Assembly: GCA_003559855.1 (NCBI GenBank)
Contig: PWJZ01000038.1
Coordinates: 1-59,013 of the forward strand
Direction of reading: 5' to 3'
DNA from: Bacteroidales bacterium
GTDB taxonomy: Bacteria; Bacteroidota; Bacteroidia; Bacteroidales; UBA7960
DNA length: 59,013 nt
This document shows positions 1 through 59,013 of the stretch, one piece after another. How positions within the stretch are numbered: position 1 is the first letter of the stretch; each line of letters opens with the position of its first letter. A program made the translations under genes and the position numbers. The notes below the pieces were generated by a model. It was not told where the DNA came from and did no database searches. It saw only the letters and a program-made list of their open reading frames with translations.

Positions 1-107
1 ACACTGCCTTCAATACCTTTTGCACCCACAGGCTGAATTCGCATGCCTTTGGGTTCTTTGAAGGGGGAGTGGATTATTCCGATTGGAGTAAAAGTCATAT
101 TTTTCAT
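1..107 (-). CDS. trmO: TrmO/TsaA (UPF0066)-like tRNA methyltransferase, N-terminal fragment
   Basis: Only the first 35 codons lie in the window; the gene continues past base 1. The reading begins MKNMTFTPIGIIHSPF and continues with a KEPKGMRIQP stretch. This matches the start of the TsaA/TrmO (UPF0066) family, where the PIG-I-x-SPF segment is the first strand of the SAM-binding barrel. Characterised TrmO N6-methylates t6A37 in tRNA. A second in-frame ATG lies three codons in and either could be the start. The call rests on a short N-terminus, so the family is likely but the substrate is inferred. Confidence 0.62.
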   Translation of the reverse strand, partial: MKNMTFTPIGIIHSPFKEPKGMRIQPVGAKGIEGS

Positions 108-249
108 AAAATATATTTTTAATCTTTTGTATTCAAGTTTATCATTTGATTGATTTCAATTATATGCATGCCGTCTGATATTTTTAGTTAATATTCTAAG
201 CCTTATAAAATAAAGTTTTAACCACTCGTTACCCGTTGAGCGAAAGCGA

Positions 250-269
250 AATCCCGACCCTTCGGGATT
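250..269. terminator. Short GC hairpin downstream of the GH3 gene
   Basis: An 8-bp perfect stem (ATCCCGA pairing with TCGGGAT, plus an A-T pair) closes a 4-nt loop about 20 bp beyond the GH3 stop codon. There is no strong T-run on the minus-strand side, so termination is only a possibility. It sits in a 180-bp gap that otherwise holds low-complexity CGTTAC-rich sequence. Confidence 0.35.
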
Positions 270-289
270 ACTCGTCACACGTTACTTAT

Positions 290-1789
290 TTATTCTTCCA
301 GATGACCTTGCAAAAACTCTGCCACTGACCTGTCATTTTTCAGGTGTGGTGTTTTGTTTTGCCCGCCAAGCTTGCCTATTGATTTCATGTATTCCATAAA
401 ACCATTTTGCTTTACCGGTTTTATTAAAAGTGGTTGTAAAACATTTCCCTGTATGAATTCACGATAATAGATATTTTTTTTCTGCACAAGGTTATCGAGA
501 ATATTTCTGAATTCTTCCATGGAGGCGGGTTTTTTTGAAAACTCAATATACCATTCATGGCAGGGTCTGCCTTTGGGATTTGATAAAAGCGGGGCAACGG
601 TAAATTCCTTGATTTTAGCACCTGTCTTCCGGCAAGCTTCATTAATTGATGATTCGACCTCTTCGGCGATAATGTGTTCGCCGAATGTTGATATATATTG
701 TTTAATTCTTCCCGTAACTTTCAGCCTGTAGGGGTTTTTCGAAATGAACTTTACGGTGTCGCCCAGGTTATATCCCCAGATTCCGGCATTGTTATTGATA
801 ATTACAACATAATTGACTTCGGTTTCAACTTCCCTGAGAGATAAACGCGGTGCATCGGGTTTATCAAATTCGTCTGCAGGTATGAATTCAAAAAATATTC
901 CTTCATCAGGTATAAGGATAGTCCCTTCGCCCGGGAATTCATCCTGTAATGCTATAAAGCCTTCGGAAGCCGGATATGTTTCAAGATAATCTATTTCTCC
1001 CCCTAAAAGTTGTTTGAAACGTGTTTCATAAGGCGTGAAGTTTATGCCGCCATGAACATACAATGATAAGTTTGGAAAAACTTCCTTAACGGTAGAATTA
1101 CCCGTTCTTTTCAACAACCTGTCAAAATACATTTCCACCCATGAAGGTATTCCGCTGATGAATGTCAGGTTTTGATCATGGGTTTCTTTTATTATCTCGT
1201 CAATTTTTTTTTCCCAAAACTCAATACAATTGGTTTTATATGATGGTAATTGATTTTTTTTGAGGAATCCCGGAACATGATGGTTAGATATGCCCGAAAG
1301 GCGTCCTGACAGTATTTGCCCGGTTTTTTCCAGGTGCGGGCTGCCCGAAACAAACATAAGCTTGCCGTCCAGGAAACTTGTTTTTCCGGTTTTATATACA
1401 TACATCAACAATCCCAGTCGCGCACAATTGACATGGTTATGAATGGAATCGGATGAGATAGGAAGGTATTTGGCTCCTGAGATGGTGCCCGATGTTTTTG
1501 CAAAATATATCGTCTTTTTTGGCCAGATGACATTTTCTTCCCCCTGAATTATACGTTCAATATATGGCTTGTAATCTTCATATTCACGAATTGGCACATG
1601 TTTTTTGAAATCATCATAGTTTTTTATGTTTTCAAATTTGTGCTCCTTGCCAAAAGCAGTTTTTTTACCTTTTTCAACGAGCATATTAAATACTTTGTGT
1701 TGAAGGTCTATAGCTTCTTTTTCCCATGAACGGAAACGACGGCTATAAAACTTAGCGGCTAAGCGTGCTCCGGATTTTAGTAATCTCAT
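290..1789 (-). CDS. GH3 auxin-responsive-promoter family acyl-adenylating enzyme
   Basis: A 499-residue protein matching the full length of the GH3 family (PF03321), adenylate-forming enzymes that in plants conjugate amino acids to plant hormones. The N-terminus has the family-typical pattern of a long amphipathic start, then FKKHVPIREYEDYKPYIERI. The ATP-binding motif is AKTSGTISGAKYLPIS at about residues 97-112, and a later GYNLGDTVKFI-type segment (about 340-350) is the second adenylation signature. Bacterial members are common in Bacteroidetes; their acyl and amine substrates are unknown. The M20 peptidase gene lies 10 bp upstream on the same strand, so the two are probably co-transcribed. 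The fold is confident and the function is not. Confidence 0.88.
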   Translation of the reverse strand: MRLLKSGARLAAKFYSRRFRSWEKEAIDLQHKVFNMLVEKGKKTAFGKEHKFENIKNYDDFKKHVPIREYEDYKPYIERIIQGEENVIWPKKTIYFAKTSGTISGAKYLPISSDSIHNHVNCARLGLLMYVYKTGKTSFLDGKLMFVSGSPHLEKTGQILSGRLSGISNHHVPGFLKKNQLPSYKTNCIEFWEKKIDEIIKETHDQNLTFISGIPSWVEMYFDRLLKRTGNSTVKEVFPNLSLYVHGGINFTPYETRFKQLLGGEIDYLETYPASEGFIALQDEFPGEGTILIPDEGIFFEFIPADEFDKPDAPRLSLREVETEVNYVVIINNNAGIWGYNLGDTVKFISKNPYRLKVTGRIKQYISTFGEHIIAEEVESSINEACRKTGAKIKEFTVAPLLSNPKGRPCHEWYIEFSKKPASMEEFRNILDNLVQKKNIYYREFIQGNVLQPLLIKPVKQNGFMEYMKSIGKLGGQNKTPHLKNDRSVAEFLQGHLEE

Positions 1790-1799
1790 ATTTTACTGT

Positions 1800-3230
1800 T
1801 TATTGGTTGTTTTGTAAAAAAATCCTTATAAGTTCGGCATATACCTCAATCCCCTCTTCCAGCCTTTTGATCGGCAATCTCTCGTCAATACTGTGTATTG
1901 TCTCTAAAAGTTCAAGATCCATAAATACGGGTAATAACCCGTATGCAGGTATTCCTTTTGCTCTGAAGTATTTATTATCGTTGGAAGCCGGAAACAGAAT
2001 GGGTATCGTTTCAGCGTTTTTATAAACATGTTTCAGGGCATTGCTCATTTTATGATAATATTCGTCTATTTCTGTGGGTGGTGCATCCACCCCTTCCTGT
2101 AGTATTTCTATTTCAATATCGTCATTGTTAAGCCAGTACCTGACTTTCTTAATGAATTCATCGGTTTGCACACCGGGCAGCAGGCGGCAGTCGAGGATCG
2201 ATTCGATTTTATGCGGTATCTGATTGGGCGCCCCGGGTTGGGTCGATATTCCTGTAATCGTAATCGTATTGCTTACGAGCGAATATAATATTTCATCGCT
2301 TTTCATAACCCGGGTTGCCAGGGGTTTGACAAGGCGGATGTTTCTGAGGATTGCTCCCGGGATCCCCGTTTCAAGTCTGCCAAGCTCTTTGAACATCCTG
2401 TAAGTAGTTTCTGAAAACTCCACCTCACGGTTTTTGTTATGCCATGTGAGCCTGCCGAGTGCATCAACTTTTTCCTGAACGGCATAGCTGACAGGTGGTA
2501 CCGAACCATGCCCCGAAGTTTCCATTATTAAGGTGAGTTTAAGCCAAATAGTACGTTTTGTTGCAACGGATATTCCGAAAAGCTTTTTACCAAGTTCATC
2601 GGATAAAACACCCGGCAAGCCGGTGCCCCCTTCATTATATACAACTATAGGATTTAAACTGTCAAGGTACCTTTCAGTAATGATGCCGGCACCCGTAAAG
2701 CCCCCTGTTTCTTCACCTGATACGGAAAGCATAGTGATATTATAGGGAAGGTCATACTTTTGTGACTTTTCGATAAACCTTTCCATGGCCATCAACTGCA
2801 TTATTGCCATGCCTTTCATGTCGATTGCTCCCCTTCCCCAAACATACCCGTCAGCAATAGCTCCCGAAAAGGGAGGATGTGTCCAGAAATAAGGTTTTTC
2901 GGCAGGTACAACATCTATATGGTTTAACAGTATTACATTTGGCTTTTGCATTTCCAAAGGGTAGAGAGAAGCTGCGAAATTAAAAGTATCTTTGTCATTT
3001 GTGAAAATCTCAACATGTAACCCCATATCACGGCATACTCCTGCTAAAAACATTCCCGCTTCTTTTTCATTACCGCTAACCGACTCTATGCTGAGATAAT
3101 TGCTGAGAAGCTTTGCAGATTGCGGTATATGTGCAGTATCAGATATGTTCGTATAACCATATGAAGAGAAAAAGAAACTGGCAACAAAAAAAAGCGAAAA
3201 TAAAACGTTCTTTATATTAATGTTTCGCAT
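1800..3230 (-). CDS. M20 family metallopeptidase, exported
   Basis: A 476-residue M20 dipeptidase/carboxypeptidase. The N-terminus (about residues 1-27) is a signal peptide: a basic start, a hydrophobic phenylalanine-rich core and a small-residue end. Metal-site motifs are in order: NHIDVVPA (about 102-109), GRGAIDMKG (about 132-140) and GEETGG (about 171-176). Length and the YGLLPVFMD region near the C-terminus resemble the CPS1/YscS-like carboxypeptidase group. It should remove C-terminal or dipeptide residues in the periplasm. It lies 10 bp before the GH3 gene; an amidohydrolase paired with an amide-forming GH3 enzyme could act on related conjugates, which is inference. Confidence 0.92.
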   Translation of the reverse strand: MRNINIKNVLFSLFFVASFFFSSYGYTNISDTAHIPQSAKLLSNYLSIESVSGNEKEAGMFLAGVCRDMGLHVEIFTNDKDTFNFAASLYPLEMQKPNVILLNHIDVVPAEKPYFWTHPPFSGAIADGYVWGRGAIDMKGMAIMQLMAMERFIEKSQKYDLPYNITMLSVSGEETGGFTGAGIITERYLDSLNPIVVYNEGGTGLPGVLSDELGKKLFGISVATKRTIWLKLTLIMETSGHGSVPPVSYAVQEKVDALGRLTWHNKNREVEFSETTYRMFKELGRLETGIPGAILRNIRLVKPLATRVMKSDEILYSLVSNTITITGISTQPGAPNQIPHKIESILDCRLLPGVQTDEFIKKVRYWLNNDDIEIEILQEGVDAPPTEIDEYYHKMSNALKHVYKNAETIPILFPASNDNKYFRAKGIPAYGLLPVFMDLELLETIHSIDERLPIKRLEEGIEVYAELIRIFLQNNQ

Positions 3231-3468
3231 AAAATAGCGTTATTTTATGTTTGTTAATAATCATGCAAATATAATAATGAAAATTGCAAAAATTTGCAAA
3301 TTTTTTGTTTGGATCAATTTTTCTTTTGTTTTATTTTCCTTTGGTTAAGTGGCGTTATAAAAGGCTTTTACAAATAGTTCAACACGTCAGTGGAATGTTG
3401 AAATACTTTTCTTCTGAAAATCAGTTCCACAACAGGTATGCCGGGGGTAAATTTTACCATTGTTGAAC

Positions 3469-4236
3469 TTACAGGTTAAGAGAGTTTTTTACGTCAATAA
3501 GCTTGGCAACAATGCTGAAGGCAATTTCTCGCGGTGTCTCGGCTTTTAAAGGTATCCCTATGGGCATGTCAACGCGGTCAAGCTCTTCTTCGGTGTTTGC
3601 ATTTTCTTCCAAAAGCCTTTTCCGTGCTTCGGCTACTTTACGCTTACTGCCAATCATGCCGACATAAGCCACATCTTTTTTTGCCATCCTTTGCATTATT
3701 GCTTCGTCGTAGGCATGCCTGGGAGTGGTTATCACGACAAAATCCCTGGTGTTAAAGTCAATCTTTCCGGTTGCATCAATATAGTCGTCTGTGATAAATC
3801 CGGCATAATCCAACGGGTGCTCTTTTGCTATTTCAGGCCGGTTATCGACAAAAATAATTTTAAAGCCTACATCAGCCGCATACCTGCCGACTTCCCTTCC
3901 CACATGTCCTGCACCGAATATGTAAAGGTTGGGGCTAATACTGACAGGCTCAAAATATATGGAAGCTTTACCGCCGCAATGCATATCCAGCTCATCTTCC
4001 AGCTCGTATTCCTTTATTTGAGGCTTGCCGGCTTTAAGAGCTTCGATAGCATCTTCGATGGCTTGTTGTTCAATGGAGCCACCACCTACCGTTCCTTCCG
4101 TTTTGCCATCTTCAAAAACAACCATTTTGGCTCCGGCTTTGCGCGGTGTGGAACCTTGTGTGTGTATAACAATGCAAAGTACAAAAGGTTTATTCTGTTG
4201 CTTGTATTCGGTAAGTTTGAAAAGGATGTCTTCCAT
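3469..4236 (-). CDS. XdhC/CoxI family protein, orphan
   Basis: A 255-residue protein with the two XdhC modules. The XdhC_CoxI N-terminal segment contains VIHTQGSTPRKAGAKMVV (about 24-41), EGTVGGGSIE, and an MHCGGKASIYFEP core. The C-terminal Rossmann domain starts at IFGAGHVGREVGRY (about 109-122). XdhC proteins insert sulfurated molybdenum cofactor into xanthine-dehydrogenase-type hydroxylases. No molybdenum hydroxylase subunit is visible here, so its client must be encoded elsewhere. The stop lies in AT-rich DNA and the gene is followed upstream by a REP field. Confidence 0.88.
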   Translation of the reverse strand: MEDILFKLTEYKQQNKPFVLCIVIHTQGSTPRKAGAKMVVFEDGKTEGTVGGGSIEQQAIEDAIEALKAGKPQIKEYELEDELDMHCGGKASIYFEPVSISPNLYIFGAGHVGREVGRYAADVGFKIIFVDNRPEIAKEHPLDYAGFITDDYIDATGKIDFNTRDFVVITTPRHAYDEAIMQRMAKKDVAYVGMIGSKRKVAEARKRLLEENANTEEELDRVDMPIGIPLKAETPREIAFSIVAKLIDVKNSLNL

Positions 4237-4981
4237 AATGATATTAATTTGGTGACTTAAAGTATATTAAAACAAAAATAAGGAAAAATTCTTCTTTGGA
4301 GGGGAAAATGTTTTTATGGATGCGTCAATAAATATTATTGCACCCCTACGGGGCGCTAATATAATTTCGCGGATTTATTTTCTATCTGTATATGCCCTCT
4401 AAGAGGGCTGAATTTATTGATTCGCATTGTTTTTGGGAAAAGTTAAAGGGTTTTGTTGAAGGCTTTTTAAATAATTATAGATAATTCCACCACCGTAAAT
4501 TAAATGCAAAATAATTATAGAATCAAAAACATCATATTGATTTCTCACTCCGGCAGAGTGTAATATCGATAAAGCATATATTCACTAACACCTCGTAGCG
4601 GTGAAATAACGGTAGCATTGTATTTGTTAATAGTTTTATGTCACCCCTCTGGGGTGATTATTTTTTCATGGATGTCTATTTTGTTCTAACGCTGTTTCAC
4701 CTCTACGAGGTGGTTGTGAATTTAAATCTTGTCAATCAGCTAAATTTAACCCTAGCAGAAGACAAACCTTATATGTAAGAATTATCCGTAAAAAGCTGCA
4801 AGTGCCCGGAAAGCCATCTTAGAGGGCAAATATTGATAGAGCTAACACCTCGTAGAGGTGAAATAACGGTAGCAAAAAGGTAATCTATAAACATCAACTC
4901 ACCCCAGCGGGGTGAAATAAAGATAGATTTGTTAGCATATAAAAAATCAATTAAACTCGGTTGTATACAACATATATCACA
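4237..4981. other. Gene-free REP field upstream of RAYT-1
   Basis: This 745-bp stretch holds no credible gene. It contains about nine short GC-rich palindromes embedded in AT-rich DNA, in both orientations, all next to one RAYT transposase gene. It also has two copies of an AAATAATTATAGA string near 4468 and 4508. Confidence 0.8.
4338..4919. repeat. REP palindrome family 1 (about nine hairpins)
   Basis: Hairpins occur near 4341 (CCCCTACGGGG), 4394 (GCCCTCTAAGAGGGC), 4546 (CACTCCGGCAGAGTG), 4590 (CACCTCGTAGCGGTG), 4641 (TCACCCCTCTGGGGTGA), 4698 (CACCTCTACGAGGTG), 4812 (degenerate, AGAGGGC), 4846 (CACCTCGTAGAGGTG) and 4899 (CACCCCAGCGGGGTG). The best-kept copies carry a 3' tail GAAATAACGGTAGC. 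Stem bases covary (CACCTC/GAGGTG against CACCCC/GGGGTG), as expected of selected hairpins. The cluster abuts RAYT-1, its likely mobiliser. Confidence 0.85.
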
Positions 4982-5440
4982 TCAATCAAAAAAATCGAAA
5001 AGATATTTTGAATTATACTCAACACAAAATTTTTTCAAAAAAATTAAATATTCATCCCTGAAAGACACATGTTGATGATGCTTTTGTTGATTTTCGATAT
5101 ATTTTATCACATTAGGCCTATGCGACATGCTATATGAAAATAAGCCATATCCTTCCTGCCAATGAAATTTAAACTTTGATAATTTCCTTTCATTTATAAA
5201 CCTGGAAGAATCAGATTTGATATCACGTACTAATGCCGGTATATCACAGGGATGCATTCCAAAAAATATATGTATGTGATCGGGCACCGAGTTAATTGCC
5301 AAGGGCTTATGCTTCTGTTTTAGAAGTATCCCTCCAATGTATTTATGAAGTTCATCCCTGAAACTATCTTTTATCAGCGCAGTACGATGTTTAACTGCAA
5401 AAATAAGCTGCATGGAAGTTTGGTAATATGGATTTAGCAT
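4982..5440 (-). mobile_element. RAYT-1: REP-associated IS200-like HUH transposase
   Basis: A Y1-type HUH transposase of the REP-associated TnpA group. The HUH motif reads PDHIHIFF and the catalytic tyrosine is in IKYIENQQKH near the C-terminus; FHWQEGYGLFSYS is typical of RAYTs. I chose the ATG at 5440 (MLNPYYQTSMQLIFAVKHR), which aligns with RAYT starts; an ATG 27 bp upstream would add nine unusual residues. RAYTs are generally domesticated single-copy genes that nick and move REP hairpins rather than themselves. All REPs of this family in the window lie immediately 5' of the gene. There are no IS200 ends with tnpB. Confidence 0.88.
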
Positions 5441-5499
5441 AAGATTAATTTTTGGGTTTATATGCAAAATTAGTTATTTTCTTTTAAGTTTAATCTTAA

Positions 5500-5640
5500 T
5501 ACAGAAGCTTCCGGTTCATGTCAGAAGCTGGAAATGCTTTGAGGTTTAAGGAACTGAAAATCCCCAAGTATCTGGAGTTTCCAGCTTCTCCGGACTCTGG
5601 AGTTTCCATCTTCCGGCAGGAGATGGAAACCTCCGAAAAC
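5500..5640. repeat. Imperfect TCTGGAGTTTCC repeats
   Basis: Two direct copies of TCTGGAGTTTCCA (near 5570 and 5596) and an inverted GGAAACCTCC (near 5625) lie between RAYT-1 and the methyltransferase gene. They could fold into a weak hairpin upstream of the GTG start. Role unknown. Confidence 0.45.
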
Positions 5641-5692
5641 AAAACATTTCGTTTAAATTTGTACAAATGAATAATTCAAAAAACTAATTAGA

Positions 5693-6367
5693 GTGCCAGT
5701 ATTCGATAAAACAGCTCCCGGTTATGACCAGTGGTACAAAACCAAGCTCGGCAGTTTTGCTGATAAAGTTGAAACCTGTCTCGCTTTTCGCTTGTTCACT
5801 CCCGAAAAGGGAATGAAAGTGCTTGATGTCGGATGTGGTACAGGCTTGTTCAGCATCCGGCTTGCTGAAGTGGGCTTTAAGCTTACAGGAATTGATGTTT
5901 CCCAGGAGATGCTTGAAATTGCTAAAGATAAAGCAAAACGGAAGAACCTTGAGATTGATTTCAGAGAGATGGGTGTTTATAAGCTGGATTTTGTGGATGA
6001 GAGCTTTGATGCTGTATTTTCAATGGCAACATTTGAGTTTGTGAAATCTCCGCAAAAAGCTTATGATGAAATGTTCAGGGTTTTGAAAAAAGGCGGGAAG
6101 ATTTTAATAGGTATAATTAACAGGGATAGTAGGTGGGGTGTGTTATACATGTCAAAATCGGTAAGGGAAAACTCGGTCTTTAAATACGCTGATTTTAAAA
6201 CTATTGAAGAAATTAAGGGTTTAGACCGTAAAAATGTTAAAGACTGGGGAGAATGTCTGTTCATTCCGCCTGATGCATTTGAACTGGATATAAATATGGA
6301 GAATGAAAAGAAGCTGTCTGAAACCGAAAGGGGAGGGTTTTTTTGTGTGTTGTTTGGGAAGGGTTGA
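5693..6367 (+). CDS. Class I SAM-dependent methyltransferase
   Basis: A 224-residue class I methyltransferase. Motif I is VLDVGCGTGLFSIRL (about 43-57), the acidic ribose-binding residue lies in LTGIDVSQEML (about 65-75), and a motif IV-like FDAVFSMATFEFV follows. The FRVLKKGGKILIGIINR segment is the usual post-motif strand. The start is GTG, since no ATG precedes motif I at a suitable distance. Substrate cannot be told from sequence; the ubiE/menG-like Methyltransf_11 fold is used for quinones, small acids and others. It stands alone between RAYT-1 and the LytTR regulator. Confidence 0.85.
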   Translation: MPVFDKTAPGYDQWYKTKLGSFADKVETCLAFRLFTPEKGMKVLDVGCGTGLFSIRLAEVGFKLTGIDVSQEMLEIAKDKAKRKNLEIDFREMGVYKLDFVDESFDAVFSMATFEFVKSPQKAYDEMFRVLKKGGKILIGIINRDSRWGVLYMSKSVRENSVFKYADFKTIEEIKGLDRKNVKDWGECLFIPPDAFELDINMENEKKLSETERGGFFCVLFGKG

Positions 6368-6382
6368 TAGTGTATGAGCCAG

Positions 6383-6463
6383 AGTCGTACTCCGACTGGA
6401 CTCATAGTATGGCATTTTAATTTGCTCAGTTTGTTGAAGGCAGAATGAAGTCGGGGTACGACT
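6383..6463. repeat. 15-bp inverted repeat between convergent genes
   Basis: AGTCGTACTCCGACT at 6383-6397 is matched in inverse by AGTCGGGGTACGACT at 6449-6463, with one mismatch. The left arm lies inside a larger imperfect ATGAG...CTCAT palindrome. The element sits between two convergent genes and could act as a bidirectional terminator or be a solitary REP-like or MITE-like pair. Confidence 0.6.
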
Positions 6464-6472
6464 GGTAAGAAA

Positions 6473-7192
6473 TCACCTTCTCATAAACTCCAAAAAATGC
6501 TCCCTGAACGTTGCACCGATAGGTATCTTTTTGCCCCCTACTACTACATCGTGTTTTTCAATGGCTTCAAGGTGTTTAAGTGCAATAATGTAAGATTTGT
6601 GAATTCGCACAAAGTCATTGGCAGGAAGCATTTCAAGCACATCTTTCATGGTAAGCAATGACATTATCTTTTTCTGACTTGTGTGAAAGCACATATAATT
6701 TCCGTCAGCTTCTATGTATAGGATGTCGTCGGGGTGAACTTTGATTTGCTGCGTTCCGCTTTTGATGAACATGTGAGCTTTGGATTCTTTATTTGATTGT
6801 GCAGGGCTTGAAGTTTCCTGCTTTTCAACCGCCGGGTTTATTAATCCGGAGGCTTTGTTTACTGCTTTGAGAAATCGCTCGTATTTTACCGGCTTTACCA
6901 GGTAGTCAACGGCATTGTATTCGTAACTTTCGGCGGCGAACTCAGGGTAGGCTGTAGTAAAAATTACCTTAGGCGGTGCAGCAAGCGACTTATAAAGTTC
7001 TATACCCGATAGCTCCGGCATGTTAATGTCCAAAAATATCAGATCGACTTTAACCCTGTTAAGGTAATCCAATGCCTTGAAAGGGTTGCTGAAGCACTCC
7101 GCCAGCTCCAGAAAAGGAGTGCGCAAAATGTAATCCTTTATCAGCTCAAGAGCAAAAGGCTCATCGTCTATTACGGTGCAACGTATTTTCAT
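6473..7192 (-). CDS. LytTR-family response regulator
   Basis: A 239-residue regulator with an N-terminal receiver domain and a C-terminal LytTR DNA-binding domain. The receiver acidic pair is D9-D10, the phospho-acceptor is D55 in LIFLDINMPE, and the conserved lysine lies in DYLVKPVKYERF. The LytTR domain (about 140-239) contains IKVHPDDILYIEADGNY and FVRIHKSYIIAL. It should bind DNA as a dimer when phosphorylated. Its partner is the sensor kinase upstream on the same strand, separated by an unusually long 254-bp repeat-rich spacer. Targets are unknown. Confidence 0.93.
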   Translation of the reverse strand: MKIRCTVIDDEPFALELIKDYILRTPFLELAECFSNPFKALDYLNRVKVDLIFLDINMPELSGIELYKSLAAPPKVIFTTAYPEFAAESYEYNAVDYLVKPVKYERFLKAVNKASGLINPAVEKQETSSPAQSNKESKAHMFIKSGTQQIKVHPDDILYIEADGNYMCFHTSQKKIMSLLTMKDVLEMLPANDFVRIHKSYIIALKHLEAIEKHDVVVGGKKIPIGATFREHFLEFMRR

Positions 7193-7232
7193 TGTTGTTT
7201 TTTTTAATTATTTATGCGATTTGGTTGTATGC

Positions 7233-7446
7233 ATTCTGAAGTCTTCAGTCGGCAGTCGGCAGTCGGCAGTAGGCAGTCAATCTGTATTCTAAAGCCACCG
7301 ATTACCGATTATCTAATACTGATTACCATTATTCCCACTCAGTACCCAACCCCTAAACCTCTAAACTCATTGGCACATTGACACATTAACCCATCAATCC
7401 ATCAACCTATCAACCCATTGGCACATTGACCCATTGGCACATTACC
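7233..7446. repeat. Simple-sequence block between kinase and regulator genes
   Basis: A run of GTCGGCA heptamers (near 7247-7275) is followed by CCGATTACCGATTA-type and CACATTGACCCATTGG-type short tandem units up to the kinase stop. No gene or clear hairpin is present. Such low-complexity intergenic tracts often vary in copy number. Confidence 0.65.
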
Positions 7447-8484
7447 TCATTCAAGCTTCAACAATAACTTTACCGTAAAAACACCATCACTTTTATTTAT
7501 ACTCAGCTTATGCTTGCCGGGATACATAATTTCCAGCCGCTTACGTGTGTTTTTTATGCCTATACCAGATTCTTTATTATTCATCGATTGTGTGTTTTTG
7601 AAGACAGGGTTTTGTGAAATAAATTCCAGCTCATCATTTTGAAAACTCATAGAAATGTTGATCTCCGATTTATGTTCCAGCTTCACACCATGCTTAAAAG
7701 CATTTTCAATGAATGATATCAGTATGAGAGGTGCTATCCGGTAGCCGGTATAATTGCCGTTGACCTCAAAATTTACTGTAACCGGTATATCTTTTGCAAA
7801 ACGCATCTTCTGAAGCCTGATATAATTTTGAATGTATTCGATCTCTCTTTCGACGCCGATTTTTTCCACATTACTTTCGTAAATAATATAACGCATCAGT
7901 CCCGATAATTTTTCGATTATGTCGGCTGTTCTTTCGTCGCCTGAGCTGCTGGCGCTGGAATATGCCATATTCAGCACGTTAAACAGAAAGTGGGGGCTAA
8001 GCTGTGTTTTAAGGAAATTGAGCTCAGCCGACAGCTTTTCGCGGGCAAGCTCCTGCTTTTTCTTTTCGCTGACTATCCAGTTTTTAGTAAAACCATAAGT
8101 AAGGGCCAGGGAAATTATAATAAAATGAACAAATCCATTCATGGTAAACTGACTGATAAAGGGTTCATCAACATCTGAGTAAACGTATGTCATAAAGAAA
8201 AAGTCGACAAATGTTTCAATAAAAGTTGAGCCGACAAATATCACAAGCAGCCAAATCCAGAATTTACGTATTTGCTTTTTTATTGCGTAGTAAGGTATCA
8301 GCCAGAGTGCTACCGAATAAAATATTAATGCATTAATGATTGTCCCGACTGTTACCGGCAATATCAAAGTGCCGTCAATTTGCCTGAACGGGCCTATTGT
8401 CTTGATAAACAATATTGCTATTATGTATAAGATAAGCCATACGGCTATGTGTATCAAAGGTTCGGTATATTTCTTCCGGAACAT
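7447..8484 (-). CDS. LytS/YehU-type membrane sensor histidine kinase
   Basis: A sensor kinase of the His_kinase (PF06580) family. Four or so membrane segments occupy the N-terminal half. The phospho-accepting histidine is in the motif QLSPHFLFNVLN, preceded by a coiled linker rich in K and E. An HATPase_c domain closes the protein, with the N-box LISFIENAFKHGVK and G-box GIGIKNTRKRLEIMY. I use the ATG giving MFRKKYTEPLIHIAVW; an ATG 57 bp upstream (8541) is in frame and possible. It is transcribed before the LytTR regulator and likely phosphorylates it. Ligand unknown. Confidence 0.9.
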   Translation of the reverse strand: MFRKKYTEPLIHIAVWLILYIIAILFIKTIGPFRQIDGTLILPVTVGTIINALIFYSVALWLIPYYAIKKQIRKFWIWLLVIFVGSTFIETFVDFFFMTYVYSDVDEPFISQFTMNGFVHFIIISLALTYGFTKNWIVSEKKKQELAREKLSAELNFLKTQLSPHFLFNVLNMAYSSASSSGDERTADIIEKLSGLMRYIIYESNVEKIGVEREIEYIQNYIRLQKMRFAKDIPVTVNFEVNGNYTGYRIAPLILISFIENAFKHGVKLEHKSEINISMSFQNDELEFISQNPVFKNTQSMNNKESGIGIKNTRKRLEIMYPGKHKLSINKSDGVFTVKLLLKLE

Positions 8485-8550
8485 CAGGGGAGTATTTTGC
8501 CAATTAATTTTTACAACAAAATAAATCAAAAAATCCAACAATATTTATTA

Positions 8551-8616
8551 AAATTTATGAATTGCCGGAATATTATTTAAACATTGAATTTTAATTGATG
8601 AAAGCAATAAAGAAAA
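8551..8616. repeat. Direct repeat A, left copy
   Basis: About 66 bp beginning AAATTTATGAATTG and containing TATTTAAACATTG and TTTTAATTGATGAAA, repeated at 9581-9647. It covers the region just upstream of the sensor kinase and so may include that gene's promoter. Confidence 0.75.
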
Positions 8617-8617
8617 C

Positions 8618-8837
8618 ACCATACTGATGCCGCTATGCGGCTTTTGAGAATATAGGAAATTCGTGATTCATTATGATAGCCATCCAACCCAAAAGCCTCG
8701 TCAGCGGCGAAAGTATGGTAGCATAAGCATTATGATTGCCTCATCCAACCCAAAGCCGCATCGCGGCGAAAGTATGGTAGCCAAACGTGATCGTCTCACC
8801 CAACCCAAAGCCGCATCGCGGCGAAAGTATGGTAGCC
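8618..8837. repeat. REP palindrome family 2, upstream cluster (four copies)
   Basis: Copies at 8618-8646 (reverse orientation, GCCGCTATGCGGC hairpin), 8684-8722, 8745-8782 and 8800-8837. The forward copies read CCAACCCAAAGCCGC, hairpin, then GCGGCGAAAGTATGGTAGC. Two copies are nearly identical. The tail GGCGAAAGTATGGTAGC resembles the family 1 tail GGTGAAATAACGGTAGC at 13 of 17 positions. A short open frame across the array is a by-product of its periodicity. Confidence 0.88.
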
Positions 8838-8921
8838 AAAACATGATAATTAACCACTAAAAAATCTTGTTTAATACAATGTTTTATATTTTTACATCGC
8901 TAAAAAAATAACATTTTATCC

Positions 8922-8955
8922 AAAAATTTAATTAAAAACCAAAAAACAAAAAGTC
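8922..8955 (+). repeat. Direct repeat B, copy before RAYT-2
   Basis: CAAAAATTTAATTAA followed by an ACCAAAAAACAAAA tract ends directly at the RAYT-2 ATG. Nearly the same leader (CAAAAATTTAATTAATAAC then AAAAAACAAAA) ends at the ATG of the serine hydrolase (9742-9775). Confidence 0.65.
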
Positions 8956-9420
8956 ATGGCTAACACTTACACACAAATCAACGTACATTCGGTATTTTCA
9001 GTAAAAGGTAATCATAGCATATTAAATACCGAATTAAGACTTAAATTATTCCAATACATTCATGGAATATTAAAAAACATGGATTTATTCCCAATTGCGG
9101 TTAATGGATGGAAAGATCATGTTCACACATTTTTTGAATTAAAACCTGACATATCTTTATCAAAATCTATGGAAATTGTTAAAACAAATTCATCCAAATG
9201 GATCAATGAAAATCGTTTTGTACCCGGCAAATTTGAATGGCAACGTGGTTTTGGTGCTTTTTCTCACTCGCGTTCTCAACGTGATGTTGTAATAAAATAT
9301 ATAATGAACCAGGAAGAATATCACCGGAGTAAAGAAAACACGTTTAGAAAAGAATATCTTTCATTGCTTAATCAGTCAGAAATTGATTACGATCCTCGTT
9401 ATCTTTTTGAATTTTATTAA
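8956..9420 (+). mobile_element. RAYT-2: REP-associated IS200-like HUH transposase
   Basis: A 154-residue HUH/Y1 transposase. The HUH motif is KDHVHTFF (H55, H57) and the candidate catalytic tyrosine is Y115 in VIKYIMNQEEYH. The N-terminus MANTYTQINVHSVFSVKG is typical of RAYTs. It is clearly diverged from RAYT-1, and it is flanked on both sides by its own REP family in opposite orientations: forward copies upstream, reverse copies downstream. The position occupied by Tyr in the RAYT-1 FSYS segment is His here (FSHS); I do not take this as the catalytic residue. The gene appears intact. Confidence 0.9.
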
Positions 9421-9427
9421 GGTTCCG

Positions 9428-9565
9428 CCATATAGTCGCCGTTACACGGCTTTTGGTATATGGTGTAATTTTTTATTTTACCATACTGTCGCCGCTATGC
9501 GGCTTTAAGGGATGTTAAATTGAATTCTTTTTATCTACCATACTGTCGCCGCTATGCGGTTTTTT
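9428..9565. repeat. REP palindrome family 2, downstream cluster (three copies)
   Basis: Copies at 9428-9454 (CCATATAGTCGCCGTTACACGG), 9480-9508 and 9537-9565 (ACCATACTGTCGCCGCTATG then CGG). All are reverse complements of the copies upstream of RAYT-2, so the transposase is bracketed by inverted REPs. Confidence 0.87.
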
Positions 9566-9580
9566 TGAAATGATTATGTA

Positions 9581-9647
9581 AATATATGAATTGATGGTAT
9601 TTTATTTAAACATTGCATTTTAATTGATGAAAACAATATGGAAAAAA
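9581..9647. repeat. Direct repeat A, right copy
   Basis: AAATATATGAATTG...TTTAAACATTG...TTTTAATTGATGAAAACAATA matches the left copy at 8551-8616 with about ten differences. The rest of the 355-bp gap between RAYT-2 and the serine hydrolase holds only repeat B and AT-rich DNA. Confidence 0.75.
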
Positions 9648-9775
9648 TTTTTCCTGATACATCAATTATTTTCGTTTGTTCAAATAATTTATCATTTCAT
9701 TGTTATGTAGCTCATTATATTTGGAGCGCATTTAATTAATGCACAAAAATTTAATTAATAACAAAAAACAAAACC

Positions 9776-11473
9776 ATGAAACGAGTAATTATTTTAACGT
9801 TATTAATAAAGACAATGGTTGTCTTTATTGGAAGTGCTCAGAGCATTTCTGCTGAACACCTTGAGTACAAGGTTGATTCATTGGTAGCTCTGCAGCATAG
9901 CGACGGACAGCCCGGTGGTGTTATCGGAATATTGTCGGGAGACGATGTTGTTCTGAAAAAAAGCTTTGGTATTAAAGACCTGGAGCAGAACAAGCCTGTT
10001 GATGAAAACACGCTTTTTGACATTGCCTCAACCGCAAAGCATATCACTGCTTTTGCAATACTGATGCTTGAGTATCAGGGCAAGCTGAATCTTGATGATA
10101 ATATAATTGATTATCTTCCAGGTTTTCCCGGCTTTGAGCACGAAGTTACAATCCGTCATTTGCTTCAGCATACAAGCGGGATTCCCTCTACTGATGTATT
10201 AAGGCTTTTTGCGGGTTGGTCACTTGATGAAACATGGACACACCAGGATGAGATTGATCTGATAAAGCGTTATTTTCATCTTAATTTCAAGCCAAACACA
10301 AAGCATGTTTATTCCAATGCGGGATATTCATTGTTGGCCACAATAGTGGAGTCGGTCAGCGGGCAGAGATTTGCCGAATTTGTTGAAGAAAACATTTTTA
10401 TGCCTCTTCAAATGAATAGTTCTGTAGTATATGATGAAAAGTACCGGGAAAAAGAGCTGGCGGGTGCAGCGATTGGATACAGAAAAACCGGTGAAGGGTT
10501 TACGCCTTTTAGCACCACAGATGGTTTTAGCTATGGAAGCGGAAATGTGTTCGTAAGCTTGGATGATATGATAAGTTGGGGTAAAAATATTTTCTCACCC
10601 GATATAATTAGTGATAATATTCTTGAAAAGATCAGCAATCCATATAATACTTTTGAAGATGGAGATACAATAAATTACACTTACGGTTTTTATTCACGCA
10701 AATACAAGGGTGTGAGAATGGTTGACCATAGTGGCGGTTCATTGGGTTTCAGGAGTCAGTTCATGGTCTTTCCCGATGAGAATTTACTGGTATTCATGAT
10801 GCTTAACAACGAAGGCATTAATTCGCGTCAACTGGCAATGGGCATTGTTGATCTGATGCTGGCAGATAAATTGGTTGATGAAGTAGATGAAGAAAGAACA
10901 GTTGTTGAACCGGATAATAAGGCAATAAAGCCTTTTGAAGGGATCTACAGGCTGCCTGAAGGTATGGAGCTGACTTTTGAGCTGGAAAGAGATACTTTCT
11001 GGCTAAAGATTCCTGGCCAACCCAAATTTCAATTATTTGCCGGGAGTGAAAACAAATTTTTCCTGGAAGCATTTAATGCGCAGTGTACTTTTTTACAGGA
11101 TGAAGATGGTAAGGTGAACGAAATGATATGGCGCGAGGGTGGAAAAGATTACATTTCGCCGAGAGTTGAAAAGCCTGTGCCACCAACAGATAAAGAGCTG
11201 GCAAAATACGCCGGGCAATTCCATCAAACGGAACTGGATGCCGAATATTCAGTGCATTTTGAAGAAGGCACTCTTACTTTATATACTCCTGAAACTTTTA
11301 AGAAATATCTGGGCTTCGAGTCGGTGGATTTAATGCATATGCGTGATGATATTTTTGTGGCTGAGAGGTGGCTGGGAATGATAGAGTTTACACGCAATGG
11401 TGATGGGGAGATAGACGGTATGGTATTGCGTAATGTGGGAAGGCTGCAAAATTTGAGATTTGTTAAGCTCTGA
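9776..11473 (+). CDS. Serine hydrolase, class C beta-lactamase/DD-peptidase fold
   Basis: A 565-residue exported protein. A signal peptide covers about residues 1-22. The beta-lactamase-like domain (about 30-365) keeps all three motifs: S85-T-A-K88 (nucleophile and base), Y179-S-N181, and H318-S-G-G. A C-terminal beta-rich region (about 375-565) has two similar halves, each with a FEGIY or YAGQF-type opening, as in DUF3471-bearing esterases and peptidases. It likely hydrolyses D-amino-acid peptides or esters in the periplasm; a true beta-lactamase role cannot be inferred. It shares its 5' leader (repeat B) with the RAYT-2 gene. The neighbouring convergent gene is an M55 D-aminopeptidase, a thematic match. 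Confidence 0.9.
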   Translation: MKRVIILTLLIKTMVVFIGSAQSISAEHLEYKVDSLVALQHSDGQPGGVIGILSGDDVVLKKSFGIKDLEQNKPVDENTLFDIASTAKHITAFAILMLEYQGKLNLDDNIIDYLPGFPGFEHEVTIRHLLQHTSGIPSTDVLRLFAGWSLDETWTHQDEIDLIKRYFHLNFKPNTKHVYSNAGYSLLATIVESVSGQRFAEFVEENIFMPLQMNSSVVYDEKYREKELAGAAIGYRKTGEGFTPFSTTDGFSYGSGNVFVSLDDMISWGKNIFSPDIISDNILEKISNPYNTFEDGDTINYTYGFYSRKYKGVRMVDHSGGSLGFRSQFMVFPDENLLVFMMLNNEGINSRQLAMGIVDLMLADKLVDEVDEERTVVEPDNKAIKPFEGIYRLPEGMELTFELERDTFWLKIPGQPKFQLFAGSENKFFLEAFNAQCTFLQDEDGKVNEMIWREGGKDYISPRVEKPVPPTDKELAKYAGQFHQTELDAEYSVHFEEGTLTLYTPETFKKYLGFESVDLMHMRDDIFVAERWLGMIEFTRNGDGEIDGMVLRNVGRLQNLRFVKL

Positions 11474-11628
11474 AACTTTGTCATAGGGCAAGTTGTGAAC
11501 TGTCATTGATAAAAATTCAATGAGTATCAAAAGCTGAAAAATATCGGACTTATCTTTTTAACCCGAACCTGTTGTCAAGAATTATTTTGTGTTTAATATT
11601 TCCAAATCGTATCAAAACGCACTATTTG

Positions 11629-12531
11629 TTATGGTCTTGCCAGTGACAGCAAAGCGCGGAAGAGCCTGAATCCTTCTATAAAGTCATCCTGGGTATATAC
11701 TACTGTACGTGCTGCAATGCGTTCCACTCCCGGCACCAGCTCTGCTGCAGCAGCCTGATAGCTGTATAGAAAATCAATTTCAAATCTATATGGGCTTAAC
11801 AGTAAGAATGGTTCTATTTCGCCCCTGTTTTCTATGGCAATTCTTGTCTTCTCCCTTATTTTCTTTTGCGCTTCTGACGGAACAAGTGTATTGGCTGCAG
11901 TTCTTCCGATACCTTCCTTAACTTCTGCTGTTATGATATTAGGGCCTAATATTTCTCTGACCTGTTCGCACACTGCACGGTCGCCTGCTATCATAACTAC
12001 CGGTACTCCAAAATGGCCTGCGATGAATGCGTTTAATTCCGATTCGCCCACTTCCAGGTCGTTTATACGTAGCGAATATACGGCTGCGCCGAAGTAAGTA
12101 TGGTCCAACACGCCGTCAATTGTGCCGGCACGGGCATGATAGCCTATAAAAACGGCTGCATCAAAAGTATCATCAATTCCCTGCATCATGCCAAGTGGTT
12201 TTGGGGACCCTGTTATCAAACGTGCAGCAGGATTAAGCTCATCGGCAATAATATTGCGCATCTGACCATGTGAGTCGTTAACCACTATCTCAGTGGCGCC
12301 CGCATCAAGAGCGCCCTCAATCGCTGCGTTGGCCTCACTGGTAGTCCAAACTCTTGCCATATGATAATCTCTGCCGTCAACCCTGACCTGGTCACTTGCT
12401 GCAACACCGGCAACACCCTCCATGTCTACAGAAATAAAAACTTTTAACCCGTCTTGTGAAAAAGTGCTGCCCAATGGGATTATTTGCAATAAAACTATTG
12501 ATAACAGCATCATAAAACTTCTTTTTTTCAT
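11629..12531 (-). CDS. M55 family D-aminopeptidase (DppA-like), exported
   Basis: A 300-residue protein with a signal peptide (about 1-25) ahead of a DppA domain. Zinc ligands are visible in family order: D36 and E38 in SVDMEGVAG, a D86/H88 NDSHG motif, H132 in GYHARAG, and H144 in LDHTYFG. DppA releases N-terminal D-amino acids from short peptides. Bacillus DppA is cytoplasmic, whereas this one is exported. It lies 71 bp after the MttB-like gene on the same strand and may be co-transcribed with it. The region 3' of it is convergent with the serine hydrolase. Confidence 0.93.
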   Translation of the reverse strand: MKKRSFMMLLSIVLLQIIPLGSTFSQDGLKVFISVDMEGVAGVAASDQVRVDGRDYHMARVWTTSEANAAIEGALDAGATEIVVNDSHGQMRNIIADELNPAARLITGSPKPLGMMQGIDDTFDAAVFIGYHARAGTIDGVLDHTYFGAAVYSLRINDLEVGESELNAFIAGHFGVPVVMIAGDRAVCEQVREILGPNIITAEVKEGIGRTAANTLVPSEAQKKIREKTRIAIENRGEIEPFLLLSPYRFEIDFLYSYQAAAAELVPGVERIAARTVVYTQDDFIEGFRLFRALLSLARP

Positions 12532-12602
12532 AATTACCTCCCGTAGTTTATGGTTGTTGATGATTAATCATAAAGATATCATTGGTATAAGATCATGATT
12601 AT

Positions 12603-14054
12603 TTATTTTTTCGAATAAGATTTTTCAATATCTGCGAGCACTTTTTTAAGCTCTTCATCTGCGCTGCCGGGTAGTTCAACAGGCTTTAAGGTATCAAGCA
12701 TATCGTTGACTTTTTGATGTGCGACATCCAGAATGTTTTTTTTGTCGGTTTTTTCCCATGCATCTATTGATTGTCTTTTGAAGAGGTTGGGAAAAAAGAA
12801 TTCATTTCTGAATGTTTCGAATGTATGGTCGTGGCTTAAAAAGCTTCCTTTGAACCCCACATCTTTAATAATATTGAGTGCAAGTGTTTCTTCGTTAATT
12901 TTAATACCTTTCAGGACTTCTTTAACCATATGGGCTATTTCGTCGCAAATGAGGAGCATTTCTTTGGCGCCATACATTCCGCTTGCCAGTGTTCCGAGGA
13001 CTTTTGTCAGGGTTATTCCTGACAATGCGTTCAGTAGCATACCCATCATAGCTTGGGCGCCGGCTTCGGCGTCGGGCATTTTTGCTTCTGTTGCACCTCC
13101 GAGGTTATAGGTAGGCAGTTTGTAGTATTCGCCCAGTTGTGCCACTACTGCACGGGCTGCTGCTTGTTCGGGGCTGGCGTATGAGTATTGGGATACTGCC
13201 ATGTCGAATGTTCCTGTTCCCGGTCCGTATAATACCGGGGCTCCGGGTTTTACCAGTTGTGCCAGTACTACTCCAAACAGTGCTTCAGCGTTGCCTTGTG
13301 CCAGCGTTCCCGCTTTTGTTGCCGGACTGGTAGCACCCATCATCGGAGCTAAAGCCACTATTACGGGTATTCCCATTTCGGCCGCATCAATGGTGCCGTC
13401 GCTGTATTTACCAACCTTCATAGGCGATACCGTTTCGGTAAAAATACCAATGGAGGGCCTTTCACGTAACTTGTCTTCGCCACCACTGGCTATAGCAGCC
13501 ATTTCAATGAATTTTTGAGTGTGAAAGCGACTTGGTGCACTATAAAGCAAAGGTTTGTTGGTGTTGCGTAATAGCGCATCATACTCATGAAACAATTGAA
13601 GATCTTCGGGTTTATCACCGGCACAGCATATTGAACCTATGAAATCTATATTTTTAAGCGCTTCACCCAGCCTCGTACATTCTACCATATCCTTTTTCGA
13701 AGGACGGCGCTTTTTATTTTCATTGTAATCCCAGATATATGGCTCGGGCGAACCACCCAAACCAAAATAAACCATACCCGGCTCCAGTAACATGTCAAAT
13801 GCCGGATCACGGCCATATAGTACAAAAGACTCCGGGGCTAGCTTCAGAGATTCCTCTACCATCTCTTTCGGGATTTTTATTACCCGCAGGTCAAGGTCAA
13901 CCTGTGCGCCGCCCTTTTTGAAAACCTCCAAGATCAGATCCGACTCACTGTAAATACCCGGATATTCAAGCAACTCTACGCTGGCATTGTGTATTTTTTC
14001 TACCGCTGAATCGGAAACCATCTTTAATGATACACCTTTTATTCCTTTCTTCAT
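12603..14054 (-). CDS. MttB-superfamily methyltransferase (non-pyrrolysine)
   Basis: A 483-residue member of the trimethylamine methyltransferase superfamily (PF06253). The N-terminal SDSAVEKIHNASVELLEYPGI segment, a glycine-rich FGLGGSPEPYIWDY, an IPVIVALAPMMGATSPAT barrel strand and a C-terminal HDHTFETFRNEFFFPNL region are all characteristic. The frame is continuous with no amber codon, so it belongs to the non-pyrrolysine group. Studied members (MtgB, MtcB, MtpB) demethylate quaternary amines such as glycine betaine, carnitine or proline betaine, onto a corrinoid protein. No corrinoid partner or RamA-like activator is nearby. The substrate is open. Confidence 0.9.
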   Translation of the reverse strand: MKKGIKGVSLKMVSDSAVEKIHNASVELLEYPGIYSESDLILEVFKKGGAQVDLDLRVIKIPKEMVEESLKLAPESFVLYGRDPAFDMLLEPGMVYFGLGGSPEPYIWDYNENKKRRPSKKDMVECTRLGEALKNIDFIGSICCAGDKPEDLQLFHEYDALLRNTNKPLLYSAPSRFHTQKFIEMAAIASGGEDKLRERPSIGIFTETVSPMKVGKYSDGTIDAAEMGIPVIVALAPMMGATSPATKAGTLAQGNAEALFGVVLAQLVKPGAPVLYGPGTGTFDMAVSQYSYASPEQAAARAVVAQLGEYYKLPTYNLGGATEAKMPDAEAGAQAMMGMLLNALSGITLTKVLGTLASGMYGAKEMLLICDEIAHMVKEVLKGIKINEETLALNIIKDVGFKGSFLSHDHTFETFRNEFFFPNLFKRQSIDAWEKTDKKNILDVAHQKVNDMLDTLKPVELPGSADEELKKVLADIEKSYSKK

Positions 14055-14116
14055 ATTGTTTTTTCTTTTAATTTTTATACAACTCCTAAAATTCTAAAAT
14101 GGATTATAACAATTCA

Positions 14117-14175
14117 CTGCCGAGCAGAGCGAGACAACGAACGCAATATAATTAAACACACTGTGAGTAATTTTC
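14117..14175. repeat. Dispersed CTGCCGAGC repeat, copy 1
   Basis: About 55 bp starting CTGCCGAGC, with GCGAGACAA and TTAAACAC further in, resembles 52488-52546. Both are intergenic, between or beside minus-strand genes. Gaps and substitutions make the match imperfect. Confidence 0.5.
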
Positions 14176-14246
14176 AAAACACAAATGGCAACTAAATTTC
14201 AATTTAGAAATTCAAGTAACTTAAAATTGCAATTATAAAAAAAATT

Positions 14247-15377
14247 TTAATCACTATTATTATTAGCGGGCTTAATTATATCAGGGAATGATTCTGATAA
14301 TTTTTCCTGCAAATTGATAACTTTAATGAGCCTGTAAAAAGAATCAGTTGATATTATACCAATGTAATCACCGTTTTCAATGACCGGCATTATACCAATG
14401 TTGTTAGTTTGCATTTCTTTGAATAATTTAAATGGTTCATCTTTTTCAGGGTCTACTGTCTTTGTTTTGGTCATTATGGATTTTATAAGAGGGGTCTCTT
14501 TCGTTTTTTTGTTTATTTTTTGCAGATTGCTTAATTCCACTGCAAAATAATCGTCACCTTTTTTTGCTATTCCTGCCAATGCGTTTTCCTTACGGCACCA
14601 TTGCAGGTATTCATCAATAGTCCAGTCGGGGTTTATCAGAGGTCTTTCGGAAGTCAGTTCCTTGATATTGATTTTGTTGAGGGCAAATTTGATAAGTACT
14701 TGTTTATAGCCTGTTTCTGCAAGGAACATAAGGAACAGACCCATAAATACAAACCATATGCCTGAAGGGAAAAGAACAATTCCGAGTGCAATAAGAATAC
14801 CGCCAAATATTTTTCCAGAGTTTGAAGCCATCCTGGTTGCTTTTTTCTGATCGTCCAGGTATGCCCATAATATCGATCTGAAAACTCTTCCGCCGTCAAG
14901 CGGGAAAGCCGGTATCATATTAAAAATTGCCAGCATGAAGTTGATCTTTGAAAGATAGTCAAACAAAGGGGTAAGATATAATCCGAAGTCGGCAATATAA
15001 AGAAAATAGAAAAGAACCCCCAGTCCAAGGCTTGCCAGGGGTCCGCCGATTGAAATTTTGAATTCTACCAGCGGTTTTTCAGGGTCTGATTCTATATTTG
15101 CCAGTCCTCCAAAGAAAAATAATGTAATACTTCTTACTCCCAGACCTTTCTTTTGGGCGATCACGCTGTGCGCAAGCTCATGAATAAACACCGATACGAA
15201 AAGCAATAAAGCTGATGAAGCTCCAAGAACCCAGTTAGTTATTGTATCAAATTCATATCGTAAGGGAAAAAATCCGGTGGCAAGTGCATATGTCAGTACC
15301 GCCAGTACCAGAATCCATGATATATGAAGCCTGATTTTTATACCCCTTACTTTAGCTATTGTTAAAGAATTATTCAT
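14247..15377 (-). CDS. Site-2 protease family M50 with CBS domains
   Basis: An intramembrane zinc metalloprotease of the SpoIVFB-like M50 group. The HExxH motif is FIHELAHS (about residues 64-71 from the chosen start) and the third-ligand motif is NMIPAFPLDGGR, both in hydrophobic segments; about six membrane spans precede a C-terminal pair of CBS-type repeats (about 225-370). I choose the ATG at 15377 (MNNSLTIAKV) over a TTG nine codons earlier. Family members cleave membrane-anchored regulators, and CBS domains usually sense adenine nucleotides. No anti-sigma substrate is adjacent. Confidence 0.9.
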   Translation of the reverse strand: MNNSLTIAKVRGIKIRLHISWILVLAVLTYALATGFFPLRYEFDTITNWVLGASSALLLFVSVFIHELAHSVIAQKKGLGVRSITLFFFGGLANIESDPEKPLVEFKISIGGPLASLGLGVLFYFLYIADFGLYLTPLFDYLSKINFMLAIFNMIPAFPLDGGRVFRSILWAYLDDQKKATRMASNSGKIFGGILIALGIVLFPSGIWFVFMGLFLMFLAETGYKQVLIKFALNKINIKELTSERPLINPDWTIDEYLQWCRKENALAGIAKKGDDYFAVELSNLQKINKKTKETPLIKSIMTKTKTVDPEKDEPFKLFKEMQTNNIGIMPVIENGDYIGIISTDSFYRLIKVINLQEKLSESFPDIIKPANNNSD

Positions 15378-15603
15378 ATTGAACAGATTGAGATGTTTTT
15401 GCAATATAAGAAATAATTTTTACCCATATGCTATTTGGGATCAAAAATTTAAAAATGAAAAAAGAAGCTGATGGGTATTCAGGACTCCATTTGTTTCAAT
15501 CCGGCAAAAGTGCTGGTGGTTACGACAGACAAAAAGGTTTTTAAGCTGCTTCAGGTGTTTGTATTTCAGCTTTCTGTACAAAGAACAATTTTTTGCCGGT
15601 TAT

Positions 15604-18045
15604 TTAGCGTACTATATGCACCTTTTTTGTTAATATGTTTGAGGCAGTATGAATTTGTATAAAGTAAACTCCTGACCTGATGTTCTCTACATTGATTTCA
15701 GTTTTTGGCGCATCAGCAGTAACGTTTTTTATTACCTGACCATTGATATCTATCAGAAGTATATGATTGATCATTACGTTTGCTTCAATGGTAAACATGT
15801 TTCGTGAAGGATTTGGAAATACTTTTATTTCAATGCCGGATATATCTTTTACCGCATCGATAAATTCGAATTGAGCTTTAAGCATAATGTCTTGAGCCGG
15901 CATTGTAACATTAGCTGTTGCTTGCTCCGGGTAGTCAACATTTTCAGTATCGCCTGTCCAGTTAATGAACTGCCAGCCTTCATTTGCTATGGCAGAAATT
16001 TCGACTTCTTCGCCTTCAATGTAGGCACCTCCACCTTCAACAATACCGCCCTCTTCAGGGTTTGCGACAATTGTGAGTGTATATGTGGGTAAAAAGCCAC
16101 TGCTAAATTTACTTATGAAAACGTCAATATATTTGTGGTTCTGATCATATGCTCCCAGTGTTACAGGGAAGTCATCGGAGTATGTCCATCCTGTCAGAAA
16201 TAAATTACCCTCATTGTCAAAGGCAAGGCTTCTTGCCTCTTCAGAATGACTTCCGCCAAAAAACGTCGAATACAGAAGACCGCTTAAGTTAGGATTCATG
16301 ATACTGATGAAAACATCGGCAGGACTTCCATTATATGTTTCATTATATGCCCCCGGTGTTGTCGGGAAATCCTGCGAACCTGTCTTTCCTGTCAGATATA
16401 CATTACCCGCAGAATCAAAATCAAGGCTATAACCATAATCCGAACCATCTCCGCCGAGAAATGTAGAATATAAGAGCTGGCTTAAGTCTGAACTAAATAC
16501 ACTGACAAAAACGTCCTTCCAATTGTTAAATGACGTATAAAAAGCTTCAGGTGTTGTGGGGAAGTTGACCGATCTTGTCATTCCTGTCAGATAGACATTA
16601 TCCTCAGAATCGGGAACAATGCTGTAACCATGATCGTCATGATTTCCGCCGAGAAATATTGAATAGAGTAGCTGGCTTAAGTCGGGGCTAAAAGCGCTGA
16701 CAAAAGCATCCCAGTCACCACCATTATGCGTTACATTATATGCTCCCGGGGTAGCAGGAAAATTACCTGACCTTGTTTCCCCGGTTAAATATACATTACC
16801 CTCGGAATCAAAAGTAAGACTGTTGCCTATTTCCCACCATGGGCTTCCTCCGAGATATGTAGAATAGAGAAGTTCGCTTAAGTCGGGGCTCAGGGCGCTG
16901 ACGAAAACATCACCGCCAAGGTTGCAGGTCACGTCATATGCACCCGGTGTAGTGGGGAAGAATTCCGACTCGGTCTTACCCGCCACATAAACGTTATCAT
17001 CGTTGTCGAGGGCAAGGCTCAAAGCCAGATATTTCTCTTCACCGCCTAAAAATGTAGAGTAGAGCAGATCGCTCAGGTCTGAATTCAAGACGCTGACGAA
17101 TACGTCCCGCTTATTATTAAAGGTTTCATCGTATGCACCCGGAGTAGTAGGAAAGTTAGCTGAATTTGTCTGTCCGGTCACATATACATTGCTTTCTGAA
17201 TCAAGTTCAAGGCTATAGGCCTGATCAGTAATATTCCTTCCGAGAAATGTGGAGGCTATTAAGGGGTCAATGATAAGAGGCTGTGTATCATCTTTTCTGT
17301 GAACTCGAAAACCTATTTCGCCATTTTTATTCTGATGAAACTTTCCGGGCACTTTTGTTTTCTTGCCGTCTATTTCCTGGTATGCCAGCAGACCTTTGTG
17401 ACGGACTTCCCCAAGGCTTGTCAACATGACAATCTCATCTTTGCCGTTAAGCCAAACATCGTCTGCACCTTCGAGGGTGAATTTGATATCTTCAACACGG
17501 GCTTCGGGATGTACTATAAAATCATAACGTAATCCTTCGGGTTCGAAGTAATATCTGACATCAATGCCTGCATCAATGCCAAATGCGCCTTCAACCATTA
17601 TTTCCCCGTATAATGGCACATGTTGGGTTCAGCGGAAAGGATCGTTTCCCAAAAAGTAGTGATAGCGGGTAGTCAGCTGTTGTGAGACATGAATAGGGGT
17701 TGAGTATTATCCGGACCGACAAAATTCATCTTTACTACATGACCATAGCGATGCAGTTTTTCGGAATCTCTGAAAATTATATCCCTTTGCCGGCCTGATT
17801 TATCCGACCGGTCCGCTTTACCGTCGATAATGAAAAGTCAAAAACAATACCATTGTCTGTTATCCATGCGTCCATGCATCCCGTCCTTGTTAAAAACCTT
17901 GCTTCATCATCCCATTGTCCCTTATTGGGTATAAATGCCGCCTGCCGGCTTTTGCCATAATGTCTTTTTCGCCCGTAAGGGAACCAAAAGATGAGAAACG
18001 GATTACGGCAAGAAATAAAATAAAAGTAATTATTCGAAACTTCAT
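15604..18045 (-). pseudogene. Decayed SBBP-repeat T9SS-secreted protein gene
   Basis: The long intact frame (15604-17619, 671 codons) encodes six seven-bladed-propeller SBBP repeats, each with STFLGG...A-x-DSEGNVYLTG...FPTTPGAY. A bacterial-repeat (List-Bact-rpt) domain and a C-terminal T9SS sorting domain (IEIKVFPNPSRN to the end) follow. The 5' part is broken. A signal peptide starting MKFRIITFILFLAV begins at 18045. A frameshift precedes FIPNKGQWDDEARF. A second frameshift follows GIVFDFSL, then RYGHVVKMNFVG reads in another frame and ends in a stop. A third shift leads to LTTRYHYFLGNDP, and an in-frame TGA (17629-17631) sits where Trp is usual. Four lesions in 430 bp argue for a pseudogene rather than a single sequencing error. 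Confidence 0.85.
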
Positions 18046-18359
18046 AGCACATAATATATTTTGTTGGTTGAAAAAATAATGTTCTAAATCATGGTTGATT
18101 TAAAAAATTGAAGGATCTGTATTAATCGGTTTTAAACGAAAAATACTAAATCTAAATTAATAATTTTTTTATTACATCAAACAAAAGATTCTTTTTTAAT
18201 AAAAATATCAACTTATTTTTTTGCTGTATAGTTGGTTTATTTTTACAAAGATTTGCACATCTTGTTTCAGACGGTTTTATTTTTATATCTTTAGTGCCGT
18301 AAGTCATTATCTCATTGTAGTTAAGTAATCGGATTATTTTTGCATAAAAAAACGGATAT
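18046..18359. other. Gap between pseudogene and epimerase
   Basis: This 314-bp AT-rich stretch contains no gene. The only recognisable element is the epimerase promoter at its right end. Confidence 0.6.
18315..18342 (+). promoter_or_regulatory. Bacteroidetes-type promoter for the epimerase gene
   Basis: TTG at 18315-18317 and TATTTTTG at 18335-18342 are 17 bp apart, fitting the TTTG/TAnnTTTG consensus of the primary sigma factor. The start codon is 18 bp further on. Confidence 0.5.
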
Positions 18360-19376
18360 ATGATATTAGTAACAGGAGGTACGGGATTAACCGGTTCTCA
18401 TTTGCTGCTGGAGTTGGTTTTGGGGGGTGAAAACGTACGTGTTTTTAAGCGGGCGTCGGGTTCGACATTTTGGGTTGAAAAAGTTTTCGAATGGTACAGA
18501 CCGGATGACCACCGTGTATTATTTGACAAGATAGAATGGATTGAAGGCGATCTGAATGATTTTTACAGCTTGCGTGAAGCTGTAGCTGGTGTTAAAAAGA
18601 TATATCACTGTGCCGCATTGGTTTCTTATGCGCCGTCTGACAGGGCTGAAATGCATAAAGTCAATGTTGAAGGTACTGCCAATCTTGTAAACGTTGCATT
18701 GCGAGAGAATGTTGAAAAGATCTGTCATTGCAGCAGTATCGCATCATTGAGCTTACCCGAGAAGGAAGAAGTTGTTGATGAGAGCTTTTTATGGAAGACA
18801 TCGCCTCATAACACCTATTACGCCATTAGTAAATTCGGTGCAGAACGTGAAATCTGGAGGGGCTCGGAAGAAGGTCTGGATATGGTTATGGTCAACCCTT
18901 CCATAATTATTGGACCCGGCGATCCTTCAAGATCAAGTGGTTTGATTTTCAAGTTTTTATTGAAAGGTTTAAAGATATATACCGGAGGAGTAACGGGTTT
19001 TGTTGACGTGAGGGATGTTGCGGCAATAATGGTAAAACTTATGAACAGTGATATTAAAAATGAACGGTTTATTATTAATAGCGAAAATGTTTCATATAAA
19101 GAGCTGTTTGTCAAGGTTGCAAATTGTTATGGAACAGCTGTTCCAAAATACCGTGCAGGGAAAATTCTGGCCGGAATAATATGGAGGCTGGAATGGCTAA
19201 AGAGTTTGTTTACAGGGCGTAAACCTTTGATAACAAAAGAGATAGCACATTTTGTAAATAAAAAAGTCTTATATTCCAATGATAAGATCAGCAATATTCT
19301 CAATTATCGGTTTATACCGGTTGATGATGCAGTATCAAACACCTGCGGGTTTTTTAAATGGTATTATGACAAATAA
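18360..19376 (+). CDS. NAD-dependent epimerase/dehydratase family protein
   Basis: A 338-residue extended short-chain dehydrogenase. The nucleotide-binding motif is VTGGTGLTGSHLLLE (GxxGxxG, about 4-18), and the catalytic YxxxK is in YYAISKFGAE (about 157-166), with the serine in CHCSSIASL before it. The later VNPSIIIGPGDPSRSS segment is typical of the dihydroflavonol-reductase/NAD-epimerase group that acts on sugar or hydroxyketone substrates. The specific substrate cannot be assigned. Its 3' end overlaps the convergent lnt gene by 13 bp. Confidence 0.9.
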   Translation: MILVTGGTGLTGSHLLLELVLGGENVRVFKRASGSTFWVEKVFEWYRPDDHRVLFDKIEWIEGDLNDFYSLREAVAGVKKIYHCAALVSYAPSDRAEMHKVNVEGTANLVNVALRENVEKICHCSSIASLSLPEKEEVVDESFLWKTSPHNTYYAISKFGAEREIWRGSEEGLDMVMVNPSIIIGPGDPSRSSGLIFKFLLKGLKIYTGGVTGFVDVRDVAAIMVKLMNSDIKNERFIINSENVSYKELFVKVANCYGTAVPKYRAGKILAGIIWRLEWLKSLFTGRKPLITKEIAHFVNKKVLYSNDKISNILNYRFIPVDDAVSNTCGFFKWYYDK

Positions 19377-21010
19377 TTCTTTTTTTTCGAGAGGAAAAGT
19401 TGAACCGTTATATATAATATCATTAATAATGTTATGAATGATGCGAATCTTCCCAGGTAGTCTCCGTAGAACGTATAAAAGGTTATTTTTTGATTTTTAT
19501 TCAGGCTGTTTCTGAGGGATGTCATTTCATTCCATGATGATGCTTCTATAATGTCGCCTTTTTGATTAATGAATGAAGATATTCCTGTACTTGCTGCCCT
19601 TGCGATTGCTCGTCGGGTTTCCACGGCCCTGAGGCGTGCATATTGGTTGTGTTGCCTGTAGCCGGGAGTGTCGCGCCACCAGCCGTCGTTGGTAATTATA
19701 AAAATAAGTTCTGAATTTTGCAGGATAAATTTGTTAATATATTCACCATAAATAGATTCATAGCATATTGCAACGAAAACTCTTGTTGAATCATTTGTAT
19801 GAAAAGGTTTTTGATTTTCCCACGTACCCATACTGCCCGGTATTCCTCCAAGCCTGATTATAAGATTTTTAAGCGGTTTGAACAGCCAGAAATATGGCAT
19901 TCGTTCTACGCCGGGTACAAGTTTGGATTTTGAATAAAACCGGTAGTCAGCATCTTTATCAATCATAAGGGCAGCATTGAAGACATCATAATATTCCATT
20001 GTTCCGCTTAATTTGCGTGCTGTTGGCGAAGCATCGGGATCAGATCCGTATAACTCGTATGCCATAACACCGGTTATAAGATACAAAGAGTCGTAATTCG
20101 ATAAAAAATCGAGTATCCTGTTTATTGAAATATGATCTTCGGTCTGGCTCAGATTAATATTTTCGGGTAATGAACCTTCAGGAAACAGTAGGAACTGAGT
20201 TTCTGAGGTAAGGTGCTTTTCAGCCTCACCAAGCATCAGATCAAGCCTTTCAGTAATCTCTTTGAGTGTGCCGGCACGGTCGTAGGGATCAAAATTCGGC
20301 TGAACAATTAAAATTTCAACCGGATCATAATATTCATTATAACTATGATACTTTGCAAAAGAAACAACCGAAGGTATTACAAAAAAAGATATTGTTGCAT
20401 ATATGATGAAGTTCTTAAATCTTTTCTCGAACGGATGTCCTGATATAAGTTTTACAATATTAAAAAAGAGCAGGTTCATTATAATTATCCATAAAGTACC
20501 GCCAAGCACTCCTGTATATTCGTACCATTGTATCCATTGTGGATATCTTGCAAATACATTACCAAGGTTCAGCCAGCTCCAGCTTAGTTCCCAGTTCATG
20601 TGAAGGTATTCAAAAGTCAGCCATAAGGCAATAAACGGGAGCAGGCTGAACTTAAGCTGTGTTTTTCTCCTTACAAGGTGTACAATGAATAAAGGTATTG
20701 CCATGAAAAAGGAATTTATGAATACAGCCAATATTGCACCCGTTATGGTGGAAAAAACTATCCAGTATGTCTTAAATAGGTTCCAGATAAAAAACGTCAG
20801 CCATGAATAAAGTAAAAACCTGATTGCCGAAACTTCTTTTTTGTTTTGCAGTATGCTTTCTTCAATTATAAATAATGGAATTAAAGCAAAAAAGATGATA
20901 AACGGAAAGCCGCGTGCCGGCCAGCTCATGACAAGCAAAATACCCGAAAGTGCTGATAAAAAAAGTAAACGTCTGGTTGAGAAATTTGCAAATAAATTGG
21001 TAGTAACCAT
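19364..21010 (-). CDS. lnt: Apolipoprotein N-acyltransferase
   Basis: A 548-residue inner-membrane enzyme that adds the third acyl chain to lipoproteins. About seven hydrophobic segments fill residues 15-225, then a nitrilase-type domain faces the periplasm. The catalytic triad is present: E278 in LLFPEGSLPE, K361 in YSKSKLVPGVER and C416 in FVAICYESIYGEY. The NQYARLRAVETRRAIARAASTG stretch is also conserved in Lnt. A final membrane segment closes the protein. Length is normal. The window encodes lipoproteins (DUF4270 and others) that are plausible clients. It is divergent from the TetR gene. Confidence 0.95.
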   Translation of the reverse strand: MVTTNLFANFSTRRLLFLSALSGILLVMSWPARGFPFIIFFALIPLFIIEESILQNKKEVSAIRFLLYSWLTFFIWNLFKTYWIVFSTITGAILAVFINSFFMAIPLFIVHLVRRKTQLKFSLLPFIALWLTFEYLHMNWELSWSWLNLGNVFARYPQWIQWYEYTGVLGGTLWIIIMNLLFFNIVKLISGHPFEKRFKNFIIYATISFFVIPSVVSFAKYHSYNEYYDPVEILIVQPNFDPYDRAGTLKEITERLDLMLGEAEKHLTSETQFLLFPEGSLPENINLSQTEDHISINRILDFLSNYDSLYLITGVMAYELYGSDPDASPTARKLSGTMEYYDVFNAALMIDKDADYRFYSKSKLVPGVERMPYFWLFKPLKNLIIRLGGIPGSMGTWENQKPFHTNDSTRVFVAICYESIYGEYINKFILQNSELIFIITNDGWWRDTPGYRQHNQYARLRAVETRRAIARAASTGISSFINQKGDIIEASSWNEMTSLRNSLNKNQKITFYTFYGDYLGRFASFITLLMILYITVQLFLSKKKNYLS

Positions 21011-21142
21011 ATTTTTTTGTTAAATGACAAAAATAAATATTTTAATGAAGGTTGTATGTTTTTTTCATCATGTTTTGTAATAATATTTTATAGCTTGACC
21101 ATTGTCAGCAGAAATTAAATTATCATAAACTTTGTTTTAAAC

Positions 21143-21173
21143 TTTGTTTTAAACAAAATATTTCTTATTTTTG
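21143..21173 (+). promoter_or_regulatory. Promoter with overlapping palindromic operator for the tetR gene
   Basis: TTTG (21143-21146) and TATTTTTG (21166-21173) are 19 bp apart, a good primary-sigma promoter. A perfect palindrome TTTGTTT-T-AAACAAA (21143-21157) overlaps the -33 box, and a partial copy (AACTTTGTTTTAAAC) sits just upstream. This is the expected layout for autorepression by the TetR protein encoded 45 bp downstream. Confidence 0.6.
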
Positions 21174-21217
21174 AAAGGTTTTGTGGAAAATTTTTCATTA
21201 TTTAACATAAGAAACAA

Positions 21218-21826
21218 ATGACAAGGCAAAAGAACACCGAACAAAAGATATTTGATGCTGCTACGGAGCTTTTTCTTGAAAAAGGCGTTGACCGTACCAG
21301 CGTCAGGGATATTGCTGCAAAAGCTAATATTAACCTGGCTCTTCTGAACTATTACTTCAGAACCAAGGAAAATTTGTTTAATGCGATTTTTTCAAAATTA
21401 ATGAAGGAGAATACCAAAAAGCTTATAGAGATACTTGATTCTGATCTGAGCCTTGAAGAGAAGATACAGCAATACGTGGCAGAATATATTGATATACTCC
21501 TTGAAACCCCGTTACTTGTATCTTTTGTTATGGCTATTCTTCACCGCAGCTGGGAGAAGATCACAAAGATGGAATCAATAAGTTATTTATACGGCACGGA
21601 AAAATTTACCCAGCAGCTTATTGACGAGGCAAGAAAGGGGAATATTCGCAGAACCAATCCCACACAGTTTTTTGTCGATATGTTGTCGTTAATTACTTTT
21701 CCTTTTGCCATAAAATTACTTATCATGGATAAGGCTTCCTTGACCGACGATGAATTCAAGACTTTCATTCGGGAACGAAAAAAGCGCATTCCTAGGATGC
21801 TTATAAATGAGCTGAAGAGCAGGTGA
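21218..21826 (+). CDS. TetR/AcrR family transcriptional regulator
   Basis: A 202-residue TetR-type regulator. The N-terminal helix-turn-helix reads FDAATELFLEKGVDRTSVRD then IAAKANINLALLNYYFRTKE, ending about residue 50. The C-terminal ligand-binding domain is all-helical and not assignable to a ligand. A palindrome at its promoter suggests autorepression. There is no efflux or fatty-acid operon next door, so its other targets lie elsewhere. The gene is divergent from lnt. Confidence 0.92.
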   Translation: MTRQKNTEQKIFDAATELFLEKGVDRTSVRDIAAKANINLALLNYYFRTKENLFNAIFSKLMKENTKKLIEILDSDLSLEEKIQQYVAEYIDILLETPLLVSFVMAILHRSWEKITKMESISYLYGTEKFTQQLIDEARKGNIRRTNPTQFFVDMLSLITFPFAIKLLIMDKASLTDDEFKTFIRERKKRIPRMLINELKSR

Positions 21827-21973
21827 TTCCGTCAAGATTAGATTTTTCCCTATTACGTTTTATGATCGCGGTTATTTTGCATTATGATGATCTTAACCTG
21901 GTATACGACGTTGCGGTTAGAGGTGATATTGCTTTTACTCACAGCCGGTCGGAATATTGGGATCATTTGTTTT

Positions 21974-22651
21974 TTATCTGCCTTTTTCGTAGGGATATAG
22001 ATTAAATACCGGGTCGCTTTGGAAAACCTTGCCCGTATCAATATTTATCATGCTTAGTTTCTGTCCCCAGCCTGCGCCTGTATCTGTAAGCAACACTTCA
22101 CAAAAACGGATCGGTACCTGAGAGTTGAAATTAATCGTCGGTGTATGACCGACAAAAACCTTATCAAAACCGGTAATTATTTTCTTTGAAGTTTTTTTTG
22201 TATATGCTTCAAAGACCAGGCTTCGATCCCAGGCAAATGTTTCGATGGTTTGCTTTTCAAGAGTCCTGCCGGTATCAAAACCGCCGTGAACGAACATCAT
22301 GTTATCAATTAAGTAATACCATTTTGCATTTTTCAGTAATTTATAATGCTCTGCATCAAATGAGCCCTTATAGCTGTTGATTGTGGAAGACCCTCCCTGG
22401 CTAAGCCATATATCGGGTGTATTTCCGGTTTTTGCCCAGTCAAGGCACCATAAGTCATGATTTCCCAGGAGATATACCAGGTTTTTTACCGTCAGAAGGT
22501 GATCAAAACACTCTTTTACCTGGGTATAGCCGTCGCATACATCACCAAGGCAGATTAAAAGGTCTTTGTTTTTGTCGAAACCTGAACGTTCAAAACATTG
22601 TAAAAGAGCTTTATATGCGCCGTGTATATCACTTATTACGAAGCGTGCCAT
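21974..22651 (-). CDS. Calcineurin-like metallophosphoesterase (Ser/Thr phosphatase type)
   Basis: A 225-residue phosphoesterase of the bacterial PPP/ApaH group. Metal motifs are in order: D-x-H in MARFVISDIHG, GDxxD in CLGDVCDG, GNHD in YLLGNHDLW, and GHT in VFVGHTPTI. I place the start at the ATG at 22651; an upstream in-frame ATG would add a hydrophobic but unlikely 23-residue extension ahead of the first motif. Substrate may be a phosphoprotein or dinucleotide. The arginase-fold gene lies upstream on the same strand. Confidence 0.88.
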   Translation of the reverse strand: MARFVISDIHGAYKALLQCFERSGFDKNKDLLICLGDVCDGYTQVKECFDHLLTVKNLVYLLGNHDLWCLDWAKTGNTPDIWLSQGGSSTINSYKGSFDAEHYKLLKNAKWYYLIDNMMFVHGGFDTGRTLEKQTIETFAWDRSLVFEAYTKKTSKKIITGFDKVFVGHTPTINFNSQVPIRFCEVLLTDTGAGWGQKLSMINIDTGKVFQSDPVFNLYPYEKGR

Positions 22652-22796
22652 CAGATTCGGGTTTAATAAGAAAAATGATATAAACAGTGTAAATTTGCAA
22701 AAATTCATATTAATTATCAAGCCGGTTTATGCAAAATCACCTGAAATTTTCAATAAACAAGAAGTTTATGCTACAGGCCAGGATTCATTGTTTGCC

Positions 22797-23981
22797 TCAG
22801 AGGAATTTTTGGTAAACCTGCCACCATTTATCGGGGATCTCTTCGTTGCAGGCAGTCTGATAATCTTTATAGGAGCATGGCACAAGATGTTGGCGGTCGT
22901 ATTTTGTTTGCATTCCGGAGGGGCAGGGGACTTCCATCCACCAACAGTCGCTGATCTTACTTTTGTAAAAGGTTATTTCATTTTGAAAATCTTTCATTGA
23001 TACCACATATTTGATATATTTTTTTGAATCTTTATCGGCTTTAACCGGAAAGTCATTTTTGCGGTTATAAAACCCTTCTGTGAAGTACCATATCATTTGT
23101 GCTACAAGGTGAGCGGATTGTTCGCCTTTGTCAAATACGGGATTGAGCTCATAAAACCCTATTGAGGAAAGCTTATCACTTAATCCGGCATATCTTACTA
23201 TCCGGCATGCCTCTTCACCAAAAAAGCCGTTGGGTGATGCACTGGAAGTGGCAGGGGCATCAGACTGCCTGACACTTGAAATATCAAATGATAGCATATC
23301 ACCGTTGCGCACTATAGGCTCTACTTCTTCGATATTCTGGCGCACATGACCAAGGCGGTAAACATCGAAATATAGCTTGTCCATCAGTTCCAAAGCATCC
23401 TGATCAACAAAATAGGTCTGGTAACCTATGTTGGTAAAATTGAACAGATAATTCGGCTTGTGTGTGAAAATGGCACTGAGATAACTGTTGTTATTTATTT
23501 TATCTTTTTTCGTACCCAGATCAATAGATGAATCTACCGTAACAATATTGATTATTTGACCTAAAGATTCATAAGCAAGGTAATTGGCATAGGTTAAATC
23601 CTGGCTGCCACCAATGATAACGGGAATGACGTTGTTTTCAATTATTGATGCAATAACGAATTTTACGGCTGAGTATGTATCTTCTACCGTTTCTCCGGGT
23701 ATAATATTACCCAGGTCTGCAATTTTTGCTTTGAAATTGCCATTAAACAATCTGTAGAAATATTTTCTGACATGATCGGGCGCAAGCCTGCATCCTGCAT
23801 TGTTAAAGGCATTTCGGTCTTCTTTGATCCCGATAAGTGCCAGATCGGCACCATCAAGGTTGGGAAACTGACCCTTTTCGTAATAGGATGTGATGGTTTC
23901 TGATAAAGCCAACGGATGGCTATTCTCAGGTAAATGTAAGGAGTTTTTGCTAACAGGCTCCAGAAAGTCAGTTAATTCCAT
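22797..23981 (-). CDS. Arginase/formiminoglutamase-fold protein with altered metal site
   Basis: A 394-residue ureohydrolase-fold protein. The segments that carry manganese ligands in active enzymes are recognisable but changed. The usual GGDHS is IIGGSQDLT (about 122-130), the usual DAHxD is VDSSIDLG (about 149-156), and the usual SxDxDxxDP is SFDISSVRQSDAP (about 231-243). All the usual His ligands are absent and only some Asp remain. Similar variants occur widely in Bacteroidetes and are often annotated formimidoylglutamase. Loss of ligands makes canonical arginase activity doubtful. The product may bind another metal or be non-catalytic. The topA stop is 21 bp upstream. Confidence 0.82.
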   Translation of the reverse strand: MELTDFLEPVSKNSLHLPENSHPLALSETITSYYEKGQFPNLDGADLALIGIKEDRNAFNNAGCRLAPDHVRKYFYRLFNGNFKAKIADLGNIIPGETVEDTYSAVKFVIASIIENNVIPVIIGGSQDLTYANYLAYESLGQIINIVTVDSSIDLGTKKDKINNNSYLSAIFTHKPNYLFNFTNIGYQTYFVDQDALELMDKLYFDVYRLGHVRQNIEEVEPIVRNGDMLSFDISSVRQSDAPATSSASPNGFFGEEACRIVRYAGLSDKLSSIGFYELNPVFDKGEQSAHLVAQMIWYFTEGFYNRKNDFPVKADKDSKKYIKYVVSMKDFQNEITFYKSKISDCWWMEVPCPSGMQTKYDRQHLVPCSYKDYQTACNEEIPDKWWQVYQKFL

Positions 23982-24002
23982 GACAATGCTGTGATTTTTA
24001 AT

Positions 24003-26342
24003 CTACTTTTTTTTCTTATCAGCAGGTTTTTTTCTTTTTGTACGGGATTTTTTGCCGGAAGTTGCCTGTTTTGTCAACTCTAAACATTTTTTGTAAGTAA
24101 GTGTTTCAGGATCCGTGCTTTTGGGTATCCTGAAATTGTTGCCTTTGTATGATATATAAGGGCCCCAGCGCCCCTTGAGAATTTGCATTTCCGGATCATT
24201 ATCAAAGCTTTTGATTATCTTTTTCCTGGCTGATTCTTTTTTTTCCTCAATTATTTCGATCGCCCTTTGTTGTGTAACGCTAAAAGGGTCATCGTCTTTT
24301 GGCAAAGAAAAAAACTTATCGTCAAATCTTATATATGGCCCGTATCTGCCGATAGAAACAACGATCTCTTTATTTTCGTATTCACCCAGATTGCGTGGTA
24401 GTTTAAAAAGATCAAGTGCCTCCTGCAAAGTAATGGTTTCCAGCCTTTGGTGTTTTAATACAGAAGCAAATTTCGGCTTTTCCTCTTCTTCGGCATCACC
24501 TATTTGTATCATAGGACCGTATTTTCCTATTTTCGCATAAACATTCCTGCCAGTTGCAGGGTCTTTACCAAGCAGCCTTTCTCCTGAAAACCTTGCCGAT
24601 CTTTTTTCGGTGTGCTCTATTTTGTCGTGAAACGGGTGGTAAAAATCATCAACCACTTTTGTCCATTGATAATTTCCATGCGCAATGTCATCAAATTTCT
24701 TTTCAAGACTTGCCGTGAAGTTATAATCCAGAATATCACTGAAATATTCGGTAAGGAATTTATTGACCACTAAACCCAGGTCGGTAGGGAATAATTTATT
24801 CTTTTCAACTCCTGTTCGTTCGGTTTTTTTGGTTTCTGTAATATTGCCGTTTTCGAGTTGCATATATGTATAAGGACGTTCCTGACCCTCCCTGTTTTCT
24901 TTTATCACGTAGTTGCGTTTTTGTATGGTTGAAATTGTGGGTGCATATGTTGAGGGTCTTCCGATTCCCAGCTCTTCAAGCTTTTTTACCAGGCTTGCTT
25001 CGTTGTAGCGGGGAGGATACTTGGAAAATCTTTCTGTTGCCATGATCCTGTCCGGATGGAGTTTTTCCGACTCCTTTAATGGCGGTAAAACTCCTGTTTC
25101 TGTATCTTCCTCTTCGTCGTTCGATTCAATATATACTTTTAAGAATCCGTCAAATTTAAGCACTTCTCCCGATGCCTGGAATTTGTAACCGGAAGTTGAT
25201 ATGCCGATTGTGACGTTGGTTTTATCTATCAGAGCATCGCTCATTTGAGATGCTATTGTTCTTTTCCATATCAACTCGTATAGTTTTTGGTCTTCGGGGC
25301 TTCCTTTTATTTTTTCAACGTTGAGATAAGTCGGCCGGATAGCTTCGTGTGCTTCCTGGGCTCCTTTTGATTTGGTTGCATATTTGCGTGTTTTGACATA
25401 TTTTTCGCCGAATTGACCGGAGATTACTTTTTTTGCCATACCTATTGCTGTGTTCGACAGGTTTACGGAGTCGGTACGCATATAGGTTATTTTACCTGAT
25501 TCGTAGAGTCTTTGAGCAACGGCCATTGTACGTGCTACCGTAAACCCGAGTTTACGGCTTGCTTCCTGTTGCAATGAGGATGTTGTGAAAGGTGCTGCCG
25601 GCGATTTTTTTGAAGGCCTGGTTTCCGTCTTCGCAACACTATATGTGGCTCCCTTACATGATTTCAAAAATTCCTGCGCTTCATTTTTAGTCTTAAACCT
25701 ACGTGAAAGCTCCGCTCTGAAGCTGTTTTTTTGCTCTTCTCCATCCGTATGAAAATATGCTGTTATCTTGTATGAGGATTCGGGTGTGAAATTCTCTATT
25801 TCCCTTTCACGTTCAACAATAAGCCTTACGGCTACCGACTGCACCCTGCCGGCTGAAAGCGAAGGTTTTACTTTTTTCCATAGTAATGGTGAAAGCTCAA
25901 ACCCGACAAGCCGGTCAAGAATGCGCCTGGCTTGCTGGGCATTTACCAGATTGTCATCTATCTTACGCGGATTTTTAATGGCATCTTTTATGGCAGCAGG
26001 TGTGATCTCATGAAATACTATACGCTTGTATTTTTGTTCATCAAGCTTCAAACTCTCCACCAGATGCCATGAAATAGCCTCACCCTCACGGTCTTCATCC
26101 GTTGCAAGCCATACCGTCCCGGCATCTTTTGATATTTTTTTTAACTCGTTTATGATCTTTTTCTTGTCGGATAGTATCTCATAATCGGGCTTGAAATCAT
26201 TCTCGATATCCACTCCCAGCTTGGTTTTGGAAAGATCCCGTACATGACCGTAGCTCGACTTTACAAGATATTCCTTGCCTAAAAATCCTTCAATGGTTCT
26301 GGCTTTTGCCGGCGATTCAACTATTACCAGGTTTTTTGTCAT
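24003..26342 (-). CDS. topA: DNA topoisomerase I
   Basis: A 779-residue type IA topoisomerase that relaxes negative supercoils. The Toprim domain opens with KNLVIVESPAKARTIEGFLG and carries TDEDREGEAISWH (D82, D84, E86). The active-site tyrosine is Y287 in KITYMRTDSVNLS. The C-terminus has no Cys4 zinc fingers. It carries repeated toprim-C modules (IGRYGPYIRF, KGRWGPYISY) and a Lys/Arg-rich tail, typical of Bacteroidetes TopA. It is divergent from miaB. Confidence 0.97.
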   Translation of the reverse strand: MTKNLVIVESPAKARTIEGFLGKEYLVKSSYGHVRDLSKTKLGVDIENDFKPDYEILSDKKKIINELKKISKDAGTVWLATDEDREGEAISWHLVESLKLDEQKYKRIVFHEITPAAIKDAIKNPRKIDDNLVNAQQARRILDRLVGFELSPLLWKKVKPSLSAGRVQSVAVRLIVEREREIENFTPESSYKITAYFHTDGEEQKNSFRAELSRRFKTKNEAQEFLKSCKGATYSVAKTETRPSKKSPAAPFTTSSLQQEASRKLGFTVARTMAVAQRLYESGKITYMRTDSVNLSNTAIGMAKKVISGQFGEKYVKTRKYATKSKGAQEAHEAIRPTYLNVEKIKGSPEDQKLYELIWKRTIASQMSDALIDKTNVTIGISTSGYKFQASGEVLKFDGFLKVYIESNDEEEDTETGVLPPLKESEKLHPDRIMATERFSKYPPRYNEASLVKKLEELGIGRPSTYAPTISTIQKRNYVIKENREGQERPYTYMQLENGNITETKKTERTGVEKNKLFPTDLGLVVNKFLTEYFSDILDYNFTASLEKKFDDIAHGNYQWTKVVDDFYHPFHDKIEHTEKRSARFSGERLLGKDPATGRNVYAKIGKYGPMIQIGDAEEEEKPKFASVLKHQRLETITLQEALDLFKLPRNLGEYENKEIVVSIGRYGPYIRFDDKFFSLPKDDDPFSVTQQRAIEIIEEKKESARKKIIKSFDNDPEMQILKGRWGPYISYKGNNFRIPKSTDPETLTYKKCLELTKQATSGKKSRTKRKKPADKKKK

Positions 26343-26497
26343 AATATTATTATTGAAATCATTTTTGGTTAACGGTTATTATGAATGAAAATTATTAAAA
26401 AACATATATGTGTTTTTCAGGTTGCAAAGAAAACAAAAGGTTTTTTATTAATCGCAACTTTAATAAAATTTTTAATTTTTTAAGCGTTGAAATTAAG

Positions 26498-26505
26498 TAT
26501 CTTTG
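26498..26505 (+). promoter_or_regulatory. -7 box of the miaB promoter
   Basis: TATCTTTG fits TAnnTTTG 40 bp before the miaB ATG. The -33 element is only an AT-rich run, so the assignment rests on the -7 box. Confidence 0.45.
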
Positions 26506-26545
26506 TTTGGCTTAAGCTAAGGCAGATAATATTTTTAAAGGAAAT

Positions 26546-27916
26546 ATGACAAAAAAAATATATATAGAGACATACGGATGTCAGATGAATTTTTCCGACA
26601 GCGAGATAGTATTATCCATAATGAATGACAGCGGTTATCAAATATCTGATAGCGTTTCAGAGGCGGATGTTGTTTTTCTCAACACCTGTTCGGTACGTGA
26701 CAATGCCGAGCAAAGGGTTTTGAAGCGGTTGAAGCAATTGAAATCTTTAAGGGCTGCTAATCCCGGTATGGTGGTAGGAGTATTGGGTTGTATGGCAGAG
26801 CGTATGAAAGAATCGCTTTTGGAGGAGGCGAATATTGGTATGCGGATTGACCTGGTAGCCGGCCCTGATGCTTACCGTAATTTGCCTGAGCTGATACGTG
26901 AAGTTGAAAGCGGTCAAAAAGCCATAAATGTTATTTTGTCAACCGAAGAGACTTATGCTGATGTCACGCCTGTCAGGTATGCTTCCAATGGTGTTTCGGC
27001 ATTTATTTCCATAATGCGCGGTTGTGAGAATTTATGCTCCTATTGTGTAGTACCCGGTGCAAGGGGCAAAGAAAGAAGCCGCGATCCTGAAACTATCATT
27101 TCGGAAGCCAAAGAGCTTTATGAACAAGGCTACCGTGAAATCACCCTGCTGGGGCAAAATGTCAATTCATACCTTTGGAAATGTCATTACGGCGGTGAAA
27201 CAATAACCTTTCCCCGTATTATTGAAAAAGTAGCGGGCTTGTCTCCTTCCCTAAGAATACGTTTTGCCACTTCACACCCGAAAGATTTATCCGATGAGCT
27301 TATAGAAACAATTGGTAGTAATGCAAATATATGCCGTTCAATACACCTGCCGGTTCAATCAGGCAGCAATGCTGTTTTGAAAAGGATGAACCGCAAATAT
27401 ACCGTTGAATCCTATATGGAAAGGATCGCTGCAATCAGAAAGGCCATACCGCAATGTTCGGTTACTACCGATATTATTGCCGGATTTTGCGGGGAGAACG
27501 AAGAAGACCACCGGCAAACATTAAAATTGATGGAAGAGGCAAAATTTGACTTTGCATATATGTTCAGATATTCGGAAAGACCCGGAACGCCTGCAGAGAG
27601 ATCTTTTACCGATGATGTGCCTGAAGATGTCAAAAAAAGAAGGCTTGAAGAAATAATCGGGTTGCAACGGAAATTATCTCATGAAAGTAATAAGCGTGAT
27701 ACAGGAAAGGTTTTTGAAGTTCTTGTGGAGGGGGTTTCCAGGAAATCGGAAAAAAACTTAATGGGCAGGAATTCGCAGAATAAGGTTGTTGTATTTAAAG
27801 ATGAGGGCTGGGAGCCCGGCACTTATGTTAATGTAAAAATCAAGGAATGCACATCGGCTACATTACTGGGTGAAGCGGTTGATCAGCCTGTTCCGCTTAT
27901 TTCTCAATCGAACTGA
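26546..27916 (+). CDS. miaB: tRNA-2-methylthio-N6-dimethylallyladenosine synthase
   Basis: A 456-residue radical-SAM methylthiotransferase that modifies i6A37 of tRNA. The N-terminal UPF0004 domain binds one Fe-S cluster through C12, C48 and C82. The radical-SAM cluster motif is C160-x3-C164-x2-C167 (RGCENLCSYC). A C-terminal TRAM domain spans roughly 380-450. The ETYGCQMNFSDSE and SHPKDLSDEL strings are typical of MiaB rather than MtaB or RimO. The gene is single, with its own promoter, and converges on ispD. Confidence 0.97.
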   Translation: MTKKIYIETYGCQMNFSDSEIVLSIMNDSGYQISDSVSEADVVFLNTCSVRDNAEQRVLKRLKQLKSLRAANPGMVVGVLGCMAERMKESLLEEANIGMRIDLVAGPDAYRNLPELIREVESGQKAINVILSTEETYADVTPVRYASNGVSAFISIMRGCENLCSYCVVPGARGKERSRDPETIISEAKELYEQGYREITLLGQNVNSYLWKCHYGGETITFPRIIEKVAGLSPSLRIRFATSHPKDLSDELIETIGSNANICRSIHLPVQSGSNAVLKRMNRKYTVESYMERIAAIRKAIPQCSVTTDIIAGFCGENEEDHRQTLKLMEEAKFDFAYMFRYSERPGTPAERSFTDDVPEDVKKRRLEEIIGLQRKLSHESNKRDTGKVFEVLVEGVSRKSEKNLMGRNSQNKVVVFKDEGWEPGTYVNVKIKECTSATLLGEAVDQPVPLISQSN

Positions 27917-28020
27917 ATACCTGATTATTAGTTGTCGGGTGAGGTTTTTTCGCAAAAGGAAATCATAAATCCGGCAATTTTAACCGGCCACTATTGTTGT
28001 CAAAAATCCAATTGCTGTTG

Positions 28021-28689
28021 TTACCTTTTGAGAAGAGCCTTTGCAAGTGCAATATCGCCCGGCAAAGTGATTTTGATATTTTCCCTGTTGCCTTCTACAA
28101 GAAAGATCCTTTCACCTTTTGATTCGAGCACCGATGCGTCATCAGTGAAACTTTCCCTGTAATTTTGATTGTAGGCGGCTTTAATATATTCAGATCTGAA
28201 CCCCTGTGGGGTCTGTACGATTTTCAGTTTGCTGCGGTCACAGTGCCTGCTGTCGGCCCCTTCCACTAATCTGACCGACTCATTGATGTCAACTACAGGT
28301 ATTGCATTTCCGAACTTTTTTGCATGATCAAATACCCTTGCGATTGTTTTGCCACTGACCAGCGGGCGTACGCCGTCGTGTATGGCTACTATACAATTGT
28401 CGGATATGTATTTCAATCCGTTTTTGACGGAATGAAACCTGGTAGGCCCGCCCGGAATTATCAAATGCTTATGATGAAATTTGTGTTTTTTGCAAAGCTC
28501 TTGCCATTGTGATATAAGGTTTTCAGGAAGAACAAGACAGATCTCAATATCATGAGCATACTTAAGAAAAGGTGTTATGGAGTGTATTAATATAGGTTTT
28601 CCATTGATAGCGATAAATTGTTTCGGGGTTTCCGAATTTATTCGCTGACCTTTTCCTCCTGCTGTTATTAGTACTGCTTTTTCAGCCAT
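28021..28689 (-). CDS. ispD: 2-C-methyl-D-erythritol 4-phosphate cytidylyltransferase
   Basis: A 222-residue CTP transferase of the non-mevalonate isoprenoid pathway. The nucleotide-binding start reads LITAGGKGQRINSETPKQFI (positions 6-25 approximately), followed by a conserved VAIHDGVRPLVS and the C-terminal VEGNRENIKITLPGDIALA signature. It makes CDP-methylerythritol in the cytosol. It starts 8 bp after queA, so the two form an operon. Undecaprenyl carriers recycled by the nearby uppP product derive from this pathway. Confidence 0.96.
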   Translation of the reverse strand: MAEKAVLITAGGKGQRINSETPKQFIAINGKPILIHSITPFLKYAHDIEICLVLPENLISQWQELCKKHKFHHKHLIIPGGPTRFHSVKNGLKYISDNCIVAIHDGVRPLVSGKTIARVFDHAKKFGNAIPVVDINESVRLVEGADSRHCDRSKLKIVQTPQGFRSEYIKAAYNQNYRESFTDDASVLESKGERIFLVEGNRENIKITLPGDIALAKALLKR

Positions 28690-28697
28690 TATAAATA

Positions 28698-29756
28698 TTA
28701 TATAATCAGCATGGCATCGCCGTAGGTAAAAAATTTGTATTTTTCATTGATAGCTTTTTTGTATGCTTTCATGAGGAAGTCATGCCCTGCAAAAGCTGCT
28801 ACCATCATCATAAGGGTAGATTGGGGCAAATGAAAATTTGTTATCATACAATTTGCTACCTTGAAATCATAAGGAGGATAAATAAACTTGTTGGTCCATC
28901 CTTCGTTGGGTTTCAGGTATCCGGTTATGGATACCGACGATTCCAATGCTCTCATTGTAGTAGTACCTACCACGCATATTTTTTTTCGCTGTTCTTTTGC
29001 ATGGTTTATTATTTCAGTGGTTTTTTCTTCTACGGCAAATTGTTCTGAATCCACCTTGTGCTTACTGAGGTCTTCTACGTCTATGCTTCTGAAATTTCCC
29101 AGCCCGGCATGTAATGTTATTTCGGTAAAAGTGACACCCTTGATTTCAAGCCTTTTTATAAGTTCGCGGCTGAAATGCATACCAGCTGTGGGTGCCACGA
29201 CGGCTCCCTCTTTTTTTGCAAAGATCGTTTGATAACGTTCTTTATCTTCGGGTGCTACTTCCCTTTTTAGTATGTGCTTGGGCAAAGGCGTTTCACCGAG
29301 CGATTCAATGGTTTTCTTAAATTCACTGTAGGAACCGTCGAAAAGAAATCTGATTGTACGACCTCTCGATGTGGTATTATCAATGACTTCGGCAACAAGG
29401 CTTTCGTCTTCGCCGAAATAGAGTTTGTTGCCTATTCTTATTTTCCGGGCAGGGTCAACCAATACATCCCATAGCCGGGCTTCACGGTTTAGCTCCCTGA
29501 GCAGAAAAACCTCAATCCTTGCACCGGTCTTCTCCTTGGTGCCATATAAACGGGCAGGAAAAACCTTTGTGTCATTGACTACCATTACATCACCATCATC
29601 AAAGTAATTTAGAATGTCCCTGAAAAACCCATGTTCGATGGTCTGCTTTTTTCTGTTGAGTATCATTAAACGCGAATCATCACGATTGGCCTCAGGATAT
29701 TGGGCTATTAAATTCGATGGTAAACTTAATCTGAAATCCGACAACTTCATCTTCAT
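28698..29756 (-). CDS. queA: S-adenosylmethionine:tRNA ribosyltransferase-isomerase
   Basis: A 352-residue QueA that transfers the ribosyl moiety of SAM to preQ1 in tRNA, making epoxyqueuosine. Family segments are all present: [19 protein letters not shown] at the start, [40 protein letters not shown] and [20 protein letters not shown]. Length is standard. It is the first gene of the queA-ispD pair, with a promoter about 170 bp upstream. I looked for a preQ1 riboswitch in the leader and did not see one. Confidence 0.97.
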
Positions 29757-30115
29757 TCTCTTTATTATTTTTGATATGTTAATAGAAAAACAATTAGAAC
29801 CAACATCATTATTGAAAACAACGTTAAATTCAAATTGTTGAATTAAACAGAAATAATTATTTTTTTGATTTGTTTTTACACGGAACAGAACTTAACTGGC
29901 AAAAATATAAGATATGCAAAGATAATGTTTGAAAAGGCCTTTGTCAATAGCCCGTTCTGAATTGAAAAATATCGGTTTTTGTATATTGGCATGAATGATG
30001 CATAATATATTGTTTATAAAAATTTATAAATGTGAAATAATTTATGAATTTTTAACATCTTGCTATTATACAGATCCTGTAGAGTAATATCAGTTTATTA
30101 TTCAAAAACGCATAT
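29757..30115. other. queA leader, gene-free
   Basis: This 359-bp AT-rich stretch has no plausible gene. Apart from the promoter at 29917-29947 I see no conserved structure. The truB stop codon sits at its right edge. Confidence 0.6.
29917..29947 (-). promoter_or_regulatory. Promoter for queA-ispD
   Basis: On the minus strand TTG (29947-29945) is followed after 20 bp by TATCTTTG (29924-29917), a strong match to the Bacteroidetes consensus. The queA ATG is about 160 bp downstream. Confidence 0.6.
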
Positions 30116-30853
30116 TTAATCAAAGTCAGAGAGTTTATTGTTTGTTTTATTGAGAAGATCTTCAAGTTTACCTATTGTAAGGGCGTCATTTAAGTGATAT
30201 TTGCCGATCCTGGTACGTCTTAAACGTTTGAGATATGCTCCTGAGTCGAGTGCAGCACCGAAGTCGCGAGCAACTGATCTTATGTATGTGCCTTTACCGC
30301 ACACAATATTGAAGTCAATTTCGGGCAGGTCAATCCTGTTTATTTCAAAGCGTGAAATGTTAACGATGGCAGGTTTGATTGGTGTGTCGCTTTTCCCTTT
30401 TCTCGCATATGAATAGGCTCGTTTGCCGTGAATTTTTTTTGCCGAGTACAGTGGAGGCAGTTGTTCGACGTTTCCTGTAAGCTTTTTTGCAGCATCATGG
30501 ATAATTTTTTCTGAAATATGTTCTGTCGGGTATTCTTTGTCGGGCGAAGTTTCAAGGTCAAATGAGGGAGTTGTTGCACCGAGAAAGAATGTGCCCTGGT
30601 ATTCCTTGTCCATATTTTGAATTTCTCCGAGGCTTTTGGTCATTTTACCGGTGCATACAATCAGCAATCCTGTGGCAAGAGGGTCTAAAGTGCCGGCATG
30701 TCCTGCCTTTATTTTTTCAATGTTGAGCTGATAGCGCAGAAGGGTTTTCATTTTGTTAACCACATCGAAGGAGGTCCATTTATAAGGTTTGTCAATAAGC
30801 AGGAGTGTGCCTTTGGTCAATGATCCTTTCAAAAGATTGTTTTTTTGTTCCAT
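30116..30853 (-). CDS. truB: tRNA pseudouridine-55 synthase
   Basis: A 245-residue TruB that makes pseudouridine 55 in the T-loop of tRNAs. The catalytic aspartate is D57 in AGHAGTLDPLATG, preceded by DKPYKWTSFDVVNKM. The YSAKKIHGKRAYSYARKG block and the VCGKGTYIRSVARDFG motif are standard. It lacks a C-terminal PUA extension, as in short TruB forms. It follows uppP by 81 bp on the same strand. Confidence 0.97.
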   Translation of the reverse strand: MEQKNNLLKGSLTKGTLLLIDKPYKWTSFDVVNKMKTLLRYQLNIEKIKAGHAGTLDPLATGLLIVCTGKMTKSLGEIQNMDKEYQGTFFLGATTPSFDLETSPDKEYPTEHISEKIIHDAAKKLTGNVEQLPPLYSAKKIHGKRAYSYARKGKSDTPIKPAIVNISRFEINRIDLPEIDFNIVCGKGTYIRSVARDFGAALDSGAYLKRLRRTRIGKYHLNDALTIGKLEDLLNKTNNKLSDFD

Positions 30854-30934
30854 TACGCAAGATTAAATATCATCTTGAAAACAGTAAGCCATTCGTAATA
30901 TTCCATCAGAAGTTTTTTTTGAAGGATTTAAAGA

Positions 30935-31735
30935 TCACATACTCAGGCTGCCTGCGATTATAGCTGTTAATCCTACGATCAAACAATAAATGGAAAAATA
31001 TTCTATTTTTCCTCTTCTGACAATATTCAGCATCCATTTACAGGCGATTACACCTGCTATAAAAGCTGCTATTGCGCCAATAATCATTGGTGCTGCATCC
31101 ATCGAGCCTGCTGTTGCTTCTTCTGACATGCGTAAAATTTTTAAAAAATTAGCACCAAAAACAGGTATGAGCACCATCAGAAAAGAGAAACGTATAGTTC
31201 TTCCTCTTTCTATTCCAAAAAACAGGGCCGTGCTGATGGTAGCTCCGCTTCGGCTGATGCCGGGCAAAATGGCAAGGGTCTGAGCAATACCTATTATAAG
31301 CGCGCTTTTCAGTGTAACGTCTTTATCATTTTTTGGCACAAAACGGGTAAGAAAGAGCAATGTGGCTGTAATAAGCAACATAAAACCTATAAAGACAACA
31401 CGTCCTTCAAAAATGGTCTCTATTTGTTCTTCGAAAAGCAAGCCCACAATGGCAGTTGGCACGGCCGAAACCAATAAAAGCAGTGCAAAACGCATTTCAG
31501 GGTTCCATTCGAACCTGAAAAAGTTAACCACAAGGCTTGCAATGTCTCTCCGGAAAACAACAACTACACTTAAAAAGGTAGCACCATGAACAATGATGTT
31601 AAAAGTAAAAAAATCATGCGGGTCTTCAAGACCGAACAAAGCACCTCCCAACTCCAAATGCCCGCTGCTGCTTACGGGCAGAAACTCTGTCAGACCCTGT
31701 AGTATGCCAAGTATTAAAGCTTCCAGCCAACTCAT
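30935..31735 (-). CDS. uppP: Undecaprenyl-diphosphatase (BacA)
   Basis: A 266-residue polytopic membrane enzyme that dephosphorylates undecaprenyl diphosphate so the lipid carrier can be reused in peptidoglycan and O-antigen synthesis. The active-site motifs are GLTEFLPVSSSGHLELG (about 15-31) and LPGISRSGATIS (about 158-169). About eight membrane spans are visible. BacA also gives bacitracin resistance when overproduced. It lies between truB and the DUF3098 gene. Confidence 0.97.
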   Translation of the reverse strand: MSWLEALILGILQGLTEFLPVSSSGHLELGGALFGLEDPHDFFTFNIIVHGATFLSVVVVFRRDIASLVVNFFRFEWNPEMRFALLLLVSAVPTAIVGLLFEEQIETIFEGRVVFIGFMLLITATLLFLTRFVPKNDKDVTLKSALIIGIAQTLAILPGISRSGATISTALFFGIERGRTIRFSFLMVLIPVFGANFLKILRMSEEATAGSMDAAPMIIGAIAAFIAGVIACKWMLNIVRRGKIEYFSIYCLIVGLTAIIAGSLSM

Positions 31736-31946
31736 AATATAACAAATTGTTTTTGAAAATTATTGCGAGCAAAGATATTAAAATAACGCTTCTGCAGGTA
31801 ATAATGTGTTAATCTATACTGAAGGGTTGAAAAATTAAAGTCAAAAGTGAAAAATATCAGTTTTTAACTTTTAGTTTTGGTTGACTGCCAGTTGCTTGCC
31901 ACCCTTTACTTGTGCAAATTTGGGATTTGCCTGCATAATCAAGTGT

Positions 31947-32219
31947 TTACTTCTTTTTTTCCGTATCCTCTTCCGCGTCACCGGTTTTTTTACTCAGGAT
32001 CACGTAAATCTGTAAAGCAAAGCCAAGCAGAACAAGGATAGGAGCAAGGGTTATTCTTCTGAAACTGAATATTTCTTCAGAAAATTTAGCAGGTTCATCA
32101 GTACCGCCGCCGATCATCAGCAGGAAACCTAAAGCAGTTATCAGTAAACCAGCTATCATCAAAGTATATTTGCGTTTGTCGAACAACAAAACTTTCCTGG
32201 GTTCTTTGTTTTTGGTCAT
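31947..32219 (-). CDS. DUF3098 small membrane protein
   Basis: A 90-residue protein with a basic N-terminus, two membrane segments (about 17-37 and 52-70), and a charged C-terminal tail. The sequence LMIAGLLITALGFLLMIGGG and the FSFRRITLAPILVLLGF pattern match DUF3098, a Bacteroidetes-specific family nearly always next to ftsX. Function unknown; the linkage suggests a cell-division or envelope role. It starts 22 bp after ftsX. Confidence 0.88.
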   Translation of the reverse strand: MTKNKEPRKVLLFDKRKYTLMIAGLLITALGFLLMIGGGTDEPAKFSEEIFSFRRITLAPILVLLGFALQIYVILSKKTGDAEEDTEKKK

Positions 32220-32241
32220 AGTGTTTATGATTTTCTAATAT

Positions 32242-33123
32242 CTAATAGAAGTAAAGATAATCTGTTTTTATTTTTAAATATTTTTTCACAGCAAAAAAAG
32301 TAGATATCCAGCTGATTATTATTCCTAAAAATATAACCAATGCAAAAAGTGCAAAAAGCAGGTTGATATCCTGGAATGCCTGCAATTCGGGTATTTGTTG
32401 TTGTGCCGTGTAAAGTGTGAAGATAAGAAGTCCGATTGCGATCACGGCACCGATAATTCCCTGAATGATCCCTTTTATGACAAAAGGTTTTCGGATAAAT
32501 GACTGTGTTGCGCCTACCAGTTGCATGCTCTTTATTAAAAACCTTTTAGAGAAAACACTTAAACGTATGGTGTTGTTTATCAGTGCAAAAGCTATTATTG
32601 TCAGCAAAATGCTGAATAACAGCAACACACCGCCTATTCGCTTTATGTTTTCATTGATAAGGTGTACAAGCGATTCCTGATAATAAACTTCTTTTACTAT
32701 CCTGTTTTCCTTCAGTTGATTTTTAAACACTTTAACGCTATCAGGGTGTGTATAACCTGCTCTTAACCTGATGTCTATGGAAGGGAAAAGAGGGTTATAG
32801 CCGAGAAATTCTATAAAATCTTCGCCGAGCTCATCCATGAGCTCTTCGGCAGCTTCTTCCCTGGAAATAAATGTTGTGGATTTTACGGCAGGCTTTGTAT
32901 CAAGGGTTTTTTGCAACAGTATAATGTCGGGTTGTCTGGCATTATCGGCAAGAATTAATGAAAATCCGATGTTTTCCTGTAAATGGTCGGAGATCTTTTT
33001 GGCGTGAAGCACGATAAGACCGAGTAATCCCAGAACGAACAGCACCAGCGTAATGCTTACCACCGTTGAGATATATGAGCTTTTCAGCCTCCTGCCAACT
33101 ATAATGTCTTCCTGTCGTGCCAT
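32242..33123 (-). CDS. ftsX: Cell-division protein FtsX
   Basis: A 293-residue permease-like subunit of the FtsEX complex, which drives peptidoglycan hydrolases at the septum. One membrane segment near residues 20-42 is followed by the extracellular FtsX_ECD (about 50-165, with LQKTLDTKPAVKSTTFISRE), then three more segments with the family sequence RLSVFSKRFLIKSMQLVGAT. No ftsE lies beside it, which is usual in Bacteroidetes. It leads the ftsX-DUF3098 pair and is probably transcribed with uppP and truB. Confidence 0.94.
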   Translation of the reverse strand: MARQEDIIVGRRLKSSYISTVVSITLVLFVLGLLGLIVLHAKKISDHLQENIGFSLILADNARQPDIILLQKTLDTKPAVKSTTFISREEAAEELMDELGEDFIEFLGYNPLFPSIDIRLRAGYTHPDSVKVFKNQLKENRIVKEVYYQESLVHLINENIKRIGGVLLLFSILLTIIAFALINNTIRLSVFSKRFLIKSMQLVGATQSFIRKPFVIKGIIQGIIGAVIAIGLLIFTLYTAQQQIPELQAFQDINLLFALFALVIFLGIIISWISTFFAVKKYLKIKTDYLYFY

Positions 33124-33207
33124 ATTATTTTAATTGACCGCAAAATTACAAAAAAATATATACGTTGTCAGAAATATTCAACTGCTTGAACCACGTGGGT
33201 ACATAGG

Positions 33208-33231
33208 CCACAGAGATAACACATAAAGTTT
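33208..33231. repeat. CCACAGAG-type dispersed motif, copy 1
   Basis: CCACAGAGATAACACATAAAG between metH and ftsX; a related CCACAGAG...GCACAAAG...GCACAGAG string occurs at 50413-50453. This kind of motif recurs in intergenic DNA of many bacteria, with no assigned role. Confidence 0.4.
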
Positions 33232-33392
33232 CCGCATGCATATTTCTATGTGAAAACTATGTGCACTCTACTGTCTATATGTTTCGACAAAGGTATTACT
33301 TTATAAGCCGATGAGGATTAGTTGTTTTAATCATAGTTAAATATACATTTCCTTTTCTTAGCTTGACAGCTATGAGCTTTCTCCCCCTGCTT

Positions 33393-35975
33393 CTAAACAA
33401 TTTTTCTCACTATAGCACCGATTTTTGAAGCATCTTTAACATGCATTACTTTACCGCGATACAATGGTGTTATATTTTTTTCAGTATGTTTTTTTGACGT
33501 TGCTGCACCGCCTACGAGCAGTGGCATTTCTAAGCTTTTATTTTCGAGAAGGTCTGCCACTTTTTCCATCTCCCTAAGGCTTGGAGTAATAAGCCCGCTT
33601 AACCCTACAATATCTGCATTGATTTGTTGTGCCGTTTCAGCAATTTTTACGGCAGGAACCATTATGCCAAGGTCTGTTACTTCAAAACCGTTGCATTGAA
33701 AAACTATTGACGCAATGTTTTTCCCGATATCGTGTACATCACCTTCAACGGTGGCAAGAACAACCCTGCCCTTCTGACGGCTTTTTCTTCCGACTTCCCG
33801 GTTCATAAAAGGTTGCAGAATATCCACCGCTTTCTGAAATACCGATGCACTTCTTACCACCTGAGGCAAAAACAACGTACCCTCATCAAATCTACAACTT
33901 ATCTCTTCCATCGCAGGCATCAGAATTTCTTCAATAATATCATAAGGTTGTTTATACTTTTCAGCCGCAGATTCGATATCATATTCCAGATAGTCGTCAA
34001 TACCGTTTATCAGCGAATGTTTAAGCCTTTTTCCAACAGCTTGTTGGCGCCATGACTTTTTTGTTTTAACAGGTTTTTTGGCAGAATCTGATTTGGCATA
34101 GTTCAATAATTCCTCCATTGCTTTTGAATCTTCCTGAAATATCGCTGATCTTGCAAGATTTTTTAGATTTTCTGGAACATCGTCATTTTTTATTTCAGCG
34201 GGGTTAATTATTGCAAACTTAAGGCCTGCTTTATTTGCGGCTTCGAGGAAGACCCGGTGAAGTGCTTTACGTGGACGGCTTGCTTTCCTGAAAGCATAGG
34301 ATAGGTTGCTTATTCCACCGATGATGCTGCATTTCGGGAAACTGTCACGTATAAATTTGCAGGTTTCAAGGACGCTTATAGCCTGGTTTTCACCCTTGTT
34401 AATACCGGTTCCCAAAGCCATGATATTGGGATCGAATATAATATTTTCCGGATAAAGGCCTGCTTTACCGGTCAGCAGCCGGTAACTTCTACCGGCAATC
34501 TCTTTTCTTCTTGCGGTTGTGTCTGCTTGCCCCTGTTCATCAAACAACATTACCACTACCGCTGCACCAAAGTTTTTTATCAGTGTTGCTTTGTCAATAA
34601 AAGTCTGCTCGCCGTCTTTCAGCGAAATGCTGTTTACAACAGGTTTGCCCTGGATAAATTGCAAGGCTGTTTCAATAGTATTGAATGACGATGAGTCTAT
34701 CATTACCGGCAGTTTTGCCAGTGTTGAATTTGCACCGAGCAGTGCCAGGAAATCCTTAATTGCAATGTCGGAATCAACTCCTGCAGCATCCATACATATA
34801 TCAAGCATATCTGCCCCGTTTTCTATTTGTTGGTATGCAAGCTCGACAGCTCCCCTGTAATTTTGTGAGGTTATTAATCTTGAGAACTTTTCCGAGCCCG
34901 AAACATTCGTTTTTTCACCGATATAAACAAGCTTTTTGTCATTATTAATTTTGAAAGGTTCCAAACCAGCCAGCACCATATGGCTTTTTTTTGTAAAAGG
35001 CTTGTCAGCCTTATATTTTTGTGCCAGTTCTGAAAATGCTTCAATATGTGCCGGTGTGGTGCCGCAACAACCGCCAATGATATTGATTTTTCCTTTTTTT
35101 AATATCTTTTCGACATCTTTTGACATATTTTCCGGCTTTTGAATATATTTACCCTCATGGTCGGGAATACCTGCATTCGGGTGAAAAGAAACATAGCAAG
35201 ATGCTTCTTCTCTCAACTCTTTAACAAAAGAGCTGAGCTCTTTTGCTCCTGAACCGCAGTTTAGCCCGATGGCAAAAGGGTCGGCATGTTTGACGGAATG
35301 ATAAAAAGCCCTGATGTTTTGCCCGGCAAGTAATCTGCCCGATTCTCCCGAAATAGTTGCTGATATCATAATAGGTATGTTTGTGTTTTTTTCCTGCAAT
35401 ACCTTACTGATGGCATAAATAGCCGCTTTGGCATTCAGCGTGTCAAAAACCGTTTCGATCATCAGTATGTCAGCACCACCGTCAATCAGTCCTTCGGTTT
35501 GTTCTTTATATGCTGCGGTAAGTTCGGTAAAAGCCGGAGCTTGATTATCGTGTGTTTCGGAATATAATGACATTGAAAGCGACTTTGAGGTCGGTCCTAT
35601 ACAACCGGCAACAAATCTCGGCTTTTTCAGGGATGAGTGTTTTTTTGCAGCTTTTGCGGCTATCCGGCTTGCTTCCAGGTTGATCCTGTAGCACAGTTGT
35701 GCCGTTTTGTAATCTTTCTGTGAAATGGCATTGCCACTGAATGTGTTGGTAGTGATAATGTCGGCCCCTGCTACCAGGTAAGAAGTGTGTATATCATATA
35801 CCAGCCCGGGGCAATAAAGGTTGAGCAACTCATAATTGCCTTTCAGGTTAATGGGGTGATCTTTCAGCTCGGAACCCCTGTGGTCTTTCTCCTCCGGGGC
35901 TTTTTGCTGTATGAGCGAGCCCATCGCTCCGTCAAGAATCAAAATACGTCCGTCTGATAAATCTTTCAATAACAT
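33393..35975 (-). CDS. metH: Cobalamin-dependent methionine synthase lacking the activation domain
   Basis: An 860-residue MetH. Domains in order: homocysteine-binding barrel (about 1-320; zinc ligands C240, C303, C304 in GLNCGSG and IGGCCGTTPAH); pterin/methyltetrahydrofolate barrel (about 345-600; YIGEKTNVSGSEKF); cobalamin cap (about 640-735); and cobalamin-binding domain with DVHDIG (H748, axial ligand). It then stops at about 860. E. coli MetH continues for about 330 residues with the SAM-dependent activation domain. Reactivation of oxidised cob(II)alamin must therefore use a separate protein. A SAM-I riboswitch lies about 410 nt upstream in the same transcript. Confidence 0.94.
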   Translation of the reverse strand: MLLKDLSDGRILILDGAMGSLIQQKAPEEKDHRGSELKDHPINLKGNYELLNLYCPGLVYDIHTSYLVAGADIITTNTFSGNAISQKDYKTAQLCYRINLEASRIAAKAAKKHSSLKKPRFVAGCIGPTSKSLSMSLYSETHDNQAPAFTELTAAYKEQTEGLIDGGADILMIETVFDTLNAKAAIYAISKVLQEKNTNIPIMISATISGESGRLLAGQNIRAFYHSVKHADPFAIGLNCGSGAKELSSFVKELREEASCYVSFHPNAGIPDHEGKYIQKPENMSKDVEKILKKGKINIIGGCCGTTPAHIEAFSELAQKYKADKPFTKKSHMVLAGLEPFKINNDKKLVYIGEKTNVSGSEKFSRLITSQNYRGAVELAYQQIENGADMLDICMDAAGVDSDIAIKDFLALLGANSTLAKLPVMIDSSSFNTIETALQFIQGKPVVNSISLKDGEQTFIDKATLIKNFGAAVVVMLFDEQGQADTTARRKEIAGRSYRLLTGKAGLYPENIIFDPNIMALGTGINKGENQAISVLETCKFIRDSFPKCSIIGGISNLSYAFRKASRPRKALHRVFLEAANKAGLKFAIINPAEIKNDDVPENLKNLARSAIFQEDSKAMEELLNYAKSDSAKKPVKTKKSWRQQAVGKRLKHSLINGIDDYLEYDIESAAEKYKQPYDIIEEILMPAMEEISCRFDEGTLFLPQVVRSASVFQKAVDILQPFMNREVGRKSRQKGRVVLATVEGDVHDIGKNIASIVFQCNGFEVTDLGIMVPAVKIAETAQQINADIVGLSGLITPSLREMEKVADLLENKSLEMPLLVGGAATSKKHTEKNITPLYRGKVMHVKDASKIGAIVRKIV

Positions 35976-36387
35976 AATCTCGTCTACTGTTTATTTGTTA
36001 ATATTTTATTTATAAAAGTGTTCCGATCATACATAAGTTTTATGCAAATATGGTTTTTCAGCCGGCAACAAACAGTGTTGAATGACTGCTCAGGCAGGGT
36101 GTTTTTGCTTGCATGATAAGTGCCATGAAATATTAAATAACATAAAAGACCGGATGGTTTTTTTTGATTATTACCATCATCTTGCTGCAGACACTTATGC
36201 AGGCAGGCAAAAGTTCCCGGACCAAAACGGGTCAGATAACTCGCATCATATGCATAAACATGCACATATAATATGGCATAAAGGTTGGTTCACACCAAAA
36301 GTTGCGGGATTGACCGTTTGTCGGCCGACATTGTATCAAAAACCTGTAGTCAGAAAAGAAATTTTTCATGCTAATTTGGTTTTAAAG
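35976..36387 (-). other. Long metH leader between riboswitch and start codon
   Basis: About 410 nt separate the aptamer from the metH ATG. No known element is visible apart from a perfect 12-bp palindrome TGTCGGCCGACA (36319-36330). Two open frames (93 codons on the minus strand at 35984-36265; 111 on the plus strand at 36082-36417) have no recognisable family and atypical composition; I do not call them genes. Confidence 0.55.
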
Positions 36388-36485
36388 TTTATAATTCCTT
36401 TAAAAGGCAGGTTTTAGCACCTTTTCTCCGGTGAGAAGGTTGCTAGAGCTTCATCGAGCCTGTTCTCTCAGTTCTTCTTTATAAA
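36388..36485 (-). promoter_or_regulatory. SAM-I (S-box) riboswitch
   Basis: On the minus strand the conserved S-box elements occur in order: GAGAGAACAGGC, GATGAAGC, GCAACC, then AAGGTGCTAAA followed by CCTGCC. Flanking TTTATAA and TTATAAA strings form P1, and the GGAG/TTCTC-type arms fold P3. This binds S-adenosylmethionine and turns down methionine-synthesis genes. The next gene on this strand is metH. Confidence 0.9.
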
Positions 36486-36531
36486 TAAAAACCCTTTTGA
36501 AAGAAATGATGATTTTTTCTTAAGTTTGTGA

Positions 36532-36567
36532 CAAAGATAATGCTTTTTTCGGAAGAAAAAAAACAAA
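36532..36567 (-). promoter_or_regulatory. Promoter of the riboswitch-metH transcript
   Basis: TATCTTTG (36539-36532, minus strand) with a TTTG at 36567-36564, about 24 bp apart. Transcription would begin about 40 nt before the aptamer. Confidence 0.5.
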
Positions 36568-36657
36568 TTTTGGTCACATATAAAATTTTAATTTTGTTTT
36601 CTAAAATTTGGCTTAAATAGAGAATTAGTTTTTTAATTACGAATAAATTTTTATGCT

Positions 36658-37215
36658 ATGAATCGCGAGGAAGGTTTAAAATTGCTCAAGACACAAATAA
36701 AAAATGATAAAATGATAGCTCATTGTTTGGCTTCAGAGGCGGTTATGCGTGCTTTGGCTGAGCGTCTTGGGGAGGACAGGGAGAAATGGGGTTTGGCGGG
36801 TTTGCTGCACGACATTGATGCCGAGATAGTACAGAATGATCCTGCCCTGCATGGCATGGAAGCTGAAAGGATACTGCGGGATGAGGGGCTGGATGAGGAA
36901 TTAATCGAGGCTGTGAAGCTTCACAACGAGGAAGCTTCACACGGGCAGGAACGCAGCAAGAAGTTTCACTATGCACTGGCTGCCGGCGAAACAATCACCG
37001 GTCTGATATTTGCCACAGCACTGGTATATCCCGATAAAAAGCTTGAAAGTGTTAAACCTAAATCTATCACCAAAAGAATGAAAGAAAAAGCTTTTGCTGC
37101 TTCGGTAAACCGTGAAACCATCAGAGAGTGCGAAAAGATCGGATTGTCCGTAGATGAATTTGCAGCGATAGCGCTTGATGCGATGAAAAAAATTGCACCG
37201 CAATTAGGCTTTTAA
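36658..37215 (+). CDS. HDIG-type HD domain phosphohydrolase
   Basis: A 185-residue single-domain HD protein. The histidine ligand in MIAHCLASEAVMRALA and the HD pair in GLAGLLHDIDAEI are followed by VKLHNEEA and the LAAGETITGLIFATALVYPD block, which matches the small HDIG family found in anaerobes. The family is presumed to hydrolyse phosphate esters or nucleotides, but no member of this short form has a substrate I can name. It is a single gene divergent from the metH leader and convergent with the S41 protease. Confidence 0.85.
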   Translation: MNREEGLKLLKTQIKNDKMIAHCLASEAVMRALAERLGEDREKWGLAGLLHDIDAEIVQNDPALHGMEAERILRDEGLDEELIEAVKLHNEEASHGQERSKKFHYALAAGETITGLIFATALVYPDKKLESVKPKSITKRMKEKAFAASVNRETIRECEKIGLSVDEFAAIALDAMKKIAPQLGF

Positions 37216-37292
37216 GGTATGATAAATTAGAAAAGCCCTTTAGGATAATCCTGACACGGCACAAAAAGAGAAGTTGCAAACCCTGCAAATGG

Positions 37293-38966
37293 TCATTCTT
37301 CTGTCTCAGGTTTAAGGGATGCTATATAATCATTGCTTTTCAATAATTTTACGGCTTCTTTAAATGCTGTGTCTTTTTTGTGAAAAACAGGAAAGAAAGC
37401 ATCATTTCCATATATATTTCTGCCGATATATGCTTTCAGATGATTTTTTATCATTTCCCTTGTTTTTTCAACGTCTGAGGTTTCGTATTTAATTCCGTTT
37501 TCATCGATAAACCTGATGAATTGGTCAAATATTGTTTTATCAATGGTAAACCTGTTTATGAAACCTTCGGCGGTTTCATATTCAGCGATTTTTTGACGGT
37601 TTCTGTCGGCATAGTCGAAAGCGAACCGGTAGATTAGTCCTCTGTTTATCAGCGCATTAAATAATTCGGCATTTTGGTCAGACGGGAGGGGTACTGTCAG
37701 GTCGGGAGTAATGCCTCCTCCACCATAAACTATGCGTCCTGCCGGTGTTTCAAATTTAAGACTGTCATGAACAACGGTATCGTTTTTACCGGGGTCTTCA
37801 TCAATGAGACGGTGGAAAAAGCTTGAGAAATAGTCTTCCGTATCGCCTGCTTCATAAGGGCTTTGTATACTTCGCCCTGTTGGGGTATAATATCTTGCTA
37901 CGGTCAGTCTTAGGGCGGATCCGTCTCCAAGCTGAACCTGTTCCTGTACGAGACCTTTGCCAAATGAGCGTCTTCCGACTATCAGTCCGCGGTCATTATC
38001 CTGTACAGCACCTGCGATTATTTCGCTGGCAGAAGCCGACCATTCATCAATAAGAATAATTAAAGGCTGGTATTCGAAAGCCCCGTTGCGTTTTGCATAA
38101 GCATAAGACCTTGAACGCCTGTGCCCGTCAGTATATACTATTAAATTTCGTGGTTCAAGCAGCTCATCAGCTATCTCAATGGCAATATCCATAAAACCGC
38201 CTTGATTGCCCCGCAAATCAAGAATCATCTTTGACATGCCTTCCGATTTTAACCCGTCTAAAGCAGTGCGAAACTCATCATGGGTGGTGGCCGAAAAGCG
38301 ACTTAGTTTTATGTATCCGATGCCTTCATTAACCATATATGCGATGTCAAGACTATATGACGGGATCTCATCGCGCTTTATTGTAAATTCAAGTAAATCA
38401 TCAACACCCCTGCGATAGACAGTTACATTAACCTTCGTTCCTTTTTCACCTTTCAGAATGTTTACAACCTCAGAGGAAGGTATGTTAACCCCTGCAATAT
38501 TTTCATCCTCAACCTTTACTATCCTGTCGCCTGCCATCAAACCAATCCTTTCACTCGGACCCCCCGGTATAGGATTAATGATCATGGCAGTATCATTGAT
38601 CATGTTAAATTCGATGCCTATACCCTCAAATCTACCCATAAGAGGATCGGTGAGCTCACGAAACTCCGACGCAGGGATATATGATGAGTGGGGATCAAGA
38701 TTTTTCAGTATGTTTTTTATTGACTGCTCTTCAAGATCTGACTTATCAATGGCATCTACATATGACTCGTAAATGTAATTCAGAATGTTGTTAATCTTAT
38801 TATGATTCTCAAAACTTATTGAGAAAAATTTATTTGCGGGCTTTTTAAGAGGAGTGCTGAAATTCAGATTTATTCCGAGAAAAACCCCGATTACCAACAC
38901 TACGGCAAATAACAGCGGAAGATAGATGTTAAACCTTTTATTCTTATACAACTTGTTTTCAGACAT
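37293..38966 (-). CDS. S41 family C-terminal processing peptidase (CtpA/Prc type)
   Basis: A 557-residue periplasmic serine protease. One N-terminal membrane anchor (about 14-34) precedes a helical cap, a PDZ domain (about 105-195, with GIGIEFNMIN and GLMAGDRIVKVED) and the S41 catalytic core. The Ser-Lys dyad is S312 in EWSASASEII and K337 in GRRSFGKGLVQ; LDLRGNQGGFMDIA is the oxyanion-side motif. Bacteroidetes members process secreted proteins and cell-wall enzymes. The C-terminal 100 residues are family-typical. Confidence 0.94.
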   Translation of the reverse strand: MSENKLYKNKRFNIYLPLLFAVVLVIGVFLGINLNFSTPLKKPANKFFSISFENHNKINNILNYIYESYVDAIDKSDLEEQSIKNILKNLDPHSSYIPASEFRELTDPLMGRFEGIGIEFNMINDTAMIINPIPGGPSERIGLMAGDRIVKVEDENIAGVNIPSSEVVNILKGEKGTKVNVTVYRRGVDDLLEFTIKRDEIPSYSLDIAYMVNEGIGYIKLSRFSATTHDEFRTALDGLKSEGMSKMILDLRGNQGGFMDIAIEIADELLEPRNLIVYTDGHRRSRSYAYAKRNGAFEYQPLIILIDEWSASASEIIAGAVQDNDRGLIVGRRSFGKGLVQEQVQLGDGSALRLTVARYYTPTGRSIQSPYEAGDTEDYFSSFFHRLIDEDPGKNDTVVHDSLKFETPAGRIVYGGGGITPDLTVPLPSDQNAELFNALINRGLIYRFAFDYADRNRQKIAEYETAEGFINRFTIDKTIFDQFIRFIDENGIKYETSDVEKTREMIKNHLKAYIGRNIYGNDAFFPVFHKKDTAFKEAVKLLKSNDYIASLKPETEE

Positions 38967-39145
38967 TTTAACAGGTGTTTTTTGTAATTAACGGATTTAT
39001 AAGCCACTAATTTAATAAAAATCATTGACCTGAAATATTATTTTATTAATAAAACGAAATAATTACTTTATAATTTGATTATAATTTGAACCGGTGTAAA
39101 ATTATGTTACGTGAAACCATAAATAATATTATTCCTGTGTATTTA

Positions 39146-39646
39146 TCAAAGGGTTGAGTTTAGATCATGTTTTTTGATTATTTCGGAAGAAGAGTATCCG
39201 TCAACAAAATCAATGGTCATTACATCTCCGCCATAATCTCTGATAATGTCTGCACCTGCTATTTCTTTTTCTGTGTAATCACTTCCTTTAACAAGAATAT
39301 CGGGTTTAACGATTTTTATCAGTTCAAGAGGTGTCTCTTCATCGAATATTATCACTCCATCGACAAAAAATAATGAAGCAAGCACTACAGACCTTGCATA
39401 TTGATCATTTATGGGCCTTTTATTGCCTTTTAATTTTTTTACCGACTTATCGCTGTTCAATCCGATTAAAAGCACATTACCCATATCGGCTGCTTTAGAG
39501 AGATACATAATGTGACCAAGGTGAATTATATCAAAACATCCGTTTGTAAAAACGATCTTCTTTTCCAGAAATCGCCAGTATGCAAGTTTCCTTGACATTT
39601 CTTCATCTTTTATAAGTTTGTTCTGAATTATTTCGTTTTTTTCCAT
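39146..39646 (-). CDS. hldE: D-glycero-beta-D-manno-heptose 1-phosphate adenylyltransferase
   Basis: A 166-residue stand-alone version of the C-terminal half of HldE (RfaE domain II). It carries the nucleotidyltransferase signature TNGCFDIIHLGHIMYL (HxGH) near residue 35 and the later VKGSDYTEKEIAGADIIRDYGG that identifies the RfaE2 subgroup. It activates heptose-1-phosphate to ADP-heptose for the LPS inner core. The kinase half must be encoded elsewhere. It lies downstream of the flippase-like gene. Confidence 0.92.
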   Translation of the reverse strand: MEKNEIIQNKLIKDEEMSRKLAYWRFLEKKIVFTNGCFDIIHLGHIMYLSKAADMGNVLLIGLNSDKSVKKLKGNKRPINDQYARSVVLASLFFVDGVIIFDEETPLELIKIVKPDILVKGSDYTEKEIAGADIIRDYGGDVMTIDFVDGYSSSEIIKKHDLNSTL

Positions 39647-39903
39647 TTGTATAAAATGTATTTAAAATACTGTATTTAAATAATATATGTTTTTTTATAA
39701 TAATTAGCGTTATTATTCTTAATTTCATTATAACGTATAACGGGTAATCAGCTAAAAACCAGAATTATATGCTTGCCACTTATCATTTCTCGTTTTTTTA
39801 ACTTTCATATTTATTTTACTTTTTCACTTTATTCTTTGTTTCACTTATATTTATCTGCTATTGTGAACGTCAGCAAATCAGGGTTTCATTTTATTTTTGG
39901 CAG

Positions 39904-40965
39904 TTATTTGGATCTGTCATTGTTTTTCTTTTCATTGTTATTCATATTATTTTTGAAATAGGATGTTTTTTTTCTGATCAAAGAAATCATTACCAGGGAA
40001 AAAAGCCCGGCTATCAGCAACATCAATATTTGTGATGCGTGAGCGATATATGCATATGATACGGCTGCCTCTGGGGTAATATTGTACAATTCGGTTAATG
40101 TTTTGATTACTATAAAATGGTATGTGCCAATACCGCCCGGTACAGGTGCTACAATTCCTAAGCTCCCGAGCGACAGAACCGTGACGCCTTCGGTTAATCC
40201 CAGATGTAATGTTCCTTCTATTGCAAAAAAGCATAAATAAACCATCAGAAAATAATTAAACCAGATCATAAAAGTATAAAAAAGGAATGTCCATTTTTTT
40301 CTCATATACCTGATAGTATTTACACCTGAAACCATACCTTTTATTTGCATTTTCAGCCAGGACATTCTTTTGCCCGGAGTTGTTTTACGAAAACGTTTTT
40401 TTAAGAATTTATACACTATTATTATTAAGAGTATTACGGCGCAAAAGGCTATTATAAAGATAATATAATTATTTTCAAATCTTTCCATCAGCGGATGACA
40501 GATGTATTTATCGAGGAAATCTGCCAGGAACGACAATTGCAGCAATATAGTTATGCTTATCAGTACTATCAGGCATATCATGTCAAAGAACCTTTCTGAC
40601 AAAACTGTTCCGAACAAAATACTGAAAGGCACTTTTGAGGTTCGTTGCAGTATTCCGCATCTTGTAATTTCACCCAGTCGCGGAACTACTATATTAAATA
40701 AATAACCTATCATTAATGCATAAAAAGTAACCGAAGTTTTGGTATTAAATCCGAGCGAAGAGATCATCAGGTTCCATCGCAGAGTTCTGAAAATATGACT
40801 GATAATACCAACTAACATAGACAGGATCACCCACCAGTAATTGGCATTTAGCATTTCATGAATGATTTTTTCCCTGTCGTGGTCTTTAGTCACATACCAA
40901 AGCAGTAAAAACCCGAGAAACAGAAATCCCAAAATTCTTAATGTACTTTTAACCCCTTTTTTCAA
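39904..40965 (-). CDS. UPF0104/YbhN-type membrane protein (LPG_synthase_TM)
   Basis: A 353-residue polytopic protein with about eight membrane spans. The HIFRTLRWNLMISSLGF, YLFNIVVPRLGEITRCGIL and PVPGGIGTYHFIVIKTL motifs place it in the family of the lysylphosphatidylglycerol synthase membrane domain, which includes AglD-like and glycolipid-associated proteins. It lacks a cytoplasmic GNAT domain, so aminoacyl transfer is unlikely; lipid flipping or binding is inferred. It lies 6 bp after panD and is probably in the panC-panD transcript, a linkage common in Bacteroidales. Confidence 0.87.
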   Translation of the reverse strand: MKKGVKSTLRILGFLFLGFLLLWYVTKDHDREKIIHEMLNANYWWVILSMLVGIISHIFRTLRWNLMISSLGFNTKTSVTFYALMIGYLFNIVVPRLGEITRCGILQRTSKVPFSILFGTVLSERFFDMICLIVLISITILLQLSFLADFLDKYICHPLMERFENNYIIFIIAFCAVILLIIIVYKFLKKRFRKTTPGKRMSWLKMQIKGMVSGVNTIRYMRKKWTFLFYTFMIWFNYFLMVYLCFFAIEGTLHLGLTEGVTVLSLGSLGIVAPVPGGIGTYHFIVIKTLTELYNITPEAAVSYAYIAHASQILMLLIAGLFSLVMISLIRKKTSYFKNNMNNNEKKNNDRSK

Positions 40966-40971
40966 AACAGA

Positions 40972-41316
40972 TCAGATTCGATTGTTAGCGTCAGGAAATA
41001 CCACTTTTGGCTTGAATTTCTTTGCCTGTGGCATTTCCATAAAAGCATAAGAAAGTATGATAATGATATCGCCTGGGTGTGCCCGGCGTGCCGCTGGTCC
41101 ATTCATGCAAATTATACCGCTACCCCGTTGTCCTTTAATAACATACGTTTCAATACGTTCTCCGTTATTTACGTTTACTACCTGTACTTTTTCATTCTCA
41201 AGCAATCCGGCGCCATCCATAAGATCCTCATCAATGGTGATGCTGCCTATATAGTTTAATTTCGCTTCGGTAACAACAGCACGGTGTATTTTGGATTTTA
41301 ATACTTCAACGATCAT
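40972..41316 (-). CDS. panD: Aspartate 1-decarboxylase
   Basis: A 114-residue pyruvoyl-dependent decarboxylase making beta-alanine for pantothenate and CoA. The self-cleavage site is G24-S25 in [17 protein letters not shown], where Ser25 becomes the pyruvoyl group. It forms an operon with panC upstream (62 bp) and the UPF0104 gene downstream (6 bp). Confidence 0.97.
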
Positions 41317-41378
41317 TATCTTCTGATTTTATTTTTACAATGTAACACAGATTTTATAAGAAGCGCCAAAATTAATCA

Positions 41379-42224
41379 TTAAAAAATCATATTATCAATT
41401 AACCTTATATCACCGGCATATACCGCAATACAACCAAGCGATTTCTGACCCGGCGTATAGTTTTTTAATGGTTTGAGGTTTTCGGGATCTGCAATTTCAA
41501 AATATTCAAGCCGTAAAGTTGGCACGGCATTGATTTCATTTGCAACCATTTGTTTTATTTTATCAAACGGTGTATTATTAAGATAAAGCCCGGAAGCTTT
41601 AACAAGAGTTTTATAAATAACAGCGGCATCTTTTCTTTGTTGTGGTGTAAGCCGCTGGTTGCGCGAGTTAAATGCAAGCCCGTCGGGTTCCCTTACAGTA
41701 TTGCATGCTACTACTTCAACAGGCAAGCCGGTTTTTTCAACAAGTTTTTTTACTATCAATAATTGCTGGTAATCCTTTTTTCCGAAATAAACCCTGTCGG
41801 GTTCGACAATTTCCAACAATCTTTTAACAACTATGGCAACCCCTTTGAAATGACCCTTGCGATATTTACCTTCCATTGTTTCTTCCAGCTCTTCGAAATT
41901 ATATTCTTCATTGACAGGGTCAGGGTACATTTCATCAACCGAAGGCGCAAAAACAATGTCGCACCTTACATTGGAAAGAATCCGCAGGTCATTATCCAGA
42001 TTGCGGGGGTATTTTTCCAGATCCCTTATATTTCCAAATTGCTTGGGATTAACAAAAATGCTGCAAACTACCAGGTTGTTTTCCCTGCCTGCTTGCCGGA
42101 TAATTGAAGTATGACCACTATGTAAAGCACCCATTGTCGGCACAAAACCTACCGAACAACCATTTTTTTGCCTCTCATTATCAAGATATTCCCTTATTTC
42201 TTGTATGGTTTCGAAAACCTTCAT
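41379..42224 (-). CDS. panC: Pantothenate synthetase
   Basis: A 281-residue ligase joining pantoate and beta-alanine with ATP. The nucleotide-binding motifs are PTMGALHSGHTSII (HxGH) near residue 29 and KDYQQLLIVKKLV later, with the SIFVNPKQFG strand between. The following gene panD supplies the beta-alanine. It is divergent from the GT5-like gene. Confidence 0.97.
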   Translation of the reverse strand: MKVFETIQEIREYLDNERQKNGCSVGFVPTMGALHSGHTSIIRQAGRENNLVVCSIFVNPKQFGNIRDLEKYPRNLDNDLRILSNVRCDIVFAPSVDEMYPDPVNEEYNFEELEETMEGKYRKGHFKGVAIVVKRLLEIVEPDRVYFGKKDYQQLLIVKKLVEKTGLPVEVVACNTVREPDGLAFNSRNQRLTPQQRKDAAVIYKTLVKASGLYLNNTPFDKIKQMVANEINAVPTLRLEYFEIADPENLKPLKNYTPGQKSLGCIAVYAGDIRLIDNMIF

Positions 42225-42470
42225 TGATTAATTGTTCTTTTTCAAAAAAAAAGCAAAACTACAATAAAATATCATTTTAACAGAAGATTTTTTCGCCGAA
42301 AACATAATATGGATGAAACGGAAAAAATTCACTTAAAACTAAAAAATTACGATAAAAAAATCGTTCATTTTTTTAATTACCTCAATAGATATAAGATTTT
42401 AAGTAATATATTTATATAATGGATATTGACAAAGCTGGTTGAATTATTTTAAAATTAGCAAAAAAATCTG

Positions 42471-42499
42471 TAAATTTGCATACCTTTTTTTTTTTTTTT
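42471..42499 (+). promoter_or_regulatory. -7 box and T15 tract upstream of the GT5-like gene
   Basis: TAAATTTG (42471-42478) fits the -7 consensus, and a run of 15 T (42485-42499) starts at the expected transcription start. The ATG at 42530 is 30 bp beyond. Homopolymers of this length are prone to slippage. Confidence 0.55.
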
Positions 42500-42529
42500 A
42501 ATAATAACAAAGACAATTTGCATAATATT

Positions 42530-43357
42530 ATGGAAAAACCAAAAGTTCTTTTCGTACATCAAGAAATCACACCTTATCTCAAAGAATCACCCATTGGTAT
42601 ATTTGGTCGTTATCTTCCACAAGGAATACAGGAGAAGGGAAAAGAGATAAGGACGTTTATGCCCCGTTATGGTTGCATAAATGAAAGGAGGAATCAACTT
42701 CATGAAGTAATTCGTCTTTCGGGGATGAATCTTATTATCAATGACACTGACCATCCGCTTATTATAAAAGTGGCTTCTATTCAATCAGCAAGGATGCAAA
42801 TTTATTTTATAGACAATGAAGATTTTTTCCAGCGTAAATTTACACTTACTGACAAAAATGGAGAATGTTTTGATGACAATGATGAGAGAGCAGTATTTTT
42901 TAGCCGTGGTGTTATAGAAACCGTGAAGAAGTTGGGCTGGGCTCCCGATATAGTTCATTGTAGCGGTTGGTTTTCAAGCTTTTTACCATTGTATTTTAAG
43001 ACCGTATTAAAGGAAAATCCCCTGTTTTCAGATGCCAAGGTCATTTTTTCAATTTTTGATGATGATTTTGCCGGCCAGCTTAATAAAGATATTGTAAAAA
43101 AACTTAAAGCAAAGGAGATGACTGACACTGACCTCGAATTTTACATTGAACCAAATTACGTTAACCTTTGCAAAGCCGCAGTCAATTTTTCCGATGGCGT
43201 TATTTTCAGCAGTGATAAAATTAATCCTGATGTTGAGCAATACGTTTTAAACAGTGAGAAAACATTATTGAAAATACAGTCAATGGAATCATATATTGAC
43301 GAACACAACGACTTTTATGACGAAATTCTTGTTTCGGAATCAGTATTAAATGAATAA
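42530..43357 (+). CDS. GT5 glycogen/starch synthase-like protein, N-terminal domain only
   Basis: A 275-residue protein resembling the first Rossmann domain of glycogen synthase (Glyco_transf_5). It opens with KPKVLFVHQEITPYL, then GIFGRYLPQGIQEKG, and contains a GWAPDIVHCSGW segment equivalent to the GT5 PDIVHxHDW block. The ADP-glucose site KTGGLGD is absent and there is no second domain. I use the ATG at 42530; an ATG upstream would read through the T15 tract. This half-length form is usual in Bacteroidales beside panC, DUF4270 and glmS. It probably has no glucan synthase activity on its own. Confidence 0.85.
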   Translation: MEKPKVLFVHQEITPYLKESPIGIFGRYLPQGIQEKGKEIRTFMPRYGCINERRNQLHEVIRLSGMNLIINDTDHPLIIKVASIQSARMQIYFIDNEDFFQRKFTLTDKNGECFDDNDERAVFFSRGVIETVKKLGWAPDIVHCSGWFSSFLPLYFKTVLKENPLFSDAKVIFSIFDDDFAGQLNKDIVKKLKAKEMTDTDLEFYIEPNYVNLCKAAVNFSDGVIFSSDKINPDVEQYVLNSEKTLLKIQSMESYIDEHNDFYDEILVSESVLNE

Positions 43358-43426
43358 TTTTTTATTGTAGATTTGCGTTTACGTGTTGTTGATTTATTAA
43401 TTAGTAAATACTAAAAGCTAAAAGTC

Positions 43427-44809
43427 TTGAAAAGAAATTATATCCCCTGTGATATCGGGGGTTTTTTCCGATTGATTTTTTTGGGTATTCCGGTATACGT
43501 TTTGTTGTTTTTAGGGTCTTGCGAAGAGCCGGATGATATCGGAATGAACCTTATTGAAAGCCCGGTAAGCACCAGTGGCAATACATTTAGTGTTGCGGCA
43601 TATTCTGTTCCGGAAGATTCCGTGCCGACAAATTTATCAGCCCGCAATCTGCTTGGTTTTTTTAATGATCCTGTATTTGGTTCAACACGAACAAGCATAT
43701 TTACCGAATTCAGACTGACAGAAGACAGTCTTTTTTTGGGTGATGATCCGTATTTGGATTCGGTTGTGCTGGAACTTTATTATGCCGGATATTACGGAAA
43801 CTACACTACTAAGCAGAATGTACGAATTTATGAGTTAAATGAGAACTTTCCGGAGCCCGAAGATGGCGCTTTTTATTCGACACTGTCCATTGACCATAAG
43901 GAAACCAGTATTATAGATACATTAGTGCGCCCCATACCCGATGATAGTGTGTCTGTCGGACATCACAAATATCCGCCGCATTTGCGTATTCGCTTGTCGG
44001 ACGATACGGGAGATTTCGGTAAAAAACTGATCAACGCCTCAGGTACTGAACATTTCGCTGATAATGATGCGTTCCGTGAATATTTTAAAGGCTTGTACAT
44101 CACTGTTGATGATCTGCCGCAAGATGATGAAGGGGCTGTTTTATACTTCAACCTCCGGATTACCCAAGCTGTTGCATCAAATTCAACCATAAGACTTTAT
44201 TACCATTTAGAAGGGGATACCATCTCACGTACCTGGTCGTTTCCTGCAAGTGAATCAAAAAGAGCGACCAGCATTGAGCAATTCGATTATGAAAATGCTC
44301 ATGAGTATCTCAAAAAGCAAGTTGTTGAAGGTGAAACTTCATATGGCGACAGCCTGCTTTTTTTACAATCTATGGCCGGCATTAATGTCTTTATCAATTT
44401 TCAGGAAACACTCGATTCACTGACAAAAAACCAAAATGTTTTCGTAAACAAGGCTAAGTTGATTATTCCGGTCGATATGGATTTCAGTGATGAAAATTAT
44501 TATTCCGAAGAGGATACTCCGCCACCGTCCAGGTTGTATTTGTTAAAAAAGGACAAGGATGGCAAATTGCATCATATTGAAGACAGCAAGTTCGGCTATT
44601 TCGGGGGTCAGTATGATGATGATAAAAAGGAATACAGGATGAATATTACCCAGCATTTTCAGGAACTTTTAGAGGACCCCGAATCTAATTATGGTATGAT
44701 GTTGGTCATAGCGGAATCTCACAGCAATGCCAACCGTGTAATCCTTAAAGGGCCCGGACGCGGGGAAAACCCTTTAAGATTAGAGTTGATTTATACTGTT
44801 TTGGATTAA
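43427..44809 (+). CDS. DUF4270 outer lipoprotein
   Basis: A 460-residue DUF4270 protein. The start is TTG, as no ATG precedes the lipobox in frame. The signal reads FLGIPVYVLLFLGSC, with the Cys about residue 31 as lipid anchor and CEEPDDIGMNLI after it. The body is beta-rich, with MNITQHFQELLEDPE near the end. DUF4270 proteins occur in Bacteroidetes between a GT5-like gene and glmS; their role is unknown. It ends 13 bp before glmS, and the three genes likely form one operon. Confidence 0.88.
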   Translation: MKRNYIPCDIGGFFRLIFLGIPVYVLLFLGSCEEPDDIGMNLIESPVSTSGNTFSVAAYSVPEDSVPTNLSARNLLGFFNDPVFGSTRTSIFTEFRLTEDSLFLGDDPYLDSVVLELYYAGYYGNYTTKQNVRIYELNENFPEPEDGAFYSTLSIDHKETSIIDTLVRPIPDDSVSVGHHKYPPHLRIRLSDDTGDFGKKLINASGTEHFADNDAFREYFKGLYITVDDLPQDDEGAVLYFNLRITQAVASNSTIRLYYHLEGDTISRTWSFPASESKRATSIEQFDYENAHEYLKKQVVEGETSYGDSLLFLQSMAGINVFINFQETLDSLTKNQNVFVNKAKLIIPVDMDFSDENYYSEEDTPPPSRLYLLKKDKDGKLHHIEDSKFGYFGGQYDDDKKEYRMNITQHFQELLEDPESNYGMMLVIAESHSNANRVILKGPGRGENPLRLELIYTVLD

Positions 44810-44822
44810 AAAAAACTGGGAT

Positions 44823-46661
44823 ATGTGTGGTATTATAGGATATGTAGGTTCGAAAAAAGTGTATCCGATCCTTATGAAAGGGTTATACCGTCTGGAATAC
44901 CGGGGCTACGACAGCGCAGGTATTGCATTGATAAACAGCGGTTTACAGCTATACAAGTCTCATGGCAAGGTTGTTGATCTCGAAAACAGCCTCAGAGGTA
45001 AAGAATTGGAAGGAACCGTCGGCATTGCACATACCCGTTGGGCAACGCATGGAGAACCGAGCGATATTAACGCCCATCCTCACTTCAGTCAGTCGAAAAA
45101 ACTGGCAATCATACACAATGGCATCATCGAAAATTACAGTACCCTGAAGGAAGAGCTTATCAACAGGGGCTATACTTTTCAGAGTGATACCGATACTGAG
45201 GTGCTGATACATCTTATAGAAGACATACAGTTAAATGAGAATACAGACCTTCCTGAGGCCGTCAGAATAGCTCTCAATCAGATATACGGAGCTTACGCAA
45301 TAGTTATTATTTCGCAAGACTATCCCGATTCGTTGATTGCGGCAAAAAAGGGCAGCCCATTGGTAATAGGCTTGGGAGAGGATGAGTTTTTTATAGCTTC
45401 TGATGCGGCTCCGATAGTTGAATATACAAAAAACGTTGTTTACCTTAATGATGAGGAAGTTGCAATCGTTAATATGCAGGGTGAATTAAAAATAAAGACT
45501 ATTCGTAATCAGGAAAAGACTCCTTATATCGAGAAACTTGAGCTGCACTTAACAGCACTTGAGAAGGGCGGTTTCCCTCATTTTATGCTTAAGGAGATAT
45601 ATGAACAGCCCCGTTCTATAAAAGACAGTATGAGGGGTCGTCTTAATGTTTCAAAAGGCATAGTGTCGCTGGGTGGTATTATTGACTACGAGCAAAAACT
45701 TATCAATGCACGGCGTATTATCATAGTTGCCTGTGGTACATCCTGGCATGCCAGCATGGTTGGCGAATACCTGTTTGAAGACCTTGCCCGGATACCCGTA
45801 AAAGTTGAGTATGCATCCGAATTCAGATATCGCAACCCCGTCATTTATGAAGATGACATTGTATTAGCAATATCCCAGTCGGGGGAGACTGCCGACACGC
45901 TTGCTGCAGTGGAGCTTGCAAAATCTAAAGGAGCTACTATCTTAGGAATATGTAATGTCGTAGGGTCTTCAATTGCAAGAACAACGCATGCCGGTTCCTA
46001 TACACATGCAGGACCCGAAATCGGAGTGGCTTCCACTAAAGCCTTTACGGCACAAGTAACCATATTAACATTAATGGCTCTCTCAATAGCCAATAAAAAA
46101 GGAGTTCTATCCAAAAGCCGGTTTTATCAGCTTATAAATGAAATGGATACTATCCCCTCAAAAGTAGAAAAAACTCTTAAGCTTAACGAAGATATAAAAA
46201 AATTAGCCAAAATATTTCATGCATCCAGGAATTTTCTCTATCTGGGCAGGGGCTATAACTTTCCTCTTGCCCTGGAAGGCGCACTTAAACTTAAAGAGAT
46301 TTCATATATTCATGCCGAAGGATATCCTGCTGCCGAAATGAAACATGGGCCAATAGCACTGATAGATGAGGAAATGCCGGTAGTGGTTATCGCAACCAAA
46401 AAGGGTGCCTATGATAAAGTGCTGAACAATATCCAGGAAGTAAAGGCAAGAAAGGGAGTTATTATAGCCCTTGTCACCGAAGGTGATCAAACAGTAAAGA
46501 AGCTTGCCGATTACGTGATTGAACTGCCCGAAACCGACGAGATACTGGTACCCATTATTGCCAGCATACCTCTGCAACTGCTCTCTTACCACATAGCCGT
46601 TCTCAGGGGATGTAATGTTGACCAACCAAGGAACTTAGCTAAATCCGTTACTGTAGAATAA
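44823..46661 (+). CDS. glmS: Glutamine-fructose-6-phosphate aminotransferase
   Basis: A 612-residue enzyme making glucosamine-6-phosphate, the first step to UDP-GlcNAc for peptidoglycan and lipid A. The glutaminase domain begins MCGIIGYVG, with Cys2 as nucleophile, and includes GIAHTRWATHGEPS. The isomerase part carries two SIS domains (about 285-425 and 455-600), with CGTSWHAS and ISQSGETADTL. It ends NLAKSVTVE, as is usual for GlmS. No glmS ribozyme is seen upstream. Confidence 0.97.
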   Translation: MCGIIGYVGSKKVYPILMKGLYRLEYRGYDSAGIALINSGLQLYKSHGKVVDLENSLRGKELEGTVGIAHTRWATHGEPSDINAHPHFSQSKKLAIIHNGIIENYSTLKEELINRGYTFQSDTDTEVLIHLIEDIQLNENTDLPEAVRIALNQIYGAYAIVIISQDYPDSLIAAKKGSPLVIGLGEDEFFIASDAAPIVEYTKNVVYLNDEEVAIVNMQGELKIKTIRNQEKTPYIEKLELHLTALEKGGFPHFMLKEIYEQPRSIKDSMRGRLNVSKGIVSLGGIIDYEQKLINARRIIIVACGTSWHASMVGEYLFEDLARIPVKVEYASEFRYRNPVIYEDDIVLAISQSGETADTLAAVELAKSKGATILGICNVVGSSIARTTHAGSYTHAGPEIGVASTKAFTAQVTILTLMALSIANKKGVLSKSRFYQLINEMDTIPSKVEKTLKLNEDIKKLAKIFHASRNFLYLGRGYNFPLALEGALKLKEISYIHAEGYPAAEMKHGPIALIDEEMPVVVIATKKGAYDKVLNNIQEVKARKGVIIALVTEGDQTVKKLADYVIELPETDEILVPIIASIPLQLLSYHIAVLRGCNVDQPRNLAKSVTVE

Positions 46662-46828
46662 AATTTAATTTGTATATTTATTGTTGAGTTGTTGATTTGT
46701 CGGTGTCATTGATTTCGGCTTTTATATGCCGCATTACTGGTGTTACGGGCCACCAGGATATGTGTTGCTGATTCCGGCTGTTTTCCTCTTTCTTTAAGCT
46801 CGTTTGACGAATGTCATTATTCTTTCGT

Positions 46829-47194
46829 TTAGTATTGATCTCTGCGTTGCCTTGATTTGACCGGTAGTTCAAGAAGCCATGTAACTAACGATAGAATAAT
46901 ACTGAAAAGCAACGCCCACCAGAAACTTTCAACAACAAAATCCTTTATTAAATAACCGGCTAATTGAATTATAAAGGCGTTTATTACCAGCAGAAAAAGA
47001 CCGAAACTCAGTATCGTAACAGGTATGGTTAGAATAATAAGTACCGGCTTTAATAATGCATTTAATAAAGCAAGGACAAAAGCAACAACTATTGCCGTTA
47101 AGTAACTGCCTTCCTTGATATCCACGCCACCAAGCAACCAGGCTGTTATAGCCACCGCAAAAGATGATACTAAAAGTTTGAGAATAAATTTCAT
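46829..47194 (-). CDS. Phage holin family 4 superfamily IV (PF04020) membrane protein
   Basis: A 121-residue protein with four membrane segments and the pattern TAWLLGGVDIKEGSYLTAIVV then ALLNALLKPVLIILTIPVTI, which is the PF04020 signature. Despite the family name it is a chromosomal membrane protein in most bacteria. Function unknown. It is followed upstream by waaA, with a 22-bp gap, so they may be co-transcribed. Confidence 0.9.
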   Translation of the reverse strand: MKFILKLLVSSFAVAITAWLLGGVDIKEGSYLTAIVVAFVLALLNALLKPVLIILTIPVTILSFGLFLLVINAFIIQLAGYLIKDFVVESFWWALLFSIILSLVTWLLELPVKSRQRRDQY

Positions 47195-47216
47195 ATAAAT
47201 TATATCAGATTTGTTT

Positions 47217-48503
47217 TCAGTTCATAATAAAAGAATTGTTATCAACCTTCAGATTTTTTGTTCCGGGAGAAATCATAGCATTAATTACCGACACCGTTTT
47301 TTCCGTTGCACCTTTCTTTTGCTTTACATATTGCCTGGAACAGGCTGATGTTTGTTTCAATATACTGTAATCGCTTAAAAGTTTGTAGGTTATTATTGAT
47401 AATTCGTTGCTGTTTTTTACCGGGAATGCTCCGCCATATTTAACCAGCTCCGATGCTTCGTTAAACTTTTTATAGTTTGGCCCGAAGAGTACGGGCATAC
47501 CAAAAACGGCAGCTTCCAAAACATTATGGATGCCTTTTCCAAAACCACCCCCAATGTAAGCAACCGAAGCATATTGATAAACATGCGAAAGTATGCCGAT
47601 ACGGTCTATTATCAAAACCTGTGCGTCAGGAAATCCCGATTTGTCGGCATCTGATAATTTTACTGTCTTACCCTTTATTTTCTTTGTAAAGCTATCAATT
47701 TTTTTCTTATCAATTATATGAGGTGCAATAATATATTTAATTCCATTATAGTTCATGTTAATGAGCCTGACAAGCATCTCTTCATCTTTAGGCCATATAC
47801 TGCCTGCAATAAAGATAATAGATGCCTGGACAAATCTTTCAATATCTTCAAATCTCTGTGGTTTAACACTGATATCATAAACACGGTCGAACCTGGTGTC
47901 GCCGCCAAGACCGGCATTTCTAATACCGGCTTCTGATAATAATTTCAGCGAATCCTTGTCTTGAACGAGTATATAGGTTATTTTTTTGAGTTGTTTTCGG
48001 AACCACGAGCCGTAGAATCTGAAAAAATGCTGCTTTTTCCGGAAAAGAGCCGAAGCAAGTATCAATGGGATCTTACGCTTGTAAAGTTCGTTAATATGAT
48101 TGTACCAGAATTCATATTTTATAAAAACGGCAACACATGGTTTCCAGATATCAAGGAATTTCCTTGCATTGGTGGGGGTATCCAAAGGAAGATAATGTAC
48201 ATAATCAGCATAGGAATAATTCTTGCTTACTTCATAGCCTGAAGGTGAGAAAAAGGTGACAAGCAGTTTATAATCCGGGTAATCCCTTTTTAACCTTTCC
48301 ATAACGGGTCTGCCTTGCTCAAACTCACCAAGCGATGAGCAATGAAACCATATCAGCTTTTCGTCTTCACCATATTGAAAAAACATCCTTTCAAACAGGT
48401 TTTTTCTGCCTTCAACCCATTGGCGAGCCCTGAAACTGAACAAAGAGGCAATCTTTATTGCAAAATAATAAAAATATATAAAAACGTTGTATAAAATCCC
48501 CAT
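47217..48503 (-). CDS. waaA: 3-deoxy-D-manno-octulosonic acid (Kdo) transferase
   Basis: A 428-residue glycosyltransferase adding Kdo to lipid A precursor. A short N-terminal membrane anchor is followed by the catalytic-glutamate motif LIWFHCSSLGEFEQG, with the Glu at residue 60. The C-terminal Rossmann half carries AYIGGGFGKGIHNVLEAAVF, the donor-binding segment. It indicates a Kdo-lipid A outer membrane. Upstream DNA holds a 219-bp MITE-like element. Confidence 0.95.
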   Translation of the reverse strand: MGILYNVFIYFYYFAIKIASLFSFRARQWVEGRKNLFERMFFQYGEDEKLIWFHCSSLGEFEQGRPVMERLKRDYPDYKLLVTFFSPSGYEVSKNYSYADYVHYLPLDTPTNARKFLDIWKPCVAVFIKYEFWYNHINELYKRKIPLILASALFRKKQHFFRFYGSWFRKQLKKITYILVQDKDSLKLLSEAGIRNAGLGGDTRFDRVYDISVKPQRFEDIERFVQASIIFIAGSIWPKDEEMLVRLINMNYNGIKYIIAPHIIDKKKIDSFTKKIKGKTVKLSDADKSGFPDAQVLIIDRIGILSHVYQYASVAYIGGGFGKGIHNVLEAAVFGMPVLFGPNYKKFNEASELVKYGGAFPVKNSNELSIITYKLLSDYSILKQTSACSRQYVKQKKGATEKTVSVINAMISPGTKNLKVDNNSFIMN

Positions 48504-48853
48504 CCCTTACGGCCTGTTTTATAGTTTTTCGTGGTTCAAATATGCAAAATAAATAAGAGTTTTAATTAAACCCAAATTTGTCATTAGCCGTTTGTTTCTA
48601 ATGACCGCCATTAGATAAAATCATTGCCTATTCATTGTTTACAAGGACATTAGAATGACAAATCGATTAAGAAAAAATAAAAATTTGCAATCAAAAATGC
48701 TTGCAAATTAAGTTTTTCTAAATCGGGGTTAAATCCGGTTAAGTCATTAGTTCGCTGAACTCCTAATGACAAATCTGGGTTAAATATAAACAAACTTTTT
48801 TAAAACAGCGAAGATTTAATATTGAAACCGTTGACACGTTTTTTGGCAAAACA
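48504..48853. other. Gap between waaA and the Rieske-like lipoprotein gene
   Basis: No gene is present in this 350-bp stretch. It is mostly filled by the MITE-like element at 48566-48784. Confidence 0.7.
48566..48784. mobile_element. MITE-like element with terminal inverted repeats
   Basis: Left end TTAAACCCAAATTTGTCATTAG (48566-48587, with two mismatches) is the inverse of the right end at 48763-48784. Each end also holds a hairpin GTCATTAG...CTAATGAC: left 48580-48605 (10-nt loop), right 48743-48770 (12-nt loop). The 219-bp interior has no open frame. Other copies are not seen in the window. Confidence 0.6.
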
Positions 48854-49252
48854 TCATTTATAATTCCAGACATATAAATAAGGATATTCCAGTCTTGTCC
48901 GGTATCGCTTAAGATGATGTTTAGCAGGTCCTTTGATCACCGAACCGTCTAACAGCAGGTATTTGCTTCCGCATTCTGTGCATTCGGCTGTTGGAGGATC
49001 ACTTACTTCAATACGTTCGGAAATATTATGTGTACAAGTCCTGTCAAAAGCATTGAATTCATCTACCGATTCACGGTATACCACAATGCCGTGATAATTG
49101 TAACCGCCTGTAAAATACTCCCAACCACCTATGGTGTTTAATTTGTAAGTAACTTCAAGGTTAATGCGAAAGTCAACATGAACATCGGGCACAGGATGCT
49201 GCATATCTTTATTACAACCGTACATCAAGGCAAGGCAATGGATTGCGATCAT
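48854..49252 (-). CDS. Rieske-like lipoprotein with a C-x-H...C-x-x-C site
   Basis: A small protein of about 132 residues. The N-terminus has a lipobox (LMYGC, Cys13) but a short, weak leader. An in-frame ATT upstream would give a better signal with a basic KNK start, so the true start is uncertain. The metal-site region reads C73-T-H75 ... C91-T-E-C94-G-S-K-Y, then LLDGSVIKGPA. A standard Rieske 2Fe-2S site is C-x-H...C-x-x-H, so the final His is Cys here. Function unknown; the protein is likely anchored at the cell surface or in the periplasm. Confidence 0.75.
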   Translation of the reverse strand: MIAIHCLALMYGCNKDMQHPVPDVHVDFRINLEVTYKLNTIGGWEYFTGGYNYHGIVVYRESVDEFNAFDRTCTHNISERIEVSDPPTAECTECGSKYLLLDGSVIKGPAKHHLKRYRTRLEYPYLYVWNYK

Positions 49253-49439
49253 AAAGATAGGTGTTGTGTTTTTGTTTTTTTCAATTTTGCCGTATCCTGT
49301 TTTTATCGAAAAAAGGTCGTTGTGCTGTAAATTAAATACAAAAATATTTCATTTATTATGTAAAAGTAGCAATAAAATGATAACTTTGTTTTGAAATAAT
49401 CGGTTTATTTCATGCGTTTTTTTATAAAGAGCCATTAAT

Positions 49440-49742
49440 ATGGGTGTATTGCGGTTACATATTTTGGTTTTATTTATTTTGCTGATGCTGATGTTTTTGG
49501 TCAGTTGCGGTACATCGCGGCCGGTTGCTATGGATCAGCGCAGGGTGGAAAGGGATATGGAACAACGTTACAGGGAATCGGAAATTTTGCTTGAGCAAGC
49601 ACGGCAAAGACATTATGAAATGCAAACACCCGAAACGCAAAAACGCATGGATGAAACAAGAAGAAAATCGGATGTATGGAACCGGGGAGGGGTCCCTTTT
49701 TATGTAAAATGGTATTGGGCCGTAATATCTTTATTAAGGTAA
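49440..49742 (+). CDS. Small hypothetical lipoprotein
   Basis: A 100-residue protein with a hydrophobic signal ending in the lipobox FLVSC (Cys23), then a basic, Glu/Gln/Arg-rich helical stretch (about 35-78), and a final hydrophobic piece (VPFYVKWYWAVISLL). I do not recognise a family. It is followed after 42 bp by another small membrane protein and is probably co-transcribed. Confidence 0.6.
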   Translation: MGVLRLHILVLFILLMLMFLVSCGTSRPVAMDQRRVERDMEQRYRESEILLEQARQRHYEMQTPETQKRMDETRRKSDVWNRGGVPFYVKWYWAVISLLR

Positions 49743-49784
49743 TCGATCTTTAGCTATATAACTGCTGTAAAGGAAACTTGATAT

Positions 49785-50258
49785 ATGGAAGACATTATTA
49801 TTATATTACTGGCATTTGTTTGGCTGATGTATAGCCTTTATAAGGGCCGTTCAAGGAAGAAGCAACAGGAAAGTAAGAGGCCTCAGCCGGCAGGTCAGCC
49901 GAAAGCCGAAAAGCAAGATAAAGACTTTGAAACGGTTTTTCGTGAAATTCTTGGCGAAGAAGATGTGTCAACCGAAACGGTTGCGGATAAAACGAAAGCC
50001 CCTCAAATGCAGGCAGAGGAAGAAATACCCGGCGAAGTTGAAAAATATACCGGTATGACCGGCGTGGGTAACGATTTTGAATTTTCAACCGAAGGAAACA
50101 TAGAAACTATCGAAGACCAGGTAGAAAAACAAAAGAAGCAAAAAGAAAAACACCTGGAAGTTGTCGAACTGTGGGATGAAGAAGAAGAACCCGAAACGCT
50201 TTACTTTGATCCGCGTACCGCCGTTATACATTTTGAAATAATGAAACGCAAATATTGA
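49785..50258 (+). CDS. Hypothetical single-pass membrane protein
   Basis: A 157-residue protein with one N-terminal membrane helix (MEDIIIILLAFVWLMYSLYK), a Lys/Arg cluster right after it, then a Glu/Lys-rich, low-complexity stretch and a C-terminal segment YFDPRTAVIHFEIMKRKY. The C-terminal motif resembles conserved tails of small Bacteroidales proteins of unknown role. It lies after the small lipoprotein gene. Confidence 0.6.
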   Translation: MEDIIIILLAFVWLMYSLYKGRSRKKQQESKRPQPAGQPKAEKQDKDFETVFREILGEEDVSTETVADKTKAPQMQAEEEIPGEVEKYTGMTGVGNDFEFSTEGNIETIEDQVEKQKKQKEKHLEVVELWDEEEEPETLYFDPRTAVIHFEIMKRKY

Positions 50259-50412
50259 ACGGGTAAAGCGGTTAGTTACAATCCCAAATATCCGGGTTCC
50301 GAATAAACCCTGCCGAACAGCAGCAGACCCCCCCCGCAAAGCATAATTAGCAATGTAAATCTGCGCAACCCCGTGAATTATTCCGTGAAGCCCTTGTGGT
50401 ATGAATTTATTA

Positions 50413-50453
50413 ACCACAGAGTTTCTAAGAGTTTTGCACAAAGTTGCACAGAG
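50413..50453. repeat. CCACAGAG-type dispersed motif, copy 2
   Basis: ACCACAGAGTTTCTAAGAG followed by GCACAAAGTTGCACAGAG, related to the motif at 33208-33231. Both are intergenic. Confidence 0.4.
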
Positions 50454-50675
50454 AAAAATATCCTGATAGCGGTCTCAGCATCTGTACTTTTCCAAAACTT
50501 CAGAGTTTTAAATAATTGAAATAAAATTGAATTGAATGTTTTTATATTAATATTGAAATTTTTTCAAAAATTTTGATCGGACAATAGCAAACAAAATGAT
50601 AATAGCATCTTAAAAAAGGGTTAACGCATATCAATTATTATTGAAAAAGATCAAACAACTTGCTGATCTAAAGGC

Positions 50676-50683
50676 TATATTTG
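50676..50683 (+). promoter_or_regulatory. -7 box of the gpsA promoter
   Basis: TATATTTG matches TAnnTTTG 20 bp before the gpsA ATG; no convincing -33 element at the usual spacing. Confidence 0.4.
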
Positions 50684-50702
50684 CACAAAAAAGTATATAG
50701 TT

Positions 50703-51698
50703 ATGCAAAAAGACAAAGTTGCCGTAATTGGTTCGGGAAGCTGGGCTACTGCAATAGTAAAGATCTTGCTTAACAATTTGGAAAAGGTAAACTGGTGGAT
50801 ACGCGAGCCCGAAATAATCAGCCATCTTAAAAAATTCAACCATAACCCGCAATATTTGAGCTCGGTGCAGTTTGATACCGGGCGTATTGAGATATCCGAA
50901 AATATAAATGCAACAATTGAAAATTCGCAAATTATAATTCTTTGTTTACCGGCAGTCTTTTTACATGATACTATGAGAAAGACAGATCCGGGCTTGCTAA
51001 ATAAAAAGATTGTAGTTAGTGCTATCAAAGGGATTGTGCCGGACTCAAACATGATAGTGGGGGATTACCTGAAAAACCATTATGGTTTGAGTTTTGATAA
51101 TATTGCTATTGTTACCGGACCATCGCATGCCGAAGAAGTAGCACTTGAAAAGCTTACCTACCTGACAGTTGCTTCACCCAATAAAACCGTGGCAAAAGAA
51201 GTAGCATCATTTTTCAACTGCAGGTATATCAAAACATCATTGAGCGATGATATTTTGGGAACGGAATATGTCCCTGTCCTGAAAAACGTTGTTGCAATAG
51301 CAAGTGGTATATGCAACGTACTGGGCTATGGCGACAATTTCCAGGCTGTGCTTATCTCTAATGCAATAAAAGAGATCAAGATCTTTCTTGATGCGGTATC
51401 TCAGCTGAGAAGAGATATATATGATTCGGTATACCTGGGAGACCTGCTGGTTACCTGTTACTCGCAATTCAGCCGCAACAGGATGTTTGGCAACATGATA
51501 GGCAAAGGACACAGTGTAAAATTTGCCAAATATGAAATGAAGATGGTAGCAGAAGGATATTATGCGGTAAAAACCATTCAGCAAATAAATCGCGAACGAG
51601 ACCTTGATATGGTCATTACCGAGGCTGTTTACAATATCTTATACGAAGAAAAATCACCGCCGGAAGAAGTTGAAAAGCTGTCGGAAAAGCTCAGATGA
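50703..51698 (+). CDS. gpsA: NAD(P)-dependent glycerol-3-phosphate dehydrogenase
   Basis: A 331-residue enzyme making sn-glycerol-3-phosphate for phospholipids. The Rossmann motif is VIGSGSWATAIVKILL (GxGxWxTA) at the N-terminus. The catalytic lysine lies in EYVPVLKNVVAIASG, and the C-terminal domain has GLGDLLVTC-like GDLLVTCYSQFSRN. Spacing and length are normal. It is convergent with thrH. Confidence 0.94.
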   Translation: MQKDKVAVIGSGSWATAIVKILLNNLEKVNWWIREPEIISHLKKFNHNPQYLSSVQFDTGRIEISENINATIENSQIIILCLPAVFLHDTMRKTDPGLLNKKIVVSAIKGIVPDSNMIVGDYLKNHYGLSFDNIAIVTGPSHAEEVALEKLTYLTVASPNKTVAKEVASFFNCRYIKTSLSDDILGTEYVPVLKNVVAIASGICNVLGYGDNFQAVLISNAIKEIKIFLDAVSQLRRDIYDSVYLGDLLVTCYSQFSRNRMFGNMIGKGHSVKFAKYEMKMVAEGYYAVKTIQQINRERDLDMVITEAVYNILYEEKSPPEEVEKLSEKLR

Positions 51699-51733
51699 CT
51701 CGTCGGTTAAGATTGATGTTCCTGGCAGCGTGG

Positions 51734-52333
51734 TTATAAATATTTTTCCAGCAGGGCTTTCAGCTCTTTATAGTTTTTCGTAACGGGAAGTTGTGAGAAT
51801 TCGTCAATAACATTTTGTGGCGGGCGGAAAAGTATCCCTACGTCAGCCTTCTGAAGCATAGTTACATCGTTGTAAGAATCGCCGAAAGCTACCACTTTAT
51901 ATTCAAGGCTTTGTAATGCTTCAACCACTTTTCGCTTAGGGTCCTGTTGCCTTAGCTTGTAGTCAATGATATTGTTTTCATCGTCAATAACAAGGTTATG
52001 GCAAAACAGTGTCGGGCGGCCAAGCTGTTTTATAAGGGGCTCGGCAAACTGCGAAAAAGTATCGGAAACCACGATCAGTTGTGTTTTTTCCCTGAGCCAG
52101 TTGATGAACTCAACCGCCCCGTCAAGCGGCTTGATAGTGGCAATTACTTTTTGTATATCCTTGAGCTTCAAGCCTTTTTCAGAAAGGATTTTTATCCTTT
52201 GTTTCATCAATACATCATAATCGCTAATGTCGCGCGTGGTGAACCGAAGCTCAGGTATACCGGTCTTTTCCGCAACATTTATCCATACTTCAGGTACAAA
52301 AACCCCTTCAAGGTCTGCGCATACTACGTACAT
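51734..52333 (-). CDS. thrH: Phosphoserine phosphatase/homoserine phosphotransferase ThrH
   Basis: A 199-residue HAD-superfamily enzyme. The nucleophile motif is CADLEGVFVPE (D7, E9), where ThrH has D-x-E instead of D-x-D; then IKPLDGAVEFINWLR, VVSDTFSQF and AFGDSYNDVTML. Pseudomonas ThrH can move phosphate from phosphoserine to homoserine. It lies 330 bp beyond thrC on the same strand, so it could supply O-phosphohomoserine to ThrC, or simply act in serine synthesis. Confidence 0.9.
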   Translation of the reverse strand: MYVVCADLEGVFVPEVWINVAEKTGIPELRFTTRDISDYDVLMKQRIKILSEKGLKLKDIQKVIATIKPLDGAVEFINWLREKTQLIVVSDTFSQFAEPLIKQLGRPTLFCHNLVIDDENNIIDYKLRQQDPKRKVVEALQSLEYKVVAFGDSYNDVTMLQKADVGILFRPPQNVIDEFSQLPVTKNYKELKALLEKYL

Positions 52334-52662
52334 AATGTTGAATTTTAAAATAGTTCTGTAAAATTAATTATTATAAGTCATCAAATAAATTCCTGCATTT
52401 TAATGAAATCCCAAATCCCAAATCTCAAATTCACCCTTGTTAAATAAAACAACACATTTAACAGGGTAAATTACAAGTTCCAAATCCCTGCCGAGCGCAG
52501 CAAGACAATAAACACCTATTAATTTAAACACTAAGTGAATAAATAAATCCGAAAAGGCAGTCTTTATTCGGCAATTGTCAAACACCGAATACCGATTACT
52601 CAATACACCGTGTCTATACAACATTCAAACACAAAACCATTCAAACTTTACCTTTTGAATAG
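52334..52662. other. Gap between thrC and thrH
   Basis: A 329-bp gene-free stretch with the second CTGCCGAGC repeat copy and short AATCCCAAAT-type and CCGAATACCGATTAC tandem units. Confidence 0.6.
52488..52546. repeat. Dispersed CTGCCGAGC repeat, copy 2
   Basis: CTGCCGAGCGCAGCAAGACAA followed by an AATAAACACC and TTTAAACAC section matches 14117-14175 with small gaps. Confidence 0.5.
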
Positions 52663-54036
52663 TTACTTGTAATTTTCAATCAAAAACTCTTTAAAAACGT
52701 TATACCTATTATCCAGTTCATCAAATTTTTCATCTTTTTCTTCTATTCCTTCGAGGCTTGGTGGCAGTTCGGGGTCAAATCCGAGCAGTTCTCTTATTTT
52801 TTCGGGGAATTTTGCCGGGTGTGCAGTTTCAAGCGATACACAAAGTTTTTCAGGTGTGTCATACTCCGGGTGCTTTTCGAGGAAGAGCTCCAGCCCTTGC
52901 CATCCGACTGCTCCATGAGGCTCAAGCAAGAGCTTGTAATTTTCCCACGCACTTATGATGGTATCTTCTGTTTCCTTGTCGGAAACACTGACAGAAAACA
53001 TATCTTTTCGCATGGTTTCCATATCGGGGAGCTTGTCAATTTTTCCTGTTTCATCCATTTTTCCTCCATAAAGAGCTATCAGCCGTGCAAGATTGCTTGG
53101 ATGACCGACGTTCATGGCGCTGGAGATACAGTTTTTTGACGGTACTATCTTACCGTATTTGCCTGTATAAAGGAAAACAGGGAACTCATCATTTTCGTTG
53201 GTGGCAATGACAAACTTTTCTGCCGGCAACCCCATCTTCATTGCCAGCATTGCGCCCATCATATCTCCGAAGTTTCCTGACGGCACAGAGAAAATGATTT
53301 TTTCTTCTCCTGGCTTTTTGCTAAGCTTGGCATAGGCATAAAAATAATATACTGTTTGTGGTATTAGCCTGCCAATATTGATTGAATTTGCCGAAGAGAG
53401 GTTAAGATAATCGAGTTCATTGTCGGCAAATGCTTGCTTTACGAGAGCCTGACAGTCGTCAAACTTGGCATTCAGTCCTATAATTTTTACGTTTTTGCCC
53501 AGCGTGGTCATTTGTTTTCGTTGGCGTGCGGTGACTTCATTGACGGGGAACAGAACCACTACATTTATATTGTCAAATCCGTAAAATGCGTTTGCTATTG
53601 CACTGCCTGTGTCACCTGAAGTGGCTGTAAGGATAAGAAGCTTACGGTTTAGCTTTCGCAGGTAGTAATTCATCCATCGTGCCATCATGCGTCCGGCAAA
53701 ATCTTTGAATGAAGCCGTCGGTCCCATGTCAAGCCGCATTACATATTTGCGTTCGTAAACCTGTTCGAGCGGGATATCGTAATTATAAGCATCGCGGGTC
53801 ATTGCAGCAAGCTCCTTTTCTTCAACGGCGCCCTTTAAAAACATGCCGGTTACAATGCTTGCAATCTCATGATATTCCATATCCTTCATTTTCCTGATAA
53901 TATCGCCGGGTATTCCGGGTATTTTTTCAGGCATGTAGAGGCCTTTATCCGGCGCCTGCCCTTTAAGCAGGGCTTGATCAAAAGGCAGCGACGGGGCATT
54001 ATGGTTGGTTGAATAAAACAGAACAGGTTTATCCAT
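52663..54036 (-). CDS. thrC: Threonine synthase
   Basis: A 457-residue PLP enzyme converting O-phosphohomoserine to threonine. The PLP lysine is K111 in GPTASFKDFAGRMM, and the phosphate-binding TATSGDTGSAIANAF follows. The N-terminal ThrC domain begins FYSTNHNAP...FDQALLKG. It starts 3 bp after the trans-sulfuration-type gene, a clear operon. Product flow from homoserine to threonine competes with the methionine branch. Confidence 0.95.
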   Translation of the reverse strand: MDKPVLFYSTNHNAPSLPFDQALLKGQAPDKGLYMPEKIPGIPGDIIRKMKDMEYHEIASIVTGMFLKGAVEEKELAAMTRDAYNYDIPLEQVYERKYVMRLDMGPTASFKDFAGRMMARWMNYYLRKLNRKLLILTATSGDTGSAIANAFYGFDNINVVVLFPVNEVTARQRKQMTTLGKNVKIIGLNAKFDDCQALVKQAFADNELDYLNLSSANSINIGRLIPQTVYYFYAYAKLSKKPGEEKIIFSVPSGNFGDMMGAMLAMKMGLPAEKFVIATNENDEFPVFLYTGKYGKIVPSKNCISSAMNVGHPSNLARLIALYGGKMDETGKIDKLPDMETMRKDMFSVSVSDKETEDTIISAWENYKLLLEPHGAVGWQGLELFLEKHPEYDTPEKLCVSLETAHPAKFPEKIRELLGFDPELPPSLEGIEEKDEKFDELDNRYNVFKEFLIENYK

Positions 54037-54039
54037 GGT

Positions 54040-55506
54040 TTATCTTTTGAGAGTTGCTGAAGAAGCACCGCCTGCGGAAAATTCGGGTGAGGTGCTGATG
54101 ATTTTTTTACCGTCGAGAACTGACAGAGCCTGTTCAAGGTCAGCTATAATGTCATCAGGGTGTTCTGCACCCACGCAAAGGCGTATCAGGTTTGGCGGAA
54201 TTTCTGCAAGCTTCCGGCCTTCTTCGCCTTGTTGTGAATGTGTTGAAATAGCAGGTATTGTGGCTACCGATTTAATCCTGCCCAGATCAGTAGCGCGCCA
54301 GATACGCTGCATTGCATCAAACACATCGCGGGCAGCCTGTGCCCCGCCCTTAACATTAAATGACATCAGATGACCGTACCTGTTGACTTTCTTGCCATAT
54401 TGCTCATCATGCTCCGAATCAACAAGCCACAAATATTTCGAAGCGACCTTATGCAGCGGATGTGATTCAAGGCCGAGATATTCAACTTTTTCAACATGTT
54501 TATGCTGAGCCAGGAATTTGGCTACCGTCATTGTAGAACAACTTTGAAGATCTATTCGTGAACGTAATGTGCGGATATCGTTAAGCGCCAGTATTGCATT
54601 CATAGGTGATAGGTTTGGACCGTTGTCCCTGTTCGGCAACTGCTTGGCATACATGCAAAAATCGGCTTTCATCTCAGGATTGTCAACGTTTGATGTGAGG
54701 TTTTTCCTTGCAATAACCGCACCTCCAATGCCAAAACCGCTTGTCATCAGTGTTTTTGAAACAGACTGCACCACTATGTCGGCTCCCATGGCTAACGGAC
54801 GCATTAATGCCGGGGTAGCCACGGTTGAGTCAATGATCACCGGTATGTTATGCTTATGTCCAAGCTCAATGACTCTCTCGAGGTCAAAAAAGGCCTGACC
54901 CGGATTGCTTGGCATCTCACCATACAGGAACCTGGTGTTTTTATCAATCAGCTTTTCCCATTCGTTTATGTCGTTAGAATCAACAACCTTGCGCCACTCA
55001 ATAAGCCTTTCCTGGTCTTTCCTTACGGCAAACTGCTGGAATGTGCCGCCATAAATCTTTGTCGTAGCCACAAAATTGATGGGCCTGGACGGATTTTCAG
55101 GGTAAGGTAAAAGAAACGGGTCAACGGCAGTTTGAATAGCCGCCATACCTGATGAAGTGGCAATACATGATGCATCAACATCGCTGCCGTAAGTTTCAAG
55201 CAGTGCCATTACTCCTTCGAAATAATATATGGTTGGATTAGCTATCCTTGAATAACACCATGTAGGTATCTGATAGCCCAATGCAGCTTCCATTTCATCC
55301 GAATCACGATATGCTTGTGATGTTGACATATATACAGGCTCGATGATCGAACCCTGGTTAAAGTCAAGTGCTTCCTGCATAGAATATACACCATGTACGG
55401 CAATAGTATCAAAACGGCATTTCTTCATCCGTTGTATGTGATCCCTGTGCCACTCCGCCGAACGCCCGGCTGCTTCCAGGTAATGATTAATTCCTTTTGA
55501 ATCCAT
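54040..55506 (-). CDS. Cys/Met metabolism PLP-dependent enzyme (MetY/MetB-like)
   Basis: A 488-residue member of the trans-sulfuration family. The lysine that binds PLP is K251 in VQSVSKTLMTSGFG; D226 lies in IIDSTVATP. YSRIANPTIYYFEGVMALLE and ATSSGMAAIQTA are the usual substrate-site segments. It is longer than typical MetY (about 430) because of a roughly 35-residue N-terminal extension rich in charged residues. O-acetylhomoserine sulfhydrylase or cystathionine gamma-synthase activity is likely, but the choice cannot be made from sequence alone. It leads an operon with thrC. Confidence 0.88.
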   Translation of the reverse strand: MDSKGINHYLEAAGRSAEWHRDHIQRMKKCRFDTIAVHGVYSMQEALDFNQGSIIEPVYMSTSQAYRDSDEMEAALGYQIPTWCYSRIANPTIYYFEGVMALLETYGSDVDASCIATSSGMAAIQTAVDPFLLPYPENPSRPINFVATTKIYGGTFQQFAVRKDQERLIEWRKVVDSNDINEWEKLIDKNTRFLYGEMPSNPGQAFFDLERVIELGHKHNIPVIIDSTVATPALMRPLAMGADIVVQSVSKTLMTSGFGIGGAVIARKNLTSNVDNPEMKADFCMYAKQLPNRDNGPNLSPMNAILALNDIRTLRSRIDLQSCSTMTVAKFLAQHKHVEKVEYLGLESHPLHKVASKYLWLVDSEHDEQYGKKVNRYGHLMSFNVKGGAQAARDVFDAMQRIWRATDLGRIKSVATIPAISTHSQQGEEGRKLAEIPPNLIRLCVGAEHPDDIIADLEQALSVLDGKKIISTSPEFSAGGASSATLKR

Positions 55507-55895
55507 CGCTTATAAGTTTTGTTTTTGAATGAAGTATAGAGATAAAATTTTTATACCGACAAATTTAAATATTTTTGGTTAAAATTTGCCGTGAGAAATG
55601 TGATTGGTGAAAATGTTTTAAGTTTGTATGTTTTTGATAACAGGATTTTATAAACAACATGAAAAATGATACTGATCAGGCGGATAATCACGAATAAAAA
55701 ATCAGCACGCATAAGGTGCACTCCGGCAATTAGTGTTCCGTCTGTATAAAATAGAATTAAAAAATCTGATCTCTAATAAGAGATATAAAATATATTTGTT
55801 AAAATTCGCATTATTAAGTAACATCACTTGTAACTATTATTAATTATTTTTTTGTTATCATCAGTGAATTATTGTTTTATTAAAACACTAAAGAC
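55507..55895. other. Intergenic region between two divergent genes
   Basis: This 389-bp stretch contains no gene. A TGCACTCCGGCAATTAGTG string near 55718 vaguely resembles one family 1 REP (CACTCCGGCAGAGTG) but lacks its symmetry. Confidence 0.55.
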
Positions 55896-56816
55896 ATGAG
55901 GCGGCTGGCGATATGGATGGCCCAGATACGCGCCAATTTTCTGATACTGACACTTTTACTTGTTTTTACCGGGTTATCTACGGTTTATAAGTTTTATCCC
56001 GGCGAAGTCGAACATGGCTGTTTATATGCATTGATTATCACTGTTGGCGTAGTATTGTCTCATATATCGGTAAACCTGTTCAATGAATATTCCGATTATA
56101 ACACGAATATTGATTTCATAACCGAGCGTACTCCCTTCAGTGGTGGCAGCGGCATGCTGGTAAGAGGTGAAACATCGCCCCGGGCGGTGCTTACTGCTGC
56201 TGTCGTGTGCTTAGCGATTGCTTTTGTGACGGGGCTCTATTTTACATTCGTGTCGCACTGGACCATAATGGCGATAGCATTGTTTGGTACGTTAACGATA
56301 GTTCTTTATACTCCCGTGCTTGTGAAGTTTATGCTTGGGGAGCTGTTTTCAGGCATAACCCTTGGTTCCCTGGTGGTAATCGGCACATATATTGCCATGA
56401 CTGCAACCCCGTCAGAGGCTTTTACGGAACTTGCTCCGCTGCCCGTTATATTGATATCGCTGCCTTCAGGTATACTTACTTCATTATTGTTGTTGCTTAA
56501 CGAATTTCCCGATGTTGAAGCCGATAAAAAGGGCGGACGCAAACACCTGGTAATACGCTTCGGAAAACAAAAAGCAGCATGGATATATGCTGCGGGAATA
56601 TTCGTCACATTTCTGATAATTGCAATTATACCCATACTGGGATATGTAAGCCCATGGTTTTTTATAGCGCTAAGTACCCTTCCCCTGGCTGTTAAAGCCG
56701 CAGTGATTGCAATACGTAATTCAGAAAACCCTGAAAAAATAGTGACAGCCATGGGGTTAAATGTGTTTACGGTGCTTGCTACTAATCTTCTGATTGCAGT
56801 GGGAGTTCTGGTGTAA
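55896..56816 (+). CDS. UbiA-family prenyltransferase (MenA-like)
   Basis: A 306-residue membrane prenyltransferase with about eight or nine spans. The first Asp-rich motif is NLFNEYSDYNTNID (about 60-73), with FSGGSGMLVRGE after it; the second is NEFPDVEADKKGGRKHLVIRFG. The GGSG and KGGR features resemble MenA, the 1,4-dihydroxy-2-naphthoate polyprenyltransferase of menaquinone synthesis, which a Bacteroidetes member needs. UbiA relatives with other acceptors cannot be excluded. It is a single gene with no men neighbours. Confidence 0.85.
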   Translation: MRRLAIWMAQIRANFLILTLLLVFTGLSTVYKFYPGEVEHGCLYALIITVGVVLSHISVNLFNEYSDYNTNIDFITERTPFSGGSGMLVRGETSPRAVLTAAVVCLAIAFVTGLYFTFVSHWTIMAIALFGTLTIVLYTPVLVKFMLGELFSGITLGSLVVIGTYIAMTATPSEAFTELAPLPVILISLPSGILTSLLLLLNEFPDVEADKKGGRKHLVIRFGKQKAAWIYAAGIFVTFLIIAIIPILGYVSPWFFIALSTLPLAVKAAVIAIRNSENPEKIVTAMGLNVFTVLATNLLIAVGVLV

Positions 56817-56957
56817 AGGAGCCGGCAGTCTGAAGTGGACAATTATGTGTTGATAAACCACAATTATAAATTGGAACGCGGGGCTGTTATTTTTTTAAAA
56901 ATTTTGATTAGTGCATATTTTTTTATAGTTGTAATAGCATAAAAAATTTGTTAACCA

Positions 56958-57386
56958 TTAATTATCAACTTCAACAGTATTCTTTTTTAATTCTTCGCCT
57001 AAAGGTTGCATATTTAAGGTAGGCATAGTGACAGGACTTATTCCGGATAAAGTGGTAAGGCTTGAAATATATGCCCTGATGTAAGGAAACAGAATAGCAG
57101 GGGCGTTAATATAAAAATACCTTTCCAATTCTTTTTGTTCAATTTCAGAATCAAAAATATAATTTGCAATCGCAACTATTTCAATTTTAATGGCTTTTTT
57201 ATTGTCCTCTATTAATACTCCAAGTTGAAGCCTGAAAAATGAATCCTTTTTGTATATAAATCCTTTAGGCTTAAATCCCAACTTAAAAGAATTTCCAATT
57301 TTATCGCTTTTGATTTCAATTATTGATCTTGATATTCTAAAGTTTTTAAATTGAAATTTCGCGCTTTTAGTTTGTTGTTCTTTCAT
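56958..57386 (-). CDS. SecB-like export/TA chaperone
   Basis: A 142-residue protein resembling SecB. The clearest segment is NAPAILFPYIRAYISSLTT (about 94-112), which parallels the SecB P-x-L-L-F-P-Y-A-R motif, followed by MPTLNMQPLG, parallel to LPPINFxAL. SecB binds unfolded proteins; SecB-like proteins also act as antitoxin chaperones in toxin-antitoxin-chaperone systems, known from Mycobacterium. It is the last gene of a tight three-gene operon, 2 bp after the previous stop, with a HEPN-like protein. Chaperone role by family; partner by inference. Confidence 0.8.
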   Translation of the reverse strand: MKEQQTKSAKFQFKNFRISRSIIEIKSDKIGNSFKLGFKPKGFIYKKDSFFRLQLGVLIEDNKKAIKIEIVAIANYIFDSEIEQKELERYFYINAPAILFPYIRAYISSLTTLSGISPVTMPTLNMQPLGEELKKNTVEVDN

Positions 57387-57388
57387 AA

Positions 57389-57772
57389 CTATGCTGCTAA
57401 TGCATATTGTTCTTCAGATTCTATTTTTATAAAATTTTCTAAATTATCACCATTCTGCATCAAACAATCATCGAGAAATTTTATTTCTTCTCCAAATTGT
57501 TTAGCGCTGAATATATAATCGTGTTCTTCAATTTTTGACAGGGAATTGTCAGATAAGAATAAAAGGCTTTCCGGATAATATAATTTATCAAATTCCAAAC
57601 ATAAATTTGCTTCAACCTTAATATAATCCATATTATTTTCAAAACATTCAACCGGTTGCACTTCAATTAAATGAGTGAAGTTAGATTCGTTAAATTTATA
57701 TCTAAAGATTAATTCCGGAAATAAATTTCTGATTTCGTTAAGCCGGTATTTTATAAATTCATAAGATTTCAT
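57389..57772 (-). CDS. Unrecognised middle protein of the HEPN-SecB operon
   Basis: A 127-residue soluble protein, acidic, with a pattern such as FIKYRLNEIRNLFPEL at the start, VEVQPVECFENN-like acidic segments and FLDDCLMQNG near the end. I recognise no family. It overlaps the start of its upstream partner by 4 bp (ATGA) and ends 2 bp before the SecB-like gene, so all three are co-translated. It might be the antitoxin or the effector of the unit; that is inference. Confidence 0.72.
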   Translation of the reverse strand: MKSYEFIKYRLNEIRNLFPELIFRYKFNESNFTHLIEVQPVECFENNMDYIKVEANLCLEFDKLYYPESLLFLSDNSLSKIEEHDYIFSAKQFGEEIKFLDDCLMQNGDNLENFIKIESEEQYALAA

Positions 57773-58176
57773 ACATGGAACATTTCTGAAAGTTTGGTTC
57801 TTATTTCTTTTGCTAGATTCAAGGCTTTTTTGCTATCATCAAATGTTACATCAACATTTTCATAGTCTGACTGTTCCCTGAAGTTTCTTAAATCTCTTAT
57901 TTTATTGTTAAAATTTCTGTATTCAAAAAGTCCAAGATTATTTTTCATCTCTTCTCCGATAAATTTAATAACGTATGAGTGGGTATTTTGTTTTGCTGAG
58001 CCTATTTGTTTAGCTAAATCTTCATAATTTATGTCGAAGAAATATTTAATTGAATACTTCATTAATTGAAAACAACTGTAATAAGAGCAGTGTACGCTGG
58101 GAGCATAATAATTTGAATTTATAAGCACATCGGCAGCACAATAATTTAAAGCCGATTTTTCTTTTAACTTACTCAT
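57769..58176 (-). CDS. HEPN-domain-like protein
   Basis: A 135-residue all-helical protein resembling the HEPN (UPF0332-like) group. The N-terminal helix LKEKSALNYCAADVLINSN and the SVHCSYYSCFQLMKYS segment parallel the A-A-x-x-L...H-x-x-Y-Y motif. The C-terminal IRDLRNFREQSDYENVDV parallels the LRxxRxxADY motif. The R-x4-H RNase motif of typical HEPN toxins is absent, so it may be inactive as an RNase or use other residues. It is first in the operon. Confidence 0.75.
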   Translation of the reverse strand: MSKLKEKSALNYCAADVLINSNYYAPSVHCSYYSCFQLMKYSIKYFFDINYEDLAKQIGSAKQNTHSYVIKFIGEEMKNNLGLFEYRNFNNKIRDLRNFREQSDYENVDVTFDDSKKALNLAKEIRTKLSEMFHV

Positions 58177-58194
58177 CTGGTATAAAAAGGGTTA

Positions 58195-58202
58195 CAAATA
58201 TA
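58195..58202 (-). promoter_or_regulatory. -7 box of the HEPN operon
   Basis: TATATTTG on the minus strand, 18 bp before the HEPN start codon; consistent with a nearly leaderless transcript. No clear -33 element. Confidence 0.4.
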
Positions 58203-58317
58203 TAACATTAATTTGAATTTTAAAAATTAATCTTGAATCTAGCTCAAAAATCAAATTGAAAGCAAAACATCTCCAAAATTATCCTAAATTTGTTTATATA
58301 ATTTTCAAAACTATCCT

Positions 58318-58383
58318 ATGGCTTTAAGCTGGAATGAAATAAAGGCGAGGGCAATAAAGTTTTCGAAAAAACCAAAGTGCTGA
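58318..58383 (+). pseudogene. N-terminal remnant of an MmeI-like methyltransferase/endonuclease gene
   Basis: The 21 codons read MALSWNEIKARAIKFSK then a short tail and a stop. This opening closely matches the N-terminus of MmeI-like type IIL restriction-modification proteins (LSWNEIKxRAxxFSKE). The rest of the roughly 900-residue protein is missing. A TAAATTTG -7 box (58285-58292) precedes it, so the native promoter may survive. It looks like a deletion scar. Confidence 0.6.
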
Positions 58384-58466
58384 AGATATTTTCGTAATTG
58401 AAAATTACAAGAAAAAGAAATAGAGATTATCTTAAATAATTTATTAATAATGTATTTCCCAATTTA

Positions 58467-59013
58467 ATGAATATTACTTTAGCCACTAATATTAAAACTA
58501 ATTATAACGGTTTCAATTATTTAATAGAGTTGTACTATCAAACTCAAAAAACAAATGATTCAGTAATATACTTTGATTTTTCAGACACAAATTGGTTTGA
58601 AGCCAACTTATCAGCAATTTTAGGTGCAATTGTTGAATTATGCGAATATGATGGTAAAACTACTTCATTTATTAATCTTAAGCCAAAAATAAAAGATATA
58701 CTACATCGCAATAGTTTTTTACCGGACTATAGAAGGACTCTTGCCATTAATAAATATAATACTATCGTACCTTATAAAAAATTTGAACCTTATTCTGATA
58801 CGGATTTTATGAATTATGTAAAATCAGAGCTTTTGGCTAAACCTGATTTTCCAAAGCATAATAAACAATTGGGCAAGAAAATAAACGAATCGATTTTTGA
58901 GCTTTATGAAAATGCAAGGACTCATGGCAGATGCAAACAAATACATACTTGTGGCCAATATTATCCTAATAATACACCCAAAAGACTTGATTTTACTATT
59001 GTAGATATGGGCA
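58467..59013 (+). CDS. STAS-HATPase regulator/effector protein, partial
   Basis: An open frame from ATG at 58467 to the window end (182 codons, no stop yet). The first 90 residues look like a STAS-type fold: VIYFDFSDTNWFEANLSAIL, then GAIVELCEY. The later part begins a HATPase_c domain: N-box INESIFELYENARTHG (about 140-155) and the start of the G1 box, FTIVDMG, at the very end. Proteins with this STAS plus ATPase layout are seen beside a small STAS-like (DUF4325) gene in variable islands. Its second gene would lie beyond the window. Confidence 0.7.
   Translation, partial: MNITLATNIKTNYNGFNYLIELYYQTQKTNDSVIYFDFSDTNWFEANLSAILGAIVELCEYDGKTTSFINLKPKIKDILHRNSFLPDYRRTLAINKYNTIVPYKKFEPYSDTDFMNYVKSELLAKPDFPKHNKQLGKKINESIFELYENARTHGRCKQIHTCGQYYPNNTPKRLDFTIVDMG

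Follow-up and report, generated by a model that had tools for sequence, protein, structure and literature searches.

In the genome of a Bacteroidales bacterium, the gene of a Y1 (HUH) transposase, RAYT-2, lies together with flanking REPs as an insertion between divergent genes for a sensor histidine kinase and a serine hydrolase, and 77 nt of the target are present in direct orientation on both sides of it. The insertion, the 77-nt target duplication and the boundaries of the inserted module are well supported by comparison with a relative that carries the empty site. In our opinion, the probable history of the locus is insertion of the REP-bounded module as one block between the two genes, with the 77-nt target (repeat A) duplicated on either side. 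Coordinates are given in Table 1, where positions refer to the window, that is, the whole stretch of 59,013 nt that was analysed.

Table 1. Features of the RAYT-2 locus (positions in the window) and duplicated MoxR gene tails in other genomes (positions in each locus).
Feature	Position	Strand	Remarks
Sensor histidine kinase (His_kinase PF06580)	7447..8484	-	start ATG at 8484; borders the insertion on the left
Repeat A, left copy (duplicated target, upstream of kinase)	8540..8616	.	64/77 identical to 9569-9645
Inserted module: REPs, leader, Y1 transposase gene and REPs, 952 nt	8617..9568	+	missing in G003
Outermost left REP	8618..8645	+	head end ACCATACT towards A; GGTAG not intact
Three other left REPs	8684..8840	-	inverted relative to right-hand REPs; GGTAG end faces gene
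RAYT-2 upstream region	8842..8920	+	no copy of 9646-9743
Repeat B, left copy (RAYT-2 leader)	8921..8951	+	93.5% to 9744-9773, 31 columns
RAYT-2, 154-aa Y1 (HUH) transposase	8956..9420	+	Y1_Tnp PF01797, E 2.6e-23
Three right REPs	9428..9563	+	fold z -2.4, -2.2, -1.4
Repeat A, right copy (duplicated target, upstream of hydrolase)	9569..9645	.	right flank as in G003, left flank REP
Hydrolase upstream region, single-copy	9646..9743	+	contains ATTATATTTGG, common to G003
Repeat B, right copy (hydrolase leader)	9744..9773	+	matches 8921-8951
Beta-lactamase-fold serine hydrolase (PF00144, DUF3471)	9776..11473	+	right neighbour; 76% to G003
MoxR tail duplication, L127	3847-3897 and 4746-4796		51 nt; Y1 transposase module as cargo
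MoxR tail duplication, L168	2452-2533 and 3185-3266		82 nt
MoxR tail duplication, L169	2468-2538 and 3224-3294		71 nt
MoxR tail duplication, L173	1916-1992 and 2671-2747		77 nt

The comparison covered four genomes of the genus, that of the window included, and 47 of the family. The locus without RAYT-2, which the first-pass annotation had proposed to look for in relatives, was found in G003, a genome of the same genus and the source of the one empty site from it: the kinase and hydrolase genes are divergent and 245 nt apart, with a single A and without the transposase. G038 and G035, which belong to another genus, also have the divergent pair without the transposase. The kinase ORF of the window (7447-8541) has the Pfam His_kinase domain (PF06580, E 5e-24), and its alignment with the G003 kinase starts at residue 1 (85% identity). 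Kinase relatives at E 1e-40 or better occur in 7 of the 47 family genomes, own included; in two of them, G032 and G037, kinase and hydrolase are on different contigs. Within the genus, hydrolase matches were found in G003 (76%) and G001 (51%, with different genes upstream), and none in G002 at E 1e-60.

Duplication of a target by insertion is recognised by a single-copy empty site and by junctions that fall at the ends of the element, and comparison with G003 reveals both. The 60 nt on the left-hand side of the left A follow G003 while those of the right A do not; on the right flank, the right A continues as in G003 and the left A does not. The REP starts where the left A ends, the right A starts where the REP ends, and homology to G003 stops at the outer limits of the outermost REPs. 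Such junctions bear on the idea that A was tandemly duplicated first by replication slippage, and that the module entered later between the copies without a duplication of its own. Slippage would agree with the habit of the IS200/IS605 family, whose members make no larger target duplications according to the section of PMC2817692 that deals with them. However, it demands insertion exactly at the junction, as both REP ends abut A copies, and A is single in G003, with one matching block each in G035 and G038 at the intergenic region. We thus regard slippage as quite unlikely.

Repeat A is an ungapped direct repeat with 83% identity between copies. The first-pass annotation had described direct repeats A and B on each side of the transposase gene, and both are real; the positions given for A, 8551 and 9581, fall inside the repeat but are one base out of register. 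When the own genome was searched with 8540-8620, the query itself (E 1.3e-36) and 9574-9645 (E 7e-17) were retrieved; no third copy was seen among the 40 matches listed, the next one having an E value of 0.06. A dispersed repeat is ruled out by the finding of A at two places only in that search. The two copies have diverged by 17%, hence they are not one stretch assembled twice, and an assembly artefact is ruled out as well.

Alignment of the two window copies with that of G003 requires no gap. Fifty of the 77 positions are identical in all three and 4 differ in all three; 14 are shared by the window copies only, 5 by the left copy and G003 only, and 4 by the right copy and G003 only. By the excess of agreement between the window copies against G003, the duplication postdates the split from G003, and it has had time to accumulate 17% divergence. 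The same counts weigh on another scenario, in which a circular or linear donor fragment with A beside the module underwent Campbell-type homologous recombination at A, yielding A-module-A. Flanking repeats of any length can arise in this manner with no odd transposition step, and the 17% divergence could mean that one copy derives from another strain. The predominance of sites shared by left and right copies (14, against 5 and 4) assigns both to the same lineage, however; the donor must already have the module beside A, which shifts the question, and no such donor was seen among the RAYT-2 loci fetched. This makes the scenario unlikely.

If the module did enter the kinase/hydrolase intergenic region as one block, the simplest route would be its joining to a pair of nicks or ends with a stagger of about 77 nt; fill-in synthesis at the staggered ends would then place A on both sides. 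The cutting might have been done by the module's own enzyme. Points against this explanation include that most other Y1 loci lack a flanking duplication and that it does not account for repeat B. RAYT-2 shares the Y1_Tnp domain with the IS200/IS605 family, for which, as far as the treatment in PMC2817692 goes, no larger target duplications are reported, whereas here one finds 77 nt with an empty site. Such a duplication is an unexpected footprint for an enzyme type to which large target duplications are not ascribed. For IS1549 and IS1634, PMC2266710 describes long, variable direct repeats of the target (8-514 bp), said to lack a mechanistic model; those elements have IS4-related DDE transposases, unlike the Y1 enzyme found here. 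At the RAYT-2 locus, filled and empty sites can be compared directly and the ends are defined; together with the unexpectedly long duplication, this makes the insertion chemistry testable.

G038 and G035 have in common a 70-nt intergenic block (74%, E 2e-9), which overlaps the left half of A. We take A to be a putative control region upstream of both kinase and hydrolase. Because A overlaps a conserved block, an insertion that leaves each neighbour with an A could be tolerated; the target copy retained by the kinase and by the hydrolase thus suggests a reason why this one was. To the right of A, in the single-copy part, TATATTTG is common to G003 and is presumably promoter-like. A crude promoter scan in which TTG was required at 15-24 nt did not report TATATTTG. 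In the RAYT-2 upstream region, a single match at 8885 (TTG-15 nt-TATATTTT) is also taken by us to be promoter-like.

Repeat B aligns with one gap. It had been said to end exactly at the ATG of both genes, and this proved inexact, as it stops short of them, by 4 nt at RAYT-2 (ATG at 8956) and by 2 nt at the hydrolase (ATG at 9776). With a local score of 26, the B pair is the best of 25,200 leader pairs (225 ORFs) and joint best of 109,278 (468 ORFs, with 751,674 nt of genome sequence covered). Plain chance is rejected as the origin of B, since the pair is still joint top with the leader sample doubled. The other top pairs, by eye, are mostly members of one leader family.

The presence of A and B in the same order on both sides, together with the high score of B, had led to the proposal that the whole region from A to B was duplicated when the transposase arrived, that the REP array then grew in the left copy and that RAYT-2 keeps the hydrolase leader. 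Intergenic DNA was indeed duplicated, in the form of A, but duplication of the whole block is not supported: A and B match when the two stretches are aligned, and the interval between them does no better than shuffles. The stretch 8842-8919 is not like 9646-9742 (z 0.6; 107 of 400 shuffles score equally), while 9646-9742 matches G003 (z 6.0). Duplication of a block made of A, an interval and B is therefore rejected because the interval is unduplicated. REPs do separate A from B on the left only (8618-8840), as the first-pass annotation pointed out; growth of the array inside one copy is nevertheless unsupported, as the left A runs straight into a REP and REPs bound the module on the right too. 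REPs also surround RAYT-2 relatives elsewhere, and RAYT-2 would need to have entered exactly behind B. On balance, duplication of the whole A-to-B region is very unlikely. As for the leader that RAYT-2 and the hydrolase were suggested to share, the similarity exceeds chance in the sample, but it is not the remnant of a single A-B block: B is a similarity of two leaders that is separate from the A duplication.

The leader of the RAYT-2 relative of G003, which is located elsewhere in that genome, has scores of 15 and 16 with the left and right copies of B, taken together as a pair, and seems to be of the same general type. Scores of B against the relatives' own leader are 15 for G003 and 12 for G002. 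The leaders of both relatives resemble each other (z 8.4) and resemble that of the window little (z 1.4 and 2.2 with the upstream region), a weak match that makes B doubtful as a relic of the relatives' own leader. B could stem from gene conversion between the RAYT-2 and hydrolase leaders, or both may have converged on one type of leader. Similar leaders, of the approximate form ATTATTAAAAATCAG...TTAAATACATTTTATA, precede several ORFs of the genome (39646 of the window, minus strand; L151 4529; L161 1374; L207 2890; L211 10704; L212 15390), and this ATTATTAAAAATCAG...TTAAATACATTTTATA family is possibly a common regulatory leader.

For the wider survey, we used the best 80 of 540 confirmed relatives, so that the sample is not random but made up of the loci nearest RAYT-2; in the family, 44 matches occur in 21 of the 47 genomes, and 30 of the 44 were used. 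Without L036, which was left out, 109 loci, partly non-independent, were used, of which 104, 84 or 99 were tested depending on the analysis, the others having short flanks.

RAYT-2 contains a Y1 transposase (IS200-like) domain, with the motifs DHVH, WQ (read in the translation) and YIMNQEEYH. The last one follows the pattern Y---Q--YH, and the relatives in G003 and G002 have Y---Q--HH. A laxer pattern, Y[IV]..Q..[HYR]H, is found in 90 of the 99 loci nearest RAYT-2 (drawn in part from the best 80 of 540); the class 2 motif Y[IV]..NP occurs in none of the 99 and is also missing from RAYT-2. Judged by its motifs, RAYT-2 would be of the subclass 1.2 type rather than a canonical RAYT (TnpA-REP, class 2). 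With DHVH, WQ and 154 aa, it fits what PMC6006769 sets out for TnpA-Y1 subclass 1.2, namely DH[IV]H, WQ and about 148 aa; the description given there of proteins of about 150 aa, low copy number and occurrence in Bacteroidetes applies too. The Y---Q--HH-type motif given there compares with Y---Q--YH in RAYT-2. A difference is that subclass 1.2, according to PMC6006769, as a rule lacks typical flanking or terminal secondary structures. Around the loci nearest RAYT-2 (drawn in part from the best 80 of 540), inverted flanking repeats are present in 52 of 99, about half of those sampled, against 0 of 118 control placements located 2.6 kb away. Inward-facing TGGTAG on both sides was seen in 14 of these 99 loci (0 of 118 controls), and outward-facing TGGTAG words in 14 of 99 (3 of 118 controls).

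Likeness to RAYT / TnpA-REP modules (REPtrons), as outlined in parts of PMC2817692 and PMC8266576, includes a Y1 (HUH) gene between inverted REPs, few gene copies and a GGTAG element facing the gene. Differences are the Y---Q--[HY]H motif in place of YI..NP, the position of GGTAG, which lies here about 8 nt past the palindrome on the gene-facing side (canonical RAYTs have a GT[AG]G head directly 5' of the palindrome), and the scarcity of REPs. Eleven matches at up to 3 mismatches are found genome-wide, 7 of them at the RAYT-2 locus (1 with a reversed control), well short of the abundance of cognate REPs expected of a canonical RAYT. A further difference is that an insertion with target duplication is visible here, while PMC8266576 states that evidence for movement of tnpA-REP genes is lacking.

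At the locus, three left REPs are on the minus strand and the right REPs on the plus strand, with arms 85-93% complementary. Folded as single DNA strands, the seven REP stretches yield z values of -2.95, -0.23, -1.74, -1.74, -2.35, -2.24 and -1.40. The outermost left REP forms a hairpin of -5.9 kcal/mol (z -2.95); the one at 8688-8726 folds no better than shuffles (z -0.2), and the two other inner left REPs have z -1.7. REPs are also found on both sides of the RAYT-2 relatives in G003 and G002. As the relatives are bounded by REPs and the module of the window has REPs on its right as well, it is more likely that the REPs arrived with the module.

Relatives with 64-71% identity to RAYT-2 exist in five other genomes of the family (G002, G003, G043, G004, G038), and they adjoin other genes. 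When ORFs of 100 aa or more lying up to 7 kb away were compared (tblastn, E 1e-15; several flanks end at contig ends), the sole non-transposase match between the relatives' loci was a repeat-rich protein, common to the window and G004 and about 6 kb from RAYT-2. Between G003 and G002, the similarity of the relatives extends over left REP, leader, gene and right REP, as if the module moved as a block. The nuclease gene next to the G002 site is matched by an orthologue in the genome of the window, but with different genes upstream, and G002 thus offers no clean empty site. In Flavobacterium, a related Y1 gene recurs in several species at a small number of shared syntenic positions (L086, L090, L092, L109, L113, L114, L115 and L126; L101, L103, L118 and L131), as if it were mostly inherited vertically, unlike in the window's family. 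The window has a second Y1 gene, RAYT-1 (4982-5467), 3.5 kb from RAYT-2 and 39% identical to it; at E 0.001, these two are the only Y1 genes of the genome.

When flanks of 1500 nt are considered, 6 of 104 loci nearest RAYT-2 (drawn in part from the best 80 of 540) lie between two copies of a direct repeat of 30 nt or more. With 800-nt flanks, the count is 4 of 84 (L013, L119, L127 and L129; same source of loci) against 1 of 123 shifted controls, a difference too small to carry weight. Two of these four cases are weak (70-74% identity), and only L013 and L127 look convincing. A long target duplication as a general footprint of RAYT-2-like transposases is thus unsupported by the 6 of 104 and 4 of 84 loci. 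The genome has four other REP sites outside the window, and three of them were inspected. Two of the three have no direct repeat of at least 20 nt within about 300 nt, and the remaining one, which lies at a contig start, shows a single 20-nt pair, confined to one side. A scan of 751,674 nt of genome sequence detected 13 local pairs of direct repeats (gap 150-4000 nt, length 40-400 nt, E 1e-6), 3 of them of 100 nt or less: A and two 49-nt pairs on contig C58. The latter (92-96%) are at 8010-8058/9023-9071 and 7718-7766/10463-10511 of L193, near a sequence that we assume to be Rhs-like.

The direct repeat of L127 (51 nt, 98%) is a duplicated MoxR gene tail. In the family of a Verrucomicrobiia genome, the 10 closest MoxR loci, viewed to about 1.5 kb past each gene, include 4 with tails of this kind (51-82 nt, 93-99%). 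The cargo is a Y1 transposase module once, AbrB/PIN-like pairs twice and a DUF5615/DUF433-like pair once. Since other cargo is flanked alike, the duplication in L127 is no transposase-specific footprint; the MoxR tail looks like an insertion hotspot without an integrase, and its varied cargo means that such duplications may stem from general break repair or from DNA capture, and not from the act of a RAYT-2-type enzyme. Duplication of the tail around different cargo in L127 and three related genomes also recalls an integration hotspot, and A could likewise be the attachment site of a site-specific recombinase, like the gene-end duplications around islands. Yet the 952-nt insert has no ORF of 90 aa or more besides RAYT-2, and A is not seen elsewhere in the genome among the 40 matches listed, so that a recombinase site is highly improbable.

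Also in L127, a gene head of 69 nt is duplicated around an insert (5949-6017 and 6539-6607, 64/69 identical). We take this head to be the start of a DUF58-type gene, and the insert has a small ORF that is presumably antitoxin-like. The lengths of the duplications are 77 nt in the window, 51, 82, 71 and 77 nt at the MoxR tails and 69 nt at the DUF58-type head. A tentative speculation is that small selfish cassettes that have no integrase, for example REP-bounded Y1 modules and toxin-antitoxin-like pairs, might insert by a common route whose target duplications measure about 50-80 nt, and might persist where the duplicated stretch keeps both neighbours whole.
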